Shown piece after piece: positions 1 to 64,000 of a stretch of DNA of 64,000 bases. The stretch covers positions 62,001 to 126,000 of the forward strand of contig CAMCGZ010000004.1 in NCBI GenBank assembly GCA_945874535.1. The letters run 5' to 3'. The position numbers and the translations under genes are program-made. The notes beneath the pieces are model-generated. The model saw only the letters and a program-made list of their open reading frames with translations, had not been told where the DNA came from and did not search any database. Origin of the DNA: Bdellovibrio sp. ZAP7 (GTDB lineage: Bacteria > Bdellovibrionota > UBA1018 > CAIMNF01). Numbering within the stretch: the first letter of the stretch is position 1; every line of letters starts with the position of its first letter.

Positions 1-1138
1 TCCTTACCTCGATCTCGAAATCAAATATTACGACCTCGGGATGGAATTCCGTGACAAGACCGACGACAAAGTGACCATCGAGTCAGCAGAGGCGATCAAA
101 AAGTACAACGTGGGCATCAAGTGCGCGACCATCACTCCGGATGAGGCGCGTGTGAAGGAGTTCAACCTGAAGCAGATGTGGAAGTCGCCGAACGGGACGA
201 TCCGCAACATTCTGGATGGCACCGTGTTTCGCGAGCCTATCGTTTGTAAGAATATTCCACGGCTCGTTCCGAATTGGACCGCTCCCATCATCATCGGGCG
301 GCATGCGTTCGGAGACCAGTACCGTGCGACTGACACTGTGATCAAGGGGAAGGGCAAGCTCACCATGACCTTCACTCCTGAAGACGGCTCGGCCCCACAG
401 GTGTTTGACGTCTATAACTACAAAGGCGATGGTGTGGCATTGGCGATGTACAATACGGACGAATCCATCACCGGTTTCGCCCACGCTTGCTTCCGGATGG
501 CGTTGACCAAGAAGTGGCCACTGTACCTTTCGACCAAGAACACCATCCTCAAGAAGTACGACGGCCGTTTCAAAGATATTTTCGAGGCTGTTTACCAGAA
601 GGATTACAAAGCCCAGTACGAGGCCGCAGGAATCACCTATGAGCACCGCCTGATCGACGACATGGTCGCTTCTGCACTCAAGTGGAACGGCAATTTTGTC
701 TGGGCTTGCAAGAACTACGACGGGGACGTGCAGTCCGACACCGTCGCCCAGGGCTTCGGTTCTCTCGGTCTCATGACTTCGGTGCTGCTGACTCCGGATG
801 GAAAAACTCTGGAAGCCGAGGCTGCACACGGCACGGTGACCCGCCATTACCGGATGCACCAGCAGGGCAAACCGACCTCCACGAATCCGATCGCGTCGAT
901 CTTTGCCTGGACGAGAGGCCTCGCTTTCCGGGGCAAGCTCGATCAGAACCCCGATCTGATCCGGTTTGCTGAGACGCTCGAAGACGTCTGCATCAAGACG
1001 GTGGAGAGCGGCAAGATGACCAAGGATCTGGCAGTCTGCATTTACGGTGACAAAGTCGCATCCCATCAGTACCTCAATACTGAGCCGTTTCTCGAGGCTT
1101 TGAACGAGGCACTGGCCCACAGGCTGAATCTGGCTTGA
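1..1138 (+). CDS. icd: NADP-dependent isocitrate dehydrogenase, 5' end missing
   Basis: Oxidatively decarboxylates isocitrate to 2-oxoglutarate with NADP+ in the TCA cycle (cytosol). The reading frame is open from base 2, so the gene enters from outside the window. The first in-window residues ([13 protein letters not shown]) align to about residue 30 of the human IDH1 type. Family landmarks include [26 protein letters not shown], the [14 protein letters not shown] block, YDGRFKDIF, the metal-binding [20 protein letters not shown] segment and [13 protein letters not shown]. This is the eukaryote-like homodimeric subfamily rather than the E. coli Icd type. The stop overlaps the TTG start of the next gene. 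Identity is very secure; the true start is not visible. Confidence 0.96.
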
Positions 1139-1866
1139 AGCCGTTCTGGTTGATCCTGCTCGCAGGAATGTTTTTTCAGAGTCCCGCATTCCCGGCACCG
1201 AAATACGGTCCGGGGGTGCGGGCTCTTTCCACTGATTCAGAGGCTCTCAGGAGGAATCCTTCCCCGGATTTCTGGAGTCTGATTCCCTATTACACGCCTC
1301 AGCAGGATTCCCGATCCTGTTCGATCGCATCTTTCAGCATGATGCTGAATGCGTTCGACGTACTGAAAGGGGAACGCAAATCAGAGGATCGTTTGATCGA
1401 TCAGAAGGCTTTCGTCAAGTTGATGCTCGACATGAGGCCCATCGAGCGGTTTTTCGGTCGTCTGATTCCCGGCAAGACCCTTTCACTCGAGGAGTTCGGG
1501 ACTGTGGCGGCTGAGGCGCTCAAGCGGAGAGGGCATCGAGGGCTCAAGGTCGAAGTGATCCATGCCGAGGGAAAGGCCTGGAAAGAAAGGGTCGAATCCG
1601 CACTGAAGGCCAATGAGAATTCCTCGAAGGACCTGATCCTTGCTAATTTTTTGCAGAGCGAACTCACCGGTGACCCCGAAGGCAAAGTGGGGCATGTCGC
1701 ACCGGTTGCAGCTTATGATGCCCGGTCGGGGAGTGTTCTGATTCTCGATCCGGATCGCGAGTACTACGAACCGTACTGGGTGCCCATGACGACCTTTTTA
1801 AAAGGGCTCGAGACCCGCGATAGTGATGCAGGACGGAACCGCGGTATTCTATGGATCCACCCCTAA
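1135..1866 (+). CDS. Secreted phytochelatin-synthase-like cysteine protease
   Basis: A 243-aa protein of the phytochelatin synthase family (papain-like fold). Bacterial short forms mainly cleave the gamma-Glu-Cys or Cys-Gly part of glutathione rather than polymerise it. The N-terminus is a signal peptide (hydrophobic residues 4-20). The likely catalytic triad is Cys62 in SRSCSIASF, His187 in [12 protein letters not shown] and Asp205 in [10 protein letters not shown], and it keeps the YYTPQQ lead-in and YWVP tail of the family. The start is TTG, overlapping the icd stop (TTGA). Gamma-glutamyltransferase follows 4 nt after its stop, so both periplasmic enzymes could act on glutathione. Family assignment is good; the substrate is inferred. 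Confidence 0.82.
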
Positions 1867-1870
1867 AGCT

Positions 1871-3625
1871 ATGAAGTTTTTTTTGCTCGGATTTTTTTTG
1901 TTGATGCTTGCTGTCGGATGCACAGGGAAACCGGCCGCGCCGGAATCGTGGTCTTCGGTAGACGAGTCTGTGCGTAAAGGCGTGCTTTCGCCACCCTCGC
2001 GGGTGTCCGCGTCTGGAAAACGGTGGATCCTCTCGACCCAGGGCGCAGAAACCACCCGGATTGCCGCCGGAGTCCTTCGAAAGGGTGGCACTCTGGTCGA
2101 TGCTGCCATCGCAGCTTCATTTGCCATCAGTGTGGAGCGTCCGCACTCTACCGGAATTGGCGGAGGCGGCTTCCTGATCCATCGCAATGGAAAGACCGGG
2201 AAGGTTCGCGTGTTTGATTTTCGCGAACGGGCTCCAGCCAAGGCGCATTCGCGGATGTTCCTGGATGATCAGGGTGAGGTGATTCCCGATCGATCCACAG
2301 TGGGCGGGGATGCCGTGGCTGTGCCGGGGCTCGTTCGGGGTTTGAAGGCGATTCATGATGAATTGGGAAGTCACTCTTGGGCTTCTTTGGTCAATCCGGC
2401 GGCTAAGCTCGCGGAGAGGGGTTTTTCGATTTATCCTTCCCTGGCGCGTGCCATCCTGTCAGAAAGGAAGGATCTCGCTCGCTACCCCGACAGTAGGAAG
2501 ATTTTTTTGCGTCAGAATGGCAGTCCGCGAGTCGAGGGAGACCGCTTGGTTCAGAAAGATTTGGGTCGAACTCTGCGGGTTCTGGCGCGTGACCCCGAAC
2601 AGTTTTATCAGGGTGGGATCGCAGCCAGGATCGTTGCGAGTGTTCGTCGTCACGGGGGTAGGGTTTCAGCGGCTGACCTGCTTCAATATCGGGTGAAGAA
2701 CCGCGAGCCTGTGATTGCCGACTGGCGCGGGTATCAGGTGATCTCCATGCCTCCTCCGAGTTCGGGCGGAATCCATGTGGTTCAAATCTTGAAAATGCTG
2801 GAATCGGATTCCTTGTCTGGTGCAGGCTTTTGGAACGCAGACAGCATCCACCTCATCGCCTCTGCCATGCAGCAGGCTTTTGCCGACCGGGCCCGCTATC
2901 TCGGAGATCCTGATTTCGTGCCCGTTCCGGTCAAGGGACTGATCGATGGTGTTTATCTTGCGGCCCAGCGAAGCAAGTTCCGGAATACCGCCCGTTCTGC
3001 CGATTCGGTCCAGGCTGGAGCTCCGGCGATCGCCCCCGCTGAACACTTCGAGACGACCCATTTCAGCATGATGGACTCCGACGGAAACGCGGTTGTTTCG
3101 ACCCAGACGATCAACGGCTACTTCGGCTCCAAAGTGACAGTGGAGGGAACCGGGATCGTACTCAATAATGAGATGGACGATTTTTCGGCAAAAGTCGGTG
3201 CGAGCAATCTTTTCGGGGCGACTTCTTCCAGTGACGCCAACCGGGTGGACCCGTTTAAAACTCCTTTGTCTTCGATGTCGCCGACCCTGGTCTTGAAAGA
3301 CGGAATCCCCGTGCTGGCAGTCGGGGCTCCGGGGGGGACCCGAATCATCACGGCTGTTGCACAAACCATCTTGAACCATCTGGTTTACGGGCTTGATCTC
3401 TATCAGGCGGTTGCGGCACCGAGGATTCATCAGCAATGGCAGCCTGACGAGCTGATGATCGAGAATATTCAGGTGGATCCGTCTGTTTTACAGGAGCTCC
3501 ACATGAGGGGTTGGAAGATCCGCAGGGTGCCCCCTCAAAGTAATGTCATGGCGGTTGCCCGAACTGCCGAGGGATTCATCGGGGTCTCCGATCCGCGGGA
3601 TGCCGGTACCTCGGACGGAGAGTAG
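1871..3625 (+). CDS. ggt: Gamma-glutamyltransferase, lipoprotein-like precursor
   Basis: Hydrolyses or transfers the gamma-glutamyl group of glutathione. The 584-aa precursor should self-cleave into large and small subunits. I start at ATG 1871, giving MKFFLLGFFLLMLAVGCTG, a signal peptide with a lipobox-like AVGC. The open frame reaches back to 1823 but that adds 16 residues ahead of the signal. The autoprocessing/nucleophile Thr is about residue 395 in ETTHFSMMDSDGNAV, matching the TTHYSV motif of known enzymes. Substrate-site blocks PPPSSGG and GAPGGTRI are present, as are the N-terminal GGTLVDAAIAASFA and GIGGGGF. It forms an operon with the phytochelatin-synthase-like gene, suggesting periplasmic or surface glutathione breakdown. 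Confidence 0.95.
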   Translation: MKFFLLGFFLLMLAVGCTGKPAAPESWSSVDESVRKGVLSPPSRVSASGKRWILSTQGAETTRIAAGVLRKGGTLVDAAIAASFAISVERPHSTGIGGGGFLIHRNGKTGKVRVFDFRERAPAKAHSRMFLDDQGEVIPDRSTVGGDAVAVPGLVRGLKAIHDELGSHSWASLVNPAAKLAERGFSIYPSLARAILSERKDLARYPDSRKIFLRQNGSPRVEGDRLVQKDLGRTLRVLARDPEQFYQGGIAARIVASVRRHGGRVSAADLLQYRVKNREPVIADWRGYQVISMPPPSSGGIHVVQILKMLESDSLSGAGFWNADSIHLIASAMQQAFADRARYLGDPDFVPVPVKGLIDGVYLAAQRSKFRNTARSADSVQAGAPAIAPAEHFETTHFSMMDSDGNAVVSTQTINGYFGSKVTVEGTGIVLNNEMDDFSAKVGASNLFGATSSSDANRVDPFKTPLSSMSPTLVLKDGIPVLAVGAPGGTRIITAVAQTILNHLVYGLDLYQAVAAPRIHQQWQPDELMIENIQVDPSVLQELHMRGWKIRRVPPQSNVMAVARTAEGFIGVSDPRDAGTSDGE

Positions 3626-3630
3626 TCGGA

Positions 3631-3960
3631 TCAGTCCCTCACACCTTGGGTCTTCAAGTAGTGATCGAGCAGATTCGTGAGCTGGAGCAGGGAGGAAGAA
3701 CCTCCGGTGCCCTCGACACAGCAAGAGAGGTATTCGCGTTTCTGTTTGAGCGGGAGCACCCTCTGAGTCCGCTCCCACTCCGAGAAGAGAACCAATGCCG
3801 AAGCCCATTCAGAGACCGTGTAGGGAGATTCATCCACTGTTTCAATCCAGTTTCGGACTTCTATCGCATCCAGATCGACCACTTGCTTGATGAGGAACGC
3901 AGGAGCCCGGAGTGTCACCAGCTCTTGAAGCAGGATTTCGAACCCCGGACTCAAAGCCAC
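3631..3960 (-). CDS. Small hypothetical protein downstream of metH
   Basis: A 109-aa protein, not recognised. It is predicted soluble with several leucine-rich helices, a CC pair near residue 80 and no signal peptide. It overlaps the end of metH by 10 nt in another frame, so it is probably translated from the methionine operon as its last gene. It is convergent with ggt, 5 nt from that gene's stop. The overlap and coding-like composition support reality; no function can be given. Confidence 0.5.
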
Positions 3961-6900
3961 CGGAGTACCTCGGCAACAGGGGTCCCTTTTCTTGCGGCGT
4001 AATCCTCAAGCTGAGTATCTGAAACCGACCCGACATTGAAGTACTTTGCCTCCGGATGAAAGAAGTAGAGTCCTGAAACCGAGGAAGGCGGATTCATTGC
4101 AAAAGAGGTGGTCAATCCGACACCGATTGCCTGCTCGACCCCGAGGAGATTCCAGAGGGTTGCCTTCTCGCTGTGGTCGGGACAGGCCGGGTAGCCCATG
4201 GCCGGTCGGATCCCACGGTATTGCTCGTCGATCATGGATTCGATGGAAAGATCTTCGATGATGCCCGCTTCTTTTCTCGCTTTTTCGTGGAGCCATTCGG
4301 CTGCTGCCTCGGCGAGACGATCACCCAAGGCCTTGACCAGAATCGCCGAGTAATCGTCCTGTGCGCGTTTGAATTCGTCCGAGAAACTTTCGACCTCGGG
4401 TCCTGAAGTCACGCAAAATGCTCCGAGGAAATCACGGCCCGAAGGCCGGATGTAGTCAGCGAGACAGTGGTATCGAGGAGCACCGACTTTGCGCTTTTGC
4501 TGCCGTAAGAAATGGAAAGAGTGACGAGTGTCGCCGTTCACTACTGTCAGATCGTCTCCCTTTCTCTCGACCTCGTACAATCCATAAACGGCCTTCAATC
4601 GGAATCGGTTCTCACGAACGATCCTTTCGAGCAGGGCTTGAGCGTCCTGAAATAGAACCGTTGCCTCTTTGCCGTGCACTGGGTGCTCGAGAATCGCGGG
4701 GTATTTCCCTTTGAGCTCCCAGGTCCAGAAAAACGGCGACCAATCGATGTATCGAGCCACCTCCGCCAGGGGCAAAGAATCGAGTATCCGTGTTCCCAGA
4801 AAGGAAGGTGAAAGCGGAGGTGACTGGTTCCAGTCCGGATCGCCTGCAAGGGAGCGAGCCTCCATGAGTGGAAGGAGGTCCTCGTTCTTCCTCGATCGCT
4901 CATGGGATTCTTTCAACTTTTGCTGGGTCTCGCGCAACTCCTTCACGAACACCGGTCGCAAATGCGGACTCTTCAATTTGGTACAGATCTCGACCACCAA
5001 AGAGGCATCGCCGACCTGGACCATGGGTGCCGGGTAATGTTCGGCCATCTTGATGGCTGTGTGAGCGGGAGATGTGGTTGCACCACCGATCAATAATGGG
5101 ACATTGAATCCCTCACGCGACATCTCTTTTGCAACGTGGATCATTTCATCGAGCGAAGGAGTGATCAGGCCGCTCAATCCGATGAAATCGGCACGACTTT
5201 CTTTGGCTATCTTCAGAATCTCTTCGCAACGGACCATGACGCCGAGGTCGATCACCCGATAACCATTGCAGGCAAGTACCACCGAGACGATGTTCTTACC
5301 GATGTCGTGAACGTCTCCTTTTACTGTGGCGATCACAAAAACTCCCGAGCCCGAGCTTAAGCCAGCCTCTTTTTCGGCATCCATGTACGGAGTCAACCAG
5401 GCAACGGCTCGCTTCATGGAGCGTGCGCTCTTGACCACTTGAGGCAGGAACATTTTTCCGGCACCGAAGAGCTCACCTACGGTTTTCATGCCGTCCATGA
5501 GCGGACCCTCGATTACGGAAAGGGGCTTGCCGTACTTGATTCTGGCCTCCTCGGTATCTTCATCGATAAAGTCGGTGATACCGTGGACCAGCGAATGTTC
5601 AATCCGCTTTTCTAGGGGAAGTGCGCGCCAGGCGAGCCTCTGGTTGTTGCTTTTGTCTTTGGATGACGGATCGGTTTCAGGATTCTCCTTCAACGCACCT
5701 GCGAGTTTGATCAGATTCTCGGCCGCTTCGGGAGACCGGTTCAGGATCACATCGGTCACGGCCTCTCGCAGGGACGGCTCGATCTCGTCGTAAACCGTGA
5801 TCATCCCGGCATTGACGATCCCCATATCGAGACCTGCACGGATGGCATGGTACAGGAACACACTGTGCATCGCTTCGCGGACTCGGTTGTTCCCCCGGAA
5901 CGAGAACGATACATTCGAAATGCCTCCGCTCACTCTCGAGCCCGGACAGCGTGCCTTGATTTCACCGGCAGCACGGATGAAGTCGAGGGCGTAGGAGTCG
6001 TGTTCCTCCATTCCTGTGGCTACGGTCAGGACGTTCGGGTCGAAGATGATGTCATTCGGCCTGAATCCGGCTTGATCCACCAGAAGGCGATAGGAGCGCT
6101 CACAGATCCGGACTTTGTCGACGAAGGAGGCGGCCTGCCCGTTCTCATCGAATGCCATCACCACGACGGCAGCGCCGTATTTCCGTATTTTTTTCGCTTG
6201 CTCGAGAAAGGCGGTTTCTCCCTCCTTCAGGGAGATGGAGTTCACAATCCCTTTTCCCTGCAGGCAGCGCAAACCCGATTCGAGAACAGTCCATTTCGAA
6301 CTGTCGATCATGAACGGAATCCGTGAGATGTCCGGGTCCGATGCCAGAAGATTCAAAAAACGGGTCATCGATTCTTCTGCGTCGATGAGTGCCTCGTCAA
6401 AGCAGATATCGAGGATGTTGGCACCGTTTTCCACTTGTTGTTTTGCGACTTTCATCGCCTCGTCGAAGCGATTTTCACGAATCAGCGTGGCGAATCGGGG
6501 TGATCCCATGACATTGGTGCGTTCACCGATGGTCAGAAAGCTGTTTCCGGAAGCCCGGTGCACCAAGGGCTCGAGGCCGCTAAAAATCAGTGCATCATCC
6601 ATCGAGCCCGGGGTGATCGGTCGAGGCGGAATGCCTCTGACTGAGGCGGCAATCGCACGGATGTGAGCCGGCGTGGTCCCGCAACATCCTCCGACCACGT
6701 TCAACAGACCTTCCGCGGCGAATTGCTTCAACGTGGTGGAGAGCATCTCGGGGGTCTCGTCATATCCGGTGGGAGCGAGAGGGTTGGGAAGTCCGGCATT
6801 CGGATAACAGGATAGGGCGCAATCGATCATGGGGCTGAGAGCCTGTAGATAAGGCCGCATGTCCTTGGCTCCCAGCGCGCAATTGAGGCCGACACTGATG

Positions 6901-7616
6901 GCCCCGGAGTGGGCGACAGACGCCCAGAACGCCTCGATGGTCTGACCTGAAAGGGTGCGTCCCGATTGGTCGGTGATGGTGGCCGAAAGCATGAGCGGAA
7001 GCTTACGGGAAGGTGCCTCTTCTCCGAGATCGAGGTAGGCGTGGATGGCCGCCTTCAAGTTCAGGGTATCGAAGGTGGTCTCGAAGAGGAGGAGATCGAC
7101 TCCACCGTCGATCAATCCTTCGATCTGATCGCGATAAGCCGACTTCAGTTCCTCGAAGGTCACCGCACGGTACTCAGGCCGGTTCACATCCGGAGAGAGC
7201 GATGCGGTTTTATTGGTCGGCCCCACCGCACCGGCTGCGAAGCACAGTCGGGGTTCGCCCCTGGCTTCCGACTCTCGCATGACCTCGAGACAGGCTTCTT
7301 TGGCGAGCCTTCCAGCGGCGATGTTCATTTCCCGGACAACCGATTCGAGGCCGTAGTCTTTTTGGGCGATGGTCGTTCCGTTGAAGGTGTTCGTCTCTAC
7401 AATATCGGCTCCGGCCCTCAGGTATTCCAGGTGGATATTCCGGATCAATTCCGGGCGGGTGAGCACCAGAAGATCGTTATTCCCTTTCAGATCTGAGGGG
7501 TGATCCTTGAAGCGATCTCCCCGGTAGTCGGCCTCCGTGAGGCGATACTGCTGGATCATGGATCCCATCGCACCATCGAGAACGAGAATCCGCTTACGAA
7601 GTTCCTGGACGATCAT
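3951..7616 (-). CDS. metH: Cobalamin-dependent methionine synthase
   Basis: Transfers the methyl group of 5-methyl-THF via cobalamin to homocysteine. The length, 1221 aa, is close to E. coli MetH (1227). In order: homocysteine/zinc domain ([10 protein letters not shown] at the start, zinc cysteines in GLNCALG and [12 protein letters not shown]), pterin-binding domain ([11 protein letters not shown] through [13 protein letters not shown]), cobalamin cap and binding domain ([10 protein letters not shown] with the cobalt-ligating His, then [13 protein letters not shown]) and the C-terminal AdoMet reactivation domain ([15 protein letters not shown]). The start at 7616 forms an ATGA overlap with the upstream stop; a longer open frame to 7697 lies inside the upstream gene. 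It requires reductive reactivation and B12, so the organism uses cobalamin. Confidence 0.97.
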
Positions 7617-9481
7617 TTCAGACACTTCAATACCTCCAAAACCACCTCCACCCGCCCGAGAGGGGCGCTGATGGCAAAGCCTTCGCAATCGTTCCAAAGT
7701 GATTTCATCACCTCTACCGAAAGTTCGATTCCGGTACGGACCGCACGTTCGGGATCATCCTGCGTGGAAGCCATGCGCTCGAGGGCCCACTCGGGAACGT
7801 GAACCCCCGGAACCTCATGGGCCATGAATTCGGCGTTCTTATGGCTGATGAAGGGCCAGATTCCGACCAGGTGGGGGCGCTGTTCGTTTCCGATGCGGTC
7901 TTTCCATTTCCGGAAGGTATCGGGCTCGTAAACGGGCTGGGTCACGGCGTAATCAGCGCCGGATTCGACCTTGTACTTCCAGCGCCGGAGCTCCAGTTCG
8001 AGGTTGATCGCAGTCGGATTGGCGGCCACTCCGATGCAGAAGTCCGTTTTCGAACCGATCGGATCTCCAAGAGGCGTGAGTCCTTGGTTCATCCGGTCCA
8101 CCAGCCAGGTGAGACCGATCGAGTCGATATCGTATACCGCCGTGGCATCCTTGCTGTTACCGAGTTTGGGTGGATCTCCCGTGACCAACAGCAACTCGTG
8201 AACTCCATTGACCGATGCACCCAGCAGGTCCGATTGCAAGGCGATCAGATTCCGGTCCCGGGTGGTCAGATGGGGAATGACAGTGATTCGGCGAGATGGA
8301 TCCGCTTTCACTCTCGAGGCGAGATGGAGGGAGGAGACCCGCGTGGAGGCACGAGCTCCATCCGGAACATTCACGAATCGGACTCCGGCATCTTCCAATC
8401 GTGCGAGGGCGGAGTCAAACTTGGTCAGGTCGGTTCCCCGGGGGGCTGTGAGCTCGACTGAGATGACTTTTTCACGTCCCTGAAGGGCTTGACTGAGGGA
8501 GGAGGCACTCCGACTGGCGAGATCCCGGCGGGTCGGATTCAGCTTTTCGGTGATCTCGATGCCACCCGTCACCCTCAGTGGTGCAGGGGAGGGGGCTGCC
8601 TTCACTTCCATCATTCTCACCGCTTGAGCGATCGCACGGATGTGGTCAGGACCGGTTCCGCAACAGCCGCCGACACCCCAGGCTCCGGCTTCAATGAAGC
8701 GTTTGGCGAACTTTGCCATGTAGTCGGGCGAAGTCATGTAGAAATACCGGCCATTGATGTTCCGTGGAATCCCGGCGTTCGGCTGGATCACGATCGGCAA
8801 GGAGGTGAGAGGACGCAAGATCTTGAGAGACTGCAAGAGATCGTGCGGGCCTTCGGAACAGTTCATTCCGAGCCCCTGGACGTCGGGACGGCTTCCGATC
8901 CGGCGTGCAAAACCTTCGATCAAGCCCGTATCCGAGCTCTGAACCGTGATGGAAGCCAGGATCGGCCTGATCCGATCGACCTTTCTGACCCCTTCGATGG
9001 CACATTCGAGCTCATCGAGGTTAGAAAAGGTTTCGAGGATGTACAGGTCAAAGCCCGGCTCGGTTGCCGCATCGCGCGCCAATCGGGTGTATTCCTCCAT
9101 GACCTCTTCTTTGGATACGGGCCCCAAGGGCTCGATCAGGGCTCCCATCGGTCCGAAGGACAGAGCCACTTTCCCTTTGCCGCCCTTGGCTGCCACCGCA
9201 TTCTGAGCGGTTTTGATGGCCAGTTTTAAGAGCTCACCCTGGCGGCTCCGGATATCGAATTTTTCGAGCTGAGGCGAGGTCAGTGAAAAGCTGTTGGTCG
9301 TCACGATCATGGCGCCCGCATCGAGGTAACTCTCGTGCACACCTTGAACATCCCGTGCATGCGAGGCGTTCAATTCCTCGAAGGGGCGGTTGATGTAAAA
9401 CCCGCGCTCGTACAATTCGGTCGCCACCCCTCCGTCAAAGACAGCATAAGGGGAACTCAAAAGGTCGTTGAGGCCTGGCAT
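7613..9481 (-). CDS. Bifunctional homocysteine S-methyltransferase / 5,10-methylene-THF reductase
   Basis: A 622-aa fusion of the YitJ type. Residues about 1-300 form a zinc homocysteine-methyltransferase domain ([35 protein letters not shown]). Residues about 340-622 form a MetF-like flavoprotein TIM barrel ([45 protein letters not shown]). The C-terminal half makes 5-methyl-THF, the methyl donor of the next gene, metH. The N-terminal half could use S-methylmethionine or AdoMet, or help the reductase. I chose ATG 9481 (MPGLNDLL); the open frame runs on to 9658 but would enter the divergent gene at 9552. First gene of the methionine operon. Confidence 0.93.
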
Positions 9482-9513
9482 GGGCTCAGGGTACCTTGGG
9501 AAAGCAAGTTTTT

Positions 9514-9528
9514 CATTGAAAATCAATG
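9514..9528. promoter_or_regulatory. 15-bp palindrome between divergent genes
   Basis: CATTGA-AAA-TCAATG is a perfect inverted repeat with 6-bp arms. It sits in the 70-bp gap between the methionine operon and the HAMP-like gene and overlaps the proposed -35 of the latter. The position suits an operator acting on one or both promoters. The regulator is unknown; it does not resemble the MetJ box. Confidence 0.4.
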
Positions 9529-9545
9529 ACTCAGGCTGAGATAAT
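9516..9545 (+). promoter_or_regulatory. Predicted leaderless promoter of the HAMP-like gene
   Basis: TTGAAA (9516-9521), 18-nt spacer, GATAAT (9540-9545), then only 6 nt to ATG 9552. Transcription would begin at or next to the A of the start codon. No Shine-Dalgarno sequence fits in the gap. Confidence 0.6.
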
Positions 9546-9551
9546 GGATGG

Positions 9552-10010
9552 ATGGACAATAGCCAAAACCGGAAAAAAAGTTCACTCCTGATCAATCCCA
9601 AGTTCCAATGGACCCTGATCGGATATACAGCACTCCTTGCCACTCTGATCCTGATCACGGTTTACGCATTGATCAGCTACGGTTTCCAGGAATTCATTCA
9701 GATCGGGAATCAGGCGGGGTTACCTGCTGATCACATCTATTTTCAGTTCATCCAGATGCAGGAGGTGACCTTCAACCGGGTCATTCTGATCATCGCAGCG
9801 GTGATTGGATTGATTCTCATTCTCGGTGGCCTCGCCATCTCCCACAAGATCGCCGGACCAATCCACCGGATGAAATACGAGTTCGCCAAGATGCGCGACA
9901 GTCAGGGCCCCGAGTTGAGTGAGATCCAGTTCCGGAAGGGCGATTTTTTCCCCGAATTGGCTGAATCTTTCAATGAGTTGGTAGCTGCCTGGAGGAAGGG
10001 GCGCTCTTGA
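9552..10010 (+). CDS. Orphan HAMP-like two-helix membrane protein (paralogue 1)
   Basis: A 152-aa inner-membrane protein. It has a cytoplasmic basic N-terminus (LLINPKFQ), TM1 about 20-43, a short periplasmic loop containing AGLPADHIYFQFI, TM2 about 75-97, then a HAMP-type linker LSHKIAGPIHRM-like segment (ISHKIAGPIHRM) and a short tail with RKGDFFPEL. There is no kinase, methyl-accepting or cyclase output domain, so it is a HAMP module without an effector. A clear paralogue lies at 32935-33405. The stop overlaps the TTG start of a PilZ gene, so the pair may link membrane sensing to c-di-GMP. Function is inferred only. Confidence 0.75.
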   Translation: MDNSQNRKKSSLLINPKFQWTLIGYTALLATLILITVYALISYGFQEFIQIGNQAGLPADHIYFQFIQMQEVTFNRVILIIAAVIGLILILGGLAISHKIAGPIHRMKYEFAKMRDSQGPELSEIQFRKGDFFPELAESFNELVAAWRKGRS

Positions 10011-10774
10011 ATCAGAACTCGCGTTTTCCGATTCCGGACGGCGTGGTCGAGGTGACTGACGATGATCAGCTCAATCTCGCTTTCTTCGAGCTGAAGAACT
10101 TGAAGCCGAAGGGAACGGTTCTTTTTTCGGGTGAGACCAAGGAAGTGACCTTCCAGTTTTATTGCGGAGAATCCCGCGATGAGGGCATTTTTGCTAAAAT
10201 CGAAGGGAATATGCCTCCTCATGCGAAGAGGGTCTATGAATACCTGGAACGGTACTCCCGAATGGAGGCATTCGTCACATTGACCTTGCTCCAGTTCAAG
10301 ATGGTTTTCATCGCCCCGAGGACGATTTTGAAGTTCCTTCCGGGGGGGCAGAGGGTGCTTTGGTTCGATTTCCCGTATCGCATCCTGAAGACTCACCGGA
10401 GAAAGTTCATTCGGATCCCGTTCAATGAGAATTTTCCTGCCGAGCTCCGGTTTCATACGGAGGCCGGGATCCAAGTGCGAAAATTGAAAGATTTGAGCCG
10501 GGAAGGCATGAAGCTGGCGCTTCAGCCCGGAGATGAGGCGCTGTTTCAGGTCGGATTCCGCCCGAAACAGTCTGTCTTGAAGGTTCTGAACCGGGAAATG
10601 CCTGTTGGATTGGCGGTGATGGCGGTTCAGGGCAATGCGGCTGCAGGCTTGAAGATCCTGGCCATCTCCGAAGTAGACAAGCTGTGGATCAGGGATTGTA
10701 TCCGGATCTTGATGAGGCAGATTCTCAAGATCGAGGATCAGTCTGTAGATGACGAGATCAAGGACAAAGAGTGA
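10007..10774 (+). CDS. PilZ-domain protein
   Basis: A 255-aa cytosolic protein with a C-terminal PilZ domain, a family that binds cyclic di-GMP. The diagnostic motifs are present: RRKFIR (residues 131-136, RxxxR) and DLSREG (162-167, D/NxSxxG). The N-terminal ~110 residues look like a YcgR-N-type beta-rich flanking domain. The start is TTG at 10007, overlapping the previous stop (TTGA), and its own stop overlaps the GTG start of trmO. Translational coupling to the HAMP-like membrane protein suggests a shared pathway. Confidence 0.88.
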   Translation: MNQNSRFPIPDGVVEVTDDDQLNLAFFELKNLKPKGTVLFSGETKEVTFQFYCGESRDEGIFAKIEGNMPPHAKRVYEYLERYSRMEAFVTLTLLQFKMVFIAPRTILKFLPGGQRVLWFDFPYRILKTHRRKFIRIPFNENFPAELRFHTEAGIQVRKLKDLSREGMKLALQPGDEALFQVGFRPKQSVLKVLNREMPVGLAVMAVQGNAAAGLKILAISEVDKLWIRDCIRILMRQILKIEDQSVDDEIKDKE

Positions 10775-11505
10775 ACCCTATCGGGCGCATCCGATCCGGT
10801 TTCACCGGTAAATTCGGCGTTCCCCGTCAGTCTTCGATGGTTGACGAAGCAGTGGGAATTCTGAAACTCGAACAGGACCCGCGTTTTTTAGAGGCCATTC
10901 GGGACCTGGAGTCCTTCAGTCATGTCTGGGTGATTTTTCTTTTCGACCGGAATGACGAAGGGGATTGGCGCCCGACGATCCATCTTCCCCGTCTTGAAGT
11001 CGATCACAAGGTCGGAGTTTTCGCGTCACGCTCTCCCCATCGACCGAATCGTATCGGAATGTCGGCTGCGAGGCTTGGCGAAATCGACCGTAAGGCTCCG
11101 GGTGGGATCGAAATCACCCTCTATGGAATCGATATTCTCGACGGGACAGCAGTATTGGATTTGAAACCTTATGTTCCTTACGCGGACTCGATCCCGGATG
11201 CCAGGGGCTCCTGGACCGAACCACCGATCAGGAAGTTTTCTGTGACTCTGGATCCGTCAAATGAGGCTCTGATTCGCGCGGCTGGAAAAAGGAATCTGGA
11301 TCGATTCAGAGGGGATCCCGTGGTTTTTGTGCTCAAGATGCTCGAGCTCGATCCCCGTCCGACACCCCAACGGGAAACCATGCCCATTGAAGATCCCTCC
11401 AATGAAGGTCGCCGATTCGCATTCCGTGTCCTGGATCTCGATATTCACTGGGAGATCCGGTCGGGGGGAATTCATGTTTTGGAGGTTCGACGAAGCTCTC
11501 TGTAG
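10771..11505 (+). CDS. trmO: TrmO-type tRNA N6-methyltransferase (TsaA/YaeB family)
   Basis: A 244-aa member of the TsaA/TrmO family, which methylates N6 of t6A37 in tRNAs decoding ACY codons. Family landmarks are PIGRIRSGF at the start, FGVPRQSS, FSHVWVIFLFDRN, GVFASRSPHRPNRIGMSA and LDGTAVLDLKPYVPYAD. The C-terminal ~70 residues match the usual substrate-recognition extension in position. GTG start overlapping the PilZ stop. The 3' end overlaps the convergent gene at 11472 by 34 nt. Confidence 0.93.
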   Translation: MNPIGRIRSGFTGKFGVPRQSSMVDEAVGILKLEQDPRFLEAIRDLESFSHVWVIFLFDRNDEGDWRPTIHLPRLEVDHKVGVFASRSPHRPNRIGMSAARLGEIDRKAPGGIEITLYGIDILDGTAVLDLKPYVPYADSIPDARGSWTEPPIRKFSVTLDPSNEALIRAAGKRNLDRFRGDPVVFVLKMLELDPRPTPQRETMPIEDPSNEGRRFAFRVLDLDIHWEIRSGGIHVLEVRRSSL

Positions 11506-12224
11506 ATGCGTCCCACTTCGTGACTGCCTCCGGCTTTTTGAAGTGCCAGGTAGAGCGTGACCAGATAGGCTCCGAATAGCATGAATTCGCTCGATAACCG
11601 CACCTTCTTTTCCATCAGGAATTCGAAAACTGAAAGAAAGGTTTTCTGGAAATCCTCCAGATTGAACCGCATGGGAAGCTCACGGGCCGAACCGAAATGG
11701 GAGCGGAAAAGGGTTTTCATCCGCTCGCGCTCCTCCTGACTCCAGGAGTCGGACAGAAGTCCTGTCCCGCGAAGACCGCTCTCGAACAGATCTTCCCTGT
11801 CGAAGTAAAAGCCGTCGTAAAGTTCCAGGAGCGCTTGGCGGAAGCCGGGCGAGAAACGGTACCAGAAACCGTTCGGACGGAAATGCAACTTCCCGGGAGA
11901 TTGCGAAAAGTGCTCGGGTCTCAGGTCAAGAAAGACGCCTTCGTCGATTTCGAGTTGCGAGAAGTAGTAGCGGAGAAGCAAGTCTCCGAACTCCTGCGAA
12001 TCCCCCGAAGTGGGGGCGGGTGGAGAGTCGAAGCTTAAAAAGGAGGAGAAAGAGGTCTCCTGAGCCTTTTTCAATCCTGAGACTCCGCTTTGGGAAAGCA
12101 AGCGGGCGGCCATCAGCGGAGCATCCCGTCTCACTCCCTCCCAATCGGTCACTTCGAACCCCAATTTGGGAACATGCTTCAGCAGTTCGCGGACAAGAGA
12201 GGGGAGGAATTGCATGATACTCAT
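11472..12224 (-). CDS. Hypothetical protein, about 250 aa
   Basis: Not recognised. The protein is soluble-looking, helical, without signal peptide or membrane segment, with many aromatic residues in the middle (FWYRFSPGF, YDGFYFDRED) and a leucine-rich C-terminal helix (MLFGAYLVTLYLALQKAG). Candidate starts are TTG 12230, ATG 12224 or ATG 12215; I use 12224. It is divergent from the TTG-start epimerase at 12262 and its end overlaps trmO. The ordered amino-acid composition makes it a credible gene. Confidence 0.65.
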   Translation of the reverse strand: MSIMQFLPSLVRELLKHVPKLGFEVTDWEGVRRDAPLMAARLLSQSGVSGLKKAQETSFSSFLSFDSPPAPTSGDSQEFGDLLLRYYFSQLEIDEGVFLDLRPEHFSQSPGKLHFRPNGFWYRFSPGFRQALLELYDGFYFDREDLFESGLRGTGLLSDSWSQEERERMKTLFRSHFGSARELPMRFNLEDFQKTFLSVFEFLMEKKVRLSSEFMLFGAYLVTLYLALQKAGGSHEVGRIYRELRRTSKT

Positions 12225-12261
12225 GGCCAATGCTAAAATGCTAGCACGGAGGGCTCATAAC

Positions 12262-13269
12262 TTGGAAAAAATCATGCTGACCGGGATCACCGGTTTCGTC
12301 GGTGAACGTCTTGCCCGAAAATTACTGGACTCCGGGAAGTCGATTCGAGCCTTGGTCAGGAATCCTTCGCGGGTGACCTGGTCACACCCTGCTCTGGAGT
12401 TGGTTGCCGGTGATGTCCGTGACGCGGCCCGGGTACGCTTGGCCATGGAAGGGTGCACCACCGCCTACTACCTCGTACATGGTCTGGCAGAGGATTCCGC
12501 GTTCGAACATGAAGAGGCGAAGGCTGCCCAGGTATTTGCCTCTGCGGGGCGACTCTCCGGTATCGGCAGGATCGTCTATTTGGGTGGACTCGGAGATGAA
12601 TCCACGCCACTCTCGCCGCATTTGCGGAGTCGTCATCTCACGGGGGATATTCTCAGGATTCCAGGCATTCCTGTGACAGAGTTCCGGGCGTCGATCGTGA
12701 TCGGACGGGGTTCGACCTCCTTTGCCATCCTGTCCTCCTTGGTCAGGCGATTGCCTTTTTTTGTCGAACCCCGCAATCTCAAGGCCGAATGCCAGCCCAT
12801 TCATGTTTCTGATTTGATGACCTACCTGACGGATGCGACAGGAGACGGGATCTTTGAGATCGGAGGCCCCGATCGTCTGACCTATGCCGAATTACTGTTG
12901 AGAACGGCCAAGGCCTCGGGACTGTCCCGCAGGCTGCTTCCGGTGCCTCCTCTCGAGGTTCTGATTCTCAAGGAAGCTTTCGAGTTGATTTGTCCCGAGT
13001 ATTCCAAGGTCGGCGGGCATCTGTTCGAGAGTTTGATTCACCCTACCGTGGTCACAAACGGAAAGGCTGCTGTCGAATTCCCCGAAATCCGTCCGGTCGG
13101 TGTGGATGAGGCACTCCGACTTGAAGGTGGAGCAGGGGAGGAGCAAGCACCTCTGCTCTCACCGGCACACTTGGCCGAAGTGATGCGGATGCTGGAAGGC
13201 AGATTCGAAGCCGTGAAGGGCCTCAGGCCCCATCTGTTTTCGATTTTGGGACGGTTTTCATCGGTTTGA
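12262..13269 (+). CDS. NAD(P)-binding epimerase/dehydrogenase, YbjT-like
   Basis: A 335-aa atypical/extended SDR. The Rossmann motif LTGITGFVGERLARKL stands at residues about 6-21, followed by ALVRNP, ELVAGDVRD, YYLVHG and VYLGGLG, the pattern of YbjT/NmrA-like proteins. The start is set by TTG 12262 with an 8-nt-spaced GGAGGG ribosome site at 12248-12253, giving MEKIMLTG. An open frame back to 12166 is unlikely because it overlaps the divergent gene. Substrate is unknown. It is convergent with a second SDR (12-nt overlap). Confidence 0.82.
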   Translation: MEKIMLTGITGFVGERLARKLLDSGKSIRALVRNPSRVTWSHPALELVAGDVRDAARVRLAMEGCTTAYYLVHGLAEDSAFEHEEAKAAQVFASAGRLSGIGRIVYLGGLGDESTPLSPHLRSRHLTGDILRIPGIPVTEFRASIVIGRGSTSFAILSSLVRRLPFFVEPRNLKAECQPIHVSDLMTYLTDATGDGIFEIGGPDRLTYAELLLRTAKASGLSRRLLPVPPLEVLILKEAFELICPEYSKVGGHLFESLIHPTVVTNGKAAVEFPEIRPVGVDEALRLEGGAGEEQAPLLSPAHLAEVMRMLEGRFEAVKGLRPHLFSILGRFSSV

Positions 13270-14211
13270 TCGAGAATTCAAATATTCGATGAAGGCGTCA
13301 TGGGTCGATTTCGAGGGCAAATCCGGAAAAAGCTCCCGAAGCTTGCGATTCGACAAGACCGGGCGGAACCGCAGAAATCCCACTTGTTCGGGGCCATAGC
13401 GGGTCAAGCCGAAGGTTTTGAGTGCGACCAGGGCCATCGCCAGAATCGGGGCGGGAACCGACAAGTAGGGCTTACCTTGGATTTTTGCGATTTCACTGAG
13501 CGTGAGAACACCGTCGCCGGAAACGTTGAAGATGCCATCCACCGGATGCGTGCATCCCCGAACGAAAACCTCGATCAGATCGCGATCCCAGATGAAAGTG
13601 AATGGAGTACCCGCACCGGAGATACCGAACATGACGGGCTTGTCGAAGAGAGCGGTGATCTGGTTCCTCACTGTGGAACCGATCACGGTGGAGAGTCGTA
13701 AAACCAACTGTTTGAGCTGCGGATGGCGGAAGCGGTAATCGGCAAGTAATTCCTCTACGATCCGCTTGTGATCCGAATAGGCGAATTCCGGATTTCCACG
13801 AAGGGGAGCGGTTTCGTTCAACTCGGAGGGGGAGTCCGCGTGATAACCGTAGGCCGCCCCCGAACTGCTCACGACAATCTTCGTGACTCCTCCGGCTAGA
13901 CACGCCTCAAGTACATTGCGGGTTCCGAGAACATCGACCGAATACTCGAATTCACGGGTGCTTTCGCGGCCTGGAGTCACGATCGAAGCGAGGTGGCACA
14001 CCACATCGGGACGTTCGTTCCGGATCAAATCTGAGGTGGATTCGCTTCTCACGTCAGCCAGGCACTCCTTGACTTTGGCGGGATGGCGGCGGCCCCCGGC
14101 AAACGGGCGAACATCGACTGCGACCACACTGGTGACACTCGCCTGTCCTGATAACGCGTCTGTGACCAAAGAGCCGATATATCCGGATGCTCCGGTGATG
14201 AGAACTTTCAT
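13258..14211 (-). CDS. NAD-dependent epimerase/dehydratase family protein
   Basis: A 317-aa extended SDR. GASGYIG (residues 7-13) is the dinucleotide motif, DVRSES and HLASIV follow, and the catalytic Ser/Tyr/Lys region is SSSGAAYGY with YSDHK (Tyr-x3-Lys). The C-terminal part binds the substrate, commonly a nucleotide sugar or sterol-like compound. Its ATG lies 1 nt after the corA stop, so the two are one operon. No cofactor preference beyond NAD(P) can be read. Confidence 0.85.
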   Translation of the reverse strand: MKVLITGASGYIGSLVTDALSGQASVTSVVAVDVRPFAGGRRHPAKVKECLADVRSESTSDLIRNERPDVVCHLASIVTPGRESTREFEYSVDVLGTRNVLEACLAGGVTKIVVSSSGAAYGYHADSPSELNETAPLRGNPEFAYSDHKRIVEELLADYRFRHPQLKQLVLRLSTVIGSTVRNQITALFDKPVMFGISGAGTPFTFIWDRDLIEVFVRGCTHPVDGIFNVSGDGVLTLSEIAKIQGKPYLSVPAPILAMALVALKTFGLTRYGPEQVGFLRFRPVLSNRKLRELFPDLPSKSTHDAFIEYLNSRSNR

Positions 14212-14212
14212 T

Positions 14213-15238
14213 TCAGTACCAATTCTTCCTTTTGAACCAAATCAGAAGAGACACCACGACCATAGCCATGAACCCGAGCAACATGAAATAAAAGCCCGGC
14301 CACTTGAGCTCGGGAATGCCCTCGATGTTCATCCCGTAGACACCCACGATGAAGGTCAGCGGCATGAAGATCGCCGATACAACTGCCAAACGTTGCATGA
14401 TGACATTCATCTGGTGAGTGGATTTGGACATATCGAGAGTGAGGTTGGCCGCATACATGTCGAAAACGGTTGCCGATTGGGCACTCAGTCCGTCCAGCTC
14501 CCGGATCAGGCTAGAAATCTCCTCGGAAACGTCTTTCAGGAAAGGCCGGATGGATTCTTCCTCGCCCCGGAGCTGGCTCCGTTCGTAGACCTGAACCAGT
14601 GTCTGCCGTTGAGGAATGAGTGACTTCCTTAAAGTGACGACCAGTTTTTTGAATTTCAGAATCCTCTCGGTCACCGGAGCCAGGGAGCCCCGAAGGATGG
14701 ATTCTTCGATCTCCTCGAGCTCTTCCTGCCATCGATTGACGATGGGGCCGTAGTCTGCGACCAAACCTTCGAGCAGGTGGAGGAATATCCTCGAACTCCC
14801 TTTACCGAGGAAGGCCTCCGGGTGCCCCTGAACCAGGCCCTTCAGGTAGTCGAACAATCTTGAAAGGTGGGATTGATGGGAGGTGATCAGAAAATTCACT
14901 CCACGAAAAACGGCGACACCCCGGTGCTCGCATTGTTGCTGTTCAAAATCATAGAACAGGCGGTGCAAGATGACATAGTCGTACTCCTTGAAACTATGCA
15001 TGCGCGGAACCGTCGAATGGTGCGCGAGATCTCTCAGAGCGTCGGCATCAAGCCCGAACGCTCCATGCATCTGTACGATCTGCTCGGGTGATGCGTCCGT
15101 CAGATCAATCCAGATCTGATCCCCAATGGAATCCTTCGGGACGGTCTTCCAGATCTGGACCAGTCCTTCAATGGAATCGACATCTCCTGTTTCCAGGCGG
15201 GAAGTCTCTTTGCGCCAAAGGGTGTAACGGGCTTTCAT
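14213..15238 (-). CDS. corA: CorA-family Mg2+/Co2+ transporter
   Basis: A 341-aa inner-membrane divalent cation channel. It has a large cytoplasmic N-terminal funnel and long helical stalk (LRGSLAPVTERILKFKKLVVTLRK region), then two C-terminal TM helices (about 284-303 and 314-333). The selectivity signature GMN is at residues 302-304, followed by the periplasmic loop IEGIPELKWP. The C-terminus is basic (KRKNWY). A Fur-box-like sequence about 50 nt upstream could tie it to metal control. Confidence 0.94.
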   Translation of the reverse strand: MKARYTLWRKETSRLETGDVDSIEGLVQIWKTVPKDSIGDQIWIDLTDASPEQIVQMHGAFGLDADALRDLAHHSTVPRMHSFKEYDYVILHRLFYDFEQQQCEHRGVAVFRGVNFLITSHQSHLSRLFDYLKGLVQGHPEAFLGKGSSRIFLHLLEGLVADYGPIVNRWQEELEEIEESILRGSLAPVTERILKFKKLVVTLRKSLIPQRQTLVQVYERSQLRGEEESIRPFLKDVSEEISSLIRELDGLSAQSATVFDMYAANLTLDMSKSTHQMNVIMQRLAVVSAIFMPLTFIVGVYGMNIEGIPELKWPGFYFMLLGFMAMVVVSLLIWFKRKNWY

Positions 15239-15287
15239 GATTCTATGATGCGGGACTCCAAGCCTTTCTGCATCCCTTTTTGAAGTC

Positions 15288-15306
15288 CGATAATGATTAT
15301 TATGTA
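15288..15306. promoter_or_regulatory. Fur-box-like AT-rich sequence upstream of corA
   Basis: GATAATGATTATTATG-type sequence about 50 nt upstream of the corA start. By eye it matches the classical 19-bp Fur consensus at about 13 of 19 positions, mostly in the left half. A Fur-family regulator is encoded at 35837. Chance AT-rich similarity is possible. Confidence 0.33.
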
Positions 15307-15330
15307 AACCAATATGACGTTCCGGTGGTT

Positions 15331-16821
15331 TTATTTCTTCGGAATAGCGGCCGGAGCCCGGTTCAACGGGATATTGAACTGGGCCCTGGGGCCGAGACCG
15401 TCTGGGTTGATGAAAGTTTCCATGGGGATCACGATGTACATGGTCGTTCTCGTTTTCGGAAAGACCACGCCGGCTGAGATCTCTCCGCTGATTCCCGAAC
15501 TCTTCGACCAGTCTTTCAGGAGCCCCACGTTTACAAAACCTGTGAGCGGGTTTTTTTGATACTGACTGGTGAAGGAAGCACCCAGATTCGCGCCGGTTGA
15601 AACCTGTTCTGGATGGTTGAGGTCCGAAAACCGTACTGGCGTCACGGTCGCACTGGCAATGAGCGATCCGGAGCGCAATTGATAGAGTCCTGTGGCTTCA
15701 GCTGAAGACCCGAGACGGGCTACAAAACCTGTCGTGTGCGTGATGCGACTCTGGGTTTCTTTTCCGGTGTGAGTCATTTGGACAATCAGATGGCCGGCCC
15801 GGTTGTCTTTATTTGTTTCGTAGCCGACGAATGTGTTCAAACTGGTGCCGTTCGACAAGCGGTTCTGAATCGCCGCACCCGATAATGCGCTCTGGCGCAT
15901 GGGTTGCACGATCGCCAGTGCCATCACGTTGGTATTCCCGGTTTTGCCCAATCTTGGAATGCGACTCTCAAAGGTCAAAGTACTCTGGTTGAGTTGAGTG
16001 GCATTGATCTGAAAACTCAATGAATGATTTACGGTGCGTTTCATGCCCGGAAGGGTCCAGTTTTGTGCATAATTCATCCCCACGGGAACACTCAAGGGCC
16101 CCGCCTTGTAGTGTTGCGCACTGAAGGTGGGCTTGGAAGGCGGCGCCTTTGACTTCACTTGGACCGCAGTGATTCCGCTACCCTCCACTCGGACCGCGGT
16201 CCACCGGGCACTCGGCACCCACACATCCGGGCGCTCTGAATCGGGATTCAGTTCGAGCACCGCATAGTCAGTGAATTCAGGGTCGGTCACCAGAACCTGC
16301 GGCAAACCCGTACTTGAAAGTCCGTCCTCTCCGGCGTCCACCGGACAAGTTTCCATATCGGAAACTTGAGTCAGGTAGGCCGCTTGATCAAAGCCTCCGG
16401 GCATGAGCGAGTACAACGGGGCCAGGTTAGAGATGGAATGAGGTAGAACATTCGCGGCAGGAGCCTCGGTTTCCCCGGTACTGAAGACCGGAATCCATCG
16501 GTAATTGATTCTTCCGATCGCTGGGTCGGAGAATGACGTATTGACTCCGAGACCAAGACGGTTTTTCAAAGTGGTTGGATTGTTGATCGCGCTCTGGAGA
16601 TCCGGGATTCGTTTGAATCCCTCGAAGCTGCTCAGATCGAGACTATTTCCCGGTTGACTCAGGTATTGATTCAACAGGAACAGGTTCGTTTCCTGGTTTG
16701 GATTTGTATAGACGAAGCCAGAAGTCCCGGGCGGCCATTGAGCCCAAGCGCTTCCGCCCGGTAGAAAAACTCCACCGGTGACCCACATCAAACCCATGAA
16801 AAACAACCATGCCAGACGCAT
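15331..16821 (-). CDS. Secreted protein of unknown function, 496 aa
   Basis: Starts with a clear signal peptide (hydrophobic residues 3-20, cleavage near GSAWAQ). The mature part is rich in Ser, Thr, Asn, Gln and Gly with alternating hydrophobic residues. It has a C-terminal half (VMALAIVQPM, GYETNKDNRAGHLIVQMTH, SLIASATVTP) that reads like beta strands of a surface or outer-membrane protein. No known domain recognised. It lies between hemH and corA on the same strand, 52 nt after hemH. Confidence 0.7.
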   Translation of the reverse strand: MRLAWLFFMGLMWVTGGVFLPGGSAWAQWPPGTSGFVYTNPNQETNLFLLNQYLSQPGNSLDLSSFEGFKRIPDLQSAINNPTTLKNRLGLGVNTSFSDPAIGRINYRWIPVFSTGETEAPAANVLPHSISNLAPLYSLMPGGFDQAAYLTQVSDMETCPVDAGEDGLSSTGLPQVLVTDPEFTDYAVLELNPDSERPDVWVPSARWTAVRVEGSGITAVQVKSKAPPSKPTFSAQHYKAGPLSVPVGMNYAQNWTLPGMKRTVNHSLSFQINATQLNQSTLTFESRIPRLGKTGNTNVMALAIVQPMRQSALSGAAIQNRLSNGTSLNTFVGYETNKDNRAGHLIVQMTHTGKETQSRITHTTGFVARLGSSAEATGLYQLRSGSLIASATVTPVRFSDLNHPEQVSTGANLGASFTSQYQKNPLTGFVNVGLLKDWSKSSGISGEISAGVVFPKTRTTMYIVIPMETFINPDGLGPRAQFNIPLNRAPAAIPKK

Positions 16822-16873
16822 GCACCATCTCTTCGACGGGGCGTCAAAAAAACTTCAGTGATATTTTATTATG

Positions 16874-17917
16874 TCAACTGATAGGAGATTGGAGAGCCAT
16901 CCTCGTGACACACTGGGCGAAATCGTCACGACTGTTCAAACACGAAATGTACTCAAACTCGATCCCGCCAGATTCCAAAAAAAGCTCCTGATAGCGGATC
17001 CGGATTTCCTCCAGGGTTTCCAAGCAGTCCGCAGTGAACGAAGGCGACGCTACCATGAGTCGCTTGATCCCCTGCTTCGGAAAGTCTTCAAGCAAATGGT
17101 CGGTATAGGGTTCGATCCATTTCGTCCGACCCAGGCGCGATTGAAACGCGGTGATGACCCGTTCCGGGGAAAGCCCGAGACCGACCGCGATTCGCCGCGA
17201 GGTCTCATAGCACTGTGCCCGGTAGCACCAGCGGTTTTTATCCGTCCAGGTATCGCAACACCCCGGTGAACAGCATACCTCGGGAGCCTTCCGGATCTTG
17301 GCAATCTGACGCTCGGGGATGCCGTGATAACTGAGCAAGAGTGCATCAGGCTTGAAACGCGCGATGGGCTCTTTCATCGAAGCAATCAAGGATTCGATGA
17401 AGTCCGCCTCGTGAAAAAAATCCTGAATCACCCTGACTTTCACATCGGGCAGGATCCTTGGCTGGAGCGATTCAAATCGAGCAATCGAACTCTCACTCGC
17501 GGCATAGGAGTACTGGGGATACAGGGGAATGAAAACGAGTTCGTTAATGCCGTCTTTGCGGAAGGACTCGAGCACGCTCTCCATCGAGGGGCTACCGTAA
17601 CGCATCCCCATTCTGACCAGTACTGCCTCGTCGGAACCGGCTCCGGCCAGGGCTTTGACCTTTTCGGTCAGGGCACGGGTATGAATGAGCAGGGGAGACC
17701 CCTCCTCTGTCCAGATCTGGGAGTACGCTTCCGCGGACTTGGCGGGGCGGGTATTGAGGATGATCCCGTCCACCAGAAGTTTCCGGAACAGGAAAGGAAG
17801 GTCGATCACGTAGGGGTCATTCAAAAACTCTTTGAGGTAGCGTCTGACATCCCGGGTCTTCGGACTGTCGGGGCTACCCAAGTTCAGGAGAAAAATGCCT
17901 TTCTTCGAGGATTTCAT
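16874..17917 (-). CDS. hemH: Ferrochelatase with internal cysteine cluster
   Basis: Inserts Fe2+ into protoporphyrin IX, the last step of protoporphyrin-dependent heme synthesis. The 347-aa protein shows LLNLGSPDSP at the N-terminus, RYGSPSM, FIPLYPQYS, the catalytic SYHGIP (His198) and the acidic C-terminal TADCLETLEEI. An insert at residues 215-236 carries six cysteines (CCSPGCC, then C231 and C236). As I recall, some deltaproteobacterial ferrochelatases hold an internal [2Fe-2S] cluster there, unlike the C-terminal cluster of animal enzymes. Divergent from a cyclophilin gene. Confidence 0.96.
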   Translation of the reverse strand: MKSSKKGIFLLNLGSPDSPKTRDVRRYLKEFLNDPYVIDLPFLFRKLLVDGIILNTRPAKSAEAYSQIWTEEGSPLLIHTRALTEKVKALAGAGSDEAVLVRMGMRYGSPSMESVLESFRKDGINELVFIPLYPQYSYAASESSIARFESLQPRILPDVKVRVIQDFFHEADFIESLIASMKEPIARFKPDALLLSYHGIPERQIAKIRKAPEVCCSPGCCDTWTDKNRWCYRAQCYETSRRIAVGLGLSPERVITAFQSRLGRTKWIEPYTDHLLEDFPKQGIKRLMVASPSFTADCLETLEEIRIRYQELFLESGGIEFEYISCLNSRDDFAQCVTRMALQSPIS

Positions 17918-17952
17918 GGCGCCAAACTACCACCCTCCCCCCCTGCTCACAA
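17918..17952 (-). promoter_or_regulatory. Predicted leaderless promoter of hemH
   Basis: On the minus strand: TTGTGA (17947-17952), 17-nt spacer, TAGTTT (17924-17929), then 6 nt to the ATG. The spacer is almost pure G/A on this strand. No Shine-Dalgarno sequence fits between -10 and start. Confidence 0.5.
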
Positions 17953-17958
17953 TCCCTA

Positions 17959-17988
17959 TTGCCTCCCCCGCTTCTCCTGAATTATGGT
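17959..17988 (+). promoter_or_regulatory. Predicted leaderless promoter of the cyclophilin gene
   Basis: TTGCCT (17959-17964), 18-nt spacer, TATGGT (17983-17988), then 7 nt to ATG 17996. This favours the 17996 start over the in-frame ATG at 17984, which lies inside the -10 element. Confidence 0.5.
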
Positions 17989-17995
17989 TCTTGCC

Positions 17996-18508
17996 ATGGA
18001 ACAAAATTTCGCCACCTTCAAAACCACCTTGGGTTCGATCAAAATCAAACTTTTCCCTGAGACTGCCCCCATTACGGTCAAGAATTTCATCGGACTGGCT
18101 ACCGGGACCAAGGAATGGCTCGATCCGAAAAGCGGTAAAAAAGCCGAAGGTCAGAAGCTTTATGACGGCACGATCTTTCACCGTGTGATTCCTGATTTCA
18201 TGATCCAAGGCGGAGATCCGCTGGGCCGGGGAACCGGAGGCCCGGGATACCGTTTCGAGTGTGAGACCAAACCTACCGATAGCTTCGACCGTCCCGGAAT
18301 TCTGGCCATGGCCAATGCCGGTAAAAACACCAATGGCTCACAGTTCTTTATCACGGTGAAACCGACACCTTGGCTGAACGGAAATCACACTATTTTCGGC
18401 GAAGTCATCGAAGGGTTGAATGTGGTGGAGCAAATTTCCAAGGCTCCCCGGGACGGGATTGACCGCCCGATCGAGAAAATCGTGCTCGAATCTGTTGTGT
18501 TCGAGTGA
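17996..18508 (+). CDS. Cyclophilin-type peptidyl-prolyl cis-trans isomerase
   Basis: A 170-aa cytosolic cyclophilin. Diagnostic blocks are LFPETAPITVKNFIGLA, YDGTIFHRVIPDFMIQGGDP (catalytic Arg in FHRV), GTGGPGYRFE, LAMANAGKNTNGSQFFIT and WLNGNHTIFGEV. There is no signal peptide, so it acts in the cytosol on newly made proteins. The first in-frame ATG at 17984 adds four residues (MVLA), but the promoter layout and family alignments favour MEQNFATF. It lies alone, convergent with the GNAT gene. Confidence 0.95.
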   Translation: MEQNFATFKTTLGSIKIKLFPETAPITVKNFIGLATGTKEWLDPKSGKKAEGQKLYDGTIFHRVIPDFMIQGGDPLGRGTGGPGYRFECETKPTDSFDRPGILAMANAGKNTNGSQFFITVKPTPWLNGNHTIFGEVIEGLNVVEQISKAPRDGIDRPIEKIVLESVVFE

Positions 18509-18520
18509 CTCTTCGTCGTC

Positions 18521-19504
18521 TCAAAGATTCTTTTTGAATACACCGTAGCGATGCTCCCAAATCTGGAAAGCCTCGCCGCGTTTCAGCAAGTGTTCGCTTT
18601 GAGCCCCGTTCCGAATCAGTGCGGAAACCACTTTCCTGATTCCGTTTCGGGCTGCCAGGGTCAATGCATGATGGATTCCGAAAGCTGCCAACCCGGCACC
18701 TTGGTACCCTGGCAGGATGGCCAAGGTCTTCCAAACGAGGTATCCGGATTCCGGAAAAAGGAAGAAGTAACCGATCTCCTCACCCGAGGGATTCAAAATG
18801 AAAAAACTGAATTCGCTCAACAAGGATGCGAATCGGGGAGCCACAAGCTCCTGATAAGCTCGATCGTCAAAGGGCTCCGCGAGGAAACTCTGCTCGAAAC
18901 TGCCGGCATTGATTCGGGTCAGGGCGAGCAGGTCCCGGGTCCGGTTTTTTGAGAAATCCAGTGGCCTGATGGAAAACCCCTGGCTCAATGCCTGTTCGTA
19001 CCGATCCTGAGACTTCGGGAGAATCCGATCCAGGTGCTGGTAACCCCGGGAGTGGTACTCTTCGGCTAGACTGAAACCCGCAGCTCGAAACCATTCGACA
19101 TAAGCCGCCGGCTGGGATGGCTCCCAAAAGAACGGAGGTGGAACCTCTGCCTCTCGGGCATCTTGCAGGCGCAAACGATAGTCGAATAGAGTATGGTAAT
19201 TGACCGGCCCATAGACCGTTCGAACTCCGCGCTTACGAAGCCAGTGTCCAGACTCCTCCAAAAGAGCCAGCGCACGCGACTCCGCATCCGGTAAAGACGG
19301 ATCAAAGTCGAAGAAACCGATGTAACCCGACTCGGGATCTCTCAAAGAGACGCTTGCTGCCACTCTGCCCGGAACCGATGCCCCATCGCCCTCATCAATG
19401 AGGTGAACCCTCTCGAATTGGAAAGGAAATGCGAGAATTTTCTTTTCGAATTCCGTTCTGGCAAAATGACTTCCGAGCTCCTGGATCTGAACTTCGCGGA
19501 TCAT
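18521..19504 (-). CDS. GNAT-family N-acetyltransferase-like protein
   Basis: A 327-aa protein whose C-terminal ~150 residues look like a GNAT fold. It has IGYFFLFPES (strand before the acyl-CoA site), WKTLAILPGYQGAGLAAFGIHHAL (the R/Q-x-x-G-x-G/A acetyl-CoA loop here GYQGAGLA) and a YGVF end strand. The N-terminal half (FFDFDPSLPDAESRALALLEESGHWLRKRG, in fragments) resembles a second degenerate GNAT domain, as in large uncharacterised acyltransferases. Its ATG overlaps the upstream dikinase stop (ATGA). It is the last gene of the six-gene operon; the acyl acceptor may be the operon's product. Confidence 0.75.
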   Translation of the reverse strand: MIREVQIQELGSHFARTEFEKKILAFPFQFERVHLIDEGDGASVPGRVAASVSLRDPESGYIGFFDFDPSLPDAESRALALLEESGHWLRKRGVRTVYGPVNYHTLFDYRLRLQDAREAEVPPPFFWEPSQPAAYVEWFRAAGFSLAEEYHSRGYQHLDRILPKSQDRYEQALSQGFSIRPLDFSKNRTRDLLALTRINAGSFEQSFLAEPFDDRAYQELVAPRFASLLSEFSFFILNPSGEEIGYFFLFPESGYLVWKTLAILPGYQGAGLAAFGIHHALTLAARNGIRKVVSALIRNGAQSEHLLKRGEAFQIWEHRYGVFKKNL

Positions 19505-22224
19505 AAGATGCGAATCTCCCCTTTTCCGGCGTCGACTCTCACTCTTTGTCCGGTCTTCAGGCGCTTCATCAGGCCGCCCGAAATCCCGACAATGGTAGGA
19601 AGGCCCAATTCACGGGCGACCACGGCGGAGTGAGAAAGGAGGGAGCCGCGCTCGATCAATAAGCCCGAGCAAGAAGGATACAGTGGCACCCACCCGGGGT
19701 CGGTTCGGGAAGTGACCAGAATCTCACCCTGAAGGTTCTCGGTATCTTTCAATTCATGAGCCACCCGAACCACGCCCTCCACAACACCCGGACAGCACGG
19801 TGTTCCGTAAAGGAAGTTCGGATCCTGATTCTTGGCCTCGAGTTCCCGAAGGAGATCACCCCCATCCAATACGGAAGGATAGGCTTCGGACAATCCGACA
19901 GCACCATAGGTTACGAAGCGATCCGGAGGGGATGGAGTCCGCTTGTACTCTTCAAATGCAGGCTTTCGGACACTCACCAAGTCCCGAAGAGAATGGGTCG
20001 GAAGACGCCCTTCCACAAAGGCGATGATTTCTTCGACAGTGAGGAAAAACACCTCGAACTCGTCGTTCAAAAGACCGAGCTTTACAAAGTTGCCACCCAC
20101 CGCACGCATGAGGTGACGGACCAGTCCGTAACTCTTGGTACGGTCAAACCGCAAATCTTCGCGATTCCGGACTGCCGTGCGTGCATGCCCGAGTACCCAG
20201 AAGTAGATCCATCGTCTCGGTCCGAACAGTTTTAAACGGATCTTGTGCTCGGCTCCCTCCCGGATCTGCCGTTCGCGGATTTCCATGGCCTCAATCGAAT
20301 AGGACTTCATCCTGACGTAGCTGGCCACATTTCCGACAACAAACGCCGGATCGTCATGCAAATCACGCTCCTCGAACTTGAGCTCGTTGACACAACGGAA
20401 CCCGTAACGATCGAGGAACTCCAGGAATCGCTTATGAATCACGGAATTTTTCTCCGGCAGGGCCTTCCATGTTTCATCGGCGGAACCAGCCAGGAAAAAA
20501 CTCCTGAATGCCGGATCCCCCTCGTCTATTTCACGGGCAATCCGCATCAACCATTTTGTGGGCTCGGTGCTCTCGAGATCCCCTTGCCCGCAAAGCAAAT
20601 CGTTTTGAAGACTGGCCCCCGCATCTCCGGACTCGACCCATTTTGATGTGAGCGACTTGAGGACCCCGAAGAAAACCATGCAGAGAAAATCATTCACGAT
20701 GGGCGCCTGCCAGCGAGGGAGGATCTCCCTCCTGAGGTACAGGAAGTAATCGATCTGCTCCGGGAGCGACCAAGCCCTGAAGTTCTCTCTCCTTCCGGCC
20801 TCATACATGGCATTGAAGTGGGTCTTGAACTCACGGATGATGGATGCACTCCTCCAGAATCTCAGAAGAGAAACGACAATCAGTTGGAGCTTGAGTCCGA
20901 TGCCATAATCGGGTCGGTCTTTCACGAAATCGAATATCCGTTGATGCTCACTCGAAAGACTCTTCTTCACCCCCATCATTGTTTCCATGAAGGCGGGATT
21001 ATTCCCTGAACCCGGCATGATCATGAGTAGCCGGTACCAATTGATCAAATTGTAATAGATCCGGCCACGGATGAGTCCGAGCATGTTCTGGAGTCGCTGA
21101 TCGTTCTCCTGGAGGACCTTCTCAGGAACCTTCATCATCCGTGCGAACTGGAGATAGACCTGATAATACGCATAGCTGGCATACGAAAAAGTGAAAGGTG
21201 AGGTCACTCCACTGTAACTCTCGATGATGTTGGAGTTATCCCAGAGCGTTGCCGAGGTTCCATTCACTTTGGAATTGAAAAAAGACTCGGGTGGAAGCGA
21301 GGTCACCGGTCGCATCTGCAGAAAATGCAACGTCCCCCCGGCCAAAGCCCATTCGATATCCTGGGGAGTTCCCCCGGCTAATTGTTCGAGTTTCAATGCC
21401 GTCACACGCAACTCATCGAGTTCTTCGATTGAAAGCACCCTGGGGCGGAGTTTTCCAGCCGGAATGGCTTGCTTGATCAGGCCACCCCCTTCCTTCCTCC
21501 GGAGCTCATGCGTGTGTTCCGCCGGACGATGGAGGAGCACATCTCCTTGCACCCGATGGATGCGGAAGTGATCGGATTCGAGCTCGCCTCCCACCAAACC
21601 CTCACCCTGACCGTAAACAGCCTCAATCACCATGGCTTCCCGATCCAAAGGAGCCGAGGGATCACGGGTGAACAAAACACCGGCACGTTCAGAATCGATC
21701 ATCTTCTGAATCACCACCCCCATGCGGGGCAAAGCGGAGGGAATCCCACGTTCCAAACGGTAACGAAGACCACGCTCAGAAAAAGCCGAGGCCCAAGCTC
21801 TCCTGATAGAACAGGACACCTGGGACATTCCTCTTTGAAACAAAAAGCTCGAGAACAAACCGGCAAAGGAGTGGTCCTTCGAGTCCTCATCGAGCCCGCT
21901 CGATCTGACTGCGAGTTCCTCGTCCAGCCATCCGGTCGCCCGTAAACGCCCCTCGAGCTCCGCCTCAAATGCCGGCAGAAGCGGGTGCTCTGTGAACCAT
22001 TGTACGACTTGCTCTTCGGACTCCTTTCCGGGGATGAGTCCCGAAACCCGATCCCGGAGCCCGTGGTGGTCCAGGTATTCGTCGAACACCGGACTCGGCA
22101 CACAAAACCATTCGGGAACCGGAATTCCGGCTCGGGTCAGAATCGCCAATTGCGCGGCTTTTCCACCGCCGAAAAGCCTGAAATCCGAATCCAGGTTTCG
22201 AACATCGAGTAAACGCTTGTTCAT
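19501..22224 (-). CDS. PEP-synthase/rifampin-phosphotransferase-like dikinase
   Basis: A 907-aa, three-part enzyme. The N-terminal ATP-grasp domain (FGGGKAAQLAILTRAGIPVP, AVRSSGLDEDS, GVLFTRDPSA, EAVYGQGEGLVGG, DIEWA near residue 300) resembles PEP synthase and rifampin phosphotransferase. A long variable central region replaces the PEP/pyruvate barrel. The C-terminal swivelling domain carries the phosphohistidine in GSLLSHSAVVAREL (His about 865). It lacks the PEP-utilising barrel, so it probably phosphorylates a small molecule with ATP giving AMP + Pi. Start 22224 (MNKRLLDV) overlaps the UbiA stop. Role in the operon is inferred. Confidence 0.87.
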   Translation of the reverse strand: MNKRLLDVRNLDSDFRLFGGGKAAQLAILTRAGIPVPEWFCVPSPVFDEYLDHHGLRDRVSGLIPGKESEEQVVQWFTEHPLLPAFEAELEGRLRATGWLDEELAVRSSGLDEDSKDHSFAGLFSSFLFQRGMSQVSCSIRRAWASAFSERGLRYRLERGIPSALPRMGVVIQKMIDSERAGVLFTRDPSAPLDREAMVIEAVYGQGEGLVGGELESDHFRIHRVQGDVLLHRPAEHTHELRRKEGGGLIKQAIPAGKLRPRVLSIEELDELRVTALKLEQLAGGTPQDIEWALAGGTLHFLQMRPVTSLPPESFFNSKVNGTSATLWDNSNIIESYSGVTSPFTFSYASYAYYQVYLQFARMMKVPEKVLQENDQRLQNMLGLIRGRIYYNLINWYRLLMIMPGSGNNPAFMETMMGVKKSLSSEHQRIFDFVKDRPDYGIGLKLQLIVVSLLRFWRSASIIREFKTHFNAMYEAGRRENFRAWSLPEQIDYFLYLRREILPRWQAPIVNDFLCMVFFGVLKSLTSKWVESGDAGASLQNDLLCGQGDLESTEPTKWLMRIAREIDEGDPAFRSFFLAGSADETWKALPEKNSVIHKRFLEFLDRYGFRCVNELKFEERDLHDDPAFVVGNVASYVRMKSYSIEAMEIRERQIREGAEHKIRLKLFGPRRWIYFWVLGHARTAVRNREDLRFDRTKSYGLVRHLMRAVGGNFVKLGLLNDEFEVFFLTVEEIIAFVEGRLPTHSLRDLVSVRKPAFEEYKRTPSPPDRFVTYGAVGLSEAYPSVLDGGDLLRELEAKNQDPNFLYGTPCCPGVVEGVVRVAHELKDTENLQGEILVTSRTDPGWVPLYPSCSGLLIERGSLLSHSAVVARELGLPTIVGISGGLMKRLKTGQRVRVDAGKGEIRIL

Positions 22225-23093
22225 GACGAAAACCCCTCGATCCACTGTTGCAGGGGAAGACTCCAGAGTGCCAAGAGCAGATACAGAGTCACCAGGCCTT
22301 CAATGATTTTAAAACGGGATGGCGCCCACCAGAGGAGGCTCGAACCGGCCAAGATCAAGATGTAAAGAGGTCCCAGTACCGAGGCCACGCCCAGTGTGCT
22401 TGCAGCATGAGTGGAGATTCCAAGAAGCCCCAGGAGCAGGAATACCGTCTTTTCCTTTCCATATACGCTCAAGTAAGTTCGAAGGACCGGGTGCGCCTCT
22501 GGATCGAGCTTACGGCCCACTTCAAAACCGAAAAAGGCTCCAATCAGGAGCGTGCAAAACCAGAAGCCCCGGAGGTCATTCCAGGGGCTGTGAAAACAAG
22601 CCAGAACAAAGTAACCGAGTGGAAAAATGATGATCTGGTGAAGGATAGCGTACAACAAAGGCCTCCGGGCCAAACGATCGCCCAGATAGAACTCCACAAA
22701 CATGAGATGCAGGTAGAACACTCCGAACCCGAAAAGGATTGCCGCCTGAATTCCCCCTGCGACCGCGGCGACACCCATCCAAAGAATCATCGACCATTGG
22801 AATCGACGCACAAAAGTTTTGAATTCATCCAGACGGAAAAGACCTCTCGGAAGGGGGCGCTCAGGATGCGCGATCTTGTCTTTTTCAAAATCTTTGGTCT
22901 CATCCATCAGGCGAAGTTGCATGAGAAACAGCATCCCACCGATGAGTGCGATCATGAAAGCCAAGGGTCCTCTCGGTTCGCTCCCTTGCACTGTGGACCA
23001 CCTTCTGGCCGACTCCACGATACCGAGGGCCACCAACAGGTTCGGGATGAGTGGAAAGCGTTCCTTGAAATAAATTGACCAACGTGAATTCAT
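22221..23093 (-). CDS. UbiA-family prenyltransferase-like membrane protein
   Basis: A 290-aa integral membrane protein with about eight hydrophobic helices. The first Asp-rich motif is D64-ETK-D68-FEK-D72 (DxxxDxxxD) followed by AHPERPLPRG, typical of UbiA enzymes. The second acidic region is FEVGRKLDPEAH near residues 190-201. The family moves prenyl or other polyprenyl-like groups onto aromatic or other acceptors. The acceptor here may be supplied by the neighbouring AMP-ligase and P450. Overlaps both neighbours by ATGA, so translation is coupled. Confidence 0.8.
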   Translation of the reverse strand: MNSRWSIYFKERFPLIPNLLVALGIVESARRWSTVQGSEPRGPLAFMIALIGGMLFLMQLRLMDETKDFEKDKIAHPERPLPRGLFRLDEFKTFVRRFQWSMILWMGVAAVAGGIQAAILFGFGVFYLHLMFVEFYLGDRLARRPLLYAILHQIIIFPLGYFVLACFHSPWNDLRGFWFCTLLIGAFFGFEVGRKLDPEAHPVLRTYLSVYGKEKTVFLLLGLLGISTHAASTLGVASVLGPLYILILAGSSLLWWAPSRFKIIEGLVTLYLLLALWSLPLQQWIEGFSS

Positions 23094-24508
23094 CGACTTG
23101 CTCCTCGATCGATCCGGGAACGGTGTCTCCGGTCCCGGACGATCCTGGTTTCAATGACAGAGTGGATTTCAGCGAATTGCCGCAAGAGCTCCGGGGTCCG
23201 GGATCGAAGCCCCTCGCCTCGCAGAATCAAGCGATCGGATCCCGGCTCCCGATCGATAAATGCGGCACTGTGACCCATGAAACGGTACACGCTTTGTTCG
23301 AGCTCGAACTCGGAAGGCGACTGGAAACTCCGGCCACGGTACCAAAATCCCGCTTCATCTTCTGCAACCCGATCTCCCATGAAGTGCCAGACCCTTCCGG
23401 TGGAGTCAGTCCGCTTATTCCGGAGAACCTCATCGTCATTTCCGCTGTATCGTTTGCACACATGGTCACCGGTGACCCAAAGACCCTCGGAGCTGACCGA
23501 GGTTTCGATCCCTTGGGCGGGTTTTCCTAGATACAAAGTTTGAAAAAATCCCTTTTCGCGACTGAAACGAACGGCATCTCTGGCGTCCGAGAACGCTACC
23601 GGTTCTGCCTCACTGCTCCCGTATACATGCAAAAACCGGGTTCCTGGACCGAAGTGATCGAAAGCTTTCTCCAAGTCGCAGCAATCGCTCAAAGCCCCTC
23701 CGATATGGATCGAACGCAAATCCCTGGCTACACCCGCCTCCATGAGTCGAATCAGAAACGCGGGCCCGGCACTGAGTGTCTCCGGGCGCCACATCGGAGG
23801 AAGATGCGCGAGCCGATTCAGATGCCGTGCCTTCCAGCGGGAAGGGACAAAAACCGTTCCTCTGCCCATACCGAGATTGGCCAGGACCAAATTTGCAAAG
23901 ATAGCTAAATCGGGTTTCTGAAATTGCTCGAACCCACCCGAAATCCGGATGGCCCGGTTCTGAGCACTCAGTCCCTCGTGGGTCCTGACCACTCCTTTTG
24001 AGCGCCCCGTGGTTCCGCTGGTGAAAGTGATCACCCCAGGATGGTCGCCCGGCACCGCCATCGATTGAAGTCTCTTCCGGCTGCTCGAATCCACTGGGCC
24101 CGAACAGAGAGAGCGAGCGGAACTCCAAGTCGGAACTCTCCGGATCGCGGCAGATCGCAAACCCCAAATTCTCCCCATGACTGAAGCAAGAAAAAGTCGG
24201 GGTTTCATCTTTGAGACGATGGAATCGATTTCGGAAAGTGGTAAAAACGGCTCTACCAGCAATACCGTCACTCCACGACTGAGCAGGGCCATGACCGTTG
24301 CATAAAACTCCACCGACACCGAGTCGGCCAGAAGTACACCCTCTCCGGGACCGATGCCCGCACGATCCAGATTTCTCTCTGCATTTCTTGCAAGAGCCAG
24401 CAAAGTCCCGAAATCGCTTGGATCTCCATCGAGAGGGAAAAAGGCAGGTGCTGTCGGAGGGATCTCCCGCTCCCAAAGCAACTCCATGGTATTCCCGTGC
24501 AGGCTCAT
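23090..24508 (-). CDS. Acyl/aryl-AMP ligase (ANL family)
   Basis: A 472-aa adenylate-forming enzyme. The P-loop TFTSGTTGRSKG (residues 161-172) is intact, followed by VRTHEG. The A5-type motif is YGSSEAEPV (about 296), and GLWVTGDHV and FMGDRV carry the adenine/ribose-binding Asp. It is slightly short for the family, with a compact C-terminal lid, so thioester transfer may be reduced. A free carboxylate is activated with ATP; the substrate is unknown. ATG 24508 is chosen because AGGA lies 7-8 nt upstream; 24487 is an alternative. It lies 10 nt after the P450 stop. Confidence 0.88.
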   Translation of the reverse strand: MSLHGNTMELLWEREIPPTAPAFFPLDGDPSDFGTLLALARNAERNLDRAGIGPGEGVLLADSVSVEFYATVMALLSRGVTVLLVEPFLPLSEIDSIVSKMKPRLFLASVMGRIWGLRSAAIRRVPTWSSARSLCSGPVDSSSRKRLQSMAVPGDHPGVITFTSGTTGRSKGVVRTHEGLSAQNRAIRISGGFEQFQKPDLAIFANLVLANLGMGRGTVFVPSRWKARHLNRLAHLPPMWRPETLSAGPAFLIRLMEAGVARDLRSIHIGGALSDCCDLEKAFDHFGPGTRFLHVYGSSEAEPVAFSDARDAVRFSREKGFFQTLYLGKPAQGIETSVSSEGLWVTGDHVCKRYSGNDDEVLRNKRTDSTGRVWHFMGDRVAEDEAGFWYRGRSFQSPSEFELEQSVYRFMGHSAAFIDREPGSDRLILRGEGLRSRTPELLRQFAEIHSVIETRIVRDRRHRSRIDRGASR

Positions 24509-24518
24509 CCGAGATTCC

Positions 24519-25853
24519 TCATCCTGACCGCCGGATCAATCGAAGCATCAAGGGTTGTTTCATGCCCAACGTGATCTGGAAGTCTCCCTCCGAGCTGCGC
24601 CCCGGAACGGGTTCAAGTTTCCAGGCCTGGAGCATGCGGATCAGAATCAGTTTGATTTCGAGGAGAGCGAAGTGCCGCCCCACACAGGTCCTCGGACCCA
24701 TGCCGAACGGAAAAAATGCGAGCTTGTTTTTCTCTCTGAGTTCGGATGTCCATCGATCCGGATCGAATTCCCCGGGGCGATCCCAGAAGCCCGGATGACG
24801 GTGAGTCAGGTAGGGTGAAAGATACAAGATCGATCCGGCCCGGATCCGGTGTCCCCGTATCTCGTCGTCCTCGAGCGCCCTCTTGGTCCAGGCCCAAACC
24901 GGTGGATGCAAGCGGAGGGATTCATCCACGACTGCACTCAAAAACGGCATCCCCATGGCCTCTTCGGCTCCCGGGACGCGCTGTCCGACACTCCGTTCGA
25001 TCTCGGTAAACAGTCGTTGCTGGTGTTCCGGATGAATCGACAGCTCATGCAAAATCCACGGGATGAGATGCCCGGTGGTTTCGAACCCTGCGAGCATCAT
25101 GGAAACCGCCTCGTCGCGGAGTTGTGCCGAATCCATCCCCTCACCCGTCTCGGGGTCCCGCGCCTGCATCATCTTGGTCAGAAGGTCATCGCCCGCCTCT
25201 CCGGATTGGGACTGAGCTGTTTTTTGCCCGATCAAACTCCAAACCGTCCGGTCGATGGTTCTCAGGGCCCGGTGGAATTTAAGATTGGAGGGGGTCGGAA
25301 AGGACATGGGTACAGGCAGCAAAGCACCGAAGCGCCGGGTCAGGTAACGATTGATATAAACCATGGCCTGACGGAGCGATGTGAAGTCACCGGTGCTTTC
25401 AGTGCCGAACACAGCCTCACAGACAATTTCAAAAGCGAGCCGTTTCATGGACTCGCTCATCTCGACCGGACGGTGATCGGCTTCAAGCATTGCATCAAGG
25501 GTGAGACCGATCTTTCGATTCATGTCATCCACCATCTTGAGCAGACTGCCCTGGTGGAAAGTGGGTGCGATGAGGCGCCTCTGTTTCTTCCACTTCTCGC
25601 CCTCACTCATGAAGATGCCGTCACCCACGACCGCACGGAAATTGGTGGCCTTCACATAATTCCTGGCATTCTTCATTTCCACACGGTGAATGTCCTCTGG
25701 ATGGGCGACCAGGACCAGTGTGTGCGGCCCCAATCTGAAGCGCACCACATCTCCATAACGCTCCCGAAGACGTTGCAAAAAACCGACCTTGTCGAGACGG
25801 TATTGATGTAAATTCCCGATCCAAGGCAGTCCGGGGACCAGCACGGGTATCAT
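24519..25853 (-). CDS. Cytochrome P450
   Basis: A 444-aa soluble bacterial P450. It has the I-helix oxygen-binding motif AGFETTGH (normal AGxxT), K-helix ExxR in DESLRLHPP, WxxPxxFDPDRW-type meander (GEFDPDRW) and the heme-thiolate loop FGMGPRTCVG with the axial Cys at about residue 390. Sequence style is CYP4/CYP102-like, which often hydroxylate fatty or isoprenoid chains. No membrane anchor and no dedicated ferredoxin or reductase gene in the window. ATG overlaps the BtaA-like stop. Confidence 0.95.
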   Translation of the reverse strand: MIPVLVPGLPWIGNLHQYRLDKVGFLQRLRERYGDVVRFRLGPHTLVLVAHPEDIHRVEMKNARNYVKATNFRAVVGDGIFMSEGEKWKKQRRLIAPTFHQGSLLKMVDDMNRKIGLTLDAMLEADHRPVEMSESMKRLAFEIVCEAVFGTESTGDFTSLRQAMVYINRYLTRRFGALLPVPMSFPTPSNLKFHRALRTIDRTVWSLIGQKTAQSQSGEAGDDLLTKMMQARDPETGEGMDSAQLRDEAVSMMLAGFETTGHLIPWILHELSIHPEHQQRLFTEIERSVGQRVPGAEEAMGMPFLSAVVDESLRLHPPVWAWTKRALEDDEIRGHRIRAGSILYLSPYLTHRHPGFWDRPGEFDPDRWTSELREKNKLAFFPFGMGPRTCVGRHFALLEIKLILIRMLQAWKLEPVPGRSSEGDFQITLGMKQPLMLRLIRRSG

Positions 25854-26944
25854 GCCGGCAACCTCTCAAGAACTTCAACTTCGTACATTTGCATCCTTTC
25901 CAGAGCGATCGATTCACGGAATGCAGAAGTGATGTCTTGAAAGCCCTGCCTGACCAGGCCTTCAGGCCGGTGCAGGTAGTGACGCAAGACTACACGGGCT
26001 CCTGGAAGGAGCCCCTTCCCTATTCTTTGAAGAAATTCCTGTTCGACCGGCGGATTGAAATAAGAGGCGACGTTCGAGAACGAGACAAAGTCGACCCCTT
26101 TGGCCCGCTCGAGCCCGCTGACCAGATCCCCTTCGATCCATTCGAGCTCGATTCCGCTTAAAGCTTGTCGGGCTTCCCGGTAAATCACGGGATCGGCTTC
26201 AGGTGGAAGCCCGGATGAAAATCGGAGTTCTCCGAGCAAAGTGAGCTGCAGGAAAAAGTTATCTCGAGCGAGCCCTTGAGCGAAGAGTCTGTCGAAAGCG
26301 CGTTGGTAGTAAGTCACGTAACCGACTCCGGTATTGTTGACCGGAAAATCGCCCGAATAAAGTAGCGAATTGAAGGTTCGGGCATTGCCGGCCAAGGCGA
26401 TCAGGGCCTTCCACGGCAAACCACTCCACTCTCGGCGCACCAACTCCTCCTGCTCGGAAACATTTGTACAGGCGAAGAGTCTTTCGATCCTTCCGGCACC
26501 CAACATCAGCCGGGCGAGTTTTGAAAAGCCGATAAATGTACGCTCCCAACGCCCCTCCAGTAGAGGCGAGCGAAATCCGGCAGACTTCAATCGGGCCTCG
26601 AGATAACGACGACTGGAGGGTCTAAGTTTTAGATCCATGAAGATGGATTCCCGGTCCTGGGGTGAGACTTCGGAACCTCCAGGATAAGAGAAAAACCCGA
26701 GATAGTCCGGGTGATCGAGCACACGCAATAAGGACAAACGGAGATCGCATAAAGCGAGTTGGGGGGCGGACAGGTCGACCACGGCCAGACGACGCAGTCC
26801 GTTCTTCAACAGGGGCAACACACGTCCACCACTCCCGCAAACGACCCACGCATGAGTGCAGGGCTCAGGAAGAATATTGCGTTCCAGGAGGCTGTCCTCG
26901 TTGGTCAGGGTGTAATTCAATTCTCGGAAATATTGGCTCCCCAC
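25850..26944 (-). CDS. BtaA-like AdoMet:3-amino-3-carboxypropyltransferase (DUF3419)
   Basis: A 364-aa protein of the DUF3419/BtaA family. These enzymes move the 3-amino-3-carboxypropyl group of AdoMet, in BtaA to diacylglycerol to start betaine-lipid synthesis. Visible features are YTLTNEDSLLERN, the AdoMet motif VVCGSGGRVLPLL (34-46), VVDLSAPQLALCDLRL and a late SFSNVASYF. No BtaB N-methyltransferase is present nearby, so the product need not be a betaine lipid. GTG start with the promoter -10 only 7 nt upstream. First gene of the six-gene operon. Confidence 0.82.
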   Translation of the reverse strand: MGSQYFRELNYTLTNEDSLLERNILPEPCTHAWVVCGSGGRVLPLLKNGLRRLAVVDLSAPQLALCDLRLSLLRVLDHPDYLGFFSYPGGSEVSPQDRESIFMDLKLRPSSRRYLEARLKSAGFRSPLLEGRWERTFIGFSKLARLMLGAGRIERLFACTNVSEQEELVRREWSGLPWKALIALAGNARTFNSLLYSGDFPVNNTGVGYVTYYQRAFDRLFAQGLARDNFFLQLTLLGELRFSSGLPPEADPVIYREARQALSGIELEWIEGDLVSGLERAKGVDFVSFSNVASYFNPPVEQEFLQRIGKGLLPGARVVLRHYLHRPEGLVRQGFQDITSAFRESIALERMQMYEVEVLERLPA

Positions 26945-26979
26945 TCACGACAGAATAGAGCATTGACCGGCAAGTCCAA
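26945..26979 (-). promoter_or_regulatory. Predicted leaderless promoter of the six-gene operon
   Basis: Minus strand: TTGGAC (26974-26979), 16-nt spacer, TATTCT (26952-26957), then 7 nt to GTG 26944. It overlaps the opposing promoter of the permease gene, so the two may exclude each other. Confidence 0.5.
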
Positions 26980-26991
26980 ACCTGAAAATAT
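26963..26991 (+). promoter_or_regulatory. Predicted leaderless promoter of the FtsX-type permease
   Basis: TTGACC (26963-26968), 17-nt spacer, AAATAT (26986-26991), 6 nt to ATG 26998. The -10 is a weak match; TATGAG two bases later is an alternative. Overlaps the divergent operon promoter. Confidence 0.42.
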
Positions 26992-26997
26992 GAGCAA

Positions 26998-29568
26998 ATG
27001 TCGGGACTTTTGCTTCTTTGCTTGCGCCAGATCCGCGTAAGACCTTTCCGTTCTCTCCTGACCCTGTTCAGTGTGGCACTCGGGGTGGCACTGTATACTT
27101 CCATCGACATCGTCAATCACTCTACGCTCCTCAGTTTCCGTTCAGGAATCGAAGCTTTGAGCGGTAAAGCTCAACTGTCCATTCAAGGAGGAGAAAACGG
27201 GTTTGACGAGTCTGTCCTCGAAGATGCCGCAAAGCTTCCAGAAGTCGGATCAGCAGTCCCTCTGGTCGAGACCCGGGTCTATTCGGGAACCGGGCACAAG
27301 ACCGAAACCTTGACCATTCTCGGAATCGATTTACTGAAGGAAAGCTCGGTCAGGGCCTATCAAGCGGACTCGCGCAACCTGCTCGATGATCCGTTGACGT
27401 TCCTCAATCAACCCGACAGTCTGATCCTGACGCGAACTTACGCGGACCGCCACAAAATCAAAAAAGGAGATCGCATCCGTCTGGCAACCGCTCACGGATC
27501 ACGGAGCTTCACCGTCCGCGGACTCCTTGAGCCGGAGGGACCGGCGAAGGCTTACGGAGGCAATCTCGGTATTATGGATATCGACGGGGCCCGATTCCAG
27601 TTCGGTAAAAACGGGAAGATCGACCGGATCGATATCATCCCACGGGAGGGCTTACCGATCGACCGTGTCCGGGAGGCTTTGAAAAACCGATTCGAACCCG
27701 GCCTCGAGGTAGAAAGCCCCGCCACACAAGCGGACGGGATGAGGCGCCTGGTTGAGAACTATCAAGCCCTTCTTCAGTTTCTCGGTCTTCTGGCACTGCT
27801 GGTCGGTTTGTTTTTAGTGATGAATACAACCACGATTGCCATCGCCGAACGGAGGAAGGAATTCGGTATCCTCCGAGCGCTCGGGGCTCCAACCGTGTCC
27901 CTTTTGCTCATCCTGGTTTTGGAATCGGCTGTGCTCGGACTGATCGGTTCTTTTGCCGGGGTGATTTTGGGCAAGTTTGTCGCCGAGAAAACCTCCAGTC
28001 TCATGACCGGAGCGCTTTCTCTCCAATACCTGATTCCCATCCATCTCGATCGACTGTCGATCGGATGGCCTCAATGGATGAAGGGGGTGGGACTCGGAGC
28101 CGGAGTCGCACTTTTTGCCACGCTGATCTCGGGTCGCGCAGCTCTCAAGATCCAGCCCCTCGAAGCCGTCAAGGGTGCGCCCGCAGGCATTCCCCTCACC
28201 CATCCACTCCTCCCCTGGCTCGGATCCGGCTTCCTGTCATTGATCATGCTCGATGCCCTGTTCGGGTGGAGCAATCACCAGGCCTGGTTCAGATCCATCA
28301 ATCCCCTTCTGCTGATGTTAGGGGCCATACTGACCAGTCCGGCACTGGTCAGGTCTTTCATCCGGCTGATCCGGGCTTTCGTTCCTTCGCCTTCCATCAG
28401 ACTGGGGGCGGATCAACTCCTCCGGAATCCCCGGAGGACCGGAGGAAACATCATGGTGATGATGACCGGACTCATGCTGGTGATCGTTCTGGCCCTCACC
28501 AACCGGAGCATCAAGCACAGCCTCAACCTTTGGTTCGACAAAACACTCGCAGCCGACCTAGTGATTTCTTCCAGTGGAAAAATTCTTTCTTTCCAGGTCC
28601 AGCCGCTGGATGAAGGGCTCAAGTCAGAAATCGAATCCCTCCCGGGAGTGGATCATGCCAGCAACGGTGGCGCCACTGGCCTCCGTTACGTCAAACAACG
28701 TTATGACGGCCACACGCTGGCTCTCAAAGCCTTTGATCGTCCTCATCCAAGGGTCGGGAACCGCATCTTTGATCTTACTGAAGGGAACCCGGAAGAGGTT
28801 TTCGGTAAATTCTTTGATTCCTCCCAAAATTCGATTCTGGTTTCTCAGAATTTCGTCCTCAAATTCAAAAAACGCCCAGGAGATGAAATCGATCTGCCCA
28901 CACCCACCGGGATCCGGAAATTCCGAATCGAAGGGGTGGTCGCCGAGTTCACCAATCCCGAGGGGGTGTTTTATCTGAACCGGGATCTTTACCGGCGTTT
29001 CTGGAAAGACCCGCTGATCTCGGGATTTTTTGTCACCGTCCTTCCGGGGGTGAACCCGGCAGATGTCCGCGCCGCCCTGGATTCCACTCTCGGTAAGCAA
29101 AAGGGCCTGATGGCCACGCTGAATACCGAACTCGCCCAAGAGGCCCGGGCCATGGTGGATCAGAGTTTCGCCTACACCCGGGCGATCGAAGCCTCTGCCT
29201 TACTGGTGGGCCTGTTCGGACTGTTCAATACCTTGCTGATCTCGATTCTTGAGAGACGCCGTGAAATGGGAATATTGAGATCCATCGGAATGACCAGGGC
29301 ACAGCTGGTGAACATGATCATCGGGGAAGGACTCATTCAAGGTTTGGCCGGAGGCATCGCAGCTGTGGCCATCGGGGTGTTCGGGACTTATTTTTGGATC
29401 ATGGGAACCGTTTCCTCACTCCTCGGCTGGGTCCTGCAGTTCTCAGCACCCCCCGAAGCCCTGTTCCGGACCGTCGGTTTCGGTCTCGGAGTCGGTATTC
29501 TGGCCGGAGTGATTCCCGCACGCATCATTTCAAAGCTTGAAATCCGCGATGCTCTCGAATCCGAGTGA
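26998..29568 (+). CDS. ABC transporter permease with two FtsX domains
   Basis: An 856-aa inner-membrane protein of the YbbP/MacB-like type. TM1 is near residues 15-38, a long periplasmic segment follows, then a first FtsX block (FLGLLALLVGLFLVMNTTTIAI, RRKEFGILRALGA). A central TM pair precedes a second periplasmic region and a second FtsX block (LLVGLFGLFNTLLISI, RRREMGILRSIGMTRAQL). Such permeases move lipids or lipoproteins or act mechanically in the envelope, driven by a separate ATPase. No ATPase gene is adjacent, so the partner must be elsewhere. It opens a lipid-themed gene run. Confidence 0.88.
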   Translation: MSGLLLLCLRQIRVRPFRSLLTLFSVALGVALYTSIDIVNHSTLLSFRSGIEALSGKAQLSIQGGENGFDESVLEDAAKLPEVGSAVPLVETRVYSGTGHKTETLTILGIDLLKESSVRAYQADSRNLLDDPLTFLNQPDSLILTRTYADRHKIKKGDRIRLATAHGSRSFTVRGLLEPEGPAKAYGGNLGIMDIDGARFQFGKNGKIDRIDIIPREGLPIDRVREALKNRFEPGLEVESPATQADGMRRLVENYQALLQFLGLLALLVGLFLVMNTTTIAIAERRKEFGILRALGAPTVSLLLILVLESAVLGLIGSFAGVILGKFVAEKTSSLMTGALSLQYLIPIHLDRLSIGWPQWMKGVGLGAGVALFATLISGRAALKIQPLEAVKGAPAGIPLTHPLLPWLGSGFLSLIMLDALFGWSNHQAWFRSINPLLLMLGAILTSPALVRSFIRLIRAFVPSPSIRLGADQLLRNPRRTGGNIMVMMTGLMLVIVLALTNRSIKHSLNLWFDKTLAADLVISSSGKILSFQVQPLDEGLKSEIESLPGVDHASNGGATGLRYVKQRYDGHTLALKAFDRPHPRVGNRIFDLTEGNPEEVFGKFFDSSQNSILVSQNFVLKFKKRPGDEIDLPTPTGIRKFRIEGVVAEFTNPEGVFYLNRDLYRRFWKDPLISGFFVTVLPGVNPADVRAALDSTLGKQKGLMATLNTELAQEARAMVDQSFAYTRAIEASALLVGLFGLFNTLLISILERRREMGILRSIGMTRAQLVNMIIGEGLIQGLAGGIAAVAIGVFGTYFWIMGTVSSLLGWVLQFSAPPEALFRTVGFGLGVGILAGVIPARIISKLEIRDALESE

Positions 29569-29587
29569 TGCGCCCTGCATTTTCACT

Positions 29588-29616
29588 TTGAATTCCGAAT
29601 TCGAAGGGCTTAGGGT
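29588..29616 (+). promoter_or_regulatory. Predicted leaderless promoter of the ceramidase-like gene
   Basis: TTGAAT (29588-29593), 17-nt spacer, TAGGGT (29611-29616), 6 nt to ATG 29623. Confidence 0.52.
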
Positions 29617-29622
29617 TTCAGC

Positions 29623-30369
29623 ATGGATTCTCTTTACACAAATGCCAAACGCGAGTTCACCATTCAGCCGGGTTGTCCCTGGTATGAGGCTCAACAGGCT
29701 TACCAACCCGCAAACGTGAACTGGTGTGAACCCACCCGCTGCTCGATCATCAATGAGCCGGCGAATGCATGGTCGAATCTGGGGTTTTTGGTGGTAGGCG
29801 CCATCGTGATGCAACGGCTACAAGGAACCAAAGAAAAGACCCTTTCCTATTTCGGTTGGGCTGTTTTCATGATGGGGCTTTTCTCCTTCACCTATCATTC
29901 CACGAACAATTACCTGAGCCAGTTTTTTGATTTCATCGGAATGTATTTGATGACCAGTTTTGTCATCGCTTTCCACTGGAGACGGGTTGCCGGGAAAGAC
30001 CCCCGCACATTGCTGGCCCATTTTTGGTTTGTGTTGAGTGCGAATCTGGCTCTCTTCATGGTCTTTGACATCATGGACATCGCCGTCCAGCACACCGTGA
30101 TCCTGAATGTGATCCCCTTGGCTGCTTTGGATCTGGTGGCTGGATTCAAAGAAAAGCGACTCGGCCAATACCGCCATTATTGGGTGGCATTGACCCTGAT
30201 GGTGATCGCTCAGATCTTCTCCCAACTCGATTTGAAGCGGATCTGGTGTGAGCCCGAGAACCTGTTCCTGCATGGACACGCCATTTGGCACGTTATCGGC
30301 AGTTTCGGGATGCTGTTTTTGGGGCTCCACCTCAAGTGGCTCCTCTCCAAGATCCCCTCCCGGTCCTGA
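29623..30369 (+). CDS. Ceramidase-family (CREST) membrane hydrolase-like protein
   Basis: A 248-aa seven-helix membrane protein of the alkaline ceramidase/PAQR/Per1 superfamily. Expected residues are visible: CEP (35-37), NEPANAWSN (44-52), TYHST with His92 and QFFDFIG with Asp103, and the C-terminal HGHAIWHVIG His pair near 220-227. These would place a zinc ion for amide or ester hydrolysis of a lipid. Bacterial members are mostly untested, so ceramide as substrate is only an inference. Followed by diacylglycerol kinase and a PLA2-like gene. Confidence 0.85.
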   Translation: MDSLYTNAKREFTIQPGCPWYEAQQAYQPANVNWCEPTRCSIINEPANAWSNLGFLVVGAIVMQRLQGTKEKTLSYFGWAVFMMGLFSFTYHSTNNYLSQFFDFIGMYLMTSFVIAFHWRRVAGKDPRTLLAHFWFVLSANLALFMVFDIMDIAVQHTVILNVIPLAALDLVAGFKEKRLGQYRHYWVALTLMVIAQIFSQLDLKRIWCEPENLFLHGHAIWHVIGSFGMLFLGLHLKWLLSKIPSRS

Positions 30370-30420
30370 TCTCATTGAAATCGGTTGAAGTCCCCTACCG
30401 GACTTCCTTTCATTCAGAGC

Positions 30421-30449
30421 TTGCCAAGATGAATAATACCTGATAGAAT
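30421..30449 (+). promoter_or_regulatory. Promoter of the diacylglycerol kinase gene
   Basis: TTGCCA (30421-30426), 17-nt spacer, TAGAAT (30444-30449), 9 nt to ATG 30459. The transcript would be leaderless or carry only 2-3 nt. Confidence 0.58.
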
Positions 30450-30458
30450 CCGTCAGCC

Positions 30459-31367
30459 ATGCGTGACGAGATCGCTTTCTTCATCAATCAGGAGTCCGGA
30501 TCGGGAGAGGCCCCCCAGGTCGCCGACGCTGCAGCCGCAAGCCTCTCCGGACTCAGAGTTCGAAAGAACCTCCCGAAGAGCTCGATCGACCTCGCCCGTG
30601 CCTGCTCGGAGCTTGATCCCACCCGGACCCGGGCTGCGGTGGTTTTCGGTGGAGACGGAACCCAGACCTACGCACTCCGTGGCCTGATTGAGAACGGCAT
30701 CCCGCTTTACCCCTTCCCTGCCGGTACTGCCAATGACCTGGCCCTGGATCAGGGAATCACCGGTTGCCGGAGTCAGCTCGGATCCCTGCTCGAGTCTGAA
30801 TCGATTGAAGAGGTCCGGGTTCTTGAAGTGAATGGAATCCCCTTCTCGACCATTTCAGGAATCGGCATTGGTGCTGAACTGTGTGAGGAATACAATGATC
30901 TGAGAGCCCGCCATCGCTTGTTCAAGAAGGCCTCTCAGCGTATGAATTGCGAGATTTATTCGGCGCTCGCACTGAAAAATATCCTGAAGAACTGGGGCAA
31001 GGGACTCCAGGTCAGGATCACCCGTGATGGCCAGAGCGAAGAGCTGACCTTGTCCTCGCTCATGATCTGCAATCAAGAAAATCTGGCCGGAAATCTCAAG
31101 GTTGCCCCCGGCCAAAACAAACACGCTGACAGCTTCACTGTGCTCATTCATCCAGGAGTTTGCGGGTTCAACACTCTTCGGGGCTTGAGCTCGATGAAGT
31201 TCGGGAAAATCGATTCGAGCTTCATCACTTACAAGACGGAACGAATCCGGATCGAGTCTTTGAATGGTGCGCCCCTCACCGTATTCGGAGATGGTGAGAT
31301 CCTGATCCGGAGTCCGGTATTGGAATTCCGGGCTTACCCGAAAAAACTGAGAGTGTACCGCGCGTGA
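30459..31367 (+). CDS. Diacylglycerol kinase-type lipid kinase
   Basis: A 302-aa member of the DAGK catalytic family (YegS/DgkB-like), which phosphorylates diacylglycerol or a related lipid with ATP. GGDGT at residues 64-68 and PAGTANDLA at 87-95 are the nucleotide-binding motifs, and SGIGIGAEL sits at the start of the second domain. The C-terminal beta-sandwich ends with VFGDGE (a conserved DGE). It is cytosolic and membrane-associated by function, with no TM segment. Its stop overlaps the GTG start of the PLA2-like gene. Confidence 0.93.
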   Translation: MRDEIAFFINQESGSGEAPQVADAAAASLSGLRVRKNLPKSSIDLARACSELDPTRTRAAVVFGGDGTQTYALRGLIENGIPLYPFPAGTANDLALDQGITGCRSQLGSLLESESIEEVRVLEVNGIPFSTISGIGIGAELCEEYNDLRARHRLFKKASQRMNCEIYSALALKNILKNWGKGLQVRITRDGQSEELTLSSLMICNQENLAGNLKVAPGQNKHADSFTVLIHPGVCGFNTLRGLSSMKFGKIDSSFITYKTERIRIESLNGAPLTVFGDGEILIRSPVLEFRAYPKKLRVYRA

Positions 31368-31861
31368 TCGCTCTGTTTCTATTCCTCATTGGATCCTGGG
31401 GTCATGCCGGACAAGAGAGTCCCACTCGACCTTTCGAGACCGACTTCTGCACGGGATTTCCTGAGGGGACTCGAAATGAACCCTCACTGTGGAAGCACTG
31501 TTGTGTCGAACACGATCTCCACTTTTGGGCGGGAGGATGCCGGGATGCGCGTCGTGAGGCTGACCGGAGGATCTACCAGTGCATCCGGGACTCAGGTGCA
31601 CCGGGTATCGCTCGATTGATGTACCTCGGTATCCGTTTAGGAGCGGCCTCGCCCTTCAAGATCGAGAAGCGGAAGTGGGGAAACGGATGGAAAGACGGAC
31701 GCGGCAATTACCGTGCTCTCCATCAAGCTGACATCCCATTGCTCGAATCTGAGATCCGCGCGAATCCTTCAGGAGAAGTCACCCCGGAAATGCTGGACCG
31801 TCTACTGGAGACACTCCGGGCACATCCCTGCAATCCATCCATCAAGGAAGACAATTCGTGA
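31364..31861 (+). CDS. Secreted phospholipase A2-like protein
   Basis: A 165-aa protein with a signal peptide (MIALFLFLIGSWGHAG). The core motif is CCVEHDLHFWAGGC (residues 46-59), a match to the CCxxHD calcium/His-Asp active-site helix of phospholipase A2 folds. DFCTGFPEGT precedes it where a calcium loop would be. The second helix carries ADRRIYQCI. GTG start overlapping the kinase stop implies coupled translation with a lipid kinase. True lipase activity is unproven because bacterial PLA2-like sequences vary. Confidence 0.72.
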   Translation: MIALFLFLIGSWGHAGQESPTRPFETDFCTGFPEGTRNEPSLWKHCCVEHDLHFWAGGCRDARREADRRIYQCIRDSGAPGIARLMYLGIRLGAASPFKIEKRKWGNGWKDGRGNYRALHQADIPLLESEIRANPSGEVTPEMLDRLLETLRAHPCNPSIKEDNS

Positions 31862-32201
31862 TCTGCTCATAGGGAGCGTCCTTCAGGCGAACCCAGACTG
31901 CATCCTCGATCAAGTCTGACGGGGATCGGATTCCCTTCAACTGGCAGCGCCCCGAGCGGGAGAAGCGCATGACCGCGCCTTCTGCCGGCCATTCTCCAGA
32001 CCGATACCGGAGCACACAGGTCGCACGTTCAAAATCACATTTCAGAGAGTCAAAACGGTAATTGAAATCTCCCGAGCACCAGGTATCGGCACAAATCGAA
32101 TCTATTGCACCCAGTGCCTTCTGATTCCAATCCGCCCCACTGGCCCATGCCATAGACGAAACCAATGTGAGGAAACCGACCCAAGCGAGCGTGAACTTCA
32201 T
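31842..32201 (-). CDS. Small secreted protein with cysteines
   Basis: A 119-aa protein with a signal peptide ending near AWASGA. The mature part has six cysteines (CADTWC, LKCDFERATC, RCQL, NCLP), suggesting disulphides in the periplasm. Not recognised. Its 3' end overlaps the convergent PLA2-like gene by 20 nt. Confidence 0.62.
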   Translation of the reverse strand: MKFTLAWVGFLTLVSSMAWASGADWNQKALGAIDSICADTWCSGDFNYRFDSLKCDFERATCVLRYRSGEWPAEGAVMRFSRSGRCQLKGIRSPSDLIEDAVWVRLKDAPYEQITNCLP

Positions 32202-32242
32202 GCGTGACGGAGTACCTGAAGACGACGCGTTATGTCAAGAAA

Positions 32243-32938
32243 TTACTTGCCCGGTTCTGTCGATGCGGGAGCCCGACCCGGGTCCCGATTTTCGACCACC
32301 ACACGGGGGATGCCCAAGGCCTGCAATTGCTCGCTCAGGCGCTCTTCATTGTTTTCGGAATTCAAATGCCTTTGCAAGGTCCTGCCCACATACTCGAGTC
32401 GGGAATCCGTAACCTCCGACTCACGGCTCACCCGCTTGATCTCCTCCACCAGAGACACATCGAGTTCGGGGTCATTCTGTAGTCTCCGGAAGGCGACCGT
32501 CAACTCTTGCAAGGCCTCACGCCGTTCGGTGTCGGACGGATCCAGGATTTTCCACGCCTGCTTGAGCTCATTCAGGGCTACCATGGGGTTCCTGCTCATC
32601 CTGAATTGGACATCGGCGACACCTTCTGGCGTAGAGAGCTTTTCAATCGTCTGACGATTGAGCCCGATCCCGAGAACCTCGGGATCACGAATCCCCGGAG
32701 CCGGAGAGTCCGCCCGATCCTCTGCATGGGCTCTGGGTTCAACCCGGGAGTCACTGACATTACGGTTTTCGACGACCATCTCTGGATGACCTTGGATGAA
32801 CACCGCCATTTCCTGAATGACCCTACGGTCCTCTTCTGGTGTGTTCGACGGAGCATGGCGATCCGAATTCAGAAGGTAATGAAACCCTCCGAAAATCCCA
32901 AGAAACGCCAGTACTCCGAAAACTTTGGTGAAGCTCAT
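32243..32938 (-). CDS. Hypothetical membrane-anchored helical protein
   Basis: A 231-aa protein with one N-terminal hydrophobic helix (VFGVLAFLGIFGGFHYLL) that could be an uncleaved anchor. The rest is charged and helical (IEKLSTPEGVADVQFRMSRNP, in part; LVEEIKRVSRESEV; ERLSEQLQALG), probably periplasmic. No domain recognised. ATG overlaps the stop of the HAMP-like paralogue at 32935, so the two are co-translated and may form a complex. Confidence 0.62.
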   Translation of the reverse strand: MSFTKVFGVLAFLGIFGGFHYLLNSDRHAPSNTPEEDRRVIQEMAVFIQGHPEMVVENRNVSDSRVEPRAHAEDRADSPAPGIRDPEVLGIGLNRQTIEKLSTPEGVADVQFRMSRNPMVALNELKQAWKILDPSDTERREALQELTVAFRRLQNDPELDVSLVEEIKRVSRESEVTDSRLEYVGRTLQRHLNSENNEERLSEQLQALGIPRVVVENRDPGRAPASTEPGK

Positions 32939-33405
32939 CCTGCCGATACATCCCCTGATGGAGCATCGTGGTCCTGCTTGAACTGCAAATTGTAAGCATC
33001 CGGAATCTCAGTAAAGAAGTCTCCATCCCTGAACTTCAAGGGCCGTGGACTCCGAGTGCTTGCAAACTCCTCAAGATGCACCCTCAATCGGTACATGGGC
33101 CCCGCGATTTTATGGGAGAGCACCAACCCGACCACTGAAACCACCCCCACTACAGCAATGAAACTGAGCACGGTGATCGCATCCAATTCAGTCTGTCGTG
33201 ATTCGATGAACCGGTAGAAGACATGGTCCGCCTCAAGACCTGCAACCCGGGCCTGTTCCCTCAGTTGATAAAAGAACCACTGATGCGCCAAGTGCATGAC
33301 GGCAATCACCCCGATGGCCAAAGCACTCATCCAGACCATAAACCGGAACTGGAAACCTGGGTTGATCAGTAAGCGCTTACGCCCTGGAACGAGCTTTTTA
33401 TCCAA
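32935..33405 (-). CDS. Orphan HAMP-like two-helix membrane protein (paralogue 2)
   Basis: A 156-aa paralogue of the protein at 9552. Shared landmarks are LLINPGFQF, AGLEADHVFYRFIE in the periplasmic loop, LSHKIAGPMYRL after TM2 and FRDGDFFTEI near the end. It has TM1 about 25-46 and TM2 about 80-100 and no output domain. It is co-transcribed with a helical membrane-anchored protein rather than PilZ, so the same module may serve different partners. Function inferred only. Confidence 0.72.
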   Translation of the reverse strand: MDKKLVPGRKRLLINPGFQFRFMVWMSALAIGVIAVMHLAHQWFFYQLREQARVAGLEADHVFYRFIESRQTELDAITVLSFIAVVGVVSVVGLVLSHKIAGPMYRLRVHLEEFASTRSPRPLKFRDGDFFTEIPDAYNLQFKQDHDAPSGDVSAG

Positions 33406-33468
33406 ACGAGCCTCCTCGGAGTACCAGACTCCGTTTTTCTCAGTTCGGAAGAGTCAGAGAAGATCTTG

Positions 33469-33490
33469 AGGGGGGCTCTGTGACCCCCCT
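33469..33490 (-). terminator. Weak hairpin after the Hint lipoprotein gene
   Basis: AGGGGGG (33469-33475) pairs with CCCCCCT (33484-33490) across an 8-nt loop, just 5 nt beyond the stop. There is no good T-run on either strand, so intrinsic termination is doubtful. Confidence 0.35.
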
Positions 33491-33495
33491 AAGAT

Positions 33496-35055
33496 TCAAT
33501 TGATAGATGAACCAATACCTGGACCCGACCCGCTCGTTGTCCCGCTCGTTGTGGGTTTATTCTGGACGTTATGCACCTTGTAGCCGTCAGCAATGTAGCT
33601 GTGGTCTCCGTCGGTGGTGAAATTATAGACGGTTTCGGAATTCATCACCGAATCGATCCGATGAATCCGGAAACTACCGTCCCGGGTCATCAGCACATCA
33701 CTCGGATTCATATTCAAAACCGCCAATCCCGGGCTCTCCTTCGAGCTCAGAACCGGGTTCAGTGAACGCCAGCCACGATCACTCAAGAAAGGATGCGAAT
33801 CGGTAAAGAAGGCCTTGCCCCCATTGAATCCGTACTTCAAGCCGCGATGAGGGATCTTGAAGAGCTTCGTCACCGAATTGACTTTACCGCTGGCACCGCG
33901 CACGCGGTCACCGATCCGGATTTCTTCAATCGCCTTGAGCGAACCATCAGCCATTTCAACCCGGGTTCCGGCAATGAAGCAGCCCGAGCCGGTTCCGCCT
34001 CCTCCACCAGTCGTGGTCGTGGTGCCCCCGCTACTGTAACCGATCAGTGAAATCGACCGGTTGAACGGCCCACCATTGGCACACTCGAAGGTCAAGGTGG
34101 TCGAATAGCTCATTGCCGAAGCGGGAATTCCCGTAACGGAAACCGAACAGGATGCCCCTGCAGCCAGTGAACTCCCGCAAGAAGAGCCCAAAATAAAGAC
34201 ACTGACGGGCGACATGCCCACCGTACAACCGGTAGCAGAAGCCGTTCCCGAATTGGAAAAGGTGAAGTTTGCGGCTGAAGACTCGCTATAAACAGTGACC
34301 AGCCCCAAGGAGGTCCCGGTACTTGGAGAAACTGAAAGCGAGGGCGCACTACTCACTCCGGATCCAGACCCACTACCGGATCCAGAAGTCGTGGTTCCCC
34401 CGCTTCCGACCACACCGGTTACCGAAATCTGACGGGAAATCCCTGTTCCCGAATTCGAACAACCAATATTCAAGTTGGTCGTGAAGGTGTTCACAGAGAG
34501 AGGAGTCCCTCGAACCCCGATCGTGCAGGATCCGCTCGCAGCGATCGTGGACCCGCAATTGTTCGATGAGACGGTGAAGACACTCGGATTACTGAGGGAA
34601 TAAGTACAACCCGTTGCTGAAACCGAAGCGCTGGTGTTGCTAACCGTGTAGGTGGCCGTGGATCCGGACAAAGCGGCAACGGTCACATTACCGAGACTCT
34701 GGGCGGCACTTGGTGTGACAGAGAGAGTGGTTGAACCCGAACCGCTTCCTGAGGTGGTTCCCCCAGCCACTGGTACGGTCTTGGTATAACAGGAGTAATT
34801 GGCCCCGTTGTACGCCACAATCACGAGGCTACAGTTTCCAGAGCCCCAAACAGAGGTACAACTCGACAGTCCAGAATAGTAGGTGACCAATGGATTCGAT
34901 GCAGAGCTACAAGCGCTTCCGGCCGAGACACCACCGCCCGAAACAGAGGTTGCGGCATTCCCAGCGACCTGGGACAAAACCGACCCTTGCTTCGCGCATC
35001 CCGCGAACAGAACCATGAAGCCACCCAAAACCACCCAGTGTATCCGTCCAGACAT
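33496..35055 (-). CDS. Lipoprotein with beta repeats and C-terminal Hint (intein-like) domain
   Basis: A 519-aa protein. The start is ATG 35055, with a Shine-Dalgarno AGAGGGG 5 nt upstream, giving a signal peptide with lipobox FAGC. Two ~100-residue ASH-like repeats (about 109-216 and 238-340, each starting LSV-P-S and rich in Ser/Thr/Gly/Cys) are joined by Gly-Ser linkers. From Cys359 runs a Hint domain: CFIAGTRVEMADGS, IGDRV, block-B-like TDSHPFLS, and a C-terminal VYNFTTDGDHSYIADGYKVHN. Hint domains self-cleave at the Cys via an N-S shift. A Ser/Gly tail of about 23 residues follows HN. Likely a surface protein that processes itself. Confidence 0.87.
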   Translation of the reverse strand: MSGRIHWVVLGGFMVLFAGCAKQGSVLSQVAGNAATSVSGGGVSAGSACSSASNPLVTYYSGLSSCTSVWGSGNCSLVIVAYNGANYSCYTKTVPVAGGTTSGSGSGSTTLSVTPSAAQSLGNVTVAALSGSTATYTVSNTSASVSATGCTYSLSNPSVFTVSSNNCGSTIAASGSCTIGVRGTPLSVNTFTTNLNIGCSNSGTGISRQISVTGVVGSGGTTTSGSGSGSGSGVSSAPSLSVSPSTGTSLGLVTVYSESSAANFTFSNSGTASATGCTVGMSPVSVFILGSSCGSSLAAGASCSVSVTGIPASAMSYSTTLTFECANGGPFNRSISLIGYSSGGTTTTTGGGGGTGSGCFIAGTRVEMADGSLKAIEEIRIGDRVRGASGKVNSVTKLFKIPHRGLKYGFNGGKAFFTDSHPFLSDRGWRSLNPVLSSKESPGLAVLNMNPSDVLMTRDGSFRIHRIDSVMNSETVYNFTTDGDHSYIADGYKVHNVQNKPTTSGTTSGSGPGIGSSIN

Positions 35056-35142
35056 AGACACCCCTCTTCTCACAGTTTAACGGGAATCCTGTCGCGAACA
35101 AGCACTATTCTAGTCCATGATTTTGGTTGAATCCCCATGCAA

Positions 35143-35175
35143 AAAGGCCCCGTTCCAAGGAGGAACGGGGCCTTT
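35143..35175 (-). terminator. Strong intrinsic terminator of the HU-like gene
   Basis: A perfect 14-bp stem, AAAGGCCCCGTTCC (35143-35156) with GGAACGGGGCCTTT (35162-35175), and a 5-nt loop. On the minus strand the stem runs into TTTTT. It lies 23 nt after the HU-like stop. Confidence 0.88.
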
Positions 35176-35198
35176 CACTTCATCCTGACAGAACCGGA

Positions 35199-35615
35199 TT
35201 ACCAGTTTTTCTTGTCAGCGAAAGTTTCTTTCATGCTCTTAGGGAAAGACCAGCGAGGCTTTTTGGACTCGGGACGAGCCTTCACCATGATTTCTTCACC
35301 GGTGAAAGGGTTGGTGCCTTTTCCAGCCTTACGGCCTTTGACGTCACGACGGGCCAGCACGCCGATCACAGGGAAACGGACGCGCTCGCCGGAAGCGGCT
35401 TTCTTTGCACCGTTCAGGAATGCGCCTTCAACGGCGTTCTTGAGGTCAGAGCGCTTGATCTTCACTTGGCCGTTCTTGCCAGCGGTAGAGATGGCAATCA
35501 GGGCTTCGTGGAGCTCAGTGATCATGGAGAACTTGGTGTTCTTCTTCATGGTCTTCACGGTTTTTTTAGCTGCAGTTTTGGTCGTTGCTTTAGTTGTTTT
35601 CTTATTCTTTTTCAT
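35199..35615 (-). CDS. HU/IHF-family protein with lysine-rich histone-like tail
   Basis: A 138-aa nucleoid protein. ATG 35615 is set by GGAGGA with 8-nt spacing. Residues 1-26 are almost only Lys, Thr and Ala (MKKNKKTTKATTKTAAKKTV), like the tails of H1-like bacterial proteins. The rest is a HU fold with dimer helices (ALIAISTAGKNGQVKIKRSDLKNAVEGA, in part), FPVIGVLARRDVKGRKAGKGTNPFTGEEIMVKARP, whose NPFTGEEI matches the Pro-tipped DNA-binding arm (NPxTG). A C-terminal RWSFPKSMKETF extension is unusual. Single gene with its own promoter and terminator. Confidence 0.9.
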   Translation of the reverse strand: MKKNKKTTKATTKTAAKKTVKTMKKNTKFSMITELHEALIAISTAGKNGQVKIKRSDLKNAVEGAFLNGAKKAASGERVRFPVIGVLARRDVKGRKAGKGTNPFTGEEIMVKARPESKKPRWSFPKSMKETFADKKNW

Positions 35616-35639
35616 TAAAAAGATCCTCCAATAGGTCCT

Positions 35640-35667
35640 AGAGTATTGTTTTTTTGACGTTTGGCAA
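35640..35667 (-). promoter_or_regulatory. Promoter of the HU-like gene
   Basis: Minus strand: TTGCCA (35662-35667), 16-nt spacer rich in A, TACTCT (35640-35645). The leader of about 18 nt contains the GGAGGA ribosome site, unlike the leaderless genes in the window. Confidence 0.6.
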
Positions 35668-35670
35668 ACG
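35658..35670. promoter_or_regulatory. 13-bp palindrome over the HU-like -35
   Basis: CGTTTG-G-CAAACG is a perfect inverted repeat covering the -35 hexamer. It is positioned like a repressor operator; the regulator is unknown. Confidence 0.42.
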
Positions 35671-35787
35671 GTTTTTTTCATAAATCCTCATTTTTTCGGG
35701 CAGAAATCGGGTCCGAGCGCTAGCAGGTCGAGGTGACACCCGCCCGGAAAAATCAAAACTGATTGTTTTCCGGCTGGAAACCGCCAT

Positions 35788-35846
35788 TTTTCAACATCCA
35801 TTGACTGGAATCGGATCCTTGTCCGAGAATGGATCCATGTTGAAAA
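35788..35846. repeat. Inverted repeat flanking and including the Fur-family start codon
   Basis: TTTTCAACAT (35788-35797) is repeated inverted as ATGTTGAAAA (35837-35846), which is the first ten bases of the gene. The two arms bracket the whole proposed promoter, and GGATCC occurs twice between them. It could be a paired operator; the left arm lies outside a leaderless transcript, so mRNA folding is less likely. Confidence 0.4.
35801..35830 (+). promoter_or_regulatory. Predicted leaderless promoter of the Fur-family gene
   Basis: TTGACT (35801-35806), 18-nt spacer, GAGAAT (35825-35830), 6 nt to ATG 35837. Supports 35837 rather than 35801 as the start. Confidence 0.52.
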
Positions 35847-36328
35847 CTGCCCCGTGCGGAAGAAAAAAAGTCCAGGAACCTGCGCCCACAGGCGAATCAC
35901 TCGATTCCTGGGAAACAATTTTGACCGTCTTTTTAAGGGAGAAAAGCCTTCGTCTGACCGATCAGAGGAGAAAAATCGCTTCGATCGCGCTTTCACACGA
36001 CAGTCATTTTGAAATCCAGGAGCTGGTTCGCGAAGTCCGGAAAAGCCATCCCGAAATCAGTCCGGCCACGGTCTATCGGAACGTGAAGACCTTGTGCGAG
36101 GCCGGGCTTCTCCAGGAAACGCTGGAGAGCCGTTCCGGTGTCACCCTCTATGAAAGAACCGAGTCCGAGCATCACGATCATATCGTTTGCTTGGACTGCG
36201 GATTGATTTTCGAGTTTCACAATGCCGCGATCGAAAAAGCGCAAACCAAAGCCATCCGGGCCATGGGCTTCTTCGAAACCCGTCACCAGCATGTGATTTA
36301 CGCAAAATGCGACCTGATCAAAAAATGA
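35837..36328 (+). CDS. Fur-family metalloregulator
   Basis: A 163-aa winged-helix repressor. The DNA-binding half includes RLTDQRRKIASIAL and the recognition helix ISPATVYRNVKTL. Metal ligands are seen in HHDH (112-115), CLDC (118-121), and His150/His152 in RHQH. The second C-terminal CxxC of many Fur proteins is absent (only AKC at 158). It could be Fur, PerR or Zur; the sequence does not decide. ATG 35837 is favoured by the promoter layout. It may regulate corA or hemH, since a Fur-like box lies before corA. Confidence 0.92.
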   Translation: MLKTAPCGRKKVQEPAPTGESLDSWETILTVFLREKSLRLTDQRRKIASIALSHDSHFEIQELVREVRKSHPEISPATVYRNVKTLCEAGLLQETLESRSGVTLYERTESEHHDHIVCLDCGLIFEFHNAAIEKAQTKAIRAMGFFETRHQHVIYAKCDLIKK

Positions 36329-38752
36329 TCATTTCTTCAAAGCACCCTTGAGGGATGCCAAGCCCGCGAAGGGATTGTTGAAGGCCTGACCCGGCTTATC
36401 CGAAGAAAAACCTCTCGAACCTCCAGAAGACTCGGCCCGCGGCCGAGGGCGGGCATCGGGTGACTTGGGAGTGAAGGTCTTCCCCCCAGCCCCGGCCGAA
36501 GCGCTTTTCTTGTCGCCGGCATAGCTCACCACCAGAGGTTTGGATTCCTGCGAGGAGGGCCTGGCGGGCTTTTCATCCATTCGCATGGTGAGGGACATCT
36601 GGGATTTCTCGAGATTCACTTCGAGAACGCGAACCGTGACCTTGTCGCCGGGACTGACCACCTGGCTCGGATCTGTGACAAACTTCTGCCCCAACTGGGA
36701 AATGTGGACCAAGCCGTCCTGGTGCACCCCGATGTCTACGAAAGCGCCGAAATTGGTGACGTTCGTCACCACACCGGGACAAACCATCCCCGCTCTGACG
36801 TCTTTCAACTCGGTCAAGTCATCCCTGAATTGAACCGGAACAAAGACATCCCGGGGATCTCTTCCGGGCTTTTCGAGCTCGGAAACAATGTCTTTCAGAG
36901 TGAACTCTCCCAGTTTCGCTTTGGCTTCGGGAACCTTGAGAAGCTGCTTGGCACCGGAACCGACAAAATCGGAAACACTCTTTCCATTCGATTTTGCCAT
37001 GGCTTCGAGGTCGGCGTAACGTTCGGGGTGAACCCCAGTATTGTCGAGCGGATTACCGCTCTCGGGGATCCGCAGGAATCCGGCCGCTAACTCGAAGGTC
37101 TTTTTACTGAAGCGGGGAACATCATTCAGATCCTCACGGGATTTGAACAAGCCCTTGGATTCACGGTACTCGACAATCGCCTTGGCGAGCCCCTCTCCAA
37201 TGCCGGAAACGCGCGAAAGAAGGTAAACCGAACCGGTGTTCACATTCACTCCGACCGCGTTCACGCAAGAATCCATCACTTGTTCGAGTGCGCGCTTCAA
37301 ACTGGTTTGCGAAACATCGTGCTGGTACTGTCCCACTCCGATACTCTTCGGATCGATCTTCACCAACTCGGCCAGGGGATCCTGGAATCGACGGGCGATT
37401 GAAATCGCACCCCGGACCGTAACGTCCAGATCCGGAAACTCTTCCCGGGCGACCGCACTGGCACTGTAAACCGAGGCCCCGGCCTCACTCACCATCACCA
37501 CCGGCATCTGGATCCCGGCGTCTTTCAAAACTTGACGGATGTATGCCTCGGTTTCACGCCCGGCGGTACCATTCCCGACTACGATGGAACTGATCTGCCC
37601 GCTCGAGGCGACGGCGGTCAAAAACGCCTTGGCTTGGTTCTTTTCACCTTCCGACTGGAGACGGATTACGGTTTCCGCAAGAAACTTCCCGGAGCCATCA
37701 ATCACAGCCAATTTGCACCCGGTCCGGATTCCGGGATCCACTCCCAGCACGGGTTTCGGTCCGTAAGGAGGTGCGAGCAGGATCTTCCGGACGTTCTCGG
37801 AAAACACCTGAATCGCCATCTGATCGGCCACGTCCTTCAATTGCTTGTGAAGTTCATTCTCGATGCTCGGGATCACGTGCGCCTTCAGAGCGATACGCGC
37901 GGCCTTCTCAAGAACCGGCCTCACCATCGAATCATGGGCGGCACCCGCCGCGCTTTGAAAATGCTGAAGAAGATCCGTATCGAACAAATTGTCCGACTTG
38001 CCACCGCCGAGGGAGATCGACAGCTCTTCTTCGATCCATCCCCTGCGCACAGCGAGATATCGATGAGACGACCTCGGCTCGAGCAAGGAGGATAACTTCT
38101 CCTCGTACTCAAAATAATTCTGATACTTAGAATTGGGCTTCACTTTGTCGCCCTTCAGAGTCTTCATGAAACCGCGTTTCTGGAAAGCCTCCCGGACGAA
38201 CTGCCGGAGCCCCAGATCCTCACTCAGTCTCTCGATCAGGATATCGGTCGCTCCAGCGATCGCACTATCGGCATCCTTGAACCCCTTTTCCTCACTACGG
38301 AAGGTAAACGCCCAAAGCTCGAGCGTCTGTCCGGCCTCCGGAACGGCCGTGCCGCGGCCGACATCCCAAATCCAATCGGCCAAAGGCTGCAATCCCGCTT
38401 CTTTGGCGAGCGTTGCCTTGCTCTTTCTTTTCTGTTTGTAAGGAAGATAAAGATCCTCGAGCAGGTTTCTATCGAAACAACCCAGGATCCGGGTCTTGAG
38501 CTCGTCAGTCAGTTTGCCCTGCTTTTCAACTTCAGAGACGATGTAAGACTGGCGATTCAGGACCTCGTCCCACTCTTCCTTCAGGTCCATCACCTTCTGG
38601 ATCTTGACCTCGTCGAGGTTCCCGGTGACTTCCTTCCGATATCGCGCGATGAAGGGAACCGTTGCGCCTTCTGCCTTGAGCGCGAGGACCGCATGTGCGG
38701 ATTGCGCGGGAATGCTAGCGTCCAGAGTAGAGAGCCATTTTTCGAAAGTCAT
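36329..38752 (-). CDS. tex: Tex-family RNA-binding transcription accessory protein
   Basis: An 807-aa cytosolic nucleic-acid-binding protein. In order: Tex N-terminal helical domain (VPFIARYRKEVTGNLDE), YqgF/RNase-H-like domain (VLGVDPGIRTGCKLAVID through GNGTAGRETE), helix-hairpin-helix (VSGIGEGLAKAIVEYRESKG) and an S1 domain near residues 640-710 (GMVCPGVVTNVTNFGAFVDIGVHQDGLVHIS, in fragments). A charged, Gly/Ser/Pro-rich 90-residue tail follows, a common Tex extension. It is 18 nt downstream of the SEC-C gene and probably co-transcribed. Confidence 0.96.
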   Translation of the reverse strand: MTFEKWLSTLDASIPAQSAHAVLALKAEGATVPFIARYRKEVTGNLDEVKIQKVMDLKEEWDEVLNRQSYIVSEVEKQGKLTDELKTRILGCFDRNLLEDLYLPYKQKRKSKATLAKEAGLQPLADWIWDVGRGTAVPEAGQTLELWAFTFRSEEKGFKDADSAIAGATDILIERLSEDLGLRQFVREAFQKRGFMKTLKGDKVKPNSKYQNYFEYEEKLSSLLEPRSSHRYLAVRRGWIEEELSISLGGGKSDNLFDTDLLQHFQSAAGAAHDSMVRPVLEKAARIALKAHVIPSIENELHKQLKDVADQMAIQVFSENVRKILLAPPYGPKPVLGVDPGIRTGCKLAVIDGSGKFLAETVIRLQSEGEKNQAKAFLTAVASSGQISSIVVGNGTAGRETEAYIRQVLKDAGIQMPVVMVSEAGASVYSASAVAREEFPDLDVTVRGAISIARRFQDPLAELVKIDPKSIGVGQYQHDVSQTSLKRALEQVMDSCVNAVGVNVNTGSVYLLSRVSGIGEGLAKAIVEYRESKGLFKSREDLNDVPRFSKKTFELAAGFLRIPESGNPLDNTGVHPERYADLEAMAKSNGKSVSDFVGSGAKQLLKVPEAKAKLGEFTLKDIVSELEKPGRDPRDVFVPVQFRDDLTELKDVRAGMVCPGVVTNVTNFGAFVDIGVHQDGLVHISQLGQKFVTDPSQVVSPGDKVTVRVLEVNLEKSQMSLTMRMDEKPARPSSQESKPLVVSYAGDKKSASAGAGGKTFTPKSPDARPRPRAESSGGSRGFSSDKPGQAFNNPFAGLASLKGALKK

Positions 38753-38770
38753 GATGTCGTTACCGGTGAG

Positions 38771-39277
38771 TTATTTTTTTCTGAAACGATTCCAGAGGCG
38801 GGAAAGACCTGCTTTCTCGTTGTTCTTCTGGATTTCCTGGAGCTTTTCCTTCTGCTCGCTGGAAAGATCCGCTGGATTGCCGTCTGAATGGGCCGCGTTC
38901 TCGAGTTGTTGATCGAGCTGTGGCGATTTTTTCAGAAGCTCCTGGACCGAAGGCGGAAGACGGCGTTGGAGATCTTCAAGTTCGCGAGTCACGTCCTTGC
39001 CCATCATCCCTTTTTGCATCAATGCCTGAAGCTGCTGCAATTGCCCCTTAGGCAAGCGCTGGATGGCAGCACTGAACTCGGCCAACCAGTTCAGATCCAT
39101 TTTGGAAGGATCGAACTGGGGAGCTTCCGGAGCACTGGCTGACTCTTCCGCGGGAGCGGTGGCCTGGGCATTCCCCTTCCACTCAACGCTCTCAGCATGA
39201 CATTTTTTGAACTTCTTCCCGCTGCCGCATGGGCAAGGGTCGTTACGCCCCACATTCTTGAACTGTTCTGTATCCAT
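38771..39277 (-). CDS. SEC-C zinc-motif protein
   Basis: A 168-aa protein starting with a SEC-C motif, [18 protein letters not shown] (residues 10-27), the zinc-binding segment also found at the SecA C-terminus. An Ala/Glu/Pro linker follows, then a helical region rich in Leu, Gln and Lys ([19 protein letters not shown]). It may interact with SecB or ribosomes through the motif; this is inferred from the family. Co-directional with tex. Its start region overlaps the open frame of the divergent outer-membrane gene. Confidence 0.85.
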
Positions 39278-39362
39278 GAGCCCTCAAGGTTGCCGAAAGA
39301 AGTACGGGAAATCAACACTTCAGTTTGACATCCCCCCCCGGGAGAAGACAAACTGGAAAGGC

Positions 39363-40034
39363 TTGATACGTTCGCTGCAGGTGCTCCTGATTCCGATTTT
39401 GTTGGCGCTTGTCACCCTGTCCGACCGGGCCTTGGCGGAAGAGGTCGATCCGGATTATATCATCGACCGTCCCGACTACATTACCGGTGAACCATGGTAC
39501 CGGATTGCGAAAAGCACTTGGTCGGTCGGATTGAGGACCGGGCTAGATGACTTTCCTTCTTCATCGGCTCAGGGCGACCTTTTTCAGATCACCGGAGACT
39601 GGATCATCCCTTGGCAGACCCTGGGATTGTTTTCAGTGGGGCCTCAATTCGCCATTTTGAATCTCAAGTCTCCGGTAGTCGGTACGGTGAGTGATCCGCT
39701 CAATCTGATGCTCGGAGCCACCTTACGCTATCAGCTGAAGCTCATGAAGAACCAGCCCTTGGTTCCGACTGTCGCCCTTTCCTGGGACTACTATCGGCTC
39801 AAGTCGGCATTCCCGGTGGCACCCTATGCGACGGGAAGCGGAATCAGCTTCTCTGCAGGGCTCTTGCTCAATCTCGGGTGGATCGATCGCGATACGGCAA
39901 AAGAGGCTTTCCAGAGCCTCGGAATGACCCGTGCTTACCTGACTGCGGAAGTGCAAAGCACAGCCTTCCAGAACACGGTCTTCAGTCGAGACGCTGTCTT
40001 TTATCTTTTTGGAATCCGTTTCGAATTCGAATGA
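39363..40034 (+). CDS. Outer-membrane-type secreted protein
   Basis: A 223-aa protein with a signal peptide (LQVLLIPILLALVTLSDRALAEE) and a mature part of alternating strands (SVGLRTGLDD, TLGLFSVGPQFAIL, LMLGATLRYQL, TVALSWDYYRL, SFSAGLLLNLGWI) ending in YLFGIRFEFE, a terminal aromatic typical of beta-barrels. Start uncertain. TTG 39363 places the signal peptide at the N-terminus and has TTGACA at 39325. ATG 39276 would add 29 residues and overlap the divergent SEC-C start codon. Function unknown. Confidence 0.68.
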   Translation: MIRSLQVLLIPILLALVTLSDRALAEEVDPDYIIDRPDYITGEPWYRIAKSTWSVGLRTGLDDFPSSSAQGDLFQITGDWIIPWQTLGLFSVGPQFAILNLKSPVVGTVSDPLNLMLGATLRYQLKLMKNQPLVPTVALSWDYYRLKSAFPVAPYATGSGISFSAGLLLNLGWIDRDTAKEAFQSLGMTRAYLTAEVQSTAFQNTVFSRDAVFYLFGIRFEFE

Positions 40035-40044
40035 ATTCGGAAAA

Positions 40045-40129
40045 TGGTGCGGCCGACTGGACTTGAACCAGCACACCTCTCGGTATACGCCCCTCAAACG
40101 TACGTGTCTACCAATTCCACCACGGCCGC
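40045..40129 (-). tRNA. tRNA-Leu (GAG)
   Basis: An 85-nt tRNA with encoded CCA (40045-40047 on the complement). The acceptor stem GCGGCCG/CGGCCGC is perfect, the anticodon stem is TACGT/GCGTA with loop TTGAGGG, giving anticodon GAG for CUC. A long variable arm marks it as class II. T-loop GTTCAAGTC is present. Confidence 0.97.
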
Positions 40130-40154
40130 ATCACAGAAAAAAAGGGTAAGTTCG

Positions 40155-40183
40155 ACACTACCCGAACCCGAAGGCCCAGTCAA
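40155..40183 (-). promoter_or_regulatory. Promoter of tRNA-Leu
   Basis: Minus strand: TTGACT (40178-40183), 17-nt spacer, TAGTGT (40155-40160), about 25 nt before the mature tRNA 5' end. The -35 sits at the end of the PP2C region. Confidence 0.52.
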
Positions 40184-40185
40184 TG

Positions 40186-41409
40186 TCAAACGCTCTTCAT
40201 TTTAGCGATCTCACGACCTTGGATGATCAAGCGATCGAGCACCATGTCGAGGAGACCCTTGTAAAAGTTCCTTTCGAATTCCAGGTCGTTTTTAAAGGAA
40301 TCGTACAGGTCCTGCCGTTTCAGGGACAGAAGGACCACATCCTCTTTTGATACTGCTGTCGCAGTGCGTTTACCCTGTTGAATGAGGGTCACCTCACCGA
40401 TGAATTCACCGGGCTTTTTGTAGGCGATGAATTGCCCTTTGATGAGAATTTCGAGTGTGCCCTTAGCAACAATATAAAGGGTCTCGCCTTCTGTTCCTTC
40501 CTGAACCACGACTGATCCCGCCTGGTATTCCTCCACCTGGCAAAGTGCTGCCACGTGACTTTGCTGGGCGTAATCGAAATATTTGCTGATAGGCATCTCT
40601 GAAATCAACTGGATCCGGTCAGCCGCAAATAGCGGTGGTTTGTCCGTACCGGCATCCGGGAACTGAACTTCGATCAATGTGGCATCATCGCCACTGGCCC
40701 GGGCGCATTGATCGGCAACCGGCTTCAAATCCTTGCCGGCAAGCATCACTTCAACCAACTGCGGGAGTCCCTGGCCGGAACTGAGGGGATTATACAATCC
40801 GTCAGTCGCCATCATGAGAATGTCCTTCGGCTGGAATTCGATCAGCAGCATGTCGGGGATAGTGAAGTTGGATCCGAATGCACGGGAAACCGCACCCGCC
40901 AAGGGATAAGCGGCCGCCTCTTCGGGCGTCTTCCCCATTTTAATGAGCTCGTCATACCCCTTGTGATCCTTGGTCAGGGTGTAGATCTTTCCCGAGCGGT
41001 AGAGGTAAGCGCGGGAGTCCCCGAGATGTCCGAGGATCGCAAACTGATGGTCCACCCAAACGGTGATGCAAGTACAATGCGAGTCCTTATAGTTCGAGTT
41101 CTGCTGGGAAAGGATGAGAAGATTCTTCTGTGCGTTTGAAAACGCCTCGACCAGAAACTCCTGCATCCTCTGCAATTTTCTCGGCCCCGGTAGCGGCTCT
41201 TTGTAGTTCTTGAGATAGCGGTTGGCCTCGACCAGTTTTTCCTGAATCTGTTTGGCCACGAATTCAGCCGCAAAACGCCCTTTTCCTCCCTCACTGACCC
41301 CGTCACAGATCACGTAGATCCCCTGCTCGGGATTCATGAGGGCAAAATCATCATTGGTGGAGTGCTTGGCACCCATGGAGCTGACTTGAACTGATTTCGG
41401 TTGGAACAT
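40186..41409 (-). CDS. PP2C-type protein phosphatase fused to a cyclic-nucleotide-binding domain
   Basis: A 407-aa cytosolic protein. Residues about 1-240 are a PPM/PP2C Ser/Thr phosphatase: NDDFALMN, VICDGVSEGGKG (metal Asp), HLGDSRAYLYR, SRAFGS, ILMMATDGLYNPL and GDDATLIEV. Residues about 275-390 are a cNMP-binding/Crp-like sensor domain: FDYAQQSHVAALC, YQAGSVVVQEGTEGETLYIVAKGTLEI, GEFIGEVTLIQQGKRTATAVS (phosphate-binding cassette with GE and R-T-A). This suggests dephosphorylation controlled by a nucleotide. The start 41409 is favoured by the promoter 6 nt upstream; an ORF to 41451 exists. Confidence 0.92.
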   Translation of the reverse strand: MFQPKSVQVSSMGAKHSTNDDFALMNPEQGIYVICDGVSEGGKGRFAAEFVAKQIQEKLVEANRYLKNYKEPLPGPRKLQRMQEFLVEAFSNAQKNLLILSQQNSNYKDSHCTCITVWVDHQFAILGHLGDSRAYLYRSGKIYTLTKDHKGYDELIKMGKTPEEAAAYPLAGAVSRAFGSNFTIPDMLLIEFQPKDILMMATDGLYNPLSSGQGLPQLVEVMLAGKDLKPVADQCARASGDDATLIEVQFPDAGTDKPPLFAADRIQLISEMPISKYFDYAQQSHVAALCQVEEYQAGSVVVQEGTEGETLYIVAKGTLEILIKGQFIAYKKPGEFIGEVTLIQQGKRTATAVSKEDVVLLSLKRQDLYDSFKNDLEFERNFYKGLLDMVLDRLIIQGREIAKMKSV

Positions 41410-41444
41410 ACCCGAATTATCCCTGCAGACAAAAAAAAGGGCAA
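41410..41444 (-). promoter_or_regulatory. Leaderless promoter of PP2C-cNMP, nested in a terminator
   Basis: Minus strand: TTGCCC (41439-41444), 17-nt spacer containing eight T, GATAAT (41416-41421), 6 nt to ATG. The -35 is the 3' arm of the upstream gene's terminator hairpin and the T-run is its spacer. Confidence 0.62.
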
Positions 41445-41463
41445 CCTGCAACGCAGGCTGCCC
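41431..41463 (-). terminator. Intrinsic terminator of the metalloprotease gene
   Basis: Minus strand stem GGGCAGCCTGC / GCAGGTTGCCC (11 bp, one G-U), 3-nt loop, followed by eight T. It ends the gene at 41488 and contains the -35 of the next gene. Confidence 0.9.
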
Positions 41464-41487
41464 TCCGGCAAATCGATGACGGACTTC

Positions 41488-42411
41488 TTAGAAGCGAAGT
41501 CCCGCAGGCTTGTACCAGCAACGAGGACGGAAACCGAAAGCATCTCCTTTTTCCTGATTGCATGCACCTTTGACGCCTTCACGATCACTGAACTCGATGT
41601 CCTTTGACACACTGCAGATTGCACCTGCGAAGTAAGTGTCGAGACGGCACTGTGCTTGAGGGTGCTTGTCATTGGTAGCGGTCACCTGAGTCGCCGACGG
41701 AGTGTTGAACTCAGGGGTGACTACGGGTGAACTGGTGTTGGAACCGCGACCGAGGTGGTACAGCAATACTGCAAGGACCCGACCGGTCATGGCAGAACGC
41801 TTACAAATGGCGATTTCCTTTGCGCTGCGGAAGCCGAGCTGACAACCGCGAGAAACTTCGACCGGTACGTCCATCTTTGAAACGATGGAGATATTGTCGT
41901 CATTTTCGATGACGCGACGGAAGCACTTCATGGTGGCGAAGTAATCCGACTGGCCTTCATTAGAGGCCCAAGATCCACCAAAAATTCCAGGATACTTCGG
42001 GAAACCACCCATGTGGTGTCCAAGCTCGTGACAAAGAACCATCATTTCACCGTCGAAGGTGTTGTGCTCGTAACGGGCCAGCCCGCCGAACGCATTGATA
42101 ATCCACTTGTTGCCCTTGCGAGTCGCGTTGGCATTCACCTGGGTGTTGGTCCAGAGACGGTTGATCTCGAGCTCGGCACCCTTTTGTTTCACGATATTTT
42201 TATAAATACGCTCGATACGATCGATCGCGAGGTCGTATTCCGCCCGAGTGATCCCACCGGTACGCTCGAGACCATCCGGAATGCGAAGATCGTTCTCAGG
42301 TGCGAAGTCACACAGTTTGTGCTCCACATCTTTTGCCCCGTGTGCCTGTGCGAACGGCCCCTGCGCCACGCACACCAATACCAGTGCCAATGTTGCGATA
42401 AATTTGGTCAT
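41488..42411 (-). CDS. Secreted zinc metalloprotease-like protein
   Basis: A 307-aa precursor with signal peptide (MTKFIATLALVLVCVAQGPFAQA). The zinc motif HELGHHMGG is at residues 128-136 (HExxH), with a likely downstream acidic ligand in ASNEGQSDYFA. Eight or more cysteines suggest disulphides (VLCHELG, MKCFRR, RGCQLG, AICKRS, AQCRLD, GAICS, GACNQ, PRCWY). The exact peptidase family is not clear. Shine-Dalgarno-like GGGGGGAAC precedes ATG 42411. It is a candidate exported hydrolase. Confidence 0.85.
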   Translation of the reverse strand: MTKFIATLALVLVCVAQGPFAQAHGAKDVEHKLCDFAPENDLRIPDGLERTGGITRAEYDLAIDRIERIYKNIVKQKGAELEINRLWTNTQVNANATRKGNKWIINAFGGLARYEHNTFDGEMMVLCHELGHHMGGFPKYPGIFGGSWASNEGQSDYFATMKCFRRVIENDDNISIVSKMDVPVEVSRGCQLGFRSAKEIAICKRSAMTGRVLAVLLYHLGRGSNTSSPVVTPEFNTPSATQVTATNDKHPQAQCRLDTYFAGAICSVSKDIEFSDREGVKGACNQEKGDAFGFRPRCWYKPAGLRF

Positions 42412-42476
42412 GTTCCCCCCCAAACGTTTTCCTTAACTTTCCCGTACCGATTCAGTTCAGAACGGGCCTCAGTCAT

Positions 42477-42539
42477 TGAGTCGTCAAATGGTCTCAGACT
42501 TCGGACAAAAAACAACAGCTTTTTGACTGAGTCGTCAAA
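42477..42539. repeat. Two 12-bp direct repeats upstream of the metalloprotease
   Basis: TGAGTCGTCAAA occurs at 42477-42488 and 42528-42539, 51 bp apart. The second copy overlaps the stop of the ABC binding-protein gene. The reverse strand reads TTTGACGACTCA, containing a -35-like TTGACG. Regulatory role is only possible. Confidence 0.33.
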
Positions 42540-43485
42540 ATCCATCCCGGTAAAAGCCCGAAACATCCATGCCCGACTTCACCAATTTGAGTTCCTGGAG
42601 CTGCTCATACAAGCGCTCCCAACGCTTTTTCTCCATGGAACCGAGCTTTTTTTTGCGTGAATCCGAGCTTTCAATGAATCGCTTCTGGATTTGAGCTCCC
42701 TCCTCGAAAGTCGCAAGGTCCATGCTCGGATTGAGCTTTTGCATGGCGGTATTCGTTTTTCCGGGAGACTGAAGATAGGCCTTCCAGCCATCGCGCGTAG
42801 CGGCAATGAAGCGTTTTACGCGTTCGGAGTTCTCTTTCAAAGTGTCTTCATGAACGATCACCACGGCCAGATAGGGATTGAAACCGGACTCCGAAATGAG
42901 CAGGGTCCGGGGCTTCTTCCCTTCCCGGCGTGCGGCAATGGGCTCAGCGGTGATGAAGCATTGCTGGGAAAACAGCGGATCCCTCAGAAACGAAGTGATC
43001 CCGCCCGTGTAGGGAACGATCGATGCAGTGACCGGAGCATACTGTTTCTCCAGCCAAAGGGTGTAAGGTAGCCCCTTCTGCAGGGCGATTTTCCCTGGCG
43101 TTTGGAAAAGCTCCTTCAAAGTCTTGATCCCCCGCTCTTCGTGCACCATGAACCCTTGAGGATCCTCTTGATACACGGCAAACAGAGCGGTCACTTTCGC
43201 CCCCTGACTGCGCGCCAGGATGATTTCATCGGCTGCGGCGATCCCGAATTCCACTTTCTTCGCTGCCACCATCTGAGTCACGGGCTGACCGGCGCCTCCC
43301 GGCAAAATCGAGACTTTCAGGCCGGAACGCTCGTAAGCCCCACCGAGCAATGCCTCGTAAAATCCCCCGAACTCGGGCTCGGGTTTCCAATTCAGGGCCA
43401 GATCCTGGGCACCGGAATACGAAGTCAAAAAAAGGGCCACATACCCTGCGAACAGGGCAATCTCAATTTTCCGGAGTTTTCTCAT
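42535..43485 (-). CDS. ABC transporter substrate-binding protein, NMT1/THI5/SsuA-like
   Basis: A 316-aa periplasmic binding protein with signal peptide (hydrophobic residues 8-24). LNWKPEPEFGGFYEA and VEFGIAAADEIILARSQGAKV are typical of the NMT1/THI5-like family, which binds aminopyrimidines, riboflavin-type flavins, sulfonates or taurine. The HMP-synthase CCCFC motif is absent, so it is a binder, not an enzyme. Start overlaps the permease gene by 23 nt. Gene order with two PTPS-family genes suggests a pterin or pyrimidine-related ligand; this is inference. Confidence 0.88.
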   Translation of the reverse strand: MRKLRKIEIALFAGYVALFLTSYSGAQDLALNWKPEPEFGGFYEALLGGAYERSGLKVSILPGGAGQPVTQMVAAKKVEFGIAAADEIILARSQGAKVTALFAVYQEDPQGFMVHEERGIKTLKELFQTPGKIALQKGLPYTLWLEKQYAPVTASIVPYTGGITSFLRDPLFSQQCFITAEPIAARREGKKPRTLLISESGFNPYLAVVIVHEDTLKENSERVKRFIAATRDGWKAYLQSPGKTNTAMQKLNPSMDLATFEEGAQIQKRFIESSDSRKKKLGSMEKKRWERLYEQLQELKLVKSGMDVSGFYRDGF

Positions 43486-44215
43486 GCCGAGAGATTATCG
43501 GATGGACGAGCGAAAGACAGTAAAAAAACAGGATACCGAGAAGGGCCGCCAGCAGAACGGCTGCGAAGACACGGTCCACCCGCTGTTGGTTCCGCGAAGC
43601 ATCAACAAACCCCCCGAGACCGCTGCCCGATATGAATTCACCGACAATCGCACCGATAACCGACAGACCGGCGGCAATCCGGAAGCCTCCGAAGATTTGG
43701 GGAATCGCCGCCGGAAAACGCAAGCGGAATAGAATCTGCGCCGGGGTGGCATCCAGCATCCTGAACAGCTGCAAAGAAACCGGATCGGTCGAGGTGAGCC
43801 CCTGCACGCTGTTTGCGATCACAGGAAAAACCGACACGATGAACGCAGAGGCGATCACGGTGGGCATTCCGTATCCGAGCCAGATGACCAGCAAGGGTGC
43901 GATGGCGATGATCGGAACCGTCTGGAAAAAGATGGCGTAGGGATAAAACATCTTACGGATCCGGGTGGATGCCGCCAAGACGAGTCCGGCGAGAAGCCCG
44001 AAGGCCATGGAGAGCCCCAGCCCCGCACCTGCGGCGAGAACCGTTTCGAAAAAAGCCTTCCGGTACAGGGAGGCATCCTCGACCAGAGTCTTCAACACCG
44101 ATGAGGGAGACGGAAAAAGATAGGCGGGAAGCCATCCCGACCGACTGGCGAACTCTCCGAGCAGGGTGACTCCGAGCAAGGGGATCAAGGGTGCCAGACG
44201 CCACGAGGAAATCAT
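43463..44215 (-). CDS. ABC transporter permease, SsuC/TauC/ThiX-like
   Basis: A 250-aa inner-membrane protein with about six helices. ETVLAAGAGLGLSMAFGLLAG and the EAA-like loop LFRMLDATPAQILFRLRFPAAIP match the BPD_transp_1 family. VIGAIVGEFISGSGLGG is a hallmark of the nitrate/sulfonate/taurine/thiamine-precursor group. ATG 44215 overlaps the ATPase stop. Forms the importer with the genes on either side. Confidence 0.93.
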   Translation of the reverse strand: MISSWRLAPLIPLLGVTLLGEFASRSGWLPAYLFPSPSSVLKTLVEDASLYRKAFFETVLAAGAGLGLSMAFGLLAGLVLAASTRIRKMFYPYAIFFQTVPIIAIAPLLVIWLGYGMPTVIASAFIVSVFPVIANSVQGLTSTDPVSLQLFRMLDATPAQILFRLRFPAAIPQIFGGFRIAAGLSVIGAIVGEFISGSGLGGFVDASRNQQRVDRVFAAVLLAALLGILFFYCLSLVHPIISRHEKTPEN

Positions 44216-44943
44216 GTCCTTCCCTCTTTCAGAAGATTGAAGCACTGTTCGACCCGGGACAAAAACCGGACATCACCGCGAAGGGAGAGTGGCCGCTTGT
44301 CCCCGAGAGCCAAAGCCTCATCCAGAACCACCTTTCCGGGGCGCCCCTGAAACACCAGTACCCGGTCCCCGAGCCAAAGTCCTTCTGTGATGGAATGAGT
44401 GACCATCAGGATGGTCGACTTCATCTGCAGGAAAAGCTCCCGGAGTTCGAGTCCGAGTTCGATCCGGATCGGTTCATCGAGTGCTGCAAACGGCTCATCC
44501 AGAAGTAAAAGATCGGGATCGGTCACCAGAGCCCTTGCAAGGGAAACCCGCATTTTCTGCCCCCCGGACAATTGGGCGGGGAAGCTGCTCCTAAATGACA
44601 GAATGCCGAGCTTTTCCATCCAAGGGAGGGCTTTTTCCAAAGCCTCTTTCCGGTCAGCTCCGCGCAATCTCAAGGGGAGAATCACATTCTCCTCCACTGT
44701 TGACCAGGAGAGGAGCGCCGGTTCCTGAAAAACAAAACTCATCCTGGATCTCGGCACGGAGGTCTCGACCCCGCCTTCTCCGGGCACTTCGAGTCCCGCC
44801 ACGAGCTTAAGGAAGGTGCTTTTGCCGCACCCGGAAGGGCCGAGCAAGGTCACCCATTGCCCACGCTCCACCTCGAGATCGAGAGGTGCGAGGCCTCCTC
44901 CCGTTGACTCATAACGTTTGCCAAGCGCCCGGGCCCGAATCAT
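44212..44943 (-). CDS. ABC transporter ATP-binding protein of the same importer
   Basis: A 243-aa ATPase. Walker A GPSGCGKST (35-43), Q-loop VFQEPALLSW, signature LSGGQKMR, Walker B LLLLDEPFAALD, H-loop VTHSITEG. The VFQEPALLSW type is common in SsuB/TauB/ThiZ-like ATPases. Start 44943 overlaps the upstream PTPS-like stop (ATGA); an open frame to 45054 lies inside that gene. Energises import by the permease at 43463. Confidence 0.95.
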   Translation of the reverse strand: MIRARALGKRYESTGGGLAPLDLEVERGQWVTLLGPSGCGKSTFLKLVAGLEVPGEGGVETSVPRSRMSFVFQEPALLSWSTVEENVILPLRLRGADRKEALEKALPWMEKLGILSFRSSFPAQLSGGQKMRVSLARALVTDPDLLLLDEPFAALDEPIRIELGLELRELFLQMKSTILMVTHSITEGLWLGDRVLVFQGRPGKVVLDEALALGDKRPLSLRGDVRFLSRVEQCFNLLKEGRT

Positions 44944-45320
44944 CGGCTCAACCTGGCGCGTCCGCTCACTTTGCCCGAAAGATCGCATAAAGAAACCGCC
45001 ACCCGGGACAAAGGTGCGTCCGGGAGCTCCTCCGTGAGGCGCTTCCAGATCCAAGCTGTGAGGTTCTCACTGGTGGGAGAGACGGACAGCACACTGTTCA
45101 AGTGAGTCCCCTCCACTGCAGAAAAAATGCGATCGAGTGTGGACTGGAGAAACACCAAATCGATCAGGCGATCACTCGACAAAGGCCAGTCCGCCGAGAA
45201 CTCGGCTTCTACCTTCCACAGGTGGTAATGCGGGACTTCGAACCCGGTCAAACTGTGAGAAGCCCGGAAGGAGCTGAAAACCGTGAGTTCGAGGTGACGG
45301 GGTTCAGCGGGTGTTGACAC
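44940..45320 (-). CDS. 6-pyruvoyl-tetrahydropterin synthase/QueD-family protein 2 (diverged)
   Basis: A 126-aa COG0720 protein. Zinc ligands are kept as His22 (ASH) and His31/His33 (HYH). LIDLVFLQSTLDRIF, THLNSVL and PTSENLTAWIWKRL are family signatures. The catalytic Cys (or Glu) before the HxH pair is missing (EVPHYH), and the C-terminal Glu is not obvious, so activity may be altered. The start is GTG 45320, overlapping the upstream gene by 17 nt; an ATG at 45356 lies deeper inside it. Lies between PTPS 1 and the ABC importer. Confidence 0.8.
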   Translation of the reverse strand: MSTPAEPRHLELTVFSSFRASHSLTGFEVPHYHLWKVEAEFSADWPLSSDRLIDLVFLQSTLDRIFSAVEGTHLNSVLSVSPTSENLTAWIWKRLTEELPDAPLSRVAVSLCDLSGKVSGRARLSR

Positions 45321-45804
45321 GGGTGTAAACCGCCCCCTGTCCCGGCGCCTCTTCAATCAGGACTGAAACCGAGATCAAGTTCGGATTGTCGAGCAAATCA
45401 TCGAGCTCCGCGCGAAGAAACTCGTAATAGGCACGGGCCAGTGCCTCACAGGTGATGTTATCGACCGCCAGCAAAACCGTTTCATCGGTCGGGATGATGT
45501 ATCTCTTCCCGCATAACTTGAACTCGTGGGAGGCCCGAGTCGTTTTGATTTTCTGATAAAAGGGATTCTTGGTGGCAATCAGGACTTTCTCATCCCATAG
45601 CCCAGCGATTTTTTTCATGGCCGATTTGAAATCCGAAAAAGGAATCAGATTCTCGAAAGAAGCATCCCGGAGGACTACCGACAAGGAGGGTTGGTATTGA
45701 TGTCCGTGAAGAGCTTCCTTGCTTCCGTCCAAAAAGACGGTCATGTGGCTGGCGGAGAACTTCAAGGCCTCTTTTCGAATGCGAAGTTCATAATGTTCAG
45801 GCAT
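45304..45804 (-). CDS. 6-pyruvoyl-tetrahydropterin synthase-family protein 1 (PTPS-III-like)
   Basis: A 166-aa COG0720 protein. The zinc triad is His20 (ASH), His33 and His35 (HGH). The residue pattern before it is E30-A-L-H-G-H, i.e. ExxHGH, in place of the CxxxHGH of QueD. As I recall, that swap marks PTPS-III, which turns dihydroneopterin triphosphate into 6-hydroxymethyl-dihydropterin, bypassing FolB. The late LIEEAPGQGAVY holds the conserved Glu. ATG 45804 is only 26 nt from the divergent sepiapterin reductase start. First gene of a five-gene operon. Confidence 0.88.
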   Translation of the reverse strand: MPEHYELRIRKEALKFSASHMTVFLDGSKEALHGHQYQPSLSVVLRDASFENLIPFSDFKSAMKKIAGLWDEKVLIATKNPFYQKIKTTRASHEFKLCGKRYIIPTDETVLLAVDNITCEALARAYYEFLRAELDDLLDNPNLISVSVLIEEAPGQGAVYTRVNTR

Positions 45805-45820
45805 AGTCCGGATCATACCA
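45805..45820 (-). promoter_or_regulatory. Extended -10 promoter of the PTPS-ABC operon
   Basis: Minus strand: TGG-TATGAT (-10 at 45812-45817), a TGn extended -10, 7 nt before the ATG. No clear -35. The transcript would be leaderless. The whole gap to the divergent gene is 25 bp. Confidence 0.52.
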
Positions 45821-45829
45821 GAGGTACCC

Positions 45830-46579
45830 ATGAAATCACCAGCCTTGTTCGAAGACTTGAATATCTTGGTCACCGGTGCAGGTAAAGGATTGGGGCGCGC
45901 CGTGGTCGAGGAGCTCCTGGCCCGCCGGGATCGGTTCCCGCGGATCAAGATCGCACTCAGTGCCCGCAGCGAGTCCGACCTGAATGGTCTCGCTGAACTC
46001 GCCCGCGGATCGGGCGTTGAGACTCTGATTCTTCCCGGCGACCTGGCTCAGGATCCGGTAGCGGGGGTCCGTCGGATCCAGAAAGCCTGGGGCCGGATCG
46101 ACGTGTTGATCCACTCTGCCGGAGTGGGCCGCTTCGGAGATTTTGGAACCTATACCCCCGACGATGTCGAGTTCGTCATCCGAACCAATGTCGATTCTAC
46201 CTTTCTCCTGTTACAAGAAACGTTCAATCTGATGAAAAATCAGACCCCGCAAGCAGGGCTGCGCGGGCAAATCCAGGTGATCACTTCGGTTGCGGCGGAA
46301 AAGCCCTTTGAACACAGTGCCCTCTATTGCATGAGCAAGTACGCTCAAAGAGGGCTGCTCGAAGTGATGCGGATTCCTGCGGCCAAAGAAAAGATCCGCA
46401 TCCTCGATGTCCGCTCAGGAGCAGCGCTCACCCCGATGTGGGGTGCTGTGGAGCCCGGCATGGAGGCCCGCATGATGAAACCCTCGGATGTGGCCGGTGC
46501 AATGGTAGATGCTCTGTTGCTGAACGCCCGAGCCACGATCGAAACCCTCACGATCCGTCCGGTCGGAGGGGACATCTGA
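45830..46579 (+). CDS. Sepiapterin reductase-like SDR
   Basis: A 249-aa classical SDR. GAGKGLG (16-22) binds NADP, HSAGVG follows, and the catalytic Ser153, Tyr166-x3-Lys170 (SALYCMSKYAQRG) are intact. LTPMWGAVEPGMEARMMKP and the C-terminal LTIRPVGGDI closely resemble, as I recall, the bacterial (Chlorobium-type) sepiapterin reductase. That enzyme reduces 6-pyruvoyl-tetrahydropterin to (threo-)tetrahydrobiopterin. AGAGG 5 nt upstream of the ATG serves as ribosome site. Divergent from two PTPS-family genes, which makes the pterin role likely. Confidence 0.86.
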   Translation: MKSPALFEDLNILVTGAGKGLGRAVVEELLARRDRFPRIKIALSARSESDLNGLAELARGSGVETLILPGDLAQDPVAGVRRIQKAWGRIDVLIHSAGVGRFGDFGTYTPDDVEFVIRTNVDSTFLLLQETFNLMKNQTPQAGLRGQIQVITSVAAEKPFEHSALYCMSKYAQRGLLEVMRIPAAKEKIRILDVRSGAALTPMWGAVEPGMEARMMKPSDVAGAMVDALLLNARATIETLTIRPVGGDI

Positions 46580-46583
46580 TTCC

Positions 46584-48296
46584 ATGTTGTTTCGAGCCCT
46601 TCTGACCGCTCTCCTCTGCCTAGCTCAGTCCATGGAAACGCATGCGGAGACCAGCGAATTCCGATTGCCCCCTGTCACGATCACGGGGGATGCGAGCTTC
46701 GAAATGCTTCGCAGGGAAACCTATCTCCCATCCATTCAAGTCCCCCTCGACGCCGCTCCCGGAGCGGTTCTCGACTCTCTCAGCAGGTTTTCTCTTTTCC
46801 CGCCCCAGAACTACGGATACCCGGCTGGAGCCAGCGGTCTGAGTCTCGGAGGACGGAGCATTGAAGACACCCAAGTCACCACTCTCGGAGTCCCCCTGAA
46901 CCTGCCACAGGGGGGCGGACCGGATCTGTCCACCTTCCCCGGATTCCTCTGGTCGGAGGCCCTGGTCGGATCGTCCACGGGCTCCGCAGGATTCTCACCG
47001 TCCGCAGCTGCCGGTTCCATCGAACTGGTACCCTGGACACGTTCCCGGATCACAGAAAATTCTGGGCCTGATTCACGCTTCACCAGCTCGGCGGACCGGC
47101 AACTTCAAACCCTCTCGATCGGGACCCGCAAGGATACGATCGCCATGTTGGCCGGAGTCAGCTCAGGAATGCTCCGCGGGCCGTCCGGCTCCTTGAGTTA
47201 CGAGTTCATGAGGTCCTCCATCCATCGCTCCCGCTTTCACATTCTCGGTTCGGATCTCGAGGGGGATGTGCCCGGCGGAGGCATCAAACGGAGTCGCAGA
47301 ATCCTTCCCGTTCTCGAAACCCGGACCCTGATCGCGCAAGGCACTGCACTTGCTAGCACCGCCTTCGCCGACCTCACCGACCTTTACGGAAACAGATCCG
47401 AACAGTTCGGTATCGAAAACTCTCTCACTTCGGGACCCTGGCTTCTGTCATTTTCCGCCCGCCACATCCATTTCAGGAACGAGGGCGAATACCGGGAGTG
47501 GCCCCTGCACGCCGGAGTCAGTCGCGAGTTCGGCCAGCGCGGGAAAATGAGGGTGCGCGCCGGGATCGATGCTGTCCGGGTCGAGGACACCGGAGTCGAG
47601 CCCGGAGGAAGGGTGTCGATCCGCTGGAACACCAGGGGACCGCTCACTCCGGTCCTCGAACTGTCTTCCATCGCCAAGATGCCCACCCTTTCCGCCCGGA
47701 GGTATGTCCTCGACACGGGATCCTACCGTTACCGGGGGAATCCGGGACTCCTGCCGGAGCGGGTTTGGTCCGGAGTTCTTGCGGTCGATCAGGTGGGCTC
47801 GAATTTCCAGAGCCGTTGGACATTGAAGTCCGAACTCAGAAACGACGCCCAGATCAACACTTCCGGCCGGCCCGAGAACACCACTTTGAACGCTGGTAAT
47901 GCCATGCTTTTCAGTGCGCAGGCAGATGCACGATTTGTTCTGTCTCCAGCCTGGACCCTGAGATCGGGCGCCCTCCTCAGTTGGTCCCGGCTCGATGCCA
48001 CTGGACTCGCCTACCCGGACCTGCCTCCGTTCGCATGGAACGGAGGATTGGAAATCGGCCTCGGAGATGAATTCAAGCTCGAAACGGATGCACGGTACCT
48101 CGGCGACTCCACCGCATTTGACGGTTCGGCCCATCCGGCCTATTTTCTGGTCGATCAACAGATCCGCTGGTTTCCGGCACAGGACCTTGAGCTGAGGGCG
48201 GGCGTGATCAATCTATTTGATGAGCGTGCACAAATGGTCGTCGGCTTCCCGCTCCCCGGACGCTTGATCCGTGCGTCGGTCAGCGCCGGATTCTGA
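46584..48296 (+). CDS. TonB-dependent receptor-like outer-membrane protein
   Basis: A 570-aa precursor with signal peptide (LLTALLCLAQSMETHA). Residues about 50-150 look like a plug (SLSRFSLFPPQNYGYPAG, LGGRSIEDTQVTTLGVPLN). The rest is barrel-like with a typical C-terminal end, LRAGVINLFDERAQMVVGFPLPGRLIRASVSAGF (in part), ending in Phe. YRGNPGLLPERVWSG is a classic receptor motif. It is shorter than most receptors. It starts 4 nt after the sepiapterin reductase, suggesting the pair is one operon. Ligand unknown; a pterin or thiamine-like compound fits the neighbours. Confidence 0.87.
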   Translation: MLFRALLTALLCLAQSMETHAETSEFRLPPVTITGDASFEMLRRETYLPSIQVPLDAAPGAVLDSLSRFSLFPPQNYGYPAGASGLSLGGRSIEDTQVTTLGVPLNLPQGGGPDLSTFPGFLWSEALVGSSTGSAGFSPSAAAGSIELVPWTRSRITENSGPDSRFTSSADRQLQTLSIGTRKDTIAMLAGVSSGMLRGPSGSLSYEFMRSSIHRSRFHILGSDLEGDVPGGGIKRSRRILPVLETRTLIAQGTALASTAFADLTDLYGNRSEQFGIENSLTSGPWLLSFSARHIHFRNEGEYREWPLHAGVSREFGQRGKMRVRAGIDAVRVEDTGVEPGGRVSIRWNTRGPLTPVLELSSIAKMPTLSARRYVLDTGSYRYRGNPGLLPERVWSGVLAVDQVGSNFQSRWTLKSELRNDAQINTSGRPENTTLNAGNAMLFSAQADARFVLSPAWTLRSGALLSWSRLDATGLAYPDLPPFAWNGGLEIGLGDEFKLETDARYLGDSTAFDGSAHPAYFLVDQQIRWFPAQDLELRAGVINLFDERAQMVVGFPLPGRLIRASVSAGF

Positions 48297-48301
48297 AAGA
48301 T

Positions 48302-49762
48302 TTAGCTCCGGAGGCAGACTTCAAGCCTGAGATCGATGGTCTGCCAGGCCATGAGAGGAAAAAGATCGAACAGCCCCACAGCCGAGCTCGAGTGCCCGGT
48401 CACATAAAGTCTCATGGGCTGGGTGAGGTCCCCGAGTTTCAATCCGTGGGTGTCGGCGAGGGAACGCAAGCGGGCATCCACAGCCGCATGGTCGACACCG
48501 GCGTCCTGCAAACGGGCCGTCCCCGCACCAGCGATGCGTTCGGACCATTCTTTACGGAGGTCGATGATTGCCATACGGATCCGTTCCTTGAGCGCAGGAT
48601 CCTTGTTCCACTTGAGAGCGCTGCCATCGACGGGTACGGCTCCGGCCTCGAGTAATGGATGGAGTTGATCGGCCAGTTCCTTGACCAGCTTCACCTTCGG
48701 CGCCACGAAGGGCACCAGTTCTGAAGCGTATTTCGATTTCAAGGACTGATAGGAGGAATCCGAGAACCGATCCCGAAAGTCGTTTTCCAGGATTCCGAGC
48801 AACCGCTCCGGAGCCGCGCGTTTCATGTGTTCACCCGCAATCCACATGAGCTTCTCGGTGTTGAAAACTGCACCGCTCACTTGGACATCCCCGAGCTTGA
48901 ACAGGCGGATCATCTCTTCGAAAGTGAACAACTCCTGATCGCCATGGCTCCAACCGAGACGGACAAGGAAATTGAGGAGTGCCTCTGGCAGATAGCCCTC
49001 CGTCCGGTAAGCGTTGGTGGAAGTCTCTCCGTTCCGCTTGGAGAGCTTTTTCTTGTCCTGACCGAGAATCATGGGCAGGTGGGCGAAGACTGGCTTTTGG
49101 GCCTGGAGTGCGTCGTATAGAAAAATCTGCTTCGGAGTGTTGTTGATGTGATCGTCCCCGCGGATCACATGGGAGATCCTCATCTCGATATCATCGACCA
49201 CCACGACGAAATTATAGGTGGGGACGCCGTTCGAACGGATCATGACAAAATCATCGAGATCCTCGTTGGGGAAAGGGATCTCCCCGCGAATGAGGTCGGT
49301 AAAGGACGTTTTCCCGGTGAGAGGAAATTTTGCGCGGATGGCGAAAGGTTTATCGGAGGCCGGATGATTCAGCTCACGGCAGGTCCTGCCGTACATGGGC
49401 TTTTTGCCCTCTTTCATCATCTGTTCACGTGCAGCCTCCACCTCCGCTTCGGTACAGGTGCAGCGGTAAGCATATCCGTCCCGGATCAGTTGCTCCGCGA
49501 CCGCACGGTAATGCTCCAAACGGTCGGATTGATACAAAAGCGGTTCGTCCGAGCTCATCCCCAGCCAGTCGAGCGAAGTGAGGATATCATCCGTGAAACG
49601 CTTTTCCGAACGATCGGTGTCGGTGTCCTCGATCCGGACGAGGAACTTCCCGCCTTGTTGCCTGGCAAAAAGAAAATTGAACAAGGCGGTACGGACACCA
49701 CCGATATGAAGAAATCCCGTGGGCGACGGCGCAAAACGGACGCGGACCGGTTGTGAACTCAT
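48302..49762 (-). CDS. gltX: Glutamyl-tRNA synthetase
   Basis: A 486-aa class I synthetase that charges tRNA-Glu (and perhaps tRNA-Gln). The signature APSPTGFLHIGG contains the HIGH-type motif, VRIEDTDTDRS binds glutamate, and KKLSKRNG is the KMSKS-type loop. A zinc-type TCTEAEVEAAREQ follows YRC. The C-terminal anticodon-binding helical part ends VCLRS. ATG overlaps the stop of a cytochrome c gene (ATGA), an odd operon partner. Convergent with the TonB receptor gene. Confidence 0.97.
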   Translation of the reverse strand: MSSQPVRVRFAPSPTGFLHIGGVRTALFNFLFARQQGGKFLVRIEDTDTDRSEKRFTDDILTSLDWLGMSSDEPLLYQSDRLEHYRAVAEQLIRDGYAYRCTCTEAEVEAAREQMMKEGKKPMYGRTCRELNHPASDKPFAIRAKFPLTGKTSFTDLIRGEIPFPNEDLDDFVMIRSNGVPTYNFVVVVDDIEMRISHVIRGDDHINNTPKQIFLYDALQAQKPVFAHLPMILGQDKKKLSKRNGETSTNAYRTEGYLPEALLNFLVRLGWSHGDQELFTFEEMIRLFKLGDVQVSGAVFNTEKLMWIAGEHMKRAAPERLLGILENDFRDRFSDSSYQSLKSKYASELVPFVAPKVKLVKELADQLHPLLEAGAVPVDGSALKWNKDPALKERIRMAIIDLRKEWSERIAGAGTARLQDAGVDHAAVDARLRSLADTHGLKLGDLTQPMRLYVTGHSSSAVGLFDLFPLMAWQTIDLRLEVCLRS

Positions 49763-50442
49763 GGACCTGACATTACACCAGATTTACCGGAACCCAAAGC
49801 CTCACGGTATGCCGCCAAACCCCTGATGGCGCGGGAGTCAAGGGTCAAGGCTCCCATCAGGCGGTGTTTTCCGTTGAATGACTTCAAAAAAGGATCGGTC
49901 AATTTCTGGGCATCGATTCTGGGAACGGAGCCGATGCTGTGACAAGCCATGCAACTCTGGGTGAAAAGCTTTTCGCCCCGACTGGCGGCCGGGTTGGTCC
50001 GGATGGCGAGGGCGGTCCCGGGATAAGTATCGGAAGCCCTGGAAAACTCCACTTTTTGAATCCGTTTGATGGTGAAAAACTCTTTTGGAACCAGAAGGCG
50101 GTTCGGATCTCCTTCTGAATCCAGGGCCCCGTTCGATCCCAGGCGGAAACGGATGAACCCTCTCCAGATCATGAATCGAGGCACCCGCGCCGTCTTTCCG
50201 TCGGCTCCGTAAAGAGTCATCAAATCGATGTCGGCCTTCTCATTCAAATCCAGGGGACTGGTGATCGAATCGAACCACTCCTGAACTGAGATCCTGCCGG
50301 AAGACTTTTTGGCGAAACGGGAAAAGTCCGAAGCACCGGCTTCACGGATGACCCTCACCCCTTTCGGGGTCACCAAATTGACACTGAAAGCGTTTGCATC
50401 CGGCGCCACCATCCACGACACCAGAAAAAGCAAAGGAAACAT
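49759..50442 (-). CDS. Periplasmic monoheme cytochrome c-like protein
   Basis: A 227-aa precursor with a signal peptide (MFPLLFLVSWMVAPDANA). The single heme motif is CMACH (Cys164, Cys167, His168) in GEKLFTQSCMACHSIG, like small class I cytochromes. The ~140-residue N-terminal part is not recognised and resembles an oxidoreductase-associated periplasmic domain. No clear Met ligand; LTLDSRAIRGLAAY ends the heme domain. It shares an overlap with gltX and is divergent from the zinc-finger protein at 50513. Confidence 0.82.
   Translation of the reverse strand: MFPLLFLVSWMVAPDANAFSVNLVTPKGVRVIREAGASDFSRFAKKSSGRISVQEWFDSITSPLDLNEKADIDLMTLYGADGKTARVPRFMIWRGFIRFRLGSNGALDSEGDPNRLLVPKEFFTIKRIQKVEFSRASDTYPGTALAIRTNPAASRGEKLFTQSCMACHSIGSVPRIDAQKLTDPFLKSFNGKHRLMGALTLDSRAIRGLAAYREALGSGKSGVMSGP
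49763..49797 (-). promoter_or_regulatory. Possible internal promoter for gltX
   Basis: Minus strand: TTGGGT (49792-49797), 16-nt spacer, TAATGT (49770-49775), 7 nt to the gltX ATG. It lies inside the cytochrome c coding end and would give an independent leaderless gltX transcript. Confidence 0.38.
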
Positions 50443-50477
50443 GACAATATGACAACAATCTTAGCACTTACTGTCAA
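50443..50477 (-). promoter_or_regulatory. Possible promoter of the cytochrome c gene
   Basis: Minus strand: TTGACA (50472-50477), 17-nt spacer, TGTCAT (50449-50454), 6 nt to the ATG. The -35 is perfect but the -10 is weak; a TCATAT two bases later is an alternative. Confidence 0.4.
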
Positions 50478-50512
50478 GTTATGGTTTACTGAACCAGGGA
50501 GGCTCCAGAACT

Positions 50513-51283
50513 TTGGACCAAGAAGTCATCAAAAGCCTGACGAGGATCAGTCGTTCCCTTTGGGGGGATCTCGAAAAATCGGTCGTGATCGGGGCCGATA
50601 CGCTGTCCACGGTTTGCCTGTTGCGACTTAGTGACGAGCGCACCCTCGAGCGGGCCACCCAGGTCATGATCGAGCGCGCGGAGCGGAATCCGCCCCGTTT
50701 ACTCGCTCTTCAGCACCCGTTTTTCCGTTTGGCCCCCGTTGAAAGATTCCTGCTCACCGCACTGCATATTGAAAAATGGGATTATGGCCGGATTGCACGC
50801 ACCCTTGGCATTGAATCCCAACTGATCGAACCCTGGGCTTGGGCCACTCGGATCAAGTATGCCTTCCAGGAAATGGAAACCGGTCTCGATTACCCTCACG
50901 GGCCGGCATCGCTCGGAGTTTCTTGCCCCGCCTATGATCCCGGCCAACCGTGGACTCAGCGGCTGCTGGATGACGAGCTTGGAAAACAAGAGAGGCTATT
51001 TCTTCAAAATCACCTGCTCGCCTGTGAGAAATGCAGGAAGACTTTGGACCTTTCCAGAAGGGTCTTCTTCAAGATCGAAGGAGTCATCCCGGTCAGGGAT
51101 GTGCAAACCGAAGTCGAAGTGGCCAGTGAGAGGATCTACCGGATCTGGAAGTCGGGTGAATCCGCTTTCCGTCCAGTGAAGACCACCATGAAAGAAAGTC
51201 TGGTTGTTTTTTTCAACCAGACTTCCGTTCAGATCATTCTTTTCGGATCGTTGATCCTGTTGATGGTTCAGCGATTGAAATAG
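50513..51283 (+). CDS. Sigma-region-4-like HTH fused to anti-sigma-type zinc finger and TM anchor
   Basis: A 256-aa protein. Residues about 70-125 (PVERFLLTALHIEKWDYGRIARTLGI, in part) resemble the sigma-70 region 4 helix-turn-helix of ECF factors. Residues 138-174 form a ZAS/zf-HC2-like zinc site: Cys138, then LLDDELGKQERLFLQNH, His167, Cys171 and Cys174 (HLLACEKC). The C-terminus ends in a TM helix (VQIILFGSLILLMVQ). TTG 50513 has GGGAGG 10 nt upstream. It could be a membrane-bound regulator that combines both halves of a sigma/anti-sigma pair. Confidence 0.72.
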   Translation: MDQEVIKSLTRISRSLWGDLEKSVVIGADTLSTVCLLRLSDERTLERATQVMIERAERNPPRLLALQHPFFRLAPVERFLLTALHIEKWDYGRIARTLGIESQLIEPWAWATRIKYAFQEMETGLDYPHGPASLGVSCPAYDPGQPWTQRLLDDELGKQERLFLQNHLLACEKCRKTLDLSRRVFFKIEGVIPVRDVQTEVEVASERIYRIWKSGESAFRPVKTTMKESLVVFFNQTSVQIILFGSLILLMVQRLK

Positions 51284-52038
51284 GCTTTCCCGTTGGTGAG
51301 GTCGGCGATCACGCCATTCCCCTGCATGCGGTAGGAGTTCGTGAAAGACGTCTGAGAAAGGATGCTTCCGTAGGTCACGCCCACGTCCAGAGTGACTGCT
51401 GCTTCGGGATTCTTTTCGGTCCCGATGTTCTGGATGGCGACTTCGGCCACATTCACATCCATATTGAAGCCCCAGAGAACGTGGATCCTTTTGGGGATCA
51501 CGCGTGCTGCAGCGATGTACTTGCCTGTACCCCGGACAGAGCCCCCATAAATCACACTGACCACATAAGAGAGGTCGATCACGTCCATCCCGTAGAGGTT
51601 CTCCACGGTCATGCTGAGTTCGATCCCGTGCTCGGGTTTCCAACCGGTAAGTGCTCTCCAATCCGATTTTGCGAGAACCGGGAGCGCCTTGGAATTCTGC
51701 CGGGACACGTTCAAGACCGCTCGGTTGTCCTGGATGATGCTCCAGACGCGAAGAGCGATATCGGCAATGGCCAAGCCGACACCGCCCTGACCGGGGTTCC
51801 CCGGGTTCATCTGCTCCAGACCTCCGGTAGCCACCGACTGCGAAGAGAACTCACGACCGATACTGGCGATCAAAGCCTGATCGACCTCGGTTGCACTCAC
51901 CCGCTTCTGTTTGATTTTGATCCGACCCAGCTGATAGAAAGGATCTCCTTTTTGGATCTCGGCTGCCTGGACCGGCATTGCGAAAACTACGGCCATTACC
52001 CCTACCCAGAACCCCATCTTACTTTTCATCATGTACAT
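51268..52038 (-). CDS. Secreted protein of unknown function, 256 aa
   Basis: A signal peptide is seen (MGFWVGVMAVVFAMPVQAAE). The mature part begins with charged IQKGDPFYQLGRIKIKQKR, has a Gly/Gln/Asn-rich patch (GGLEQMNPGNPGQGGVG), and a beta-rich C-terminal half (LSMTVENLYGMDVIDLSYVVSVIYGG). Not recognised. Ribosome site AGAGGAA precedes ATG 52038. Overlaps the convergent zinc-finger gene by 16 nt. Confidence 0.68.
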   Translation of the reverse strand: MYMMKSKMGFWVGVMAVVFAMPVQAAEIQKGDPFYQLGRIKIKQKRVSATEVDQALIASIGREFSSQSVATGGLEQMNPGNPGQGGVGLAIADIALRVWSIIQDNRAVLNVSRQNSKALPVLAKSDWRALTGWKPEHGIELSMTVENLYGMDVIDLSYVVSVIYGGSVRGTGKYIAAARVIPKRIHVLWGFNMDVNVAEVAIQNIGTEKNPEAAVTLDVGVTYGSILSQTSFTNSYRMQGNGVIADLTNGKAYFNR

Positions 52039-52100
52039 GGTTTCCTCTCTATGGGTGGTGAAGTAACATAATTGATGCACCACGGCAAGACTAAAACACC

Positions 52101-52129
52101 TTGACTCTGTTTTTTAATCCCGATAGGTT
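52101..52129 (+). promoter_or_regulatory. Promoter of tRNA-Val
   Basis: TTGACT (52101-52106), 17-nt spacer, TAGGTT (52124-52129), 21 nt before the tRNA 5' end. Confidence 0.58.
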
Positions 52130-52150
52130 CAGGCTGTCTCTGATCGATAT

Positions 52151-52225
52151 TGGCTCGTAGCTCAGTGGTAGAGCACTACCTTGACATGGTAGGGGTCGCT
52201 GGTTCGATCCCAGTCGAGCCAACCA
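52151..52225 (+). tRNA. tRNA-Val (GAC)
   Basis: A 75-nt tRNA with encoded CCA. Acceptor TGGCTCG/CGAGCCA, D-arm GCTCAGTGGTAGAGC, anticodon stem CTACC/GGTAG with loop TTGACAT (anticodon GAC), T-arm GCTGG/CCAGT with TTCGATC. The DCC-family gene begins 27 nt later and may be co-transcribed. Confidence 0.98.
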
Positions 52226-52252
52226 ATTCTCCGATCATGCTATGCTAGAGGG

Positions 52253-52666
52253 GTGTCTCCCCCGTCCCCCCATCCAATCGTGTTTTTCGACGGTGAATGC
52301 GGCCTTTGTGACCGGACTGTACGTTGGCTGATCGCCTCCGATCCGGGGGCTTTGCTCCGGTTTTGCCCCCTGCAATCCCCTCATGCGGTCGAACTGCTCC
52401 CGGGGATTCCCCGATCCAGCTTCACCGACCCGGGGACTTTGATTCTTCTCGAGCAGGGAGCCCTCTCCTTCAAATCTGATGCCGTTCTCCGCATCCTGAC
52501 CCTCCTCGGAGGCTGGAAGGGTGGTGCCGCCGGAAGCGCCCGCTTCATTCCTCCTTTTCTTCGAGACCGGTGCTACGACTGGGTGGCCCGGAACCGTCAC
52601 CGCTGGTTTCCAGCGGGTCAGCACTGCATGAATGACCCCGGAATCCGAGGCAGGTTCATCGGATGA
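52253..52666 (+). CDS. DCC-family thiol-disulfide oxidoreductase-like protein (DUF393)
   Basis: A 137-aa protein. FFDGECGLCDRTVRW (residues 11-25) is the family signature, with a CxxC-type ECGLC pair, and FCPLQSPHA follows. WKGGAAGSARFIPPFLRDRCYDWVARNRH (in part) is the typical helical end. GTG 52253 is the chosen start, 27 nt after tRNA-Val. Its stop overlaps the next ATG. The DCC-unknown-HTTM gene order recurs in bacteria, as far as I recall, and may modify or transport a small molecule. Confidence 0.88.
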   Translation: MSPPSPHPIVFFDGECGLCDRTVRWLIASDPGALLRFCPLQSPHAVELLPGIPRSSFTDPGTLILLEQGALSFKSDAVLRILTLLGGWKGGAAGSARFIPPFLRDRCYDWVARNRHRWFPAGQHCMNDPGIRGRFIG

Positions 52667-53217
52667 GAACTCCTGACATCCGTAAAACGGTGGTAATCGC
52701 TTTGATCCTGATCCACCTGTCCGCCCTCTTGCTCGAAGTGGCCCCCTTCAAGCCGAAGGCATATCCCGGTCATGGCTTCTTCGCTTTCTATCTCCAGTCC
52801 ACCGCTCTTTGGCAGGACTGGTCGATGTTTTCGCCCGATCCGCTCCGGTTGAACCTCCACGTCGAAGCCAAGGTCCGCTACCGGAATGGTCGGGAAACGA
52901 CCTACGCCCTCCCTCGCCTCCATCAACTTCCCCTCTGGGAGCGGGTCGTGACAGAGCGATATCGGAAGTGGGCGGTGGACTGGTTGAGGATGGATGAGAA
53001 TCGTCATATTTGGGCGGATGGTGCGCAGTTCATCCTGAGAGAAATCCCCCGGATTCAAAACAATCCAGTGGAGTCCATCCGGCTTTTCAGACTTTGGCAC
53101 GAGATCGAAGATCCACGGACGCGATTCCGGGAATGGGGCTACCGGGTTCCGGACCCGGAGCTCACTGGCTATGAGTTTCACACCTTGCAGATACCGGATG
53201 CGGGGGGTGGCAGATGA
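52663..53217 (+). CDS. HTTM-associated membrane-anchored protein
   Basis: A 184-aa protein with one N-terminal hydrophobic helix (VVIALILIHLSALLLEV) and a mature part with WSMFSPDPLRLNLHVEAKV, a pattern often seen in genes beside HTTM proteins. Rich in Arg, Trp and Tyr. Overlaps both neighbours. Function unknown, but probably works with the HTTM protein. Confidence 0.7.
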   Translation: MRTPDIRKTVVIALILIHLSALLLEVAPFKPKAYPGHGFFAFYLQSTALWQDWSMFSPDPLRLNLHVEAKVRYRNGRETTYALPRLHQLPLWERVVTERYRKWAVDWLRMDENRHIWADGAQFILREIPRIQNNPVESIRLFRLWHEIEDPRTRFREWGYRVPDPELTGYEFHTLQIPDAGGGR

Positions 53218-54101
53218 TTCGCAAGCTGATCCGGATGTTCGATAAGTTCTTTTTCCATCCGATCCCGATCACCGGCGTTGCCAGGATGCGCATCCTGATC
53301 GGCATCATGGTCCTGATCCAGGCGCTCACACTTCTTCCCGGGCTCGAACACTTCTTCGGACCAGATGCCTTCGTCTCGACTTATTCCCTGTACGGTCCGG
53401 ATGCTCCCCACCTGAGGCTGATCGATTGGCTCGGTGGAAGCAACCGGGCGGTGCGGGCCATATTCGGGATCCACCTGATCGCGGCTTTCTGCTTCACTAT
53501 CGGATGTTTCACCCGCACCTCGGGCATCATCACGTACCTCACTCTCATCTCCATTCATCACCAGAACCTCACCATCCTGAACTCCGGCGATACCGCCCTT
53601 CGATTTGCACTGTTCTTCCTGATCTGGTCACCTGCGGGAGGAGCATGGTCGGTCGACTCACGGAAGAAACCGACCACCTCGGACCATGCACCCTGGGCTC
53701 TCCGGATGATCCAGATTCAAACAGCCGCCATCTACCTTTTTACGGCAATTTCCAAGCTCAACGGTCAATCCTGGCGCGACGGAACCGCCGCCTACTATGC
53801 CACCCGTCTCTGGGACTTCGAAAGGTTCGGTTTCGATCCCGTCTTCAATTCACTGACCGCTATGAAGTGGATCACTTGGGCGAGTGTCGGTCTCGAACTC
53901 GCACTTGGAACCCTGATCTGGATTCCCTCCCTACGGATCCCGCTCATTCTTTCGGGGATCGCATTTCACCTCGGCATCGAGTTTTCGATGAACATTCCCT
54001 GGTTCGAATGGATCATGATCATCCTCCTGGTCGGAATGTGGCCCGCAAACCGGACTTTTTTTCCACTCTTGTCGCGCAGAATGAAGTCCGTGCAATCGTG
54101 A
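53214..54101 (+). CDS. HTTM-domain (gamma-carboxylase-like) membrane protein
   Basis: A 295-aa integral membrane protein with about seven hydrophobic segments. RMRILIGIMVLIQALTLLPGL, CFTRTSGIITYLTLISIHHQNLTILNSGD (fragments) and YLFTAISKLNGQSWRDGTA match the HTTM fold of vitamin-K-dependent gamma-carboxylase. The family's Lys in SKLNG is kept. Bacterial members are mostly uncharacterised. ATG overlaps the previous stop. Confidence 0.86.
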   Translation: MIRKLIRMFDKFFFHPIPITGVARMRILIGIMVLIQALTLLPGLEHFFGPDAFVSTYSLYGPDAPHLRLIDWLGGSNRAVRAIFGIHLIAAFCFTIGCFTRTSGIITYLTLISIHHQNLTILNSGDTALRFALFFLIWSPAGGAWSVDSRKKPTTSDHAPWALRMIQIQTAAIYLFTAISKLNGQSWRDGTAAYYATRLWDFERFGFDPVFNSLTAMKWITWASVGLELALGTLIWIPSLRIPLILSGIAFHLGIEFSMNIPWFEWIMIILLVGMWPANRTFFPLLSRRMKSVQS

Positions 54102-54222
54102 GTGACTGTGAGCGGTAGCGGACCAGCGTTGGGTCCTTTCGTCCTGAGTCGGTGGAATTTTTTTCTCGCTTGCGCGCCCCGGCCTTCCCTAGGGTGTTTC
54201 TGTGAATGGAGAAACAAACCCG

Positions 54223-54930
54223 ATGAAGAAACAGATTCTAAAAGGTGCGAGCCTCACCCTGCTCCTGTCTGCGTGCAATCTCTACAATCCCTACGATGGA
54301 ACGCTACCGCTTCCTGAGACCCCACCGTCATCCGATACCGGGGGCACTGCCCCGACACCGCCCCCGGTGATCGTGAGTGGTGACTGTTCGGAAGACCCGA
54401 CAGTCACCCACTGCATGGCCCTGAAGCTGATCACCTACCGCAATGGAGGTCTCGACCCGACCCTGGAAAAGATCGAAGCAGACAGCCTCGTGGTCGGCAT
54501 GAACCGCGTCTGGCGACCATGTGGAATCGGATTCACTCTGGAGATTTTTGAAACCGTGGATCCCGCGGACTACCGCCTTTCTTACAGCCCGGACTGGAGG
54601 ACGGAATCGCAAAGGATCCGCGAAACCTTCGGGGACCCGGAGCGATTCCTGGTCGTCGCTGTCGGTCCATGGAATATCAGTACGATTGCAGTGACCCAGA
54701 TGCCTGGAACAGGGCCGTACGGGGTGTTGGTGGAAGAAGACTACGCCACCAATGAACTCACGGTAGGACACGAGCTCGGGCACTACATGGGCCTCTACCA
54801 CATCCGGGACACGGACAATCTGATGAACCCCTACATCGGCACCGGAACCGAAGCGTTGACCTCCAACCAATGTGAGATCGCCCGCGAAACCAACAGCCGG
54901 TACTGGTTGGCCATGATGAGAACCAGATAA
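54223..54930 (+). CDS. Lipoprotein metzincin-type metalloprotease
   Basis: A 235-aa lipoprotein (MKKQILKGASLTLLLSAC, acylated Cys18). A Pro-rich linker precedes the catalytic domain. The zinc motif is HELGHYMGLYH (residues 183-193, HExxHxxGxxH) and a Met-turn-like DNLMNPY follows (Met201), so it is a metzincin. It may act at the surface. ATG 54202 is a longer alternative (MNGETNP). Stands alone between the HTTM trio and the hibernation factor. Confidence 0.87.
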   Translation: MKKQILKGASLTLLLSACNLYNPYDGTLPLPETPPSSDTGGTAPTPPPVIVSGDCSEDPTVTHCMALKLITYRNGGLDPTLEKIEADSLVVGMNRVWRPCGIGFTLEIFETVDPADYRLSYSPDWRTESQRIRETFGDPERFLVVAVGPWNISTIAVTQMPGTGPYGVLVEEDYATNELTVGHELGHYMGLYHIRDTDNLMNPYIGTGTEALTSNQCEIARETNSRYWLAMMRTR

Positions 54931-54967
54931 GTCCCTAGAGATCCCGCCTTCCTCCCCCCCCGGAGGA

Positions 54968-55021
54968 GGATTCCGGGGCGGAACCACAGCTGGCAGCCAC
55001 TGCCACCCCGCCCCGGAATCC
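54968..55021. repeat. 14-bp perfect inverted repeat with nested hairpin
   Basis: GGATTCCGGGGCGG (54968-54981) and CCGCCCCGGAATCC (55008-55021) are fully complementary. The 26-nt loop holds a smaller TGGCA/TGCCA hairpin. It lies 37 nt after the metzincin stop and is not followed by a T-run, so it may be a processing or stability element, a weak terminator or a structured RNA. A second CCTCC/GGAGG hairpin abuts its left edge. Confidence 0.68.
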
Positions 55022-55177
55022 AGTCCGGAACGTAAAATGGGATATAGGCCATCCAGCAACTCCCGTGCCAATAATTCTACAAATTAAATTTAATTCCCCC
55101 CTTTCGACAGCACCAAACGGGGGTAAAATCAGAAGGAAGGCCTCCAACGCGGAGACCGGAAAAGGAGTCAGGACATC

Positions 55178-55504
55178 ATGAATGTGAAAATCACCTACAA
55201 ACATCTGTCTTCCACCGACGGGATCGACGAAGTCACCCGTAAAAAATCGGAGAAGTTGAAAAAGTACTTCAAAGGGAAGCTGAATCTCGACTGGAACTTC
55301 ACGGTCGAAAAACATGCGCATGTGGCGCATTGCCACCTGACCGGTGATCACATCGAATTCTTTGCCGAGGCGACTACGGAGAACCTGTATTCTGCGATCG
55401 ACGAGGTGATTCATCACCTGGAACGACAGGTGAGACGGAATAAAGAACAAGTACGGAACCACAAGGGCCAACCCAAAGCCCCGGCCGCCCCTCGAGCTGC
55501 CTGA
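55178..55504 (+). CDS. hpf: Ribosome hibernation promoting factor, short form
   Basis: A 108-aa HPF/RaiA-family protein that binds the 30S mRNA/tRNA channel to stall translation. MNVKITYKHLSSTDGIDEVTRKKSEKLKKYF and FFAEATTENLYSAIDEVIHHLERQVRRNKEQV (fragments) are typical. The tail is Lys/Ala-rich and lacks the long-form dimerisation domain. A GGA lies just upstream of the ATG, and a strong terminator follows. Confidence 0.92.
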   Translation: MNVKITYKHLSSTDGIDEVTRKKSEKLKKYFKGKLNLDWNFTVEKHAHVAHCHLTGDHIEFFAEATTENLYSAIDEVIHHLERQVRRNKEQVRNHKGQPKAPAAPRAA

Positions 55505-55529
55505 TCCCGGTTCCTCAAGGATCCACAAA

Positions 55530-55561
55530 CGCGCTCCGGGACCTTCCCGGGGCGCGTTTTT
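55530..55561 (+). terminator. Intrinsic terminator of hpf
   Basis: CGCGCTCCGGG (55530-55540) pairs with CCCGGGGCGCG (55546-55556), 5-nt loop, then TTTTT. It lies 25 nt after the stop and 4 nt before the convergent ribH end, so it may serve ribH weakly. Confidence 0.88.
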
Positions 55562-55564
55562 CAT

Positions 55565-56005
55565 TCAAGGTGCGCTCTTGATTTCGCGAATCAATCGAAT
55601 CGACTCAAGAGTTGCGTGGGCAGCCTCACGACCTTTGTTGTGGGCATCGTCCCGTGAACGCACCAACGCCTGTTCGTCCGTGTAAGTGGTCAGCACTCCG
55701 AATGAGATCGGCACTCCGGTTTCGAGACTGGCCTGCTGGATACCGACCGCTGTACCGAGACTGATGAATTCAAAATGGGCGGTATCCCCTTTGATCACGC
55801 ATCCCAGGCAGATCACACCATCTACAGTTCCACTACCGGCCAAAGTCTTGGCCAAGAGAGGAAGCTCGAATGCACCCGGCGCCCGGTATTCCTTCCACTC
55901 CCGGATACCCTGCTCGCGCAAGACATCCCGTGCCCCCCGCGCGAGTCCGCCAGTCACCTCTTCGTTGAAACTGCTCACCACCAGCGCGATCCGGAACTCA
56001 CTCAT
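55565..56005 (-). CDS. ribH: 6,7-dimethyl-8-ribityllumazine synthase
   Basis: A 146-aa enzyme joining the DHBP-derived four-carbon unit to the pyrimidine. It has RIALVVSSFNEEVTGGLARGA, VPGAFELP-like APGAFELPLLAKTLA, VDGVICLGCVIKGDTAHFEFIS (catalytic His in GDTAHFE) and PISFGVLTTYTDEQA. ATG 56005 overlaps the ribBA stop; a longer open frame exists upstream but is inside ribBA. Last gene of the rib operon. Confidence 0.96.
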   Translation of the reverse strand: MSEFRIALVVSSFNEEVTGGLARGARDVLREQGIREWKEYRAPGAFELPLLAKTLAGSGTVDGVICLGCVIKGDTAHFEFISLGTAVGIQQASLETGVPISFGVLTTYTDEQALVRSRDDAHNKGREAAHATLESIRLIREIKSAP

Positions 56006-57222
56006 ACATTCCCCAGGTCGTGACTGAAGCGATCCCGTTTGGTCTGAAGGTAACGACGGTTTTCGGGAGTGACCCGGGCATCGAGTTGAACCCGCTCTTC
56101 CACCCGGATTCCGAACTCGGAGAGTTCCTTGGCCTTGGCGGGATTGTGAGTGATCAGTCGGATGCGGGTCATGCCGGCACGGGTGAGCATTTTGACTGCA
56201 TCCCAATAGTTCCGGGCATCCGGCTGGAATCCGAGGTCAACATTGGCATCGAAGGTATCGCGACCGTCATCCTGAAGTGCATAGGCTTCGATCTTGTTGA
56301 ACAAACCGATTCCGCGGCCTTCGTGATTCTTGAGATAAACCACAGCTCCGCCCGCTGGATCGGCAGCAATCCGTTCGAGTGCCTGGTCCAACTGAAAACC
56401 GCAATCACAACGGAGAGAGCCGAGAGCATCCCCGGTCAAACATTCGGAATGGATCCGGACCAGCGGCGCACCGGAGGCCCCCGTTTTCGGATCGAGCTCG
56501 AGCAGAGCGTGTTCCGCTCCCGTGATCCGATTTCTGAAACTCCTGATCCGCCAGGTGCGGCCATCATCCGGAGTGTGGCGATTGGGAAACGCGGCAGATC
56601 GGCTTTCGTCCATCCAATCCGACGCAGAAATCTGATGACGGATGAGATCCTCGATCGTAACGATCGGGATCCCGAATCTCTCGGAAAACCGCTCGAGATC
56701 CGGCTTACGCGCCATGGAGCCATCCTCGTTGATGATTTCGCAAATCACGGCAGAAGGAAGCAACCCGGCGAGTTTGCAGAGTTCGATCGAACCTTCAGTA
56801 TGACCGGCTCTTTCGAGGACCCCGCCTCGAGCCGCCTTCAAAGGGAAAATGTGCCCGGGGCTGACCAGATCGTGCCGTGTGGCGGAAGGGTTGGAGGCGG
56901 TCAGAATGGTATGCGCGCGGTCAGCTGCCGAAATGCCGGTAGAAACTCCACGGGCGGCCTCGACGGACACGGTGAATGCAGTCTTCCTCGGACTCCCGTT
57001 CTCCTGAACCATCGGTGGGAGAGCGAGGCGCTCCACTTGGTCGGCCTCGAGAGACAAACAAACAAGACCACATGCCTGACGGATCAGAAAGTTGATCTTC
57101 TCGGCCGTCGCAAACTGAGCGGCAAGAACCAGGTCTCCCTCGTTCTCCCGGTCTTCGCTATCCACGAGGATCACCATGTCTCCCCGTTTCAGTGCTTCGA
57201 TCGCCGCATCAAGCCTGTTCAT
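56002..57222 (-). CDS. ribBA: DHBP synthase/GTP cyclohydrolase II
   Basis: A 406-aa bifunctional enzyme. Residues about 1-200 are RibB: VDSEDRENEGDLVLAA, RHDLVSPGHIFPLKA, GHTEGSIELCKLAG. Residues about 205-406 are RibA: RIHSECLTGDALGSLRCDCGFQL (zinc cysteines), NHEGRGIGL and an Arg/Tyr region. The RibA half has CxxDxxx-type zinc ligands as LRCDCG. It overlaps ribE by 14 nt and ribH by ATGA. It starts both branches of riboflavin synthesis. Confidence 0.97.
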   Translation of the reverse strand: MNRLDAAIEALKRGDMVILVDSEDRENEGDLVLAAQFATAEKINFLIRQACGLVCLSLEADQVERLALPPMVQENGSPRKTAFTVSVEAARGVSTGISAADRAHTILTASNPSATRHDLVSPGHIFPLKAARGGVLERAGHTEGSIELCKLAGLLPSAVICEIINEDGSMARKPDLERFSERFGIPIVTIEDLIRHQISASDWMDESRSAAFPNRHTPDDGRTWRIRSFRNRITGAEHALLELDPKTGASGAPLVRIHSECLTGDALGSLRCDCGFQLDQALERIAADPAGGAVVYLKNHEGRGIGLFNKIEAYALQDDGRDTFDANVDLGFQPDARNYWDAVKMLTRAGMTRIRLITHNPAKAKELSEFGIRVEERVQLDARVTPENRRYLQTKRDRFSHDLGNV

Positions 57223-57826
57223 ACACCTTCATTCTTTCCAAGTACTTGGCCAGAATATCTACCTCAATATTCACTAAATCACCAGTGACTAATTCCGGCA
57301 GGGAAGTCTCGCTCCAGGTGTGGGGAATCAGTTGGAATCCGGCCACCCTACCGGACAAACGGTGAATGGTGAGGGAAATCCCGTCCAGACAGATGGAACC
57401 CTTGAGCACACAATAACGGGGCAGATCCCCTTCAGGAAACTCGATATCAAGATCGACATAGCCGGTCTCCGCTGTCTCAATCCGGGAAACCCTTGCGGTT
57501 CCATCGACATGCCCTTGAACCCAATGACCGGAAAGACGGTCTCCCATCCGGAGAGCCCGCTCCAGATTGACCCGTTTCCCGACCGTACACCTCGATAGGG
57601 AGGTCCGCTCGACGGTTTCAGGGCTGACGTCGAACTCGATCCGCTCCGGGCCGAAAGCCACCACGGTCAGGCAGACGCCGTTGATCGCAATGCTCTCGCC
57701 GAGCACGAGGGGGTCCTTGACCGCTTCCAAACGGTAGGGATTCGAAAGAACCAGGCGGTAACTCTTCGCACCGGTGGAATCACGCGAAACCACGGTCGCA
57801 GTCTTTTGAATGATCCCTGTGAACAT
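57209..57826 (-). CDS. ribE: Riboflavin synthase alpha subunit
   Basis: A 205-aa enzyme that dismutates two lumazines to riboflavin. It starts MFTGIIQ and has two lumazine-binding repeats: first SIAINGVCLTVVAF, second RLSGHWVQGHVDGTARV and SICLDGISLTIHRLSG. ATG 57826 shares one base with the stop of lolC (TGATG). The open frame continues to 58285 but lies in lolC. First of three rib genes here; ribD is not in the window. Confidence 0.97.
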   Translation of the reverse strand: MFTGIIQKTATVVSRDSTGAKSYRLVLSNPYRLEAVKDPLVLGESIAINGVCLTVVAFGPERIEFDVSPETVERTSLSRCTVGKRVNLERALRMGDRLSGHWVQGHVDGTARVSRIETAETGYVDLDIEFPEGDLPRYCVLKGSICLDGISLTIHRLSGRVAGFQLIPHTWSETSLPELVTGDLVNIEVDILAKYLERMKVYEQA

Positions 57827-59097
57827 CAGTATTCCCTCATTCCCTGGAGAGGAGTCAGGCGTGAGGCACCATGTGCCGGATACCAGGACGCCAGACCCAC
57901 GATCAAAAACGAAACCAGAGGAACCCCCAAAAACACCCATGGATCGAAAACCACGGGCAGGGTTCGATCGTAATACACATCGGGTAGCGAGATGAACTGG
58001 TAGCGTTTCAAAAGCACACACAGAAGAAAGGCTCCAACGGTCCCGGTCACGACTCCGGCACCACCGATCAGTAGTCCCTTCCACAGAAAGATTCCACGGA
58101 TATCGGATGCCCGGGCCCCCATGGTCCTGAAAATGGCGATCTCCTTTAACTTCTCCTGCACCAGCAAGGTCAAGGTCGACACGATATTGAGACTGGAAAT
58201 CACCACGGTGAACAGAAGAATCAAAAACATGGCGATCCGCTCGAGTCTCATCGATGCGAAGAGATTCTGATTCAGCTCGTTCCAATCCCGGATGCGGATG
58301 CCCTTCAATTCCTTGCGGTAGCGATCGGTGAATGCTTCCGAAATCGAGGCGTCTTTCAAAGTGACTTGAACCTCGCTGATCGCTGCTTTTTTTCTGAGAA
58401 ATGACTCCATCGAAGCCAGAGTGGTAAAGGCGATGTGACTTTCTTGCTCCGGTACACCCTGATGATAAATGCCTTCGACAATGAACCTCTTGACTCGGGG
58501 AATGTTGTTGAAGGGACCGTCCATCTGAGAAGGTGAAATGAGTGTCACGAAGTCGCCCGGAATCAGCCCGAGCTCGTAGGCGAGCTCCTTGCCGATAAAA
58601 ATCCCCGGATAGCGGACGGCCTCAGGGCCCTCACGGTCCACCAGCATCTGTGGAAGCGCCTCCTCCACCATACTTTTTTTCAAACGTGCGATCCGCTCAG
58701 GCTCGACTCCCTGGATTTTGATCCCCGAAACCTTGTTCCCTGCCCGGATCACCACCTCGCTCCCGAGCACCCAACTCACAAAATCCACCTCTTTGCTCGA
58801 AACCAACGAGGCGACAGCCGGAATCTGAAGAAATGAGGAACGGGGGACGAGTCCTTGATCGAAGCCGTCCAGATCAGGGGTGGGATGCATCAAAACATGC
58901 AACTCGCTCGAAACCAATTTCTCACGCAATTGTTTCTCGAAACCGTTCATCACTGCGAGCACGATGATGATGGCGGCCACACCCAGCCCCACACCGCCCA
59001 TGGAGAGCGCGGTACTCAGACTCAAGAACCGGGTATTCCGCTTGGCTCTCAGGTAGCGACCGGCCACCCAACGGATCCAATTCAGGGAACCACTCAT
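57826..59097 (-). CDS. LolC/LolE-type lipoprotein-releasing permease
   Basis: A 423-aa inner-membrane permease of the Lol ABC system, which extracts outer-membrane lipoproteins. TM1 (LGVAAIIIVLAVMNGF) follows RYLRAKRNTRFLSLS. A periplasmic domain runs to about residue 265. Three C-terminal helices carry the FtsX motif LVQEKLKEIAIFRTMGARASDI. ATG 59097 is used; the ORF reaches 59154 inside the upstream gene. LolD is not adjacent. Co-directional with fadB-like and rib genes. Confidence 0.92.
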   Translation of the reverse strand: MSGSLNWIRWVAGRYLRAKRNTRFLSLSTALSMGGVGLGVAAIIIVLAVMNGFEKQLREKLVSSELHVLMHPTPDLDGFDQGLVPRSSFLQIPAVASLVSSKEVDFVSWVLGSEVVIRAGNKVSGIKIQGVEPERIARLKKSMVEEALPQMLVDREGPEAVRYPGIFIGKELAYELGLIPGDFVTLISPSQMDGPFNNIPRVKRFIVEGIYHQGVPEQESHIAFTTLASMESFLRKKAAISEVQVTLKDASISEAFTDRYRKELKGIRIRDWNELNQNLFASMRLERIAMFLILLFTVVISSLNIVSTLTLLVQEKLKEIAIFRTMGARASDIRGIFLWKGLLIGGAGVVTGTVGAFLLCVLLKRYQFISLPDVYYDRTLPVVFDPWVFLGVPLVSFLIVGLASWYPAHGASRLTPLQGMREY

Positions 59098-59107
59098 CTG
59101 CCACCGC

Positions 59108-61303
59108 TCATCTGTGGAAAGAACCGCGCTCAGCGAATCTCCGGAGAGCATCACTCGGCTCGAATCTCATCCCGTAAATTTTCGAGAGTTCGCTCAAACG
59201 CTCCACGACCTGCTTCAGACCGCGGTCGTAGGCATAACGGAGCAAACCACCCCGGAAGGGCGGGAAACCGGTTCCCATGATCATGCCGAGGTCCACATCA
59301 TGAGAGGACTCGACGACTCCCTCATCGAGGCACCGGGCGGCTTCATTGACCATGCTGAGTACACACCGGTCGACCATCTCCTCAACGGAAATTTTCCCGT
59401 CAACCGGAGTGATCCCGAGCAGGTCGTAGATCCCCGAGTCGAATTTGCGCTCAGAGCGATCCTTGCCCTCATAGAGATAGAAGCCGGCACCGGACTTGCG
59501 CCCGAGGCGCTTCTCGTTCAGCAAGCGTTCAAAGGTCCGCGGGGGAGACATCCGATCACCGAAAGCATCGTGCAGGATATGCCCGACCTTGTCGCCGACG
59601 TCGAGACCGACCTCGTCGATGAGTTCAATCGGCCCCATCGGCATTCCGAAATCGAGCATCGCGCGATCGAGTTCCTCGATCCGCACCCCGTCGGAAACCA
59701 TGATGGCCGCCTCGGTCAGGTAGGGCATCAGCAGACGATTGACCAGGAACCCGGGACCGTCCTTCACCACGATCGGAGTCTTACCGATCTGCTTTGAGAA
59801 TTGGAAAATTTGCGAGACCGCCTGATCAGAGGACTTCTCACCGCGAATGACTTCGACGAGCGGCATCTTGTGGACCGGGTTGAAAAAATGCATGCCACAA
59901 AAGCGCTCCGGATGCTTCATTACGGATTGCATCTGGCTCACCGGCAGAGACGAAGTATTGGTCGCGATCACGCAATCGGCACCCACATGGTCTTCCAACT
60001 CTTTGAGTACGGACTGTTTCACGTCCATGCGTTCGACCACAGCCTCGATCACCACTTCAGAAGAACGGAAACCGTCGAAGGTCGTGGTGGGTGCGATTCG
60101 CGCCAACTTCTGATCGAACTGCCTTGAAGTAATGGATTTGCGCTTCAGACTTTTTTTGAAAAGTGCCAAAGCGGATTGGATTCCGATCTCGAGTCCGGGC
60201 AAACCGATGTCTTTCATCCGGACACTCACGCCTTTGTCGGCCAATAGGTGGGCGATCCCTCCGCCCATGACTCCGGCACCGAGAACAGCCGCACTCTGGA
60301 TTTTCTTGGTCTCGGCAGTGCGTCCCTCGGGCAAACCGGTCGCTTTCTTCACTCCTTCCGTCATGAAGAAAATCCGGATGCAATTTTTGGATACCGAAGT
60401 GGCTGCCATTTCACCGAAACCGCGAGCCTCGCGCTTCATCGCTTCTTCACGACGGGATCCACGGAAATCAGCGCCGTATCCGGTTCCCGTCTCCTCGATC
60501 ACATCGATCGCTGCGAGAGGGGCAGGATATTTACCTTTGGTTTTCGACAACACGCCCTCACGGGCCTTCTTAAATACGACACTGCGTCCGAGCGGATTGT
60601 TCTCGAGCAACTTCCCGGCGATTCCACCCATTCCGCCCAATTTCGGTTCACGGGCGATCCGATCGCCGCGCTTCAGACGATCCAGATTCCGGATCACCCA
60701 GGCGGTGGCGTTCTCTTCAAAATCCTCTTTGACCAGACAAGCATCGGCCAATCCGGTTTTTTCAGCCTTTTCTCCGGTCAGGGTTTTTCCAGAAAGGATG
60801 AGATCCAGTGCGGTCGCAATGCCGACTTTCCATGGCATCCGGACGCATCCGCCCATCCCCGGAATGACTCCGAGAAGCGTTTCTGGAAGACCGATCCGGG
60901 CCGATGGATCGTTCGACATCACAATCGCTGAGCTAGCCAGAGAGAGCTCGCAACCGCCTCCCATGCACGTCCCATTGATGGCAACCACTCGTGGAAAAGG
61001 GAGATCTTCCCACTCATTCAGCAGCTTTTGACCTGCTTCCGAAAGGGCTTGGGCCTCAGCAGCTGTCTTGGCGGCTTGGAACAAAGTGATATCGGCGCCG
61101 GCGATGAAGTTTCCGGGCTTTCCCGACACGAGAATCAGGGCCTCGATTTCAGAGGCCTTGGATTTCAACAGTGGAATCAAAGCTTCGAACTCGGCCATGA
61201 CTTCCCGATTGAACTTGTTGACCTTCTCCCCTTTCAGATCGAAACGGAGAAAAGCGAGAGAACGGCCCGAAACTTGACGGACTTGAAGATCAAAATGATT
61301 CAT
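59108..61303 (-). CDS. Multifunctional beta-oxidation enzyme (FadB/FadJ-like alpha subunit)
   Basis: A 731-aa enzyme joining enoyl-CoA hydratase/isomerase and 3-hydroxyacyl-CoA dehydrogenase. The hydratase shows GNFIAGADI, NGTCMGGGCELSLA, LPETLLGVIPGMGG. The dehydrogenase has AAVLGAGVMGGGIAHLLA (NAD site), IATNTSSLPVSQM, MHFFNPVHKMPLVEVI and GPGFLVNRLL. The thiolase partner is not here. ATG 61303 gives MNHFDLQV; a longer open frame to 61582 lies in the upstream gene. FadB or FadJ is not decided. Confidence 0.94.
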   Translation of the reverse strand: MNHFDLQVRQVSGRSLAFLRFDLKGEKVNKFNREVMAEFEALIPLLKSKASEIEALILVSGKPGNFIAGADITLFQAAKTAAEAQALSEAGQKLLNEWEDLPFPRVVAINGTCMGGGCELSLASSAIVMSNDPSARIGLPETLLGVIPGMGGCVRMPWKVGIATALDLILSGKTLTGEKAEKTGLADACLVKEDFEENATAWVIRNLDRLKRGDRIAREPKLGGMGGIAGKLLENNPLGRSVVFKKAREGVLSKTKGKYPAPLAAIDVIEETGTGYGADFRGSRREEAMKREARGFGEMAATSVSKNCIRIFFMTEGVKKATGLPEGRTAETKKIQSAAVLGAGVMGGGIAHLLADKGVSVRMKDIGLPGLEIGIQSALALFKKSLKRKSITSRQFDQKLARIAPTTTFDGFRSSEVVIEAVVERMDVKQSVLKELEDHVGADCVIATNTSSLPVSQMQSVMKHPERFCGMHFFNPVHKMPLVEVIRGEKSSDQAVSQIFQFSKQIGKTPIVVKDGPGFLVNRLLMPYLTEAAIMVSDGVRIEELDRAMLDFGMPMGPIELIDEVGLDVGDKVGHILHDAFGDRMSPPRTFERLLNEKRLGRKSGAGFYLYEGKDRSERKFDSGIYDLLGITPVDGKISVEEMVDRCVLSMVNEAARCLDEGVVESSHDVDLGMIMGTGFPPFRGGLLRYAYDRGLKQVVERLSELSKIYGMRFEPSDALRRFAERGSFHR

Positions 61304-61329
61304 ATTCCGAAAGTTTAGGCTCTCCGGGA

Positions 61330-61974
61330 TTAGAAGTAAATGCCCACACCGGCGCCGACCGACCATGACGCACTCCGACTCAAACTCATCGCCGACTCCC
61401 ATCCCACCGGACTCCCTGGAACCGTATTGGAGTCGGACCCTTTGTCGCCGGAATGAAGCCTGAGATCCAACCAGGCGGACAAAAGGCGCTCGAAAGAGTA
61501 CCAAAGTCCCGCACCTGCAAAACCCTCCCTCCCCTCCCAACGGGATTGGAAACCCGGCGCCTCGAGGGTGCCTGAAATCCAATGAAACCCCCCGCTCAAG
61601 AAGGGTTCGAGTCCCGCCGACCTGCCGAAAGGAAAGACCCTACCTCCCAATGTCCAGGCCCGCCCCGAACTCCGGTACAGGGGCCCGAAACCGTCAAACC
61701 AGAAGTCTTGGGTCTGCTCTTGCCTCGAAACAAATCCCTGCAGGTAGGCCCCCCAACGAACACCTGCTTCCCACCCGCTTCGGAAACCGGGAAGCTCGAC
61801 CACCTCCGGAACACCCAAGAGTGAGTGCGATTCCGCTCCTCCGCCGAAGTGGAATCGCCACTGCGGCCCCGCCTCGGTCTCGACACCGTGAGTCCAGTCG
61901 GATGCGCGGGCAGGCTCCACGAATAATGCCGCCATCAATAAAAACAGGGTTTGCAAGACTCGGATGCGCCACAC
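61330..61974 (-). CDS. Small outer-membrane beta-barrel-like protein
   Basis: A 214-aa precursor with a signal peptide (VLQTLFLLMAALFVEPARA). The mature chain is rich in Gly, Ser, Trp and Phe with alternating strands (WEAGVRWGAYLQGFVS, FEPFLSGGFHWISG-like segments) and ends GAGVGIYF with C-terminal Phe. GTG 61974 with AAGGA upstream. Not matched to a named family. Upstream of fadB-like gene. Confidence 0.7.
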   Translation of the reverse strand: MWRIRVLQTLFLLMAALFVEPARASDWTHGVETEAGPQWRFHFGGGAESHSLLGVPEVVELPGFRSGWEAGVRWGAYLQGFVSRQEQTQDFWFDGFGPLYRSSGRAWTLGGRVFPFGRSAGLEPFLSGGFHWISGTLEAPGFQSRWEGREGFAGAGLWYSFERLLSAWLDLRLHSGDKGSDSNTVPGSPVGWESAMSLSRSASWSVGAGVGIYF

Positions 61975-61998
61975 GCCCCAGTCCTTGCAAGAATCGGC

Positions 61999-63210
61999 TC
62001 AGCTTTGGGGTGTCGCTGTCTGAGCCAGATCTGGACGCTGCTCTCTTTTGGCCAATAAATCGAACATTCTTTTCGCGACTTCGAAACCGCCATGAATGCC
62101 GGCAGAGGGAAGGGATTCCTCACCGATCAGAAACAAATTGGGCACACCTGTCTCGAGAGGAAGAGAGGATGTCTCGTCGTAGACCAGGCGTTCTAGCGGA
62201 ATACGGCTCAAATCATCAAAGGGATGCAGCCGCGGAAGATCGACGGTTTCGGCCCGCTCAGGATCCCTGACATCCGGCACCACTTTACGGAGATTGTATT
62301 CCAGATCCGGAATCAGTTTCTGACAGACTGCCAGCATTCGCTCCGCAATGCGCCGCTGCTCGTCCCGGGCCAGGGTCGATTCGCTCATGGGAAGGGTGAT
62401 TCGCAACCGGAACTGCCCCTTCCCTTCACGGAGAACCTCAAGCACCGGGGCCCCTGACTCCACCACCAGCATCCGTGTTCCGAGTCCCGGTGGAATCACA
62501 TCCGGCGCACACTCGAAACGGACATCGAAGGTCCACCCGGAGGGCTTCGACCTGAGATCGAGATCCTCACTCATCATCGAACGGAGGTGGTCCAATTGGC
62601 AGGCGAGGATCCCATACCGGGCAGCCACCATCCGCGACGTCCCGAGTAACTGCACCCCCACAAAATTCTTACGATCGAGAAAAATCCTGCGCAATTGCCC
62701 GGGCCGGGCCACATGTGCTCCCCACTCTTCGAGGCGGGATAAAAGTCTCCGGGTCACCCAACCGCTTTCACCATCGTGATAAACAGTTCCGTTCACCTGA
62801 TTCAAAAGCTCCATACCGGCAGCGCCTGGGTCGAATGCAACACCCGGGTCCCGACCGAGCTGCAGGCAACGCAATCCGCGGAAAAACTCAGGACTCGCCA
62901 TGACGTTTGAAGCCGGATCCTTCCCGAAGTGGAACTTGAACTCCTCTTTACGTTCTTCGTCGTCGCTCACCACCCGGAAACGATGTCCGGGACTCAAAAC
63001 CTGGATCGGATCACCATCGCGATCCGGCCAAGCGGACGGATTCCAATCAAAATCCCCGAGAGCTTGCCGGGGAAGAACGTTAGCACCGGAGTGATGGCCC
63101 AGAGGGAGAATCAGCACGCGAAGATCCGAACGGAGAAGCTTACGGGCGGCCCAAAGAGCCGCCGGGTGTTCTCCGATGATCACAAAATCGTACTGTGAGA
63201 AAAAATCCAT
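61999..63210 (-). CDS. FAD-type NAD(P)-binding oxidoreductase, degenerate nucleotide motif
   Basis: A 403-aa protein shaped like phytoene-desaturase or amine-oxidase-type flavoproteins. The first strand-turn is VIIGEHPAALWAARKLL, where the usual GxGxxG is reduced to GEHPAA. The C-terminal FAD-contact segment is normal: GVPNLFLIGEESLPSAGIHGGFEVAKRM. The middle binds an unknown substrate. It could bind FAD weakly or act as a pseudoenzyme. Lies 11 nt after waaA. Confidence 0.7.
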   Translation of the reverse strand: MDFFSQYDFVIIGEHPAALWAARKLLRSDLRVLILPLGHHSGANVLPRQALGDFDWNPSAWPDRDGDPIQVLSPGHRFRVVSDDEERKEEFKFHFGKDPASNVMASPEFFRGLRCLQLGRDPGVAFDPGAAGMELLNQVNGTVYHDGESGWVTRRLLSRLEEWGAHVARPGQLRRIFLDRKNFVGVQLLGTSRMVAARYGILACQLDHLRSMMSEDLDLRSKPSGWTFDVRFECAPDVIPPGLGTRMLVVESGAPVLEVLREGKGQFRLRITLPMSESTLARDEQRRIAERMLAVCQKLIPDLEYNLRKVVPDVRDPERAETVDLPRLHPFDDLSRIPLERLVYDETSSLPLETGVPNLFLIGEESLPSAGIHGGFEVAKRMFDLLAKREQRPDLAQTATPQS

Positions 63211-63221
63211 TCCGATTCAGC

Positions 63222-64000
63222 CTACCGGATGGCTCGACAGCTTTCAAGGAGACGCAGATAAGCCTGTCTCTTCGTGTCCAAAAACGGAGTCTGCCTTTGC
63301 ACTTTCCAGGGTTCGCGTTTCAGCCAATCGGAGATCTCCTTCGAATCCCGACAAACCGTCAGGATTCCGGCCTCGACCAACTCAGGGACCTCGGGAAAAC
63401 GATAAGCATTCGTCGGTCCACACATGACCTGCAATCCGGCCACGGCTGGCTCGATCGTGGAATGAATTCCCTGGTGGAACCCCCCCCCGACGAACGCCCA
63501 ATCGGCCACTGGATACAATTCGACCAGAATGCCCATTTCATCGACCAGTAAATACCGTCCCGAGATCGCCTGTTCCAGATCGTACCGGATCCGCTCCAGA
63601 TGGGTCGGACTCAAATCGTGCGGAACCACGACCAGACTCCCCGGCAGCAGGTCGGCGTGAGCCAGCAATTCCTGCAAGTCGGCAGACCAGGCACTGCCCA
63701 CCACACCGATCGGCTGGGGCAGTGCTGCGATCCGATCGCGCCAAAAGATGACCCTCTCCCCCGGCGGACGGGAAATCCTCCTCGCCACCCGTTCATAACG
63801 GGGATCACTCCCGTGCTCGACTTCAGCCCCCGGAAACCAAGTCCTGAGAACCTCACCCGACCCGGGACGGTTGCAGTAAAAAACCAATTCGGGTAGCGCG
63901 GCAGGGGCGAAAATCCTGGAAATCCATTTGAGAGAGGGACGTTCCTCCGCATTGATCACCACGACCCGGACTCCGAGTTTTCTGGCGGCAATCAAAGCCC
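63222..64000 (-). CDS. waaA: 3-deoxy-D-manno-octulosonate transferase, 5' end outside window
   Basis: The C-terminal part of a Kdo transferase, which adds Kdo to lipid A. The frame is open to the window end (A-L-I-A-A-R-K), so the start is missing. VVGSAWSADLQELL, LVVVPHDLSPTHLERI, YPVADWAFVGGGFHQGIHSTIEPAV and GPTNAYRFPEVPELVEAG are GT-B features of the family. It supports an LPS-bearing outer membrane. Confidence 0.92.
   Translation of the reverse strand, partial: ALIAARKLGVRVVVINAEERPSLKWISRIFAPAALPELVFYCNRPGSGEVLRTWFPGAEVEHGSDPRYERVARRISRPPGERVIFWRDRIAALPQPIGVVGSAWSADLQELLAHADLLPGSLVVVPHDLSPTHLERIRYDLEQAISGRYLLVDEMGILVELYPVADWAFVGGGFHQGIHSTIEPAVAGLQVMCGPTNAYRFPEVPELVEAGILTVCRDSKEISDWLKREPWKVQRQTPFLDTKRQAYLRLLESCRAIR

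Follow-up and report, generated by a model that had tools for sequence, protein, structure and literature searches.

The window analyzed here, a stretch of 64,000 nucleotides from an uncultured relative of the bacterial predator Bdellovibrio (Bdellovibrio sp. ZAP7, a Bdellovibrionota MAG), contains a unit of six genes on the minus strand (18521-26944). The first gene encodes a putative AdoMet 3-amino-3-carboxypropyl transferase of the BtaA-like DUF3419 family (25850..26944), and is followed by genes for a cytochrome P450 (24519..25853), an AMP-ligase (AMP1; 23090..24508), a UbiA-superfamily membrane transferase (22221..23093), a dikinase of the PEP-synthase/rifampin-phosphotransferase/PigC type (PPS; 19501..22224) and, in last position, a tandem-GNAT N-acyltransferase (18521..19504). 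Junction sequences revealed ATGA overlaps between DUF3419 and P450, AMP1 and UbiA, UbiA and dikinase, and dikinase and GNAT, while P450 and AMP1 are separated by a 10-nt gap. The longest dikinase reading frame starts from a GTG at 22245; the overlap with UbiA uses not this codon but an internal ATG at 22224, which is probably the start of the gene. The reading-frame list and the junctions agree with a preliminary description of the locus in the six genes, their positions, the overlaps and the single gap.

Lipid-related genes had also been reported next to the operon, and most of them were recovered. On the plus strand, an 856-aa double FtsX/MacB-like (LolCE-like) permease is divergently oriented to the operon (26998..29568; Pfam and NCBIfam matches), followed by a ceramidase-family membrane hydrolase (PF05875, 29623..30369) and a DAGK_cat lipid kinase (30459..31367), both identified with Pfam. 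The gene that had been called PLA2-like gave no family match. The window further encodes a protein of 525 aa that contains a Hint-like (intein/Hedgehog-type) domain and weakly matches Ig-like domains (33496-35073, minus strand), as well as a 496-aa reading frame adjoining hemH (15331-16821, minus strand) without a Pfam match and 76% identical in a congener.

The distribution of the system was examined in 369 Bdellovibrionota genomes, with E ≤ 1e-35 for UbiA and E ≤ 1e-40 for DUF3419 as thresholds for strong relatives. UbiA was found in 113 genomes, 110 of which also have DUF3419; nine genomes carry DUF3419 without UbiA and 247 have neither. Because related genomes share history, these counts are not independent events. 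Within the genus, both genes occur in 7 of 11 congeners and neither in the other 4. Within the extent of their contigs, the congeners keep the gene order at protein identities of 45-87%, and the divergent FtsX permease is retained beside DUF3419, usually with the lipid kinase alongside. The ceramidase gene adjoins the operon in the closest congeners only, and its link to the operon is uncertain. A stronger indication of a unit is rearrangement: in other families (loci L120, L121, L119, L128 and L054) all six genes are present together in different orders, for example DUF3419-GNAT-dikinase-UbiA-AMP1-P450 in L120. Co-occurrence and conservation with rearrangement rule out chance adjacency. The preliminary description regarded the unit as a genuine biosynthetic operon and named a lack of co-occurrence elsewhere as the observation that would speak against it; the order kept in congeners and the joint presence of the six genes in other families support the operon. 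It belongs to a biosynthetic system that recurs across the phylum, including B. bacteriovorus HD100.

Comparison of the loci further revealed two alternative, mutually exclusive cassettes, with the operon representing one of them, a feature missed in the earlier reading. The window carries the type AMP1-UbiA-dikinase-GNAT(-P450), whereas the alternative is FMT-hydrolase/AMP2-UbiA-dikinase. Among 80 UbiA loci, the 39 with AMP1 included GNAT in 30 cases, P450 in 19 and a formyltransferase in none. A formyltransferase was present in 35 of the 37 loci with AMP2, none of which had GNAT or P450 (0/37), and a hydrolase, often fused, is usual in these loci. In the dikinase tree, two old lineages can be distinguished, and AMP type changes a minimum of two times, so exclusivity reflects few events, yet modules move: in L136 and L138, the dikinase that accompanies AMP1-UbiA-GNAT comes from the other lineage.

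An exchange of cassettes was observed in the genus of HD100. The HD100 locus and that of a congener (L111 and L112) are 84% identical in an upstream kinase, 81% in a FadD-like protein and 73% in the downstream gene, whereas in the enclosed cassette UbiA is only 31% and the dikinase 43% identical. The cassette of HD100 consists of formyltransferase-AMP2-UbiA-dikinase, and that of the congener of AMP1-GNAT-P450-MFS-UbiA-dikinase. In the HD100 genome, the UbiA gene is located at 3,067,152-3,067,988 (plus strand) and the DUF3419 gene at 3,072,731-3,073,825 (minus strand). A second congener (L110) has a cassette of the AMP1 type, and yet it shares 72% identity with HD100 in DUF3419 and 76% in the reductase described below. 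This in-place swap between species looks like the exchange of a tailoring module on a shared scaffold, resembling by analogy serotype switching, and suggests selection for change in the structure of the product. Upstream of the HD100 cassette lie genes for a Ser/Thr kinase with a PEGA domain and for a FadD11-like acyl ligase (2657-6502 of L111), both of which are conserved in two congeners.

Pfam and NCBIfam confirmed the initial family assignments of the operon genes except that UbiA scored below the Pfam cut-off and DUF3419 had no NCBIfam match. With PF11899 the DUF3419 protein gave 94.5 bits (cut-off 28.2), and its SAM-type motifs NED..E and GSGxR and residue D57 are invariant in an alignment of 15-20 relatives. 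The AF2 model (pLDDT 90) has a SAM-type Rossmann core; a search of the PDB gave no fold match below E=1e-3 and no close solved relative. Membership in the DUF3419/BtaA family by itself makes a homoserine-type head group in the product plausible. The P450, an optional tailoring enzyme of the acyl-type cassette, scored 305.6 bits with PF00067, and its ExxR, ETT and Cys motifs are conserved. The GNAT protein, for which 15 members were aligned, scored 24.4 bits with PF00583 (cut-off 20.7), and its AF2 model matches tandem GNATs.

The lipid context suggested earlier for the window emerged much more strongly in relatives. Their fuller systems gain a DAGK-type lipid kinase, an NAD-binding SDR and a protein of about 700 aa resembling PigE and acyl-ACP reductase. 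The 80 UbiA loci contained a dikinase in 77 cases, DUF3419 in 55, the PigE/AAR-like protein in 49, DAGK in 49 and SDR in 45. Homologues of DAGK_cat are found beside the system throughout the phylum, and some loci (L048, L053 and L174) contain linked ABC-FtsX-LolA_like export genes. The C-terminal half of the reductase-like protein scored 157 bits with the PigE reductase region and 58.5 bits with acyl-ACP reductase; PigE is reported to convert a thioester to an aldehyde (PMC8341465). In one such protein (11483-12442 of L046, minus strand), the N-terminal 320 aa or so have no Pfam match. The presence of reductase, SDR, lipid kinase and LolCE/LolA-like export genes in relatives makes a lipid substrate and export to the envelope likely. 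The best-supported reading, which we consider an even call, is that the operon provides the acyl-type cassette in a system for an envelope aminolipid, i.e., an amino-acid-containing lipid.

The main rival is that the product is a diffusible secondary metabolite, such as a signal, an antimicrobial or a siderophore-like compound, that is exported by the permeases and is not a structural envelope lipid. The occurrence of related genes outside the phylum, examined in plasmids and in one scan of genome contigs, is relevant here. An alphaproteobacterial plasmid from Roseinatronobacter has five of the six genes in one run, UbiA-dikinase-DUF3419-hypothetical membrane protein-GNAT-AMP. Its GNAT matches the profile of the operon GNAT at 3e-22 and its UbiA keeps the family motifs, and no reductase, SDR or DAGK genes lie beside the cassette. 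A Deefgea plasmid carries a DUF3419 relative without UbiA, AMP or dikinase. Such a plasmid cassette lacking the three lipid genes, and a lone plasmid-borne DUF3419, would fit a metabolite that diffuses. The patchy presence within the genus, the MFS gene inside the L112 cassette and a related dikinase-UbiA pair in an AfsA-containing run on Streptomyces clavuligerus plasmids point in the same direction. On the other hand, the steady linkage in many genera to a lipid kinase and an acyl-thioester reductase, and the LolCE/LolA-type genes of some loci, argue against this explanation, which we regard as possible but rather unlikely.

Several of these distant loci have features of their own. The membrane protein of the Roseinatronobacter run (439 aa; 4932-6251 of L131) had no match in a Pfam scan, and phytol/dolichol-kinase-like motifs recognized by eye offer a lead only. 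In the Deefgea piscis plasmid (NZ_CP054144.1, L130), the row at 18586-21898 encodes a weakly FeeM-like protein, an iron-containing redox enzyme, DUF3419, SpeD and a monooxygenase-like protein, a second DUF3419-centered cluster that possibly uses decarboxylated AdoMet. The S. clavuligerus row (7355-14033 of L132) comprises an AfsA-like hotdog protein, an isoprenylcysteine methyltransferase-like protein, the dikinase, the UbiA-subfamily protein and an oxidoreductase, and Streptomyces durmitorensis (L133) has AfsA, methyltransferase, nitroreductase, dikinase and P450. DUF3419-FMT-AMP2-UbiA was found on a contig labelled Nomurabacteria (L067), which may be misbinned.

A further explanation is that the product is a prenylated amino acid or aromatic, meroterpenoid-like compound, formed by UbiA from an isoprenoid diphosphate and an acid activated with AMP. 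AMP1 is an adenylate-forming enzyme related to PRK09274 and OleC by NCBIfam, with 91.9 bits for Pfam AMP-binding. The catalytic Lys of motif A10 is replaced by Arg in 16/16 aligned AMP1 sequences, whereas it is retained in the AMP2 members examined. Because of this Arg, the assumption that AMP1 activates a carboxylate may be wrong. The UbiA-like protein scored 23.2 bits in Pfam, below the cut-off of 34.2, and the family profile identified digeranylgeranylglyceryl phosphate synthase as the nearest solved relative (E=3e-4), in agreement with a prenyl transfer. The first Asp-rich motif, (N/D)DxxDxxxD, is intact as well, with D64, D68 and D72 invariant. The subfamily is characterized by R(L/V)xDExKDxxxD...PxRPLPRG and ExxRK, the latter replacing the second Asp-rich motif in all members aligned. 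The absence of this usual motif speaks against the prenyl-like transfer proposed earlier. Moreover, neither a prenyl diphosphate synthase nor genes of an aromatic pathway were present in the neighborhoods examined, and the linkage to an acyl-thioester reductase suggests fatty chains, making a meroterpenoid-like product improbable. AMP1 and UbiA probably act in sequence, since they are fused in 10 loci of relatives.

The dikinase could also join two separately made halves, one of them prepared by the PigE-like reductase, to give a conjugate in the manner of prodigiosin ligation. Its PPDK_N (212.9 bits) and PEP-utilizers (68.9 bits) matches in Pfam correspond to ATP-binding and phosphohistidine domains without the PEP/pyruvate barrel, and the residues that bind ATP are retained, as is SHSAVVAR, the phosphohistidine motif. 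The nearest solved structures are 5fbs and 5hv1, deposited under the name of PEP synthase but corresponding to Listeria rifampin phosphotransferase. The NCBIfam matches were PigC, RedH and Rph, all under their curated cut-offs. Identity as a PigC/RedH ligase was rejected at 271.9 of 1300 and 315.6 of 1350 bits, and as rifampin phosphotransferase at 277.9 of 999 bits (RIF_Ptrans_rph). Rph has the same domain set; the difference lies in the setting of the dikinase, a biosynthetic operon rather than a resistance context. The resemblance to prodiginine synthesis is that two homologues from that pathway, the PigC-type dikinase and, in relatives, the PigE-type thioester reductase, share clusters. 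However, no pyrrole or bipyrrole genes were found, the reductase has a different N-terminal domain in place of the PigE aminotransferase domain, and scores were far under the PigC and PigE cut-offs; only the reductase region of PigE matched (157 of 850 bits), and the reductase was not accepted as PigE. We hold such a conjugate to be quite unlikely.

Synthesis of a canonical betaine lipid (DGHS/DGTS) with some accessory genes is very unlikely: the operon shares with BtaA/BtaB the DUF3419 aminocarboxypropyl transferase and the lipid context, but no BtaB-type N-methyltransferase, fused or adjacent, was found among the genes scanned beside DUF3419 in the window and relatives, the DUF3419 subfamily is one without an NCBIfam match, and the five additional enzymes have no role in that pathway.

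In agreement with the claim that no named pathway has this set of genes, no description of it emerged from papers dealing with lipids of Bdellovibrio, with DUF3419 or with UbiA and PEP-synthase clusters; 'undescribed' means not found in that literature. Partial similarities were noted with several systems. The AMP enzyme resembles OleC, the hydrolase-AMP fusion of the sister cassette recalls OleBC, and the SDR recalls OleD. Identity as OleC beta-lactone synthetase was rejected for AMP1 (51.2 of 850 bits) and AMP2 (212.9 of 900 bits), and no OleA thiolase was among the families in the neighbors scanned. Like the ebo cluster with Ubi-297 (PMC9235831), the system is a widespread operon with a UbiA-like transferase and an uncharacterized product, but EboA, B, D and E were not beside UbiA among the window neighbors scanned. 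The Caulobacter phosphosphingolipid region CC_1168-CC_1152 (PMC11324152) similarly combines synthesis, a lipid kinase and dedicated outer-membrane transport, with enzymes and transporters unlike those described here, and the neighbors of the cluster include no serine palmitoyltransferase. The proposed product type, an N-acylated amino-acid lipid, is that of the ornithine and glutamine aminolipids (OlsB; PMC11631085). The operon differs in lacking the PF13444 N-acyltransferase, the amine being proposed to be acylated by the tandem GNAT or formylated.

For an envelope aminolipid, we infer the following chemical steps from gene content, linkage and family membership. The lipid chain would be prepared as fatty aldehyde, alcohol and phosphate by the acyl-ACP/PigE-like reductase, SDR and lipid kinase of relatives; in the window genome, where the reductase was not found, the chain would come from another source. 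DUF3419 would transfer the aminocarboxypropyl group of AdoMet, providing an amine and a carboxylate. AMP1 could then activate a carboxylate and pass it to the membrane enzyme UbiA, to be joined with the lipid chain. Via its phosphohistidine, the dikinase may pass a phosphate of ATP to a hydroxyl or carbonyl, thereby activating a coupling step, as in Rph and PigC. The amine would be acylated by GNAT, a task for which the sister cassette would use the formyltransferase, and P450, where present, would hydroxylate the product. Outward transfer may be carried out by the LolCE/FtsX-type permease and a LolA-like protein. A different cassette on the common scaffold would yield a different exposed lipid, comparable to what happens at serotype loci. 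The missing reductase, the lack of a LolA relative beside the window operon, the Arg at A10 of AMP1 and the missing second motif of UbiA count against this lipid model.

A more specific version of the aminolipid proposal, which we put forward tentatively as rather unlikely in its entirety, is that Bdellovibrionota including HD100 make an uncharacterized class of surface lipids. In these, the amine would carry an acyl group (added by GNAT, in systems with and without P450) or a formyl group, with the cassettes swapped at a fixed site in the manner of serotype switching, and the chain joined by the unusual UbiA would be fatty, not isoprenoid, and activated by the lipid kinase and the dikinase. 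No product description was found for this conserved pathway of about ten genes, which occurs in a model predator amenable to culture and mutation. Should the product prove to be a surface lipid, it would bear on differences between the envelopes of predator and prey and on phage or self recognition, and would represent an unexplored joint use of DUF3419, UbiA and dikinase chemistry.

What the first reader, a model, noticed from the sequence alone, without database searches (positions are those of the whole stretch)
42535..48296. Divergent pterin synthesis and transport locus
One side encodes PTPS-III-like protein, a diverged PTPS, and an ABC importer with an NMT1/THI5-like binder. The other side, 25 bp away, encodes a sepiapterin reductase-like SDR and a TonB-type receptor. 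No folate or queuosine gene is close. The layout suggests a tetrahydrobiopterin-type cofactor pathway combined with uptake of a pterin or precursor across both membranes, which I do not know as a described system.
Basis: partly seen in the sequence, partly recalled or inferred. Interest (0 to 1): 0.74.

Follow-up and report, generated by a model that had tools for sequence, protein, structure and literature searches.

The report
Biopterin-type gene cluster beside a transporter
In a group of uncultured Bdellovibrio-like bacteria, two odd pterin enzymes and a sepiapterin-reductase look-alike probably make a biopterin-type cofactor and stand in for a missing queuosine enzyme, while the importer next door is more likely a thiamin-type transporter that was already there.

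Summary
The genes exist as described and are conserved in all 12 genomes examined of this genus; the reductase and the receptor are each missing from one. The cofactor half of the interpretation gains support. The SDR matches Chlorobium tepidum sepiapterin reductase far above any other solved SDR and keeps its two pterin-sandwiching aromatics. PTPS1-like genes have an SDR neighbour in 39 of 80 loci (background 5 of 514 ORFs). One distant cluster reads aromatic-amino-acid hydroxylase, SDR, PTPS1, PTPS2. The genus has FolE but no FolB or HPPK, so PTPS1, despite its PTPS-III motif, is not the usual folate bypass. A second role was missed. Every QueC-bearing genome tested has either a canonical QueD or PTPS2, never both or neither (22 vs 8; 0 overlap in 55 genomes), although PTPS2 lacks QueD's catalytic Cys loop. 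The pterin-uptake half is not supported. The ABC operon occurs at the same site in a sister genus lacking all PTPS genes and stands alone elsewhere; its binder resembles thiamin/pyrimidine binders. The receptor's role is unknown. All functions are inferred.

The parts
45304..45804 (-). PTPS1: 166-aa Glu-type (ExxHGH) PTPS-family protein, relative of Plasmodium PTPS; proposed source of 6-pyruvoyl-tetrahydropterin
   Evidence: Pfam PF01242 2.1e-12; best PDB match 1y13/2a0s Plasmodium PTPS 2e-22 over full length; Zn His20/33/35, Glu30, Glu120 and Glu152 invariant in 80 further loci, partly preselected by the scan pattern
44940..45320 (-). PTPS2: about 126-aa QueD-fold protein without the catalytic Cys loop; proposed replacement of QueD
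   Evidence: Pfam PF01242 2.3e-11; QueD best match by profile and fold; exactly one of PTPS2 or canonical QueD in every QueC+ genome tested
45830..46579 (+). SDR: sepiapterin-reductase-type enzyme of the C. tepidum kind
   Evidence: 2bd0 182 bits, next solved SDR 79 bits; Phe-99 and Trp-196 equivalents and YxxxK conserved (PMC7520308)
46584..48296 (+). probable TonB-dependent outer-membrane receptor, 4 bp after the SDR; substrate unknown
   Evidence: PF00593 25.8 bits (cut-off 27), NF049946 9e-5; beside the locus in 11 of 12 genomes
44212..44943 (-). ABC ATPase, ATGA-coupled to PTPS2
   Evidence: PF00005 2.6e-31; overlap
43463..44215 (-). ABC permease (longest ORF to 44245; ATG at 44215 overlaps the ATPase stop as ATGA)
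   Evidence: PF00528 2.8e-25; sequence
42535..43485 (-). ABC substrate-binding protein, NMT1/THI5 family, probably for thiamin or a pyrimidine precursor
   Evidence: PF09084 4e-29; nearest folds 4nmy thiamin-bound, 3ix1 FAMP binder, THI5; orthologous operon without PTPS genes

Best explanation
The locus is a pterin-synthesis module joined to an older, unrelated importer. GTP cyclohydrolase I (encoded elsewhere) makes dihydroneopterin triphosphate. PTPS1 converts it to 6-pyruvoyl-tetrahydropterin (inferred). The sepiapterin-reductase-type SDR reduces that to a tetrahydrobiopterin, by its pocket residues probably the L-threo form (inferred), the cofactor of the ~570-aa aromatic amino acid hydroxylase encoded elsewhere. 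PTPS2, always beside PTPS1, takes over the QueD step for queuosine, either by cleaving the PTPS1 product to 6-carboxy-tetrahydropterin or as part of a PTPS1/PTPS2 complex (inferred). The ABC importer is a pre-existing thiamin/pyrimidine-type transporter that the PTPS genes came to adjoin; the receptor's substrate is unknown. Shown here: gene content, conservation, residue signatures, neighbourhood and co-occurrence. Inferred: all reactions. Rough confidence by part: BH4-type module 0.75, PTPS2 as QueD replacement 0.65, importer not for pterins 0.75.
For: SDR-2bd0 match and conserved Phe-99/Trp-196 (roles in PMC7520308). SDR adjacent to PTPS1 in 39/80 loci vs 5/514 background ORFs; SR-type and non-SR-type SDRs occupy this place. 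L108 cluster hydroxylase-SDR-PTPS1-PTPS2, Biopterin_H 7.5e-31. Hydroxylase found in 11/12 genus genomes, and the window's own copy is cut by a contig end. FolE in 10/12 incl. own; no FolB and no HPPK in 12/12. A Glu-type PTPS (Plasmodium) makes 6-pyruvoyl-tetrahydropterin and 6-hydroxymethyl-dihydropterin in comparable amounts (PMC2229834). QueD/PTPS2: 22 vs 8 of 30 QueC+ genomes, none with both or neither; 23 vs 28 of 55 without overlap; two species of one genus differ (G047 PTPS2, G048 QueD); QueE present in the window genome; QueD sits beside QueC in G015 but is gone from the same gene neighbourhood in G000 and G003. Importer: same slot without PTPS genes in G012, stand-alone in G039 and G043; binder fold nearest to 4nmy/3ix1/THI5.
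Against: PTPS1 carries the motif published for the folate-type PTPS-III (ExxHGH), not the BH4-type CxxxxxHGH (PMC5041015), so its product may be 6-hydroxymethyl-dihydropterin. The hydroxylase also occurs in genomes without PTPS1, so the link is not exclusive, and only one cluster joins them. One genus member lacks the SDR, and two show no FolE (92% and 87% complete). 41 of 80 PTPS1 loci show no adjacent SDR. The QueC tree needs at least 5 QueD/PTPS2 switches, but well-supported branches force only one, so the independent evidence is thinner than the counts. Many genomes are incomplete MAGs.
Confidence: 0.58

Rival explanations
1. One reading: BH4-type synthesis combined with uptake of a pterin or precursor through the receptor and the ABC importer as one system.
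For: Gene order and translational coupling PTPS2-ATPase (ATGA); neighbourhood conserved in the genus. G007 keeps receptor, importer and both PTPS but lacks the SDR, and no FolE was found.
Against: The ABC operon occurs in a sister genus with no PTPS gene and no receptor beside it, at the same chromosomal slot, and alone in two further genomes. Binder is closest to thiamin/pyrimidine proteins. No receptor or importer accompanies PTPS1/2 outside the genus.
Confidence: 0.12
2. PTPS1 is an ordinary PTPS-III that bypasses FolB in folate synthesis.
For: ExxHGH signature; best PDB match Plasmodium PTPS; FolB absent from the genus.
Against: HPPK, the next folate enzyme, is absent from all 12 genus genomes but found in relatives, some of which carry both FolB and PTPS1/2. 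PTPS1 has SDR neighbours and one hydroxylase cluster.
Confidence: 0.12
3. PTPS1 and PTPS2 together serve only queuosine; the SDR does unrelated work.
For: PTPS2 tracks QueD loss exactly and PTPS2 always accompanies PTPS1.
Against: PTPS1 also occurs with a canonical QueD and no PTPS2 (G015, G019, G021, G051) and in a QueC-lacking genome (G027), each with an SDR neighbour where inspected. The SDR is sepiapterin-reductase-like.
Confidence: 0.15

Closest known systems
Chlorobium tepidum sepiapterin reductase (PDB 2bd0), L-threo-BH4 forming
   Same: Full-length alignment, 182 bits; Phe-99, Trp-196 and YxxxK equivalents
   Different: Paired with a Glu-type PTPS across a 25-bp divergent gap; activity untested
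Plasmodium PTPS / PTPS-III (1y13, 2a0s)
   Same: Catalytic Glu in ExxHGH, same long insertion, zinc histidines
   Different: W-D-E instead of D-H at the dyad; no HPPK in the genus; SDR partner
E. coli QueD (PTPS-I, 4ntk)
   Same: Fold, zinc histidines, LN and PTxE motifs; present where canonical QueD is missing
   Different: Six-residue loop carrying the catalytic Cys is deleted and the dyad His is lost
ThiXYZ/THI5-type thiamin and pyrimidine importers (4nmy, 3ix1)
   Same: Binder fold and sequence; no ThiC in the genome
   Different: About 20% identity; no riboswitch found; ligand unknown

Membership tests
Sepiapterin reductase (C. tepidum type), for the SDR | SDR core with YxxxK and best match to the family | tested here: met
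Sepiapterin reductase (C. tepidum type), for the SDR | Phe-99 and Trp-196 that sandwich sepiapterin | tested here: met
   alignment; roles in PMC7520308
Sepiapterin reductase (C. tepidum type), for the SDR | reduces 6-pyruvoyl-tetrahydropterin or sepiapterin | not testable with these tools
   needs an enzyme assay
PTPS-II (BH4 type), for PTPS1 | CxxxxxHGH motif | tested here: not met
   no Cys; ExxHGH in 21/21
PTPS-II (BH4 type), for PTPS1 | co-occurrence with a sepiapterin reductase | tested here: met
PTPS-III (folate type), for PTPS1 | ExxHGH motif | tested here: met
   motif in PMC5041015
PTPS-III (folate type), for PTPS1 | works in a folate pathway that lacks FolB but has HPPK | tested here: not met
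   FolB and HPPK both absent from 12 genus genomes
QueD (PTPS-I), for PTPS2 | CxxxHGH motif with catalytic Cys and Asp-His dyad | tested here: not met
   loop deleted, His lost
QueD (PTPS-I), for PTPS2 | presence with QueE and QueC where no other QueD exists | tested here: met
Thiamin/pyrimidine binding protein, for the ABC binder | fold and nearest solved relatives | tested here: met
Thiamin/pyrimidine binding protein, for the ABC binder | ligand or TPP-riboswitch control | tested here: inconclusive
   no riboswitch in window or relatives; ligand not testable
TonB-dependent receptor, for 46584-48296 | barrel domain over curated cut-off | tested here: inconclusive
   25.8 vs 27 bits

The most novel reading that the evidence does not exclude
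A Glu-type PTPS (PTPS1) makes 6-pyruvoyl-tetrahydropterin as a branch point: a sepiapterin reductase turns it into biopterin, and a QueD-derived protein without QueD's catalytic Cys (PTPS2), acting on that intermediate or within a PTPS1/PTPS2 complex, turns it into the queuosine precursor. QueD's one-enzyme reaction would be split in two and shared with cofactor synthesis.
Probability: 0.35. Interest if true: 0.65.

Novelty: new variant of a known kind. Interest (0 to 1): 0.5.

Why it matters
The published PTPS motif rule would file PTPS1 under folate, yet its genomic setting points to biopterin. PTPS2 offers a testable answer to how many Bdellovibrionota with QueE and QueC manage without a canonical QueD. 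Both bear on automatic annotation of a family known for mis-annotation (PMC5041015). The ABC result is a caution that a conserved, translationally coupled neighbourhood need not be one pathway.

Tried and rejected
Folate use of PTPS1: rejected for this genus because HPPK is absent. Second FolE hit with an apparent in-frame TGA: the alignment ran past the natural stop of a diverged FolE paralog; no recoding. PTPS1-PTPS2 fusion suggested by shared open frames in some genomes: a stop codon separates them in L028 and L035. Missing hydroxylase in the window's genome: contig end, not loss. Riboswitch clue to the transporter's substrate: none found in the window or in ten related loci. ThiC as a discriminator for the importer: absent from 54 of 55 genomes, so uninformative as a contrast. 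Independent-pairs test of QueD/PTPS2 on the QueC tree: too few well-supported pairs to be significant. Literature searches for Bdellovibrio pterins found nothing relevant among the papers listed.

Full report
What is there. The seven ORFs are real and in the stated order. On the minus strand: PTPS1 (45804-45304), PTPS2 (probable GTG start 45320, to 44940), ABC ATPase, permease and NMT1-family binder, with overlapping ends. Across a 25-bp gap on the plus strand: the SDR and, 4 bp later, a probable TonB-dependent receptor whose barrel match falls just under the Pfam cut-off. dN/dS against two sister species is 0.01-0.10 where computable.

Conservation. The locus is syntenic in 12 genomes of one genus; G007 lacks the SDR and G004 shows no receptor in the 1.3 kb left beside its SDR. 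Named relatives are MAGs filed mostly as Bdellovibrionales, Oligoflexia or Proteobacteria. Outside the genus the PTPS1-PTPS2 pair persists in a second family without the importer or receptor.

PTPS1. It carries Glu at the position of the catalytic Cys (ExxHGH), the signature assigned to PTPS-III (PMC5041015), and matches Plasmodium PTPS over its full length including the insertion (2e-22), far better than QueD (1.5e-5). In Plasmodium this Glu enzyme makes 6-hydroxymethyl-dihydropterin and 6-pyruvoyl-tetrahydropterin in comparable amounts, and Cys at that place restores the conventional product alone (PMC2229834). PTPS1 has W-D-E where Plasmodium has D-H. All SDR-adjacent members keep Trp-Asp here, while 15 of the 41 others have Lys or Arg for Asp (the collection scan used patterns that include the Glu, so Glu conservation there is partly preselected). 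Folate use is unlikely in this genus: no FolB and no HPPK, both detected in relatives.

SDR. Among solved structures the best match is C. tepidum sepiapterin reductase at 182 bits; the next is 79. The alignment keeps Phe-99 and Trp-196, described as indispensable for substrate binding in that enzyme (PMC7520308). Across 80 PTPS1 loci from a separate collection, 39 have an SDR beside PTPS1 against 5 of 514 ORFs farther away. About half of these are the same type with the aromatic pair; the rest are other SDRs. On the PTPS1 tree the three states (SR type, other SDR, none) need 14 changes. Different SDRs next to the same PTPS suggest a shared role.

Cofactor user. A ~570-aa aromatic amino acid hydroxylase is found in 11 of 12 genus genomes. 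The window's genome seemed to lack it, but its contig C1 begins inside the hydroxylase gene, so the absence is an assembly gap. In L108 the order is hydroxylase, SDR, PTPS1, PTPS2. Against exclusivity, the hydroxylase also occurs in genomes without PTPS1.

PTPS2 and queuosine. PTPS2 folds like QueD (model pLDDT 96) and aligns best to E. coli QueD, but the six-residue loop holding the catalytic Cys is deleted and the dyad His is lost. In the order, PTPS2 (23 genomes) and a canonical QueD-scoring PTPS (28 genomes) never coincide. Of 33 genomes searched for QueC, 30 have it: 22 have PTPS2 and 8 a canonical QueD, none both or neither; the 3 without QueC have neither. In G015 QueD sits directly before QueC; in G000 and G003 the matching QueC neighbourhood lacks it. 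QueE is present in the window's genome. Two species of one genus differ (G047 PTPS2, G048 QueD). On a QueC tree 5 switches are needed on the best topology, but well-supported branches force only 1, so the pattern is clean while its statistical independence is limited. PTPS2 was always found with PTPS1. My reading is that PTPS2 works on a PTPS1 product or with PTPS1. That QueD also accepts 6-pyruvoyl-tetrahydropterin and sepiapterin is from memory, not checked here.

Importer. Orthologues of the ABC trio occur in G012 (same family, no PTPS gene), between the PP2C gene and gltX, the genes that bracket the whole locus in the window genus, and as separate operons in G039 and G043. The importer is therefore independent of the pterin genes and in this lineage probably older. 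The binder's nearest folds are a thiamin-bound protein (4nmy), the FAMP binder 3ix1 and THI5, and ThiC is absent, though it is absent from 54 of 55 genomes. No riboswitch was found. The receptor accompanies the SDR in this genus only, and nothing here shows its substrate.

Verdict. Observation confirmed. The cofactor half is supported, the uptake half is not, and a queuosine role was missed. All reactions are inferred from sequence and context and need enzyme assays.

Noticed in passing
L112:6898-8504 and L120:7980-10856 (Competibacteraceae / Gammaproteobacteria): PTPS1 lies beside GT4-type glycosyltransferases, an unassigned conserved protein and, in L120, a second PTPS-family gene; this may be a pterin-glycoside or other pterin pathway.
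   Followed up: partly
L053:4798-5589 (window genome contig C12): A second, diverged GTP cyclohydrolase I paralog, with a relative in several genus members.
   Followed up: partly
L134, L135, L145, L148-L153, L156-L160 (Kofleriaceae/Myxococcota): This group of PTPS1 relatives has no SDR neighbour; among loci without an SDR neighbour 15 of 41 carry Lys or Arg at the otherwise constant Asp71, hinting at another activity.
   Followed up: no
L028:3240-5506 (G007): Receptor directly faces PTPS1 with the SDR missing, and no FolE was found in this 92% complete genome; it may depend on outside pterin or be an assembly gap.
   Followed up: no
L175:5707-8470 (G039): The importer operon follows a monothiol-glutaredoxin-like gene at a 6-bp gap and precedes peroxiredoxin-like genes (named from sequence by eye).
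   Followed up: no
G017, G018, G025, G004 (L209-L212, L184): Two QueC copies of clearly different type in one genome.
   Followed up: no
window 52151-52222 (+) and 40048-40129 (-): Two tRNA genes.
   Followed up: no
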